From positions 1 to 24,511 of the IMG/VR virus record IMGVR_UViG_3300024320_000041: DNA of 24,511 nucleotides; one strand, written 5' to 3'. The translations under genes were made by a program, and so were the position numbers. The stretch is from a virus. Below, one piece after another: positions 1 to 24,511 of this stretch; position 1 is the stretch's first letter; every line of letters begins with the position of its first letter. The notes under the pieces are model-generated. The model did not search any database. It saw only the letters and a program-made list of their open reading frames with translations, and was not told where the DNA came from.

Positions 1-1161
1 TATTGAAACCGTTGCGGGTTGTATAAGTGTTTTACTACAATCTATCTCTGTTCCTGCGTTTTGATAACCACTTGGTATTTCAACTTGATATTCAACAACT
101 CTTGCTGTATCTGTCTCAACTGTTCCGAATGGTGGACTTGGAGGTGTAAAACTATTTACTGTTCCATTTGTTGCTGTTCCTAAAGATATACTTCCGTCTT
201 TAGCAATCTTTTGTCCTGTAAGTGCTGCAATATCACAATTAAATATAGGATCAACTCCAACGGTAGGTTGTGTAAATGTGTGAGAACAACAAACGGTTGA
301 TCCAGCGTTGTCATATCCAACAGGTACTGTTATATCAAAATACAAAGTAACACTTCTATCAGAACCTGTATTATTTGGGTCTGCTACATAAGCTGAACCT
401 GAACAACTTCCTGTTTTTACTGCGGTTATAACTGCTGCTACCTGTGGATTTGTCAATGTACCATCTGCTGCTATTAAACCTCCCGACAAAGCAGGATTTA
501 CAGGAAACGTACAAGACCAAGTTATACCTGTTGCATTTACTGTTATTGATATTGGTTGCACAGCTTCACAAGTAGTAGGATAACTATTATCTCTACCTAT
601 AGCATAAATAGTTGCACTTCCTGCCAATGTATTTGAAGTCAATGTTAATATGCTTCCACTTAATGCTGTTGTTATTAATAATGGATTTGCATTAGATACA
701 GCATAAGTAGTTTCTCCTGTAAAATATCCACTTAAATCGATATCTGTTGTATCACCTTCTGCATCTAAAGTTTGTGCAGGGATAGAACCCGAAGTTGTTA
801 CTGATGGAGTACAGGGTGTTTCTACCGTTGAGGTTGTAGTACCTGCTTGGGTTGTTGTTAGACCACACTCTAAATATAAGTCTGCTGAATTCGAAAATCC
901 AAATGGAATTGTTAAAGTAAAAATAACTGTTCTACTTGTATCATTGCTTACGGTAGCAAACTTTCCATCAGCAAAATCACCTGCTGAACTTGTATAAGAA
1001 TACACTAAACCATAGTCTGGGCTTGGTTCTGTTATAACTCCTTGATTGTCTATTGAGAATCCTGTTAAATTAGCAACACCACAATCATATAATCTTAATG
1101 GTATTTGTGGTTCTGTTAAATGTAAATAAAATGGACTTCTTACGTTTATCTTTGTGCTCAT
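1..1161 (-). CDS. Large beta-rich phage structural/surface protein, C-terminus outside the window
   Basis: The frame opens at an ATG at 1161 and stays open to base 1, giving at least 387 residues, so the C-terminus lies beyond the window. The protein is rich in Thr, Ser, Gly and Val. A motif of the form R-x-V-x-[FY]-x-[LIV]-x-[IV]-P-x-G-[FY]-x-N, then a short gap, Cys and a T-x-Q-[AP] stretch, recurs at about residues 74-105, 270-295 and 352-385, so it has at least three related modules. Between the first two is a segment with IDLSGYFTGETTYAVSNAN (about residue 135), resembling cadherin/Ig-like domains of Bacteroidota surface proteins. The start overlaps the upstream stop as ATGA, so translation is probably coupled. 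I infer a virion surface or tail-associated adhesin; the exact family is not recognised. Confidence 0.75.
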   Translation of the reverse strand, partial: MSTKINVRSPFYLHLTEPQIPLRLYDCGVANLTGFSIDNQGVITEPSPDYGLVYSYTSSAGDFADGKFATVSNDTSRTVIFTLTIPFGFSNSADLYLECGLTTTQAGTTTSTVETPCTPSVTTSGSIPAQTLDAEGDTTDIDLSGYFTGETTYAVSNANPLLITTALSGSILTLTSNTLAGSATIYAIGRDNSYPTTCEAVQPISITVNATGITWSCTFPVNPALSGGLIAADGTLTNPQVAAVITAVKTGSCSGSAYVADPNNTGSDRSVTLYFDITVPVGYDNAGSTVCCSHTFTQPTVGVDPIFNCDIAALTGQKIAKDGSISLGTATNGTVNSFTPPSPPFGTVETDTARVVEYQVEIPSGYQNAGTEIDCSKTLIQPATVSI

Positions 1162-1712
1162 CTTAATCTATCTTGTCTTAATGTATATTCTAAAAAGCCT
1201 TCAACGTCTAATCCGTATGCTTTTTCTAATTCTTTTGGTAATTTTGCGTAAGCTTGTTCAAATGGTTTTGTAAAAAACAAACTTGGTTTTATACCTTTAT
1301 TCCATATTGATCTAGATATTAAATATGCTGTAGATTGATATGACATAAATTTGCCTGTTTTTTTGTCTCTAAATTGAAATCTTTTTGCTTCTACCCATTT
1401 TTTTATGTTATAGCTTAAACCTTTACCATTTTTTTTGCCTTTACCTGAACCAAATTTAGCTAAAGTACCATATTGAGCTATTTCAGGATATGTAGATTTA
1501 AACCCTTTTACACCTCTATCTTGATAATATCCATAGTCTTCCATTTGGAATTCAACTGAGATAGAGTTAGGCATGACCTTGACATCACCCTTTAAACTAT
1601 TATATAATTCATTAGTATTATTCTTACCTGCCTTAGTAAGTCTACTCCTAGATTGCTGGATTACAAATCTTTTAAAAGCTTCTAAAGCTGCTTCTGTTTG
1701 TTTTAATTGCAT
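1158..1712 (-). CDS. Putative tail completion / HK97 gp10-like protein
   Basis: A 184-residue basic protein. It has the features of the gp10-like (tail completion, minor tail) group: an N-terminal helix, an aromatic segment YGYYQDRGVKG near residues 60-70, and a C-terminal PSLFFTKPFEQAYAKL stretch near residue 143 followed by a helical tail. Gp10-like proteins act at the head-tail joining region during siphovirus assembly. It overlaps the upstream 152-residue gene by 10 bases and ends in an ATGA overlap with the large surface protein. Assignment rests on general resemblance and on its place beside other tail genes, not on a decisive motif. Confidence 0.55.
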   Translation of the reverse strand: MQLKQTEAALEAFKRFVIQQSRSRLTKAGKNNTNELYNSLKGDVKVMPNSISVEFQMEDYGYYQDRGVKGFKSTYPEIAQYGTLAKFGSGKGKKNGKGLSYNIKKWVEAKRFQFRDKKTGKFMSYQSTAYLISRSIWNKGIKPSLFFTKPFEQAYAKLPKELEKAYGLDVEGFLEYTLRQDRLR

Positions 1713-2161
1713 ATTGTCATATCATTTTGTACTAATATGTCAAATGTAGCTACCCAACCTGCTAATTTGTTTTCAAATCTATCTACAAAAGGTTCACATG
1801 ATACTTCTCCTTCTACTTGATAAAGATCTGTATACAAATCTCCTCTTTGTAATTTATTAACTATTCTAGTTATTAATGCTAATTGAGTATTAAATACGTC
1901 TTGTTCATTATCATTACCTAAAAATATATCATCAGTTTTTTCTTTTGATATATCTACAATGTCCATAGCTAATATACTAATATTGAATCTAAGTGTTTTG
2001 GTACTTACACTAGTGCTATTTACTATTAAATGAGCTAGAGGAAAAATACTTTGTTTACTTAAATCTACATCATCAAGAGAACCAAATGTTACTGTATTCA
2101 CAAATGGCTCTGCTATTAATGTATCTTTAAGTTGCTCTGTTACGTTATAAAATCCTTTCAT
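1703..2161 (-). CDS. Putative tail terminator / neck protein
   Basis: A 152-residue protein without signal peptide or membrane segment. Its pattern of alternating beta strands and one long amphipathic helix around residues 85-105 (DVFNTQLALITRIVNKLQRGD), then a GWVATFDILV strand near the C-terminus, resembles tail terminator or minor tail proteins found next to gp10-like genes. Its ATG overlaps as ATGA the stop of the -1 frame that completes the tail-chaperone fusion, supporting that frame as a real translated product. The function is inferred mostly from position. Confidence 0.5.
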   Translation of the reverse strand: MKGFYNVTEQLKDTLIAEPFVNTVTFGSLDDVDLSKQSIFPLAHLIVNSTSVSTKTLRFNISILAMDIVDISKEKTDDIFLGNDNEQDVFNTQLALITRIVNKLQRGDLYTDLYQVEGEVSCEPFVDRFENKLAGWVATFDILVQNDMTICN

Positions 2162-2900
2162 TTATTTTTAATTAGCTTTCTCTCTAATTCGTTTTTCTCT
2201 TTTTCAAATGATAAATACATAAGACATTCATTTAAATTCATCCTAGTTATTTCATCAAACTTGGTAATATCTCCTTTACCAATTCCATAGATCGATTGAT
2301 ACCAACCCCATTTAGTTCCAAAATTTCTCTCTGTTGAGTAGTCAAGTTGCTCTGTGTTTTCTCCGTCAAATAATTCAGGGTAATTGTCAATAGTTCGCTG
2401 CTTAAATGATAAAAAAAAACAATAGATCCAAGTACAACATCTAATGGCATTGACTTTAAAACATCACTATATTTTGTGCCATCATAATCTTCTATGTTAT
2501 AAAGATCATTTTTTTCTTTTGTTACTGGTCTATATAGTACACTCATTGCTTTATGCATATTATCCCAATCACCAAAATAAGTATCTAAATCAATATATTC
2601 TCCTAATGTCATATCATCTAAATTAGGTATAAATCCAAAAGTGGTATCACCTAATACAAATCTATCTATTAGTTTTGTTTTACTATTAAATACACTATTG
2701 AGCTTCTCTGTGATCACTTGAACACTTGAGTATTTTATTTTTGCAATGTCCTTAAGATCTAGATTACAAAATATCTCTATCATTTTTTGCATTAGAAAGC
2801 TACTACCTTCATTTTCTTCAGTATTTAGCTTTGTAAATTTTTGATATTGACCAAGAGTAATTTCATTTAAAGACTCCGGTACAAGTATTTCTATCTTCAT
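2158..2900 (-). CDS. Tail assembly chaperone-like fusion made by -1 frameshift (long form)
   Basis: If ribosomes slip -1 on the T-run at 2411-2419, translation leaves the 0 frame after the two Phe codons and continues without a stop to TGA at 2158, giving about 247 residues. The -1 frame encodes a clearly protein-like segment, TKWGWYQSIYGIGKGDITKF, then a charged helix LSFEKEKNELERKLIKNK. I recall the same W-G-W-Y-Q and G-D-[IV]-T-K-F-[DE]-E type of ending in flavobacterial phage proteins. The -1 frame stop overlaps the next gene start as ATGA. This is the G/GT layout of tail assembly chaperones, where a minority long form binds the tape measure. A separate 27-residue ORF starting at 2241 in the same frame is an alternative, but would leave the conserved upstream part untranslated. 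Confidence 0.65.
2247..2900 (-). CDS. Tail assembly chaperone-like protein (short, 0-frame form)
   Basis: The 0 frame gives 217 residues from the ATG at 2900 (MKIEILVPESLNEITLGQY). An in-frame ATG at 2951 lies inside a terminator hairpin and is an unlikely start. Visible features are two copies of an [IM]TLGQY / MTLGEYIDLD type motif (about residues 14 and 97), a central acidic helix region, and an SIVFFYHLSSELL segment where the slippery site sits. The 0-frame ending (LNGVGINRSMELVKEIL) also looks like a conserved protein tail, so about 165 bases code in two frames. The gene lies downstream of terminase and upstream of tail-completion genes. I infer a tail assembly chaperone, with the T-run controlling the short:long ratio. 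Confidence 0.65.
   Translation of the reverse strand: MKIEILVPESLNEITLGQYQKFTKLNTEENEGSSFLMQKMIEIFCNLDLKDIAKIKYSSVQVITEKLNSVFNSKTKLIDRFVLGDTTFGFIPNLDDMTLGEYIDLDTYFGDWDNMHKAMSVLYRPVTKEKNDLYNIEDYDGTKYSDVLKSMPLDVVLGSIVFFYHLSSELLTITLNYLTEKTQSNLTTQQREILELNGVGINRSMELVKEILPSLMK
2410..2420 (-). other. Candidate -1 programmed frameshift slippery site
   Basis: On the minus strand the run is G followed by nine T then A. In the 0 frame it reads ATT GTT TTT TTT TAT CAT, which contains the heptamer T TTT TTT in the correct X XXY YYZ phase. After a -1 slip the next codons are TTA TCA TTT AAG, and the frame stays open to 2158. Transcriptional slippage to T10 would give the same product. I see no strong stem or pseudoknot just downstream. 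Confidence 0.65.
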
Positions 2901-2930
2901 ATATATATAATAATAAAAACACAAACGTGT

Positions 2931-2962
2931 ATAAAAAGAAAAAGGTAACATTTCTGCTACCT
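2931..2962 (-). terminator. Rho-independent terminator, GAAA-loop hairpin
   Basis: On the minus strand GGTAGCA-GAAA-TGTTACC (2961 to 2944) forms a 7-bp stem with one G-U pair and a GNRA tetraloop; an extra A-T pair flanks it. It is followed by TTTTCTTTTT. It lies just after the 76-residue gene that ends at 2995 and just before the tail-chaperone gene. The same 18-base core recurs at 21130-21147. Confidence 0.75.
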
Positions 2963-2994
2963 AATTCCAACTTAAAACAAACAAATATAACTAA

Positions 2995-3225
2995 CTAAAT
3001 AATATGTTTATCATGTAAATATCTATAAACCTTTTCAATTGCTTTTTCTAACTCACTTGAATTCTGTTGATACAAATCTTTTCCGTGAATATAATTGTAG
3101 TCTATTGATACTATAAGTTTTACCATTGGAGGTTTATTGTGTTGACCTCTACCTTGTGGCTGTTGAATTACCTTTATGTTTTTATCCCAACATTGTTGCA
3201 TTACTATATGATATGCTAAATCCAA
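2995..3225 (-). CDS. Hypothetical small phage protein
   Basis: A 76-residue protein read from a TTG at 3225, which overlaps the upstream gene by 10 bases. An ATG at 3201 (residue 9) is the alternative start and would leave a 14-base gap. I prefer the TTG because the DLAYHIVMQQCW segment looks like continuous protein sequence, but this is not certain. It has a basic middle (QQPQGRGQHNKPP) followed by a beta strand KLIVSIDYN and a C-terminal helix ELEKAIEKVYRYLHDK. No family with a known role is recognised. It is followed by a strong terminator. Confidence 0.6.
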   Translation of the reverse strand: MDLAYHIVMQQCWDKNIKVIQQPQGRGQHNKPPMVKLIVSIDYNYIHGKDLYQQNSSELEKAIEKVYRYLHDKHII

Positions 3226-3362
3226 CCTAAATCGTATCTTAAAAATAAAACTAAATATAAAAAACCATACATGCTACTATAAGCTAAAATGTTAAATAGT
3301 ATTGCATATATAATATTTTTTCTTGTAAATACTTCCTTTAATATTTTTAAATCTTCTTTCAT
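3216..3362 (-). CDS. Small single-pass membrane protein
   Basis: A 48-residue ORF from ATG at 3362 to TAG at 3216. A charged N-terminus (MKEDLKILKEVFTRKN) is followed by about 25 hydrophobic residues (IIYAILFNILAYSSMYGFLY and on), predicting one membrane helix, perhaps a hairpin of two short ones. It overlaps the following gene by 10 bases and begins about 20 bases after a terminator hairpin. It is unrecognised. The coding claim rests on the open frame, the overlap and the coherent membrane-protein composition. Confidence 0.5.
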   Translation of the reverse strand: MKEDLKILKEVFTRKNIIYAILFNILAYSSMYGFLYLVLFLRYDLGWI

Positions 3363-3382
3363 AATATAATTATTGGTTATAC

Positions 3383-3403
3383 AAAAGGGGAGTTGCCTCC
3401 CCC
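3383..3403 (-). terminator. Rho-independent terminator, GCAA-loop hairpin
   Basis: On the minus strand GGGGAG-GCAA-CTCCCC (3402 to 3387) is a perfect 6-bp GC-rich stem with a GNRA loop, followed by TTTTG. It sits immediately after the stop of the 59-residue gene at 3410. Confidence 0.75.
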
Positions 3404-3409
3404 TGTTTT

Positions 3410-3589
3410 TTAAGTTAATCTACTAATACTTGTTACGTGTATTCCTTGTTCTTCCCATAAAAGTTTTTTTGCATCGTGAACAGAAGATACGTTCTCAAGT
3501 ACTACAGTTAACCTCGCTCTTTCCTTGCTTGGTTGTCCTGTTGGATTAAAACTAATGTCAAATGTGTTTGTAATTGTTAATGTTTCCAT
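3410..3589 (-). CDS. Small hypothetical protein
   Basis: A 59-residue ORF from ATG at 3589 to TAA at 3410. It begins METLTITNTFDISFNPTGQP and ends with WEEQGIHVTSISRLT. It looks like a small alpha/beta domain: strand, strand (RLTVVLENV), helix (SVHDAKKLLWEEQ), strand (HVTSIS). It has its own transcription unit, with a promoter-like element at 3617-3647 upstream and a strong terminator at 3383-3403 downstream. Such isolation is unusual in this packed genome and suggests separate, possibly strong or early, expression. No function is recognised. Confidence 0.65.
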   Translation of the reverse strand: METLTITNTFDISFNPTGQPSKERARLTVVLENVSSVHDAKKLLWEEQGIHVTSISRLT

Positions 3590-3616
3590 TTGTATAATTG
3601 TTATTGTTTTACAATG

Positions 3617-3647
3617 CTAATATACAAAAAAAACTTTAATAAACAAA
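3617..3647 (-). promoter_or_regulatory. Bacteroidota-type promoter candidate
   Basis: The minus strand shows TTTG (3647-3644), a 19-base spacer, then TATATTAG (3624-3617), one mismatch from the TAnnTTTG -7 element known for Bacteroidota. The predicted start is about 25-30 bases before the ATG at 3589. It lies in the gap just after the large terminase gene. Confidence 0.55.
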
Positions 3648-3663
3648 TGTTTAACAAAAAATT

Positions 3664-4836
3664 TTAAAAAATGTGATATTCTCCTTTATGTGGATTCTCT
3701 AGAATAGAGCTAAGAATATATCTAGCAGCATCAATACAGTGATCACCACTTGTTGGATTTGGTTTTTGTAATGTGTTACCTTGTTTGTCTTGCATCCAAA
3801 TGTAGCCATTTAATTCTTTTATTAGATTCTTGCTTCGTTGTGTTACGTATATCTTATTTTGATTTATTAAGTTTATACCATACACTATTGAGTCTCTACC
3901 TTTACTTACTGGATATATTGGATGACCATAACTTAATAATTCTGCTATTGATTTAGGCTCAGCTGAATCTGCATATATTATTTCTTTTACTTGATTGTTA
4001 TTTAAGAATTGACTAATGTCACTATTTAACATTCCTTTCTTACTTAATACCTCATCAAATATATATGAATCATTATATTTATACAAAGCAACTAAAGTAC
4101 TTGGGTCTATGCTATAACCAAAGTCCATTCCATATCCTAATAGTCTTGCTTCTATTGGTACACTGTTTATACTTTTCCAATCTGGTATGCATACACCTTC
4201 TAGTGAACCTGTTTCACCAAGACCATATACTCTCCACCAATTAGACCAATAAGTTGATGTTTTAGCCTTATCTTTAGCTTTCTCTATTTCTGTTACAATT
4301 GACTCAGGTAACACGTCGTTGTCTTTATATGTCAATGTTATATAATCAACATCTTTTTGACCAAGTACCTCCTTGTCAACCCAGAATAAACTAGATGGGT
4401 TGTAGTCCAACCATATATTATCTGATGTTCTAACTACTAATTGATTATAAGCATCAAATGGTACATTATTACACTCATTAATATATAAGTCAGTTCGTCT
4501 TGCTCCTCTTAATTTATCTGGTTGATCTGTAGAAAAGAATTCAATGTAGCTACCATTAGTGAAAGTGTATTTTAAAGTGCTCTTATTGAATTGATTATCT
4601 TTATACCTATTTAATCCATTAAGAATAGAAAGAAAGTCCTTTAAAGCACCTCTACGAAGATGAGGTATTGATTCAGATACAATACTTATTTCTTTACCTT
4701 CATTTTTTATTGCATAATCTATTAAAATAAGTAAGATACAAATTGTTTTTCCAGCAGATGTTCCACCTCTTACAACTCGTATCCTCTTATTAAGATCTCG
4801 TAATTTACTTAATGCAATAGTTTTTTTAACTATCAT
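3664..4836 (-). CDS. terL: Terminase large subunit
   Basis: The 390-residue phage DNA-packaging motor. The N-terminal ATPase has a Walker A GGTSAGKT at 24-31 and a Walker B-like DLYINEC at 116-122 with the catalytic Glu at 121. A coupling-type LDYNPS motif follows at 143-148. The C-terminal RNase H-like nuclease has acidic residues in MDFGYSIDPST (Asp238), YADSAEP (Asp290) and DHCIDAARY (Asp365/Asp369). The size is slightly short for TerL but all motor and nuclease elements are present. It follows the small terminase-like gene with a one-base gap. It would cut concatemers and pump DNA through the portal encoded at 19000-20745. Confidence 0.93.
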   Translation of the reverse strand: MIVKKTIALSKLRDLNKRIRVVRGGTSAGKTICILLILIDYAIKNEGKEISIVSESIPHLRRGALKDFLSILNGLNRYKDNQFNKSTLKYTFTNGSYIEFFSTDQPDKLRGARRTDLYINECNNVPFDAYNQLVVRTSDNIWLDYNPSSLFWVDKEVLGQKDVDYITLTYKDNDVLPESIVTEIEKAKDKAKTSTYWSNWWRVYGLGETGSLEGVCIPDWKSINSVPIEARLLGYGMDFGYSIDPSTLVALYKYNDSYIFDEVLSKKGMLNSDISQFLNNNQVKEIIYADSAEPKSIAELLSYGHPIYPVSKGRDSIVYGINLINQNKIYVTQRSKNLIKELNGYIWMQDKQGNTLQKPNPTSGDHCIDAARYILSSILENPHKGEYHIF

Positions 4837-4837
4837 A

Positions 4838-5077
4838 TTAGTCTACAAACAACGGTAAATCTTCGTTGATAGTAATATCTTTAGTTTCTCTTGGTTTACC
4901 TGCATAGTAGTTATAAAACAATTGAACATATTTAAAATCTGCATGCTCTAATCCTTTTTTTAATGCATCAAATGCTAATGGTTCTAATGGAGTTAACTTT
5001 TCTATTAAAGCTATTTCTTCAGCCTTAGATTTTCTACCAGCTGATTTATGTCCTCCATTATTTTTTCTTCCATCCAT
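4838..5077 (-). CDS. Small terminase-like protein
   Basis: A 79-residue protein with a basic Gly/Lys/Arg-rich start (MDGRKNNGGHKSAGRKSKAE) and two helices (LIEKLTPLEPLAFDALKKGL and FKYVQLFYNYYAGKP), ending in an acidic tail (EDLPLFVD). The layout and its position directly before terL fit a minimal small terminase or DNA-recognition subunit; I recall similar short proteins upstream of terL in flavobacterial phages. No canonical full-length helix-turn-helix is obvious. The role as TerS is inferred from context. Confidence 0.65.
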   Translation of the reverse strand: MDGRKNNGGHKSAGRKSKAEEIALIEKLTPLEPLAFDALKKGLEHADFKYVQLFYNYYAGKPRETKDITINEDLPLFVD

Positions 5078-5127
5078 GATTTAAAAAACTTTATTATTAA
5101 TTATATAATAAAATAAAATCCAATCTG

Positions 5128-5586
5128 TTAACCAATAACATATCCATTATCTCTAAAAAACTTATCTCTACTCTTTAATTTAGTATTAGACTCTTTTAAT
5201 TGTTTTACTAATTCTTTATTAGTATTAACAAGAAGCTCATTTGCATTTTTAAGTTTTGCCCACTTATCAATGAAAGTTTCTTCTTTACTTATATTGTTTA
5301 AAGCTTCTTCTTTTAATGTTTCAATTTTACATTTTATATTTACATAAGAAGATCTTAACGTTACGTTTTGATTTGCCCAACTATCAAAGTGTTTTAATCC
5401 CCATAAAACAGTTGCGTGATCTCTATTTACTGATTTACCTATTTCAGTTAAAGATTTATATGTATATTCTCTACAAAGCTTATAATATAATGCTCTAGCT
5501 TCTACTATTTCTCTTTTACGTCTAATAGTGCTTATATCTATTTTAGTATCTTCTTTAACTAATTCTTGTATTACTTTAATCTCCAT
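5128..5586 (-). CDS. DnaA C-terminal (domain IV)-like DNA-binding protein
   Basis: A 152-residue protein. Residues about 24-70 match the DnaA domain IV helix-turn-helix: REIVEARALYYKLCREYTYK, then SLTEIGKSV, then the DnaA-box signature NRDHATVLWGLKH (54-66). Bacterial DnaA uses this domain to bind origin DnaA boxes. The AAA+ domain is absent, and the rest (about 85-145) is a predicted coiled coil. Likely roles are recognition of the phage origin, helicase recruitment, or interference with host DnaA. It overlaps the upstream small gene by 11 bases, within the exonuclease/MazG operon. Confidence 0.8.
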   Translation of the reverse strand: MEIKVIQELVKEDTKIDISTIRRKREIVEARALYYKLCREYTYKSLTEIGKSVNRDHATVLWGLKHFDSWANQNVTLRSSYVNIKCKIETLKEEALNNISKEETFIDKWAKLKNANELLVNTNKELVKQLKESNTKLKSRDKFFRDNGYVIG

Positions 5587-5806
5587 TTTTTATTATGTTT
5601 TTTATTTCTCTTAATGTTAAACTTTTACTTATTTCTAATGCTTTTAATATACCTGCACAAGCTTCATATTCTTCATTGTTCTCATAAAGCTTAATCGTAT
5701 CTTTTAGTTCATTTATTGATGCTCCGTTTACAATATCTAATAAAGCTAATAGATAATACTCTTTAATTATTTCTTTAGCTGAGAGTTCCCTGTATGACGT
5801 ATTCAT
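5576..5806 (-). CDS. Hypothetical small helical protein
   Basis: A 76-residue all-helical acidic protein (MNTSYRELSAKEIIKEYYLL, then INELKDTIKLYENNEEYEACAGILKALE). It overlaps the upstream exonuclease gene by 32 bases and the DnaA-like gene by 11, so it belongs to one coupled operon. No domain is recognised. It could be an accessory subunit of its neighbours, but nothing in the sequence shows this. Confidence 0.65.
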   Translation of the reverse strand: MNTSYRELSAKEIIKEYYLLALLDIVNGASINELKDTIKLYENNEEYEACAGILKALEISKSLTLREIKNIIKNGD

Positions 5807-6812
5807 TTATTTCTTCAGTTTGATCAACAAAATATTTTTGGAAAATTCTTAATCCATATTCTACTTTATCTTTACCTGAATTGTAAAAACTTTCTTCTAC
5901 ATCCCAAATACCTAGATCTCCTGATTTTTTATCTATAACAAAAAATTTAAAATCTTTATAATCTATTTTAAATAAATTACAATATATATAAACTTGAACA
6001 TCGTAACCATATCTCTTAGATGCCCATTCAAAACCTTTTAAATCAGCTGTTGTTTTTAAGTCTGCAATATAATCAAAACCTAAAACATCTGCTTTAGCTC
6101 TAAAAGGAAAACCATTAAGAATATCAAAAGCAGGTACTTCAAATTTAGCTCCACGTGTATATTGTTGCCATATATCATTTTGCAATAAAGCATCTACTGT
6201 ATACATAGCTCTGTCATATTCTTTTCTTGTATATACAAACTGAGCACTACCTACTTCAGCTACTTTTTCTTTATATTTTTTAGTCACTGCTGATTGTACT
6301 TCTACTACGTGACATAAAGTTTCTAATTTTTCAGGTTCTAATGCTGCTAAATGAATTAATCTACCAGTTTTAAATGCACTAGAATCAGAATGAAAATTTA
6401 AAGATCTTGCATAACTTTTTGGTGAATCTAATAATGATTTAATAGCTGAACTACTTAAAGCATATTTACCTAGTTCTCCATAGTAAAAGCTATCATCATA
6501 CATTTTCTTTATTAATTCTTCTTTATTCCAAACTTTACCATTTAATAACTGTATTTTTTCCATTCTTTCTTTGCTTTTTGTGTATATTGATTTCATTTCT
6601 GCTATTGGTACAAAACAACTATCAGGACCTTTCATCGAAGGAACTAAGTTTAATCTTAATGCTTCTAATTCCTGCTGAGTTTTAAATTCATAGTTGTTAT
6701 CGTCAATTATAATATTTATTCCACCTTGCTTAATTGCCCAATCTAAAAAATTAATTTTAGGTGTTTTAAAGGTTATATGTTTCCAATTAGGATTTTTGAT
6801 TACATCTATCAT
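5775..6812 (-). CDS. PD-(D/E)XK exonuclease (RecB/RecE-type)
   Basis: A 345-residue protein. Residues about 118-330 carry the PD-(D/E)XK exonuclease pattern: LSSSAIKSLLDSPKSYA, then a TGRLIHLAALEPE helix with His154, then FRAKADVLGFDYIADLKTT with Asp242, Asp251 and Lys253 as the D...DxK metal site, then YDVQVYIY with Gln273. Phage members (exonuclease VIII-like) resect DNA ends to give single strands for an annealing protein, here the ERF protein at 13285-13821. The N-terminal about 110 residues are extra and unrecognised. The start overlaps the MazG stop by one base. Confidence 0.82.
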   Translation of the reverse strand: MIDVIKNPNWKHITFKTPKINFLDWAIKQGGINIIIDDNNYEFKTQQELEALRLNLVPSMKGPDSCFVPIAEMKSIYTKSKERMEKIQLLNGKVWNKEELIKKMYDDSFYYGELGKYALSSSAIKSLLDSPKSYARSLNFHSDSSAFKTGRLIHLAALEPEKLETLCHVVEVQSAVTKKYKEKVAEVGSAQFVYTRKEYDRAMYTVDALLQNDIWQQYTRGAKFEVPAFDILNGFPFRAKADVLGFDYIADLKTTADLKGFEWASKRYGYDVQVYIYCNLFKIDYKDFKFFVIDKKSGDLGIWDVEESFYNSGKDKVEYGLRIFQKYFVDQTEEINEYVIQGTLS

Positions 6813-7114
6813 TATTTATCTTTTACAAAGGTTCCATTTTCCATTCTACCTGTTCTATCTTTTATTTCTGAATAAGCAGATTCAATACAACCTTCTATAC
6901 TTAAATTACAAAGATAAGCTAAATTAGTTAAAACTACTACACAATCTCCAATAGCATCTTCTATTTCTAATCTATCTTTTTTTAATATTGCTTGAGCTAA
7001 TTCACCTGCTTCTTCCATTAATTTAAGATACTGTGTTTTTGGATCACCATTATCTAGTATTCCTTTATCTTTTGCCCAATCTCTAATAGGCTCAAATTCA
7101 TTGTTTAAAATCAT
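6812..7114 (-). CDS. MazG-like nucleotide pyrophosphohydrolase
   Basis: A 100-residue all-alpha NTP pyrophosphatase. The metal-binding motifs are KLMEEAGELAQA (Glu34, Glu35, Glu38) and EIEDAIGDCVVVL (Glu52, Asp53, Asp57), in the order and spacing of MazG. The family hydrolyses (d)NTPs to (d)NMP and PPi, and in phages is proposed to lower ppGpp or cleanse the nucleotide pool. Near a dCMP hydroxymethylase it could also remove dCTP, as T4 gp56 (related fold) does; that is inference. It is coupled by ATGA to the upstream 86-residue gene. Confidence 0.85.
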   Translation of the reverse strand: MILNNEFEPIRDWAKDKGILDNGDPKTQYLKLMEEAGELAQAILKKDRLEIEDAIGDCVVVLTNLAYLCNLSIEGCIESAYSEIKDRTGRMENGTFVKDK

Positions 7115-7371
7115 AATGTAGTTATATTTTTAGGGTTAAAATTAGAACGACCACACATAGGATATAATCTTGTATGATAAGATTCACCTTTACGTATACG
7201 TTTGTTTTTGAAAATAATATCTTCAGTTGCTACATGATCTTGTCTACCGTAGTAACCAATAATTTCTCTGTCAGCTTTTTCTAGATTTATAGAACCAATA
7301 TATTTATTGCCTTGCATATACTCTACAAAGTAACCAATGTGATCGTATTCTATTCCGTGTAATATATTCAT
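7111..7371 (-). CDS. Hypothetical phage protein
   Basis: An 86-residue, basic, mostly beta protein (MNILHGIEYDHIGYFVEYMQ, later HTRLYPMCGRSNFNPKN). No known family is recognised. It is the first gene after a promoter-like box at 7397-7404 and ends in an ATGA overlap with MazG, so it likely opens the 7371-5128 operon. Confidence 0.65.
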   Translation of the reverse strand: MNILHGIEYDHIGYFVEYMQGNKYIGSINLEKADREIIGYYGRQDHVATEDIIFKNKRIRKGESYHTRLYPMCGRSNFNPKNITTL

Positions 7372-7396
7372 GATATTTTGTTTGTTGTTAATAATG

Positions 7397-7404
7397 CTAA
7401 TATA
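7397..7404 (-). promoter_or_regulatory. Promoter -7 element candidate
   Basis: The minus strand reads TTTGTTTATATTAGCATTATT. TATATTAG (7404-7397) is one base from TAnnTTTG and shares TATATTAGCATT with the 3617-3624 element. No good TTG is seen at the usual distance upstream, so this is weaker. It lies between the hydroxymethylase stop and the next gene. Confidence 0.4.
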
Positions 7405-7426
7405 AACAAATTCTTAACATTACACA

Positions 7427-8071
7427 TTATTTTTGCATTTTATTATAGTGTCGTTTGTAAATATGTAAATTTTGAGCAAAATGAGTATAAAAACCTTGAT
7501 CAACATTTAATGCATTACACACTAGTTTATGTAACTTTAAAAAACAATAAGCATCATTACAAAATCCAAACCATAAATCATTTGATCTCATTATAACAGT
7601 CATGTGTAGCTTTTCTGAATCAGGTGTAAAGTAAAATTGAATGTTTAAAGTACATGGGGTATCTTTTGAATACAAATCATGTTCTTTAGCATCATATATA
7701 GTTATAACAGATCTTCTTGAGTACTTATCTCTTTTTAATTCATTTATAGCATAAGTTAATTGATCTTCTCTATCCCATTGGTAACCATAGTTTGAATTAA
7801 CATAGCCACGTTCGTCCATATGATTATACCATATTTTAGCAACTTTAGCTATTTCTTTAGCTGATCTATCTTTAGATAAATACCATTCCCATTCTTTTTC
7901 AGCATAATCTATCTTAAAGTTTCTCCAAGATGTTTTTACCACATGATCACTTGTGTCTGTAATAGTAAAAGATTGATTGTAAAAAGATTTTGTTCCATTA
8001 TTATCTAGTTGACTATCTAACTTTTCATAATAATATTCAAATGCTTCTGTTACTGTTTTAAATTGCCACAT
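7427..8071 (-). CDS. dCMP hydroxymethylase (thymidylate synthase fold)
   Basis: A 214-residue ThyA-fold protein. The landmarks appear in order: EWEWYLSK (60-67), VNSNYGYQW (91-99), the phosphate-binding SRRSVITIYD (118-127), the catalytic Cys in TPCTLNIQF (Cys140), MRSNDLWFGFCND (161-173) and HFAQNLHIYKRHY. Two details favour dCMP hydroxymethylase over thymidylate synthase. The catalytic Cys is followed by Thr, as I recall in T4 gp42 (MCTN), not by His. With the Gly of FGF aligned, Asp173 falls at the TS Asn177 position, replaced by Asp in T4 gp42 (FGFRND, from memory). The product would be 5-hydroxymethyl-dCMP using methylene-tetrahydrofolate. It lies two genes after a beta-glucosyltransferase. 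A thymidylate synthase remains the alternative. Confidence 0.82.
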   Translation of the reverse strand: MWQFKTVTEAFEYYYEKLDSQLDNNGTKSFYNQSFTITDTSDHVVKTSWRNFKIDYAEKEWEWYLSKDRSAKEIAKVAKIWYNHMDERGYVNSNYGYQWDREDQLTYAINELKRDKYSRRSVITIYDAKEHDLYSKDTPCTLNIQFYFTPDSEKLHMTVIMRSNDLWFGFCNDAYCFLKLHKLVCNALNVDQGFYTHFAQNLHIYKRHYNKMQK

Positions 8072-8217
8072 ATATTTTCTTTTCTTATTGGGTATTTATA
8101 GTTATCTTGTTCAAATATATAAACTATTACGCCATCATGCAAAGTTTTTTTTCCAATATACTTTCCTTTCATTGTTTGACCAGCAAATCTAAATTGCCAT
8201 AATTCTCCTATATTCAT
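8050..8217 (-). CDS. Small SH3-like/beta hypothetical protein
   Basis: A 55-residue ORF from ATG at 8217 to TAA at 8050. It overlaps the glucosyltransferase end by 29 bases and the hydroxymethylase start by 22. The sequence (MNIGELWQFRFAGQTMKGKY, then strands KTLHDGVIVYIF and YKYPIRKENI) alternates short strands as in small beta-barrel domains. Its position between two modification genes makes it part of the same operon, but no role can be assigned. Confidence 0.6.
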   Translation of the reverse strand: MNIGELWQFRFAGQTMKGKYIGKKTLHDGVIVYIFEQDNYKYPIRKENICGNLKQ

Positions 8218-9160
8218 CGTGTTGTCTTTTTATTAAATCTTCACTATAATTATTTACTAACTTTAGCACATCTTCTTTACTTTGAATATATAATAAGTCT
8301 CTTAATACATTATCTTTTATTAATTCTTTATTAGGATCAAAGCTTAAAGGTATAGCAGCTAAACAGTTAGAAGCTAATGTCTCATAAAATCTAAATGTTA
8401 CTACATTATTTTCGTGTTCTTTGTCTGCTAAAACAAGACTTACTTTGCATTGATTTAACATATCCATTAAGTCTTTATGTTTTAATTTTTTTATAAATGG
8501 AATATCTATCTTATTGGATCTATAACCTATAAAAAGATTAGAATCAGATAAAGGCATATATTTTCTTAATTGTGATTCTCTATAGCTACCTCTTCTATCT
8601 CCATAATAAACTACATCATGTTGTTTAAATGCATGTATAAATTTTGGGTTTGGAATTTTTGTTTTAAATATTCCTTTGAAATAATTAAAATAAGTAAATT
8701 CATTATATTTAGTGTCATTATAAAATTTATTAAGATCTTTACCTGGAAACAAATAAACAGCTCTAGATAATAACTCATCAAACTTTTTTACATTTTCTTC
8801 ACTTATTATAGGCCATCTATCATTTACAGCTTTTGCAGCATTGATTGGTTTTATTCTTGGATCATTACAAAGAATAGCTATTTTATTTTTATAATCACAA
8901 AGCTTAGTTATTTTTTCAACTACATCATCTCCAATAACTCCACCAAAAAAATTAGGTTGAGACAATGATAATAGTATCTTATCAAAGCTATTTAAATCAA
9001 CATCTCTTATATCAATATACTTTTTCTCATGTTTATTGGTTCTACCACTTTTACCAATATAAAATAAATCATATTTATTAGATAAATAGGTAGCTTCTAA
9101 TCCACTGTGATTATTTGCTTTACATTGTATATTATTAAAAATACTAATTATTGCTTTCAT
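8189..9160 (-). CDS. DNA beta-glucosyltransferase (T4 BGT-like, GT-B)
   Basis: A 323-residue protein collinear with my recollection of T4 beta-glucosyltransferase (351 residues). Matches in order: DVDLNSFDKILLSLSQPNFFGG (about 53-74; T4 has DVNDYD...INFFGG); LCNDPRIKP with Asp100 at the place of the T4 catalytic Asp100; YYGDRRGSYRESQ (185-197) with Arg190 and Arg194 like the UDP-binding Arg pair; and LADKEHENNVVTFRFYETLASN (about 244-265) with Arg257 and Glu260 like the T4 LRVWETMAS site. The T4 enzyme transfers glucose from UDP-glucose to 5-hydroxymethylcytosine in DNA. The adjacent hydroxymethylase supports the same substrate here, though the sugar donor could differ. Confidence 0.85.
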   Translation of the reverse strand: MKAIISIFNNIQCKANNHSGLEATYLSNKYDLFYIGKSGRTNKHEKKYIDIRDVDLNSFDKILLSLSQPNFFGGVIGDDVVEKITKLCDYKNKIAILCNDPRIKPINAAKAVNDRWPIISEENVKKFDELLSRAVYLFPGKDLNKFYNDTKYNEFTYFNYFKGIFKTKIPNPKFIHAFKQHDVVYYGDRRGSYRESQLRKYMPLSDSNLFIGYRSNKIDIPFIKKLKHKDLMDMLNQCKVSLVLADKEHENNVVTFRFYETLASNCLAAIPLSFDPNKELIKDNVLRDLLYIQSKEDVLKLVNNYSEDLIKRQHDEYRRIMAI

Positions 9161-9410
9161 TGTAATTATTTAATGATCCTAAATATGCTACTGCATCTAA
9201 TAAATTATCTTCTTTATGATTATAAGACTGTCTAGATAGTTTTAAAGCTACAAGACACATATACATATCTTGTGGTGTAATTGTTTTACCTGTAGCACCT
9301 GAAGCTATCATTGCTGCTCTTTCCATACCTTCATTAAAAGGTCCATACATTCTTTCTTTTTCTTCTGATCTTTCATTTATGATCTTATTTGCTTTGTCTA
9401 ATATATTCAT
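9144..9410 (-). CDS. DUF6378-like small protein, possible NTP-pyrophosphatase fold
   Basis: An 88-residue helical protein with the pattern I associate with DUF6378: EEKERMYGPFNEGMERAA (16-33), then GKTITPQDMYMCLVALKLSR (41-60), then HKEDNLLDAVAYLGSL (65-80). The D-N-x-x-D-x-x-x-Y ending resembles the second metal motif of MazG-like all-alpha NTP pyrophosphatases, so a nucleotide-clearing role is possible but unproven. It overlaps the beta-glucosyltransferase start by 17 bases and is coupled by ATGA to the upstream gene. It is therefore co-translated with the DNA modification genes. Confidence 0.65.
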   Translation of the reverse strand: MNILDKANKIINERSEEKERMYGPFNEGMERAAMIASGATGKTITPQDMYMCLVALKLSRQSYNHKEDNLLDAVAYLGSLNNYNESNN

Positions 9411-9592
9411 AATCTAAATGAGTTTTTTACCATTCTTATACTTGTTTTATTAAACTCTCTAACACGTTCTCTATATTTTGGATCAGTACAGTATTTTCTC
9501 ATTGCTCTAGATTCAACACATTCACCATACTTTTCTTCAAAAGCATCAATTTCTTTTAGTTTATCTTTGATCATTTGTTCAGTTATTTTCAT
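9407..9592 (-). CDS. Hypothetical small basic protein
   Basis: A 61-residue charged helical protein (MKITEQMIKDKLKEIDAFEE, then ESRAMRKYCTDPKYRERVRE). It has two Cys residues but no metal-site spacing. ATGA overlaps at both ends place it in the operon running into the glucosyltransferase. It is unrecognised. Confidence 0.6.
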   Translation of the reverse strand: MKITEQMIKDKLKEIDAFEEKYGECVESRAMRKYCTDPKYRERVREFNKTSIRMVKNSFRL

Positions 9593-9711
9593 AAACTTAT
9601 TTTTTGTTTGGCTTTTGCTTTTTCAGATTCTAAACCTCCAGAATTAATAATATTATAGAGTTCTTCCTCTGTCAGCTGCGACCAAAACCAATCGTTGTAA
9701 TCAAATTGCAT
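9589..9711 (-). CDS. Tiny hypothetical protein
   Basis: A 40-residue ORF from ATG at 9711 to TGA at 9589, with the stop overlapping the next ATG as ATGA. It starts MQFDYNDWFWSQLTEEELYN, then has a basic C-terminal helix. The Trp-rich acidic N-terminus and the exact overlap argue for a real gene. It is unrecognised. Upstream lies a weak TATATTTA box (9733-9726). Confidence 0.6.
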   Translation of the reverse strand: MQFDYNDWFWSQLTEEELYNIINSGGLESEKAKAKQKISL

Positions 9712-9738
9712 ATTGTTATTTTTTGTAAATATAAACAA

Positions 9739-9867
9739 TTATTTAACATCTTCCTCTTTTGGGAAAACTTTTTTTTCTAATTTCTCTAATCTATTCAGTG
9801 CAACTACTAAAGCTTGTTGTGTTAGCTTTAAATCGTGTTGCATTTTTATTATTGTACTTTCTTTCAT
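9739..9867 (-). CDS. Tiny coiled-coil protein
   Basis: A 42-residue ORF from ATG at 9867 to TAA at 9739. Heptad-like leucines (LKLTQQALVVALNRLEKLEK) predict a short coiled coil. The start overlaps the previous stop as ATGA. It could pair with the membrane protein encoded just before it, but no function is recognised. Confidence 0.55.
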   Translation of the reverse strand: MKESTIIKMQHDLKLTQQALVVALNRLEKLEKKVFPKEEDVK

Positions 9868-9959
9868 TTATTTTTGCTTTTATCAAAACAGTAAGCCATA
9901 CCTAGAATAAATCCAGATACTCCAATTCCTATTGAAACTAAAAAACCTGTAATAGTCAT
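9864..9959 (-). CDS. Tiny single-pass membrane protein
   Basis: A 31-residue ORF from ATG at 9959 to TGA at 9864. One membrane helix (ITGFLVSIGIGVSGFILGMA) is followed by a basic tail (DKSKNK), predicting an N-out, C-in orientation. It is coupled by ATGA to the coiled-coil ORF. A TATATTTT box lies about 30-40 bases upstream. Its small size makes the call tentative, but the composition is that of a real membrane peptide. Confidence 0.5.
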   Translation of the reverse strand: MTITGFLVSIGIGVSGFILGMAYCFDKSKNK

Positions 9960-10010
9960 AATATTTTATCTTGTTTTTATTTTTAATGTTTTTTGAAAAT
10001 ATAAATATTT

Positions 10011-10274
10011 TTATTTTTGTTGTTTGATTTTCTCAATATATAAAGTAGCATCCATCAGCTCTTCTTGTAAATGATTTAAGAACTTGTAAAATCCATCAGG
10101 GGAATCGTACAGGGTAGTTCCGTATTTCAAGATACCATCTCTACTTCTTGCCCTCATAGTATTTATAACATCTTCTACTATTGGGTCTTTCTTTATATCA
10201 TTGTGAGAATAAGTTGAATCAGCTGTCCATCTATCCTCGTTCATTTCAAACCATTTTTTTATACTATCGCTCAT
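10011..10274 (-). CDS. MazG-like all-alpha NTP pyrophosphatase-related protein
   Basis: An 87-residue protein. Residues 34-83 follow a pattern known in phage MazG-like proteins: EDVINTMRARSRDGILKYGT, a short linker, then FLNHLQEELMDATLYIEKIK with the EELxDA metal motif at 71-76. The second half of the classical MazG fold is short or absent, so it may act as a dimer or be a partial relative. It is the third NTP-pyrophosphatase-like gene within about 3.5 kb and lies upstream of the modification genes. Confidence 0.7.
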   Translation of the reverse strand: MSDSIKKWFEMNEDRWTADSTYSHNDIKKDPIVEDVINTMRARSRDGILKYGTTLYDSPDGFYKFLNHLQEELMDATLYIEKIKQQK

Positions 10275-10356
10275 TTCTTTCTTTATATGTTTTTACTATC
10301 ATTGCTTCTAACATTCTCAAAACACCGTAACCAAGTAATATTTTAAAGACCAACAT
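10264..10356 (-). CDS. Possible tiny hypothetical protein
   Basis: A 30-residue ORF from ATG at 10356 to TAG at 10264. It has a hydrophobic amphipathic N-terminus (MLVFKILLGYGVLRMLEAMI) and a basic end (KTYKERNER). It overlaps the previous gene by 14 bases and the next by 11, bridging an otherwise 68-base gap. It fits the local style of packed overlapping genes but is too short for firm support. Confidence 0.4.
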   Translation of the reverse strand: MLVFKILLGYGVLRMLEAMIVKTYKERNER

Positions 10357-10657
10357 TTAATTTAGTTCTTAATTTATCAACTTCTGTTCTTAAACGTGCT
10401 ACTTCTTGTTCAGAGCTTCTTGCTCTTTCTACTGCACGTATTTTATCACTACGGTATTCACTTAATGATTGTTCGTATAATCTTTCATTGGTTATTAAAG
10501 TGTGTACATAAAAACCAACATCTTGCCAAGAAAAATACATATCATTTAATGATTCGCTTTTTGGCTTAGCTTTTCTTGCTTTTATTATATATTCACCAAC
10601 TAAATTAAAATTAGCGTAATATTCTCCTTCCTTTAAATTGTTTAACTTTCTATTCAT
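10343..10657 (-). CDS. Hypothetical protein with C-terminal coiled coil
   Basis: A 104-residue protein. The N-terminal half (MNRKLNNLKEGEYYANFNLV, then SWQDVGFYVHTLITNERLYE) looks like a small folded domain. The C-terminal half, residues 65-102, is strongly charged with heptads (EQEVARLRTEVDKLRTKL). It overlaps the upstream gene by 8 bases. It is unrecognised; an oligomeric accessory protein is plausible. Confidence 0.6.
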   Translation of the reverse strand: MNRKLNNLKEGEYYANFNLVGEYIIKARKAKPKSESLNDMYFSWQDVGFYVHTLITNERLYEQSLSEYRSDKIRAVERARSSEQEVARLRTEVDKLRTKLNVGL

Positions 10658-11063
10658 ATTCTTTATATAATCTCTTTAATTTTGCATATACTCCATTAGT
10701 AAAGCAACTACTACATCCTGTCATTTCTTTTTTATCATTAAAAACTCTATTATAAATAGCTAGTAATTCACTTTGCATAACTCCGTTTATTGTTACAGGA
10801 TTAGCTTCAAAAAATTCATATAAGTAAATATACTCATTTTCCGATAAACAATTTGGTTTATAATAAGGAAACAAATGATTTAGTTTATCTTTTCTATCAT
10901 CACAACCACAATCTTCTCCAGCTAAAAATTTTACAGCTTTTTTAATACCAGTTGCCTTTGTTATTTTTTCTACTGTATCACCTAAACCTTTTGAATCTTC
11001 ATTAAATTTTTTTTTCCATTCTTTGTAAGCCTTAGATCTTTTATCACCTTTAAATTCTTCCAT
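10650..11063 (-). CDS. Conserved phage protein with Cys clusters
   Basis: A 137-residue protein with a basic N-terminal 35 residues, then AGEDCGCDDRKDKLNHLFPY (about 49-67) and, near residues 116-120, GCSSCF. Two C-x-C / C-x-x-C clusters with an extra Cys (YKPNC) could bind a metal such as zinc or an Fe-S centre. I have the impression that such GEDCGCD-CSSC proteins recur in flavobacterial phages next to replication genes, but no function is established that I know of. It starts 5 bases after the sigma-like gene stop. Confidence 0.6.
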   Translation of the reverse strand: MEEFKGDKRSKAYKEWKKKFNEDSKGLGDTVEKITKATGIKKAVKFLAGEDCGCDDRKDKLNHLFPYYKPNCLSENEYIYLYEFFEANPVTINGVMQSELLAIYNRVFNDKKEMTGCSSCFTNGVYAKLKRLYKEYE

Positions 11064-11068
11064 TTTTT

Positions 11069-11620
11069 TTAGTTTATTGATTCATAATTATTATCTTTAT
11101 AGTTATCCCAATCATCTTGGTATTCTTTTTTGATTCTAGTTTTCATGTTTTTTAAACTATTAAATATAGAAACCCAGCTTATTTTAGTTTCTGCTGCAAT
11201 TCCTCTTATACTTAAACCACTATCTCTATAAATCTTAAAAAGTTTTCTATTATACCAATCCCAATTTTCAATTTCTGCATCTATTAAATTACATATTTTA
11301 TTAAAAGCTATTTGCTCATCCATTTTATTATTGTCTGGAATTTGGATATAAAATTTATCATTGTTAATACTAACTTTATTAATTTTTTTCTTAGAATTAT
11401 AATATTGAAAATAAACACTCCTAAGAGTAAAAAATATATAACCTCTACTGACAACTCCATTTTTAATTATTTTATCTTCTGAACTATATTTGTAAATTAC
11501 TAAATACATTTCTTGAACGATATCTTCATAGTAATGTTTTTCACCAAAACTTTTTACTATTTTAATCCATTCATTATGCTGCTCTGCTACCTTACTGAGC
11601 CATTTTGATTTTTTATCCAT
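11069..11620 (-). CDS. Sigma-70 family-like (ECF-type) regulator
   Basis: A 183-residue protein with two sigma-like segments. YYEDIVQEMYLVIYKYS (30-46) is a region 2.1/2.2-type core-binding helix with its characteristic ED-[IV]-x-Q-E. LSIRGIAAETKISWVSIFNS (136-155) followed by LKNMKTRIKK is a region 4-type helix-turn-helix. Phage sigma-like proteins can redirect host RNA polymerase to phage promoters. The middle (80-110) is poorly conserved, so it may be only a sigma-derived DNA-binding protein. It overlaps the upstream membrane-protein gene by 34 bases. Confidence 0.65.
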   Translation of the reverse strand: MDKKSKWLSKVAEQHNEWIKIVKSFGEKHYYEDIVQEMYLVIYKYSSEDKIIKNGVVSRGYIFFTLRSVYFQYYNSKKKINKVSINNDKFYIQIPDNNKMDEQIAFNKICNLIDAEIENWDWYNRKLFKIYRDSGLSIRGIAAETKISWVSIFNSLKNMKTRIKKEYQDDWDNYKDNNYESIN

Positions 11621-11811
11621 ATAACTGTGATGCTAATTATACCAATGCAACATTGCAAGGTAATCTCTTCTAAATCCTCATATTCATCTTTGCTATATAA
11701 TGCACCAACCATAAATCCATAAATAGGACTTAATAATATAGTAGCACTTTTTATTTGTCCAATTATTAAAATTGTAAATGTTATTATAAGTAAAATTATA
11801 AAAATTGTCAA
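11587..11811 (-). CDS. Small membrane protein, two to three helices
   Basis: A 74-residue protein. Hydrophobic segments are residues 2-20 (TIFIILLIITFTILIIG), about 25-39 (ILLSPIYGFMVGAL) and about 54-66 (CCIGIISITVIWI), separated by an acidic loop SKDEYEDLEE. It is coupled by ATGA to the upstream ATPase gene and overlaps the sigma-like gene by 34 bases. The role is unknown. Confidence 0.6.
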   Translation of the reverse strand: MTIFIILLIITFTILIIGQIKSATILLSPIYGFMVGALYSKDEYEDLEEITLQCCIGIISITVIWIKNQNGSVR

Positions 11812-12716
11812 AATATTAATTTTTCTTTAGGTTGTTTTGATAAAATGTCTTTTTGCATAAACTCAAATCCAGTATTATTGATTTTCATTTTCAATCTAAT
11901 AGGTTCTTCGTGTGGTGTTGGACGACCACCTGTCTCGTTTTCTTTTACTTTTAAAATATATAAATTAGAATACATCCACTCCGTAGGATGACTTGTGTAT
12001 CTATGTATGCATATAACATCATCTGCTCTATTTCCCCATTTACCACCACCTTCTACATCAGCCATAGATAAAGGTTTAGATAAATTACCATATTCATGAT
12101 TTGCTGGATGTGTTCTTCTTAACGCTTCTGTTACACCGTGTGCATTTAAAAATATAGTTATATTATTAGTTTTAGAAAACATTCTAAACTCGCTAGCAAC
12201 TTGATAATCATACTCGTGACCACCAACAGCTTTTAACAATGTGTAATCTTTTGCTAAACTATTATAAGGGTCTACTAACAAACCGTGATAATCCCATGCA
12301 TCTTTTATTGATTGTGATTCTTTAATTAATTGCTTATAAGTATAAAGATCTTCTACATCAATAATTTTAAAATGTTTATCACACCAACTAACTGCATCTT
12401 CTATTTGACTATCAGAAGCTTCTTGAATTGGTTTTCCCATTTTAAATTCAATTATTTTTCTAACAATACTTTGTGGAGTATTTTCACTTGACCATATTAA
12501 AAACCTTAATTTATGCTTTATTGCCCAAACAACAAATAAATAACATATAACAGTTGTTTTACCTGTGTTTGCATGTCCTATTAAAAGATTAAAATTACCT
12601 TGTTTAAAACGTAAATACTCATCTATTCCTTGTACTCCAATACCAAGACCTTCTTTAACTCTTCCATACTTTACATCTAATATTTTTTCCTTAATTGCTT
12701 TGCTTTGCGCTATCAT
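11808..12716 (-). CDS. DnaB/RecA-type replicative helicase ATPase
   Basis: A 302-residue RecA-fold ATPase of the DnaB C-terminal type. It has Walker A GHANTGKTT (47-55), SSEN (76-79, placing the catalytic Glu at 78), Walker B LLVDPYNS (146-153), an IFLNAHG H-motif (188-194) and GGGKWGNRADDVICIHR (223-239) as the nucleotide-sensing arginine region. The DnaB N-terminal domain and any primase domain are missing, so it is a core helicase or a RadA-like loader; priming may come from the host. It lies downstream of SSB-like and annealing proteins, fitting a replication role. It is coupled by ATGA to the 47-residue gene. Confidence 0.82.
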   Translation of the reverse strand: MIAQSKAIKEKILDVKYGRVKEGLGIGVQGIDEYLRFKQGNFNLLIGHANTGKTTVICYLFVVWAIKHKLRFLIWSSENTPQSIVRKIIEFKMGKPIQEASDSQIEDAVSWCDKHFKIIDVEDLYTYKQLIKESQSIKDAWDYHGLLVDPYNSLAKDYTLLKAVGGHEYDYQVASEFRMFSKTNNITIFLNAHGVTEALRRTHPANHEYGNLSKPLSMADVEGGGKWGNRADDVICIHRYTSHPTEWMYSNLYILKVKENETGGRPTPHEEPIRLKMKINNTGFEFMQKDILSKQPKEKLIF

Positions 12717-12856
12717 ATTGATTGTGTTGTTTTATTGTATTTTTTTTCTACTGCTAATGAGTTTTCATCTAATTTTGGAACGTAATAACCTACAATTGGA
12801 TTTACTTTATAATTCCAAAAATCATCAGGCATTTCTCCTTCTGTTATTTTTTTCAT
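12713..12856 (-). CDS. Tiny hypothetical protein
   Basis: A 47-residue ORF from ATG at 12856 to TGA at 12713, overlapping the helicase ATG as ATGA. It reads MKKITEGEMPDDFWNYKVNP, then VGYYVPKLDENS. It is the first gene after the 12865-12937 hairpin and so leads the helicase unit. Coding is supported by the exact overlap and non-random composition; the function is unknown. Confidence 0.6.
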   Translation of the reverse strand: MKKITEGEMPDDFWNYKVNPIVGYYVPKLDENSLAVEKKYNKTTQSI

Positions 12857-12864
12857 AAATATAT

Positions 12865-12937
12865 AAAAAAAAGGGGAGTATTTTCGTTTCTTTTACATTT
12901 TAAGTAATGCAATAGGTTCTCGACAATATCCCCTTTT
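12865..12937 (-). terminator. Long-stem hairpin with U-tract (terminator or small structured RNA)
   Basis: AAAAGGGGA at 12869-12877 pairs with TCCCCTTTT at 12929-12937, and TATT at 12879-12882 pairs with AATA at 12925-12928. This makes a 13-bp stem with a single bulged base. The loop is about 42 bases and can form a small inner TTAC/GTAA stem. The minus-strand 3' side runs into T8 (12872-12865). It lies directly after the DUF3127 gene stop. It most likely ends the ERF/DUF3127 unit; the large loop is unusual for a plain terminator. Confidence 0.6.
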
Positions 12938-12940
12938 AAA

Positions 12941-13282
12941 TTAAAAATCTAAATCTACTTCTGTTTCTCTGGCAGGTTGTTGATCCTGGCTAGTAACTTC
13001 ACTATCAGTTTTAACTATTTTCCAACCGTTTATTGAATTAAAATACTTTGTTTCTCCTTGTGGATTTACCCACTCTCTACCACGTAAATTAATACCAATA
13101 CTAACAAAATCATTTTCTGCAAATTGGCTTAAATAATCAATAGAATCATTTACAAATTCAACACAAATAACTTGTGGCCAATCTGAAGATCTATCAGTTT
13201 CTAAAATTAAATTAGCTTTTTTCATTCTATCAGTAATTTGTACTGCTTTTTCTATTTTCTTAATATAACCTGTAATTTCCAT
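12941..13282 (-). CDS. DUF3127 OB-fold protein, likely single-stranded DNA-binding protein
   Basis: A 113-residue protein matching DUF3127. It has the N-terminal MEITGYIKKIEKAVQITDRM strand pair, then WPQVICVEF, NDFVSIGINLRGREW (about 59-72) and KYFNSINGWKI. DUF3127 proteins have an SSB-like OB fold. The tail (residues 92-113) is disordered and ends in the acidic-aromatic EVDLDF, like the SSB C-terminal peptide that recruits partner proteins. It begins 2 bases after the ERF gene. Its likely job is coating single strands made by the exonuclease and by replication. Confidence 0.82.
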   Translation of the reverse strand: MEITGYIKKIEKAVQITDRMKKANLILETDRSSDWPQVICVEFVNDSIDYLSQFAENDFVSIGINLRGREWVNPQGETKYFNSINGWKIVKTDSEVTSQDQQPARETEVDLDF

Positions 13283-13284
13283 TT

Positions 13285-13821
13285 TTATTTATTTAATAAT
13301 TGTTCAACTTCTTTTTCTATTTTGTATTTACTTTTAATATTATCTAAACTACCACCATCTGCAATATACTGTTTAGCTTTTGTAAAGGCTTCTGAATTTT
13401 TTGATAATGTTGGTTTATCAACTTTTAAGTTTGAATTTACCTTATTTAAACCTTTTCCACCAGCTATATTAGCATCATCATCTACAGCTTGTAAACCAAG
13501 AAGTGAAGCCAAAGTATATCTTCTATAATATGTAATAGCAGAACCTAGCTTTTGTGGGTCATTTATTTCGGGTAGTTTTAAAGCTGATATAACACCTCCT
13601 GTTCCATCTACACAAATTAATTTACTATAGACCATATCTTCTTCTATTGGTTGTAACAATAAAAGTCTATGTTTTTTTAATAAAGGCTGTAATTGTTTTA
13701 TTAGTGAATTTATATCAAAGTATTTTGACTTGTAAAAAGGGTTTTTAGTGTCTTTACTAACAGTACCTATTTCCTGTTGTAATTCGAAAAGTTTTAAATT
13801 AATTGTTTTGTCTTTGCTCAT
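13285..13821 (-). CDS. erf: ERF-family single-strand annealing protein
   Basis: A 178-residue recombinase. The ERF signature is clear: FYKSKYFDINSLIKQLQPLL (29-48), then ISALKLPEINDPQKLGSAITYYRRYTLASLLGLQAVDDDAN (about 78-118), whose GSAITYYRRY-LASLLGL-DDDA core defines the family. The C-terminal 55 residues are a Lys-rich linker and a helical domain. ERF proteins anneal complementary strands in phage recombination, partnered here by the exonuclease at 5775-6812 and the OB protein immediately downstream. Confidence 0.88.
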   Translation of the reverse strand: MSKDKTINLKLFELQQEIGTVSKDTKNPFYKSKYFDINSLIKQLQPLLKKHRLLLLQPIEEDMVYSKLICVDGTGGVISALKLPEINDPQKLGSAITYYRRYTLASLLGLQAVDDDANIAGGKGLNKVNSNLKVDKPTLSKNSEAFTKAKQYIADGGSLDNIKSKYKIEKEVEQLLNK

Positions 13822-13921
13822 TGTTTTTTGTTATTAAAATTAATTGTTTTTTAGCTAATTCTAGCTCATACTCTAGTTCTAATACTTTTCCGTAGAGTTC
13901 TGGTTTAGTAAATTTATCCAT
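13799..13921 (-). CDS. Tiny coiled-coil protein
   Basis: A 40-residue ORF from ATG at 13921 to TAA at 13799, overlapping the ERF start by 23 bases. It is mostly one helix (PELYGKVLELEYELELAKKQ). It is the first gene after the promoter at 13939-13970, with a leader of only about 10 bases. It could be a translational leader for ERF or a small partner; its role is unknown. Confidence 0.55.
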   Translation of the reverse strand: MDKFTKPELYGKVLELEYELELAKKQLILITKNNEQRQNN

Positions 13922-13938
13922 ATTATTTTGATTTTATA

Positions 13939-13970
13939 CAAATATAAACAATTTTTGAATACAACGCAAA
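13939..13970 (-). promoter_or_regulatory. Bacteroidota-type promoter for the recombination unit
   Basis: The minus strand has TTTG (13970-13967), a 20-base spacer, then TATATTTG (13946-13939), a perfect TAnnTTTG -7 element. The TTTG overlaps the T-tract of the terminator just upstream, so one unit ends and the next begins within about 60 bases. It would drive 13921 to 12941. Confidence 0.65.
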
Positions 13971-13999
13971 AAAAAAGGGTAAGAATTAAATCCTACCCT
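13968..13999 (-). terminator. Rho-independent terminator
   Basis: On the minus strand AGGGTAGGA-TTTAAT-TCTTACCCT (13999 to 13976) is a 9-bp stem with one G-U pair, followed by nine T. It begins 23 bases after the NinG-like stop at 14022. Confidence 0.8.
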
Positions 14000-14021
14000 A
14001 ATTTCAAAACAAAACAAAGGA

Positions 14022-14414
14022 TCAAAGAAATGTTTTTAATTTTTTACTATAGTAATCTATCATGTCTAAAATATCTTGTGTAGAATATTTAATAATGTTT
14101 TTACTTAACAAATATAACTCATCTGAAAGATCTTCTCCTAGTTTTTTTGAAAATTTATATTGTTCTCCATATCTATATACATTACAAGCTACACATTGTG
14201 GTTTTACATTACGTTCATCCCAACGTATAGAGTAATGTTTTCTACTCATAAAATGGCCTGCTTGGATTTCTTTCCAAAAGAACGTCTTATCGCAAGTAAT
14301 ACAAGTACAATTTCCATTGTTGTCCGCATTAGATAATCTTATATATTGGCTAAATACCGTATCTAGTTTTTTAACTAGTTTACTTCTTGTAGGTTTTTTA
14401 GCTTTTTTAGGCAT
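14022..14414 (-). CDS. ninG: NinG-like recombination endonuclease (HNH-type)
   Basis: A 130-residue basic protein of the lambda NinG (Rap) type. It has a Lys-rich N-terminus, CTCITC (Cys36/38/41), WKEIQAGHFMSRKHYSIRWD (47-66) with His54, then ERNVKPQCVACN (67-78) with Cys74 and Cys77, and a C-terminal helical part. The two Cys pairs form a zinc site around an HNH-like core. Lambda NinG is a structure-specific nuclease acting on recombination intermediates. It lies two bases after the upstream stop and is followed by a strong terminator. Confidence 0.82.
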   Translation of the reverse strand: MPKKAKKPTRSKLVKKLDTVFSQYIRLSNADNNGNCTCITCDKTFFWKEIQAGHFMSRKHYSIRWDERNVKPQCVACNVYRYGEQYKFSKKLGEDLSDELYLLSKNIIKYSTQDILDMIDYYSKKLKTFL

Positions 14415-14416
14415 TA

Positions 14417-14656
14417 TTAATCAAGATGATTTAACAAAAGTTTACCGTCGGTTTCGTTAATTCCTTTTATTTGTTTATATAAATGCTTACTATCAGATTT
14501 AACTTTATTTTTTTCAGCTTTAGTAGAATCAACACCTAAATTTGTATATTGAATTGCATCTAATTCTAATATAGTATCTGTTCTTTCTTTTACTGATAAT
14601 TGAAAATCTTTAGCAATCTTTTCTGCTAGTTTTCTTATAGTTAAATCTTCTGACAT
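14417..14656 (-). CDS. Hypothetical helical protein
   Basis: A 79-residue charged helical protein (MSEDLTIRKLAEKIAKDFQL, then TKAEKNKVKSDSKHLYKQIK). No motif is recognised. It opens the short two-gene unit with ninG, after a weak hairpin at 14697-14726. It could be an accessory or DNA-binding protein, but that is only positional inference. Confidence 0.6.
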   Translation of the reverse strand: MSEDLTIRKLAEKIAKDFQLSVKERTDTILELDAIQYTNLGVDSTKAEKNKVKSDSKHLYKQIKGINETDGKLLLNHLD

Positions 14657-14696
14657 ATTTAATATATTTTAAAAATTAATAAACCACTAACCCACC

Positions 14697-14726
14697 AAAA
14701 TTACAACCTTTTTTTTTAAGTTGTAA
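14697..14726 (-). terminator. Weak terminator-like hairpin
   Basis: TTACAAC at 14701-14707 pairs with GTTGTAA at 14720-14726 (7 bp, AT-rich), with an A-rich loop on the minus strand, followed by only TTTT. It is placed after the holin-like gene that ends at 14757 and probably marks the end of the lysis block. The stem is weak. Confidence 0.4.
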
Positions 14727-14756
14727 ACTTTATGACAATAAACATATTAACAATTT

Positions 14757-15173
14757 TTATTTATGTTTACTATTTCCAAATACTTTTTCTACTCCTCTTG
14801 AACCAAAATATCCTCCTATTACTATAGATAGCAATCCAGTTATAGAGTCTAATGGATAATTTAAGTACCAACCAATAACATAACTTATTGTTAAAAAAAT
14901 TAAAGTCAAAGGCCTAACATTAGATGCTAACCAACTACCTGATCTTGCATCTGCTACCCATCTACGAGTTGTTCCATCAATTTCAGCACGTTCTAGGTCA
15001 AGTTTTTTCAATGCAACTTGTTTATCATCATCGCTCATTTCTGAACCTCCTATAATTGCTTGAATTACATTTCCCGCTAATGTATCACCTGCTACAGCTC
15101 CTACAATATCAGGTATTTTCTCTAATAAAAACTGACCTACTTTGGTATCTTTAAATTTTTTTTTGTCTTCCAT
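14757..15173 (-). CDS. Holin-like membrane protein
   Basis: A 138-residue protein. A soluble N-terminal part with a charged helix (VALKKLDLERAEIDGTTRRW) is followed by SGSWLASNVRPLTLIFLTIS (78-97), continuing VIGWYLNYP, then ITGLLSIVIGGYFGSRGVEK (about 109-128), giving two membrane helices. This helix-then-RSGSWL-xRPLTL arrangement is characteristic of the 3TM/HP1-type phage holin family. It lies just downstream of the M15 endolysin. It would permeabilise the inner membrane to release or activate the endolysin. Confidence 0.75.
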   Translation of the reverse strand: MEDKKKFKDTKVGQFLLEKIPDIVGAVAGDTLAGNVIQAIIGGSEMSDDDKQVALKKLDLERAEIDGTTRRWVADARSGSWLASNVRPLTLIFLTISYVIGWYLNYPLDSITGLLSIVIGGYFGSRGVEKVFGNSKHK

Positions 15174-15191
15174 AGCGTACTTCCTACGGTA

Positions 15192-15548
15192 TTAGTATGT
15201 CCAAACAGAGTTTTGCTTAGAGTCATCTGTGTCACAATGAATAAAGGTTTTTGCGACTCCAATTCTACTAAATCCTGCTTCAATAAGTGCAGATAGTATA
15301 ACATATCTTTCGTGTCCATTTGACACTGCAATATCTGCTGCGACTCCAATAAGGTGTGATGAGTTTGGTACTCCACCAACTTTGGTATTATGTTCTTTTG
15401 TTCTATAACCACTTGTAATCTTGAATGAGATTCCTGCAATGTCTCTAGCGTGGTCAAGTTTATGAAGAAAGTTAATATCCATATTCTTACCTGAATCAGG
15501 AAGAGAAGGACAGTCAAATTCCGATAAAGAAAAATGATTAAGGTTCAT
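15192..15548 (-). CDS. Peptidase M15 endolysin
   Basis: A 118-residue zinc peptidase of the M15 (D-Ala-D-Ala carboxypeptidase / L-Ala-D-Glu endopeptidase) type. Motifs: FSLSEFDCP at the N-terminus, ITSGYRTKEHNTKVGG (44-59), PNSSHLIGVAADI (61-73) with zinc ligands His65 and Asp72, and GFSRIGVAKTFIHCD (92-106) with the third ligand His104. There is no signal peptide, so release depends on a holin. It would cleave peptide cross-links in peptidoglycan. The start overlaps the previous stop as ATGA. Confidence 0.87.
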   Translation of the reverse strand: MNLNHFSLSEFDCPSLPDSGKNMDINFLHKLDHARDIAGISFKITSGYRTKEHNTKVGGVPNSSHLIGVAADIAVSNGHERYVILSALIEAGFSRIGVAKTFIHCDTDDSKQNSVWTY

Positions 15549-15694
15549 ACAAACAAAGCTAATAAAAACATAAGTATAAAGAAAGATACAAATATGACTT
15601 TCATTTTATCAAAACTTTCTCCGTTCCAATTAGTGATATACCAATCCTTTACCCAATCGATTGCTTTACCACCAAGTTCTTTAATCTTATCCAT
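15545..15694 (-). CDS. Small C-terminally membrane-anchored protein, lysis block
   Basis: A 49-residue ORF from ATG at 15694 to TGA at 15545. The Trp-rich amphipathic N-terminus (AIDWVKDWYITNWNGESF) is followed by a C-terminal membrane helix (VIFVSFFILMFLLALFV). TAATG overlap with the gene before and ATGA with the endolysin fix it in the operon. A holin, antiholin or pinholin-like role is possible; no family is recognised. Confidence 0.6.
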   Translation of the reverse strand: MDKIKELGGKAIDWVKDWYITNWNGESFDKMKVIFVSFFILMFLLALFV

Positions 15695-15981
15695 TACTTT
15701 CTTTTTTTATCTACTTTTAAATACTCTAAGTCTTTCATAAAATCACGCATTTCTAAGGTTATTTCTCTAACCTCTGCTTCTAATGCTCTTTGATTCTTCC
15801 AAGTATATTCCTTTTCGTTGTATTTAAGTTTTGAGACCTCTGACGTATTAGCATCTATCTTAGCACTTAACGTATAGTAAGAACCAATAATAGAAGCAAA
15901 CATTGCACCTATTGTAATAATCTGTGTGATACTGATTGAAACATCAGCTTTACCGTCTCCGTCTAAATCAATCTTTGCCAT
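15694..15981 (-). CDS. Membrane protein with coiled coil, lysis or spanin-like
   Basis: A 95-residue protein. It starts AKIDLDGDGKADVSISI, containing a DxDxDG calcium-loop-like motif (residues 5-13). A membrane helix follows (ITIGAMFASIIGSYYTL, about 22-38), then a long charged helix with coiled-coil character (about 40-93). An anchor plus coiled coil resembles i-spanins or phage holin-like proteins of the same region. There is no lipobox partner visible, so spanin assignment is tentative. Confidence 0.6.
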   Translation of the reverse strand: MAKIDLDGDGKADVSISITQIITIGAMFASIIGSYYTLSAKIDANTSEVSKLKYNEKEYTWKNQRALEAEVREITLEMRDFMKDLEYLKVDKKRK

Positions 15982-16123
15982 TATCTTTAAGTTTCTTTGT
16001 TATACTTATAATTGTGTACCCTATCGCCAATACTAAAGATATAGTTTGAAGATAAGGATTTGCTTCGCTCACACTAATCCCAAGTGCAAATAGATTCGTT
16101 ACTGCTATCTTCAAATCTTCCAT
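15968..16123 (-). CDS. Small membrane protein, lysis block
   Basis: A 51-residue ORF from ATG at 16123 to TGA at 15968, two bases after the BNR protein stop and overlapping the next gene by 14. The N-terminal half (MEDLKIAVTNLFALGISVSE) is amphipathic. The membrane helix is YLQTISLVLAIGYTIISI (24-41), followed by a basic tail. Small proteins of this shape commonly sit at the head of phage lysis cassettes; the specific role is unknown. Confidence 0.6.
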   Translation of the reverse strand: MEDLKIAVTNLFALGISVSEANPYLQTISLVLAIGYTIISITKKLKDNGKD

Positions 16124-16124
16124 T

Positions 16125-17114
16125 CTATTGTGTACTTCGAGATACTTTAATATCTTGATAATTAAGGTCGGAACTTGACAATTTTATTGACCAACCGGTC
16201 CCAATAGATTTTTTAACTAATCTCCAAGAGTTTTGACTTCTTTTTTTAAGATTTGAAATCCAAACTGAACCACTTAAAGAAGTTGCAAGTTCATAAGGTC
16301 CCCATTGAAAAAATGCGATTTCACCAAAGAAACTTGCCCCATAATTAGTTGATGAGAAAAAACGTTCACCAACTGTATTACTTGCCCAAGGGTCAGCCAT
16401 ACTCCAATATTGACCATCTCCTGTTGTTACTATTGACCTAACAGATAAACCAATTTGTAAACTTCCATCCCAAGTTGTACCACCACTTGTTGTTCTTATT
16501 TGATAGTTTGTTCCATTAACTAAAGCGTGTATTCTTTGACCATCTTCTGACATTCCAACACTATTCCAATTTGCGTTAGGCAAATAAGCATTAGAAGAAA
16601 TATTTGAAAAACTTTGACCATAATTTGAGGATAAATACAAACCCCCATTATATTGTCCGTAAAGCATATATTGACCAGTTGTAGAAATTGCCACACAATT
16701 TATATAACCTGAAATTTGTGTTTGTAATTGTGAACCGTAATTTTTTAAAACCCAACAACCACTTGTGGTTGAAATTATTTGATATTCACCAGTTTGACTA
16801 AAGGCAGCATCTGTTGTTGCCACAGAACCGAAGTTGTAATAATTTGAAGAATAAGTTCCGTAAGTACTTCCTCCATCGGTGGACAAAACAGACCCATTAC
16901 CAGATGAGTCAAAAAGACCGATATATTGACCGTCACCACTAACCGCACACTTTGTTTTTAAGTTTGTATTTGGTAAATTAGTTATTGTGCTATAAGTTTC
17001 CCCATAATCGGTTGAATGAATATAATTAACACTCCCAACTGCAACGACATATCTGCCATCATCTGGACCAACAAAGCCCTCAGATTGACTAATAAGTCTT
17101 TTATTAAATCCCAT
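16125..17114 (-). CDS. BNR/Asp-box beta-propeller receptor-binding protein
   Basis: A 329-residue protein with regular repeats. Asp-box (BNR) motifs of S/T-x-D/N-x-G-x-T/S-W/Y/F type occur at 34-41 (STDYGETY), 78-85 (STDGGSTY), 162-169 (SSNYGQSF), 208-215 (TTSGGTTW) and 255-262 (STNYGASF). They alternate with [ST]-x-x-G-[QE]-Y strands near 59, 105, 145 and 231. This gives a five- to seven-bladed propeller as in sialidase-like proteins and some phage tail tips. No catalytic sialidase Arg triad was identified, so binding to a host glycan is more likely than cleavage. It sits after the tail-fibre genes. Confidence 0.75.
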   Translation of the reverse strand: MGFNKRLISQSEGFVGPDDGRYVVAVGSVNYIHSTDYGETYSTITNLPNTNLKTKCAVSGDGQYIGLFDSSGNGSVLSTDGGSTYGTYSSNYYNFGSVATTDAAFSQTGEYQIISTTSGCWVLKNYGSQLQTQISGYINCVAISTTGQYMLYGQYNGGLYLSSNYGQSFSNISSNAYLPNANWNSVGMSEDGQRIHALVNGTNYQIRTTSGGTTWDGSLQIGLSVRSIVTTGDGQYWSMADPWASNTVGERFFSSTNYGASFFGEIAFFQWGPYELATSLSGSVWISNLKKRSQNSWRLVKKSIGTGWSIKLSSSDLNYQDIKVSRSTQ

Positions 17115-17116
17115 AT

Positions 17117-17566
17117 TTAAAAAGTATAATCAATTAAACTTGCTTTTGTTGTTTTAGAATTTATATTTTCCTCGTGTGTTGCACATTCGCTTCTTAAATT
17201 TGACCTTTCATCAATTATATTTTGCGGTGGTGCAATACCCTCTTGACCTCTTATGATATACCAATCAGTCACAGCAAGTTTTAAATTGTAAAATAATTTT
17301 AATTCAGCAATTTTTTGTTCTTTAAGTTCAGCAACCGTTTCTGTATAGGTTCTTGATTCAACTGGGTATGTGAATACTTCACTTTCAGCATCAAAATATA
17401 TGTCGCCAAGTTGCTCAGATTGTTTTGTAGTTGGTGTTACAACATCATAAAATCCAAGACCTTTCAATTCTTCGTCCGACATATAATTAACCCCAAGAGT
17501 ATTATTCCAAGTTTTTGGAATTGATAAATATGTTTTAATTGTACCGTTTATACTTATTGCTTTCAT
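17117..17566 (-). CDS. Tail-fibre associated / assembly protein
   Basis: A 149-residue protein. The C-terminal half (about 75-149) shows ETVAELKEQKIAELKLFYNL, then TDWYIIRGQEGIAPPQNIID, then ERSNLRSECATHEENINS. The W-x-x-x-R ... P-x-x-I-x-x-x-R-x-x-L-R pattern is common in the C-terminal domains of phage tail-fibre assembly chaperones and DUF4376-type proteins. The N-terminal part is unrecognised. It lies between a fibre protein and the propeller protein, consistent with a fibre chaperone or connector. Confidence 0.55.
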   Translation of the reverse strand: MKAISINGTIKTYLSIPKTWNNTLGVNYMSDEELKGLGFYDVVTPTTKQSEQLGDIYFDAESEVFTYPVESRTYTETVAELKEQKIAELKLFYNLKLAVTDWYIIRGQEGIAPPQNIIDERSNLRSECATHEENINSKTTKASLIDYTF

Positions 17567-17578
17567 TTTATATTATTT

Positions 17579-18205
17579 TTAAGATGGGTCTGTGTCGCTT
17601 GTGTATGTTGCAACCGAATAAATTAAAATTGCATCTGAATCATTGTCATCGACACAAGTTAATTGAATATGATTTGATGCTGCTCCGTCATAAACACCAG
17701 TACCTGCTTGATTAATTGTAGAAGTAGTAAAACTATCTGCCAATGTAATGGTTTGCGCCCCTGTTACAAGAATATCAATTACTTGACCCTTCTTGATGTT
17801 TTGGATGTTTAATGTTGTCGCACCAGTAAGCGCAGAAGTCAATTCAAATATTCCATAAGAAGATGCATCTAAGTTGATTGTTCCACTTGTTGTCGCAATG
17901 TCTTGTTTTTCGGTGTATCTTGCTGCAAGTTGGTCGTGGTCAACAACGTTATCTTGAATAGTTAATATAGCTGAACCCTCAACATCACCTGTATGGTATG
18001 CATTATAAAAATTAATAGTTCCTTCAGGAATATCATCTGTGTCAAGTGTAACAACTCCTGTTTGTCCGTTTACCGAATCAACATCTCCTGTATCGTCTGA
18101 ATACAATTCCGTAAAATTGTCATTAACCTTGTCGAATGCCGTTCTGAGGGGGTCTCCTGTCCCGTCGTTAGCGGTTGTTCCAATATTGATTGTTTGTTTA
18201 GCCAT
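17579..18205 (-). CDS. Tail fibre protein
   Basis: A 208-residue protein. It opens with INIGTTANDGTGDPLRTAFD followed by KVNDNFTELYS, a motif found at the start of many phage fibre or baseplate-attached proteins and thought to anchor them. A collagen-free beta-rich body follows (SVNGQTGVVTLDTDDIPEGT, typical of fibre shaft repeats). The C-terminal part, residues about 105-200, is a beta domain with ITLADSFTTSTINQAGTG. No enzyme motif is seen. It probably trimerises as a side or tip fibre. Confidence 0.72.
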   Translation of the reverse strand: MAKQTINIGTTANDGTGDPLRTAFDKVNDNFTELYSDDTGDVDSVNGQTGVVTLDTDDIPEGTINFYNAYHTGDVEGSAILTIQDNVVDHDQLAARYTEKQDIATTSGTINLDASSYGIFELTSALTGATTLNIQNIKKGQVIDILVTGAQTITLADSFTTSTINQAGTGVYDGAASNHIQLTCVDDNDSDAILIYSVATYTSDTDPS

Positions 18206-18216
18206 TTTTTATTTTT

Positions 18217-18405
18217 TTATTCTTGTGTTGCATCTGCGGTATAAAGTGTTGTATCAGCAAAAATATTTGTGTCATCGGCAGATAATAATAAAACTCCTGC
18301 CCAACAAGTTGGTGCTGAATATAAAGGTATTGCATCAGTAGTTTCTGCTGTATCTCCAAACCACGTAGAACAATATATCTTTCCCCAATTTATGCTATTT
18401 GCCAT
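18217..18405 (-). CDS. Small conserved virion-region protein
   Basis: A 62-residue protein (MANSINWGKIYCSTWFGDTA, then IPLYSAPTCWAGVLLLSADD) with two Cys residues and beta-like spacing. I have the impression of similar short MANS-x-x-WGKIYC proteins beside fibre genes in flavobacterial phages, without a known function. It begins 11 bases inside the preceding small ORF. It is probably a structural or fibre-associated protein. Confidence 0.6.
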   Translation of the reverse strand: MANSINWGKIYCSTWFGDTAETTDAIPLYSAPTCWAGVLLLSADDTNIFADTTLYTADATQE

Positions 18406-18496
18406 ATTTAATACAATTACTTTTTTTAGTTTTTGTTATATAAGTAAAATATTGCTTTAACTTATTTACGTTTTCTTGTTTTGGTTTGTATTTCAT
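18395..18496 (-). CDS. Tiny basic protein
   Basis: A 33-residue Lys-rich ORF (MKYKPKQENVNKLKQYFTYI, then TKTKKSNCIKYGK) from ATG at 18496 to TAG at 18395. ATGA overlap with the connector gene before and an 11-base overlap with the gene after suggest a translated gene. The function is unknown. Confidence 0.5.
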   Translation of the reverse strand: MKYKPKQENVNKLKQYFTYITKTKKSNCIKYGK

Positions 18497-18996
18497 AACA
18501 CCCATCCTTCAAAACTAGTATCTTTATCAGGATATACATCATCATTATTATTTGAATAGTATTCAGGAAATTTAGAACTAGCATTAAAACTCATATAATC
18601 AACAAATCTATCTGTATAATATTGTGCTGTATTTCTTTCTTTTTCTATTAAAAAATCAACTTCTTCTTTTGATACGTTTTCAGCATTTTCAGAATTGTGT
18701 TTAAATACACCTTTATTTGCAACAGTATAAGCTGCAAAAGGTAAATATTCGACCATAGACCAATGAATTAACATTGGCTTTATATGATCATTTACTAAAC
18801 TTAAATAATCACCTGTTAAACTAGATGCTAAAATATCAGATTGAATCTTGTTATAAAGGTCGGTTCCAATATAGTTTTGGATATGTATATCTTGTGCAAT
18901 TTTTACATATTGAATAAATTTGTCTGTGTCAACATTTCCATTCATAGCAGTAAATTTTACTACATCTTTTCTTGTTACAAATAATGCTTGTGCCAT
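18493..18996 (-). CDS. Head-tail connector-like protein (DUF6712-type)
   Basis: A 167-residue mostly helical protein: FIQYVKIAQDIHIQNYIGTD (27-46), then LVNDHIKPMLIHWSMVEYLP, and a C-terminal acidic tail. The DIHIQNYIG-x-x-LY pattern fits DUF6712-type proteins found after portal genes in Bacteroidota phages, proposed as head-tail adaptors. It starts 3 bases after the portal stop, which supports that role. Confidence 0.65.
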   Translation of the reverse strand: MAQALFVTRKDVVKFTAMNGNVDTDKFIQYVKIAQDIHIQNYIGTDLYNKIQSDILASSLTGDYLSLVNDHIKPMLIHWSMVEYLPFAAYTVANKGVFKHNSENAENVSKEEVDFLIEKERNTAQYYTDRFVDYMSFNASSKFPEYYSNNNDDVYPDKDTSFEGWVL

Positions 18997-18999
18997 TTT

Positions 19000-20745
19000 T
19001 TATCTATTTACAAATCCTTGTTTAGGCATATCTTTTGGTCGCTTTGCAACTTTAGGGTCGTTAGTTTCGGGTTTAAAACCTTCTTTTTTTGCCTTATTTA
19101 CACTTATTTCTGCATTTGGGTTAGTTGCATCTGGTTTTACATCTTTTGCCATATATGTCTTTCTCATCCAAAAATGGTGACATGCTCCTCCTCCTTTATA
19201 TAACCATATATCGTAAGTAGCAGCTCCAGATTTTCCCCATCCTGCGTTTACTGCTTTTTTACTCATTTGCATTATATCTTCTTTACGATATATCTTTTTT
19301 GCTTTAATCATATTTTGACAAAAGTCTCTACTTACACTCTTACCTTTTTTGATAGTTTCTTCTAATGGTGCATATTGATAACGTACTTTAAATTTCATAT
19401 CATCAACCTCTCCATCTTGTTCGCTTTTTGCGTTTGGTCTTGCGGTTCCTGTTGAAGCTAATCCAATCATTTTATCTAATGCTTCTTCTTGGTCGTAGTC
19501 AACCTCTCTTTCATCAACTAATACCCAATTTTCTAAATCTTCATCTTCTCCAAAGTCATTAAGTAGATCAAATATTCTATCATCAACATATGGTTTCTCC
19601 TCAGAAAGTTTTACTCCTGTTTCTTCTTCACGTGATTCATCTGTTATAGCATTATCTGTTTCAATAAAAGCTAAAGGTTGTAAAGTTTTAAAATAAAGTT
19701 TAAGTGATATACCATTAACTGCTAAAATGTCATCTATACAATCAGTTAATAAGTCTTGGTAAGGTTTAATAGTAATATTATCAAATAGAAGTGCAGCAGT
19801 TTTTATTTCATCTGCATTAGAGCCTAAACCGTTGTTTTCAGTTCTAATTCCTAAAAGTAATGGACTTGTTACCCGGTGGGCAACTATTAGTTTAGCAGAA
19901 CACTCGTTAGATAAATATTCATAGTGTTGTGGTGCATCGTTTAATGGAATATCATCTACTGTTGTTTTAGACTCGGCGTTGTTATTAAATGCAATTATCA
20001 CTTTCTCACCTCTCGCTCCTGTGAGTTTGTGCATTACATCACTTTTAATTTGTAATTGCTTCTCTCTATCAGGTACACCATTGTTAAAGTTAACTACCTT
20101 TGTTCCACTAAAACCGTTTTGTACATCGTTAATTAAGTAGTCTGCTATTTCGCTTTCTAATTCTGCATAAGCTAAACCACCTTGGTAATCTACTGGACAA
20201 TAATAATCATATCCAGATACATATTTTTTTACCATTTTAATTTCAGGCTCGTTTCCGTTACCAAAACCAAAAGCTGCTATGCGTTGAGGTTTGTCACTAC
20301 GCTTTACTTTTGCCCAATTATGATGATAGTAGTATGCTTCTACTTTTCCATCTTCGTTACATTTTTCTGCTCGTAATGTTTGTCTTGGGAAATGTTCTGC
20401 TTTTACTACTTCTCCTTTTTTATATAAAACTTGAAAAGAACCTTCACCTAATAATTTTAAATCAAGTACTACTTTTCTTAAACAACTATCAGAAACAATA
20501 GAACGCATTGCAGCGTATTCGTTAGGTTTTGCACTACTATTTAAAGCATCTAATCCTTTACCATAAATCATATTACTAACACCATTTATAATAGAATGAT
20601 TAGTAGTAGAATTAGTATAAAGTTCAATTAAATAAGAATAGTAGTCATTATCATCTCCATACTCTACCCAATCACGGTTTTTATCTTCGCTGATTTTGGG
20701 CCTGTTGTAAGAAGCTAAATTAACTATGTGTAAATTATTATCCAT
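19000..20745 (-). CDS. Portal protein with C-terminal Cys/His-rich extension
   Basis: A 581-residue protein. Residues about 1-400 have the portal layout: VEYGDDNDYYSYLIELYTNS, NGVSNMIYGKGL, VLDLKLLGEGSFQVLY, then an APQHYEYLSNECSAKLIVAH helix and RVTSPLLLGIRTENNGLGSN, typical of portals of this phage group. From about residue 450 there is a separate domain: FKVRYQYAP, SRDFCQNMIKAKKIYRKEDI, and AATYDIWLYKGGGACHHFWM with Cys522, His523, His524. The Cys/His cluster suggests a MuF-like or protease-like module fused to the portal. It forms the dodecameric DNA entry ring partnered by TerL. The start shares one base with the upstream stop (TAATG). Confidence 0.82.
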   Translation of the reverse strand: MDNNLHIVNLASYNRPKISEDKNRDWVEYGDDNDYYSYLIELYTNSTTNHSIINGVSNMIYGKGLDALNSSAKPNEYAAMRSIVSDSCLRKVVLDLKLLGEGSFQVLYKKGEVVKAEHFPRQTLRAEKCNEDGKVEAYYYHHNWAKVKRSDKPQRIAAFGFGNGNEPEIKMVKKYVSGYDYYCPVDYQGGLAYAELESEIADYLINDVQNGFSGTKVVNFNNGVPDREKQLQIKSDVMHKLTGARGEKVIIAFNNNAESKTTVDDIPLNDAPQHYEYLSNECSAKLIVAHRVTSPLLLGIRTENNGLGSNADEIKTAALLFDNITIKPYQDLLTDCIDDILAVNGISLKLYFKTLQPLAFIETDNAITDESREEETGVKLSEEKPYVDDRIFDLLNDFGEDEDLENWVLVDEREVDYDQEEALDKMIGLASTGTARPNAKSEQDGEVDDMKFKVRYQYAPLEETIKKGKSVSRDFCQNMIKAKKIYRKEDIMQMSKKAVNAGWGKSGAATYDIWLYKGGGACHHFWMRKTYMAKDVKPDATNPNAEISVNKAKKEGFKPETNDPKVAKRPKDMPKQGFVNR

Positions 20746-21086
20746 TAGAACGTAATAAATTCGTTGTCAGTTTGATTAGATACATATTCACCATTATTTA
20801 TTGAATATTCTGGTAAATTTGTTTGATTTGTACAAAATATTTTATCTTTAAATATAACTTTAGCATCTTTAATTTCAATGTTATAGAATACATCTTCTTT
20901 TAAATTAAATATATCACTATATAAATTATAATAAAGCTCACTAGAAATGCCCGTAGTGTCCTGGTTATATACCTCTACGTTTGTAGATTCATTTACTATT
21001 GTAATATTATAACTATTACCTATTGTAAATTGTCTTGGTATAAATTTAATAGTTTGCACACTTGCACTTTCTTGTAATACAATCAT
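20745..21086 (-). CDS. Conserved small structural-region protein
   Basis: A 113-residue beta-rich protein read from ATG at 21086 (MIVLQESASVQTIKFIPRQF). An in-frame ATG farther up lies in a terminator hairpin and is unlikely. Further strands are NITIVNESTNVEVYN and VFYNIEIKDAKVIFKDKIFC, ending FITF. Similar proteins recur between tail-tube/capsid genes and the portal in flavobacterial phages as far as I recall, with no tested role. A minor virion or adaptor protein is likely. Confidence 0.65.
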   Translation of the reverse strand: MIVLQESASVQTIKFIPRQFTIGNSYNITIVNESTNVEVYNQDTTGISSELYYNLYSDIFNLKEDVFYNIEIKDAKVIFKDKIFCTNQTNLPEYSINNGEYVSNQTDNEFITF

Positions 21087-21121
21087 ATTAATACAATAAA
21101 AAAACTTTGAATTTGTTATAA

Positions 21122-21153
21122 TAAAAAAGGGTAACATTTCTGCTACCCCCTTT
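21122..21153 (-). terminator. Rho-independent terminator sharing its core with 2931-2962
   Basis: On the minus strand GGGTAGCA-GAAA-TGTTACCC (21148 to 21129) is an 8-bp stem with a GAAA loop, followed by six T. The inner 18 bases are identical to the hairpin at 2944-2961. It lies just after the tail-tube-like gene stop. Confidence 0.78.
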
Positions 21154-21172
21154 AAAACCAAATGAAAAAATA

Positions 21173-21721
21173 TTAAGAGTTAGTACCCTCTATAATTGTT
21201 GCAGTTGCACTAGCCATTCCTGCAAAAGGATCTGCTGCAGTTGCACCACTAACAAAATTAGCTGGTTCTAATTCCTGTGCATTTAATGTAAGAGTATATC
21301 CAGAAAGATCTGCCATTGCAGCTCCAGTAACAATTGTTCCTCCATTCACGTCAGAACCATGTGCTAACCCCATTAAAAATACATTTCCGTTATAATCTTC
21401 TACTGCTACGTGTGGTCTACCGTAAGCTAAAAGTTTCAATTCTTTATTATCTTCTTTAGTTAATTTCTTAAGAGATAAAGACAATGTTTGATCAAAGAAT
21501 GTAGTTCCATTCTCTCTTGAAGACGTTATAGCCTGTTCAAAGCTACTTCCACCTTTTAATTCATATTTGTATGCAGAAAAAGTTCCTGATAAATCTGTAA
21601 TCTCATCGTCAGTCTTAGTTACAGTACCTAAATCGCCAAAATCAACGAAATAAACTGCTTTTAAACCTCCAACTACATCTTTACATGGTTCTTTTCTACC
21701 TTTTGTTAAATCACAAGCCAT
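21173..21721 (-). CDS. Major tail tube-like protein
   Basis: A 182-residue protein starting MACDLTKGRKEPCKDVVGGL, then VYFVDFGDLGTV, LSGTFSAYKYELKGGSSFEQ, NGTTFFDQTLSLSLKKLTKE and VFLMGLAHGSDVNGGTIVTG. The beta-strand pattern with a helix in the middle (TKEDNKELKLLAYGRP) is that of tail tube proteins. It is flanked by strong terminators on both sides, which fits a highly expressed virion protein. Two Cys residues lie near the N-terminus. Assignment is by fold pattern and position after the capsid gene; a head decoration protein is the alternative. Confidence 0.6.
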   Translation of the reverse strand: MACDLTKGRKEPCKDVVGGLKAVYFVDFGDLGTVTKTDDEITDLSGTFSAYKYELKGGSSFEQAITSSRENGTTFFDQTLSLSLKKLTKEDNKELKLLAYGRPHVAVEDYNGNVFLMGLAHGSDVNGGTIVTGAAMADLSGYTLTLNAQELEPANFVSGATAADPFAGMASATATIIEGTNS

Positions 21722-21735
21722 AGTTTTTTTGTATT

Positions 21736-21775
21736 AAAAAAGGGCAGGTAGGCACAAATTTGGCTTACCCACCCT
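21736..21775 (-). terminator. Rho-independent terminator after the major capsid gene
   Basis: On the minus strand AGGGTGGGTA-A-GC (from 21775) pairs with GC-C-TACCTGCCCT (ending 21741) around a 9-base loop. The stem is 12 bp with one mismatch and two G-U pairs, followed by six T. It starts 22 bases after the capsid stop. Confidence 0.75.
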
Positions 21776-21797
21776 CTTTAGTTAGTTTATTTTTATA

Positions 21798-22736
21798 TTA
21801 GATTCCGTAAGATACGATTTCACTTACGATTCCGTATTGTACTCCAGCTGTAAATCTCATTACGACTCTCACATTTTGAGAACCATCGATATCAGCCATA
21901 TCAATTACTTTAACTTCGTTTTGGTCAGACAATAATCCCGTACCAAAATAAAGATTAGATTTTTCAGCAGCGATTGCTGTATTATCTGCTAATCCGTTTG
22001 CAACAAAGATTTTAACTCCGTCAAAAGTTAAACTTCCGTTGTTCCACCATTGAGTTCCCATAGCATTTGTACCATTAGCTCCTAATCCTGATGTTCCAAA
22101 TCCTCCTAAAGCTCTTACATAAGCTCTAGCGATATTTTGAGATACATATATATTAAGATCTTCAGATCCATAAATAGTAGTTGGGATAGCATCTACAATA
22201 GAACCAAGTTGTGCAATTACGTTTGCAGCATCAACAGTGGTTCCTGCGATTTTGTTTCCTCCTGTGTGTGCAGTGTCTGCATCCAATAGAGTAGTTAACC
22301 CATCAAATTGTCCGCTTGTTGCAGTAGAACCTTCCCAAATAGAGGTTTCAGTTCTTTGCGCTACTTTAGCAGCAACGTGAGAAATCAAGAAATCACTAAA
22401 AGATGAAGGTAAGTTTTGAAATGCAGAATAACCCATTGAAATAGCTTCCCAATCATTTTGGAAATCTGCTTTACAAAGTTGTAAGTTCACTTGCTGATAC
22501 TCAGGTTGTAACACTCTTTCGTCAAGTGTTAAAGTAGAAGTAGCATCAAAATCACAAGATGCATCTTTTACAATATCATCAGTAGATACAGTTTTTAATA
22601 CTTCTTTAAATTTAATGTTAGGCTTAACTGTAATCCCTCCATTTTCAATTGTTGAACCACTTAAAAGTGCAGCAGAAATATATTGTCCTGCAAATTCACC
22701 TGCATAAGTAGTTGTAATACTTGTAGTAGTTGGCAT
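21798..22736 (-). CDS. Major capsid protein (HK97-fold)
   Basis: A 312-residue protein of the size and style of flavobacterial phage capsid proteins. An Ala/Thr-rich N-arm is followed by KPNIKFKEVLKTVSTDDIVK, then a long LQPEYQQVNLQLCKADFQND stretch, a spine-helix region SSFSDFLISHVAAKVAQRTE (about 111-130), IWEGSTATSGQFDGL, a LNIYVSQNIARAYVRALGG P-domain-like strand-helix, and a C-terminal VRVVMRFTAGVQYGIVSEIV strand. It follows the acidic scaffold-like gene and is followed by a strong terminator. No protease is evident nearby. Confidence 0.82.
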   Translation of the reverse strand: MPTTTSITTTYAGEFAGQYISAALLSGSTIENGGITVKPNIKFKEVLKTVSTDDIVKDASCDFDATSTLTLDERVLQPEYQQVNLQLCKADFQNDWEAISMGYSAFQNLPSSFSDFLISHVAAKVAQRTETSIWEGSTATSGQFDGLTTLLDADTAHTGGNKIAGTTVDAANVIAQLGSIVDAIPTTIYGSEDLNIYVSQNIARAYVRALGGFGTSGLGANGTNAMGTQWWNNGSLTFDGVKIFVANGLADNTAIAAEKSNLYFGTGLLSDQNEVKVIDMADIDGSQNVRVVMRFTAGVQYGIVSEIVSYGI

Positions 22737-22743
22737 AATTTAT

Positions 22744-23346
22744 TTATTTTTTAATATTAGAAATTCTTTGTAATACTCTATCTGCAGTAGTCAATGTTCT
22801 TTTCTGTGCAAATAGGTTTAAATTATTTTTAGTCTCAGCTTCAGGATTGTGAGTTACTTTAGCAATAGGTTCTTCAACTACACTTAATTCCTCTTTTACT
22901 TCCTTAACTTCTTCTTTAGAAACTTCTTCGCTCATTTCTTCTTTTTCTTCTTTTTTAGGTTCAATCATAGACTTGATTTCATCAATCATCGCTTTGACTT
23001 CTGCTAAATCTTCTTTAGTAGCGTAGTTCATTTCTTCTTTTTCTTCTTCAGCAGCTTCTACTTCTTCGGATGCTTCTGCTTCCTTAACTTCTTCCGCTGC
23101 TCCAATAGATGCAATAACACCTTCTTCTTCTATTTTAAGCATTTCGCCATCTTCAAGAGTGTATTCACCTATCGGTAAAGCTACCTTTTCATCTTCTGTT
23201 ACAATGAATACTTCACTTCCTGCTGCAAACTCTTCACTTTCGATTACAGTTCCGTTTTCAAGAGTAGCTTGTGCTAATTTAACTTCTTCGGATGCCTCCA
23301 CCCCAACAAGCTCTTTTACTTTATTTAACATATCTGTCGCTTTCAT
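22744..23346 (-). CDS. Scaffolding-like acidic protein
   Basis: A 200-residue protein. The N-terminal third (MKATDMLNKVKELVGVEASE, then FIVTEDEKVALPIGEYTLED) is a small beta domain. Residues about 80-165 are almost entirely Glu, Lys, Ala and Val with coiled-coil character. The C-terminus is basic (FAQKRTLTTADRVLQRISNI). Acidic coiled-coil proteins directly upstream of the capsid gene usually scaffold the procapsid, with a basic end that binds the coat protein. It is 7 bases from the capsid gene. Confidence 0.7.
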   Translation of the reverse strand: MKATDMLNKVKELVGVEASEEVKLAQATLENGTVIESEEFAAGSEVFIVTEDEKVALPIGEYTLEDGEMLKIEEEGVIASIGAAEEVKEAEASEEVEAAEEEKEEMNYATKEDLAEVKAMIDEIKSMIEPKKEEKEEMSEEVSKEEVKEVKEELSVVEEPIAKVTHNPEAETKNNLNLFAQKRTLTTADRVLQRISNIKK

Positions 23347-23384
23347 ATTTATTACAATAAATTAATACTTTAATCGTTATATTT

Positions 23385-23777
23385 TTATTTAAGGCCTTGT
23401 ACTTCTTTTGCAATATAATACCACATAGAACTATAATCCTCTAATTTATTAATACCAGATTGTATTTCTTTTTCTCTTCTTTCAATACCTCCAAGAGCCT
23501 CTGGAATATCTTTACCAATTGTTTTTTTCATTTCACTAATTTCTTGTAAAGCTTTATCTAAATTTTTTATATCCCTGTTCATCTCATCTATACCTTGATC
23601 AATTTCTCTATCAATTTCAAGTATTTTCATTTTATATTCTTGAATTTCTTTTTCAAATTTATCACCATATTTTTTATAAGCATTTAAGCCTTGTAGAATT
23701 TTTTCTGCTTGCTGTAAACTTAAAGAGACATTTATTTTAGATAGTTTTGTTGATATTTTATTTGCAGTTGGTTTCAT
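23385..23777 (-). CDS. Coiled-coil protein of the head gene cluster
   Basis: A 130-residue protein that is mostly one long helix. Heptads run from about residue 35 to 110 (KKYGDKFEKEIQEYKMKILE, then IDREIDQGIDEMNRDIKNLD). A short non-helical start and a WYYIAKEVQGLK end flank it. There is no enzymatic motif. Its position between a surface protein and the scaffold suggests a virion or assembly role; it is unrecognised. Confidence 0.6.
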   Translation of the reverse strand: MKPTANKISTKLSKINVSLSLQQAEKILQGLNAYKKYGDKFEKEIQEYKMKILEIDREIDQGIDEMNRDIKNLDKALQEISEMKKTIGKDIPEALGGIERREKEIQSGINKLEDYSSMWYYIAKEVQGLK

Positions 23778-23824
23778 ATTATTGCTTTATATATAAATGA
23801 TTTATTTAAATGTTTGTTATATTT

Positions 23825-23968
23825 TTAGTCTATCTTAGTTATATTTCCTATTCCTTGCGCTTGGAAGCTACCATCACAACATTTTCTTGAATAGGTTTTA
23901 CCGTCTTTACATAAACATCCTCTTTTGTCGTTTTGTGGACTTGGGTTTCTATCTTTATAGTTTCTCAT
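23825..23968 (-). CDS. Small Cys-rich conserved protein
   Basis: A 47-residue protein from ATG at 23968, which overlaps the upstream stop as TAATG. A longer reading from 24013 would overlap that gene and is less likely. The core KRGCLCKDGKTYSRKCCDGS followed by FQAQGIGNI has four Cys residues in C-x-C and C-C pairs. I recall this motif as a frequent short protein behind tail or adhesin genes in flavobacterial phages. It could bind a metal or form disulfides in the virion. No function is known to me. Confidence 0.65.
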   Translation of the reverse strand: MRNYKDRNPSPQNDKRGCLCKDGKTYSRKCCDGSFQAQGIGNITKID

Positions 23969-24511
23969 TATCCTGCGTTTTGTGTACGTTGTATGAAGTA
24001 AATAACATCCCATATTAAGGAATCACCACCAACAGAGTTAACTTTTAATTGAACTCCATCAGCGACAAATGTTGCATCTGTGTAATATTGCATCATTATG
24101 TTCTCAACATGTTCTGCATCATTTCCTTTTGGATATGCAATAGTTCCTGCTACTCTTGATATTTGACCACTACCCTCTAAATTGTATTCTAAGAATGTTT
24201 GGTTTGCATTAGCAGCAGATGCTTTAAAAGCTACTGTAAAAATATAAACATCATTTTCATTAACACCTAATATCTTTTGAGTAGATGAATCATAAAAGTT
24301 TATACTTGAATGACTTTTTACTACATTTCCACCATTATTAGATAATACTACTTCTGTATCTTGTACAAGTGTTAGTTTATAATTAGAATCATATTCTGTA
24401 TCGTCATATCTTGCCCAACCTAAATTAGTTGCACCAGTTTGTGGATATACAATTACGTTTTCGTTATTATGACCCATATATAAATAGTCATCAGTACGTA
24501 ACATTGCACCA
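23968..24511 (-). CDS. Virion surface / tail-type protein, N-terminus outside the window
   Basis: The frame is open from the right edge (codons for Gly-Ala precede the Met at 24504), so the true start probably lies outside. At least 180 residues are visible. They form beta strands (NVIVYPQTGATNLGWARYDD, IYIF-like strands in DVYIFTVAFKASAANANQTF) and end DSLIWDVIYFIQRTQNAG. The composition is that of a jelly-roll-like phage structural protein. It is followed by the Cys-rich small gene through a TAATG overlap. Confidence 0.55.
   Translation of the reverse strand, partial: GAMLRTDDYLYMGHNNENVIVYPQTGATNLGWARYDDTEYDSNYKLTLVQDTEVVLSNNGGNVVKSHSSINFYDSSTQKILGVNENDVYIFTVAFKASAANANQTFLEYNLEGSGQISRVAGTIAYPKGNDAEHVENIMMQYYTDATFVADGVQLKVNSVGGDSLIWDVIYFIQRTQNAG

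Follow-up and report, generated by a model that had tools for sequence, protein, structure and literature searches.

The window, the whole 24,511-base IMG/VR virus record IMGVR_UViG_3300024320_000041, which is linear and possibly a fragment, very probably encodes a two-step pathway that would armor phage DNA with glucosylated 5-hydroxymethylcytosine (5hmC), with the first step held constant in related phages and the gene for the second step exchanged. The window cassette alone is a further example of a known gene pair. What is new is that, in many samples, a constant hydroxymethylase is accompanied by a slot whose gene is exchanged. The features of the window are collected in Table 1.

Table 1. 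Features of the window, with strand and the basis for each assignment
Feature	Positions	Strand	Basis
Small protein with DnaA domain IV-like helix-turn-helix	5128-5586		Pfam Bac_DnaA_C, 3.8e-14
Exonuclease VIII-like (DUF3799, PDDEXK) protein	5775-6812	-	Pfam, 3e-19; PHROG exonuclease VIII, 1.1e-24
MazG-type NTP pyrophosphohydrolase	6812-7114	-	Pfam MazG, 7.1e-7; relatives in 76/84 loci
Conserved 86-residue protein adjoining the hydroxymethylase	7111-7371	-	Relatives in 54/84 loci
Predicted dCMP 5-hydroxymethylase, ThyA fold, 214 residues	7427-8071	-	T4 dCMP hydroxymethylase is the nearest solved structure
55-residue ORF overlapping both neighbors	8050-8217	-	Relatives in 48/84 loci at E 1e-3
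Predicted DNA beta-glucosyltransferase, 323 residues, variable-slot occupant	8189-9160	-	Homology to T4 BGT
DUF6378 protein, forming the constant border upstream of the slot	9144-9410	-	Pfam DUF6378, 8.1e-13; relatives in 64/84 loci
Erf-type single-strand annealing protein	13285-13821	-	Pfam ERF, 4.6e-20

The hydroxymethylase and glucosyltransferase

The 214-residue ThyA-like protein matches the Pfam Thymidylat_synt family at 8.5e-27. When this single sequence was searched against the PDB, T4 dCMP hydroxymethylase was returned at 1.1e-15, the best thymidylate synthase at 2.6e-11 and MilA at 5.6e-7. A profile of 18 hydroxymethylase relatives yielded MilA at 2.4e-28, the T4 enzyme at 1.6e-26 and thymidylate synthases from 1.8e-24, an order that correctly places the cytosine hydroxymethylases above the thymidylate synthases with a modest margin. 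The active-site residues are more telling than these ranks. Residues C140, D173, E60, S93, Y95 and R119/R120 correspond to C148, D179, E60, S94, Y96 and R123/R124, respectively, in the T4 protein; T4 D145 lands in an alignment gap, and every catalytic or specificity residue that can be aligned agrees. The roles of Glu60, Ser94, Tyr96, Arg123/124 and the catalytic Cys in the T4 enzyme have been described, and D179 is the determinant of dCMP over dUMP in that protein such that the D179N variant is nearly inactive (PMC6400193). The position that is Asn177 in thymidylate synthase (E. coli numbering) is Asp in the window protein and in all 82 of the 82 relatives that cover the site. Thus, the claim of a sequence-only reading that the protein has a ThyA fold with dCMP-hydroxymethylase hallmarks is borne out, and a check of the specificity position that was set beforehand placed Asp173, and not Asn172, opposite T4 D179. 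These residues support the prediction that the protein is a cytosine, rather than a uracil, hydroxymethylase.

The T4 beta-glucosyltransferase (BGT) was the sole match when the 323-residue protein alone was searched against the PDB (3.8e-12), and the family profile aligned with T4 BGT at 4.4e-51 across residues 1-333 of 351. A PHROG beta-glucosyltransferase match (4.2e-16) spanned residues 3-308 of the window protein, and the single sequence scored 24.0 bits with Pfam T4-Gluco-transf, slightly under the curated cut-off of 27 bits. Residues D100, R190, R194, R257 and E260 align with catalytic Asp100 and with the UDP-site residues Arg191, Arg195, Arg269 and Glu272 of T4 BGT, and all five are invariant among 18 members of the family. 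The profile alignment and the residue map therefore agree with the earlier description of a full-length relative of T4 BGT with its active-site residues in place: the protein is a full-length homolog with an intact active site and is predicted to be a transferase. As judged from these sequences, glucosylated 5hmC is the best reading of the gene pair.

In the proposed pathway, the ThyA-like enzyme would convert dCMP to 5-hydroxymethyl-dCMP using methylene-tetrahydrofolate, with Cys140 attacking C6 and Asp173 recognizing and protonating cytosine N3. The MazG-type protein, which may be the enzyme that removes dCTP, and perhaps the DUF6378 protein too, would supply dCMP through dCTP hydrolysis. 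Hydroxymethyl-dCMP would be phosphorylated and then incorporated, probably via the host replisome; neither a kinase for this nucleotide nor a proven dCTPase was identified in the window gene set. The BGT homolog would move glucose from host UDP-glucose onto 5hmC in DNA in beta linkage, and the beta-glucosylated DNA would block nucleases that recognize cytosine as well as those specific for hydroxymethylcytosine (hmC). We infer that cytosine in the phage DNA would be replaced, partly or fully.

The smaller proteins around the pair are less readily placed. The 55-residue ORF overlaps the ThyA-like gene by 22 nt and the BGT-like gene by 29 nt, and an overlap with both had been noted in the sequence-only reading. 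All three ORFs are on the minus strand at the coordinates given (Table 1). The 55-residue ORF had no family match in Pfam or PHROG searches, and the presence of relatives in other loci (Table 1) argues that it is a real gene. The 86-residue protein was without a match in Pfam. The DUF6378 protein is a possible nucleotide-pool enzyme. Its predicted structure is a confident four-helix model (pLDDT 89.5) for which PDB structure searches gave no informative match, and no profile match to the neighboring MazG family was obtained; it may be a MazG-like all-alpha NTP pyrophosphatase or dCTPase.

The phage and its host

The terminase of the window is of the Terminase_3 type and the portal protein belongs to a non-T4 family, which places the phage outside the Tevenvirinae by its packaging and structural genes. 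The closest terminase sequences are those of Flavobacterium psychrophilum phages (52%), which are 42 kb in size. The earlier characterization of a small phage of flavobacterial type is consistent with these terminases, and the accompanying claim that the gene set is not that of T4 holds for the portal and terminase. The host probably is a Bacteroidetes bacterium. Genome contigs did not decide the host, as the relatives that were found had only ~44-48% identity and were in mixed MAGs of several lineages (Saprospiraceae, Flavobacteriaceae, Aliivibrio, Halieaceae and others). A family-A DNA polymerase, the only polymerase family sought, was absent from the window and from 15 related records, most of which exceed 30 kb; host-dependent replication is probable on this basis. 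A DUF3127 SSB-like protein also is encoded in the window, as assessed by Pfam and PHROG searches.

A variable slot beside a constant hydroxymethylase

A search of viral contigs with the BGT query produced a single near-identical locus. The family instead emerged from the hydroxymethylase query, which returned 80 loci; gene-content counts were made over 84 loci. The recurring order of the block is DUF6378, slot, 55-residue ORF, hydroxymethylase, 86-residue protein and MazG. Thus, the flanking genes are constant and the transferase position changes, a feature that lies beyond the coordinates and claims of the sequence-only reading. Among the 74 labeled loci, the window included, the slot is occupied by a BGT-like gene in 35 and by a gene of the Pfam AGT family, which resembles T4 alpha-glucosyltransferase (PHROG alpha-glucosyltransferase, 8.9e-80), in 13. 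The remaining occupants are phrog_14998, an uncharacterized family with a predicted GT-B fold (15/74), a 440-residue candidate protein (3/74) and a trio that includes a PLP-dependent enzyme (8/74; loci L067-L074). Across these related phages the hydroxymethylation module is fixed and the tailoring slot is exchangeable, as read from gene content.

The exchange is most evident in five pairs of contigs that have long near-identical flanks and different slot genes. In L007 and L009, which carry BGT and AGT genes, respectively, the flanks are 99.2% identical downstream and 97.1% identical upstream; homology stops at the stop codon of DUF6378 and restarts no more than ~45 nt before the transferase gene ends. 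The L036/L066 pair also combines BGT with AGT, and here homology restarts at the start of the hydroxymethylase gene. The L019/L020 pair (440-residue protein and BGT) shows 98.5% identity downstream and 93.1% upstream, L031/L034 carry AGT and phrog_14998, and L040/L043 carry AGT and BGT with a match in the downstream flank only. The closest relative of the window, L005, whose hydroxymethylase is 94% identical and whose DNA is 88% identical over 3.7 kb, has phrog_14998 and UDP-galactopyranose mutase genes in place of that for BGT.

When slot content was mapped on a hydroxymethylase tree, about 21 changes were needed compared to a minimum of 4. The value is an estimate, as the set includes near-duplicate loci and the tree was built quickly, with weak support at many forks. 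In three sets, hydroxymethylases that are identical are accompanied by differing transferases, and the five near-identical pairs hold independently of the tree. The second-step gene was swapped repeatedly at a single site, which is bordered by DUF6378 on one side and by the 55-residue ORF/hydroxymethylase on the other, plausibly through homologous recombination via the conserved flanks. The Erf-type annealing protein is a possible agent of this exchange, given its presence in the phage.

Further slot occupants

The predicted fold of a phrog_14998 member (mean pLDDT 69) had T4 BGT as its top structural match (Z 15.8, rmsd 4.3, 292 residues), which suggests that the family probably is a GT-B glycosyltransferase. 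Profile comparison provided no sequence link to BGT or AGT, and the family was rejected as a sequence homolog of either, the predicted GT-B fold being the only connection. The 440-residue protein also was rejected as a BGT/AGT sequence homolog: its profile comparison was weak and a PDB search was without a match. Relatives of phrog_14998 were found in T4-like phages of Aeromonas; the match in Erwinia phage FBB1 overlaps a gene that is annotated as UDP-galactopyranose mutase. In a single locus, L005 (positions 2861-4868), the phrog_14998 transferase gene is followed by one for UDP-galactopyranose mutase, an association that suggests galactofuranose as the donor sugar. An FkbM-type methyltransferase that possibly methylates the sugar precedes phrog_14998 in the slot of one other locus, L034 (3205-3855).

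The slot in L067-L074 (for example, L067:2486-4998) specifies a PLP-dependent (PALP) enzyme, a 303-residue protein without a family match and a member of the uncharacterized family phrog_13881; no recognizable glycosyltransferase was found within it. As the hydroxymethylase in these loci keeps the Asp residue, a non-sugar modification of hmC is possible. A coupling between slot content and the specificity residue, with Asn accompanying thymidine-type hypermodification genes, was discarded for the same reason. Galactofuranosyl and PLP-linked decorations of hmC are treated as leads.

Among 1726 ORFs, 14 had QxxLF-like C-termini, every one of them a slot enzyme (the transferases of L011, L012, L016, L019, L020, L026, L028, L035, L045-L047, L062, L063 and L066). 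The tail resembles the bacterial sliding-clamp motif, and T4 alpha-GT is known to bind the clamp gp45 (PMC13216743). The motif was rejected as a common feature of slot enzymes, as the tail often overlaps the frame of the 55-residue ORF and the window BGT is without it; its occurrence in some of these enzymes is a lead from sequence. Upstream of BGT in L057 (3442-4068), with kin in L059 and L060, DUF6378 is replaced by a fusion protein with a nucleotidyltransferase domain that resembles heptose-1-phosphate adenylyltransferase or glycerol-3-phosphate cytidylyltransferase. Bacteroides phage BF503P2 (L002) has two ThyA-fold proteins annotated as deoxycytidylate 5-hydroxymethyltransferase (5109-5915 and 7989-8669); a transferase adjoining them was sought and no relative of the slot transferases was found nearby.

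Comparison with known systems

Both homologs were located together by tblastn against 50,697 phage records in the Enterococcus siphophages VPE25, VFW, nattely, vipetofem and others. The DNA of VPE25 and VFW is protected from bisulfite, resistant to MspI and cut by PvuRts1I, from which glucosylated cytosine was deduced (PMC4999554). By analogy, these data are the best experimental support for the function of the window pair, and they are a published precedent by which the pair is not novel outside T4-like phages. As in the window, the two genes are close together in non-T4 phages, and the VPE25 hydroxymethylase homolog carries the same specificity Asp as D173. However, VPE25 and VFW are ~85 kb phages of Firmicutes, protein identity to the window is only 38% and 26%, and the gene pair is separated by a dUTPase gene instead of the 55-residue ORF. 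Moreover, slot exchange is without description in these phages, unlike in the relatives of the window. No published description of exchange at one locus in non-T4 phages was found in a literature search confined to open-licence papers.

The window pair resembles T4 gp42 and BGT in active-site residues and predicted chemistry. In contrast to the window phage, T4 is a myovirus of 169 kb that encodes a polymerase, a dCTPase and a kinase of its own, and its portal and terminase differ. Decoration of 5hmC also varies between related phages of the Tevenvirinae (alpha-GT, beta-GT or arabinosylation), most of which have either alpha-GT or beta-GT and rarely both (PMC13216743; PMC8056088). That the two seldom occur in one phage is consistent with their being alternatives (PMC13216743). 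Whereas the alpha-gt and beta-gt genes of T4 have separate native positions (PMC13216743), the enzyme types in the window group alternate at one position in small phages that otherwise are near-identical.

Alternative explanations

The ThyA-like protein might belong to the thymidylate synthases or to the dUMP hydroxymethylases; the modified base then would be T or 5hmU, with 5hmU as the substrate of the transferase. The fold itself, the annotation of the Enterococcus relatives as 'thymidylate synthase' and an NCBIfam search in which thymidylate synthase models were the only matches, all far under their cut-offs, fit this proposal. It nevertheless is improbable in view of the invariant Asp and the near inactivity of T4 D179N on dCMP, the cytosine hydroxymethylases as nearest structures and the presence of both BGT- and AGT-type 5hmC enzymes beside the hydroxymethylase. 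A MilA-like enzyme that acts on CMP to serve a small molecule and has no connection with DNA has a still smaller probability, the lowest that we assign: MilA tops the profile search, level with T4 dCMP hydroxymethylase, but the single-sequence search favors the T4 enzyme and the link with DNA glucosyltransferase families in phages is constant. A dCMP hydroxymethylase that acts with a DNA glucosyltransferase is the preferred interpretation.

The alternating slot could reflect misassembly of mixed phage populations, to which near-identical strains are prone, and the contigs all are metagenomic. This explanation is very improbable because the paired contigs derive from different metagenomes, the BGT, AGT, phrog_14998 and 440-residue occupants each recur beside the same flanks in several samples, and the exchange points coincide with gene borders. 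Ordinary phage mosaicism without selection on DNA decoration is a more substantial proposal, albeit an unlikely one. Gene exchange is widespread in phages, and the pair comparison covers the slot and flanks rather than genome-wide turnover. However, the slot is the main break within several kilobases of alignment in near-identical pairs, and transferases suited to one and the same acceptor, 5hmC, make up most of its occupants. Selection by linkage-specific defenses plausibly underlies the exchange. Brig1 attacks alpha- but not beta-glucosyl-hmC and is escaped by arabinosylation, whereas GmrSD attacks both glucosyl stereoisomers (PMC13216743). A swapped transferase would alter the DNA decoration and so permit escape from decoration-specific defenses such as Brig1.

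Significance

Small uncultured phages that form a recurrent group are thereby added to the phages with predicted 5hmC glycosylation. Tentatively, and with slightly less than even confidence, we suggest that these phages combine a fixed hmC module with a tailoring locus akin to a serotype switch that specifies beta- or alpha-glucosyl groups, a further sugar that possibly is galactofuranose, or a non-sugar group, driven by decoration-specific defenses. Two candidate new hmC chemistries are indicated, one by phrog_14998 with UDP-galactopyranose mutase and the other by the PLP-enzyme trio. The natural near-isogenic pairs differ mainly in the DNA-sugar enzyme and make the relationship testable between the type of decoration and the defenses that are survived, including alpha-specific Brig1, GmrSD-type type IV enzymes, restriction and CRISPR.
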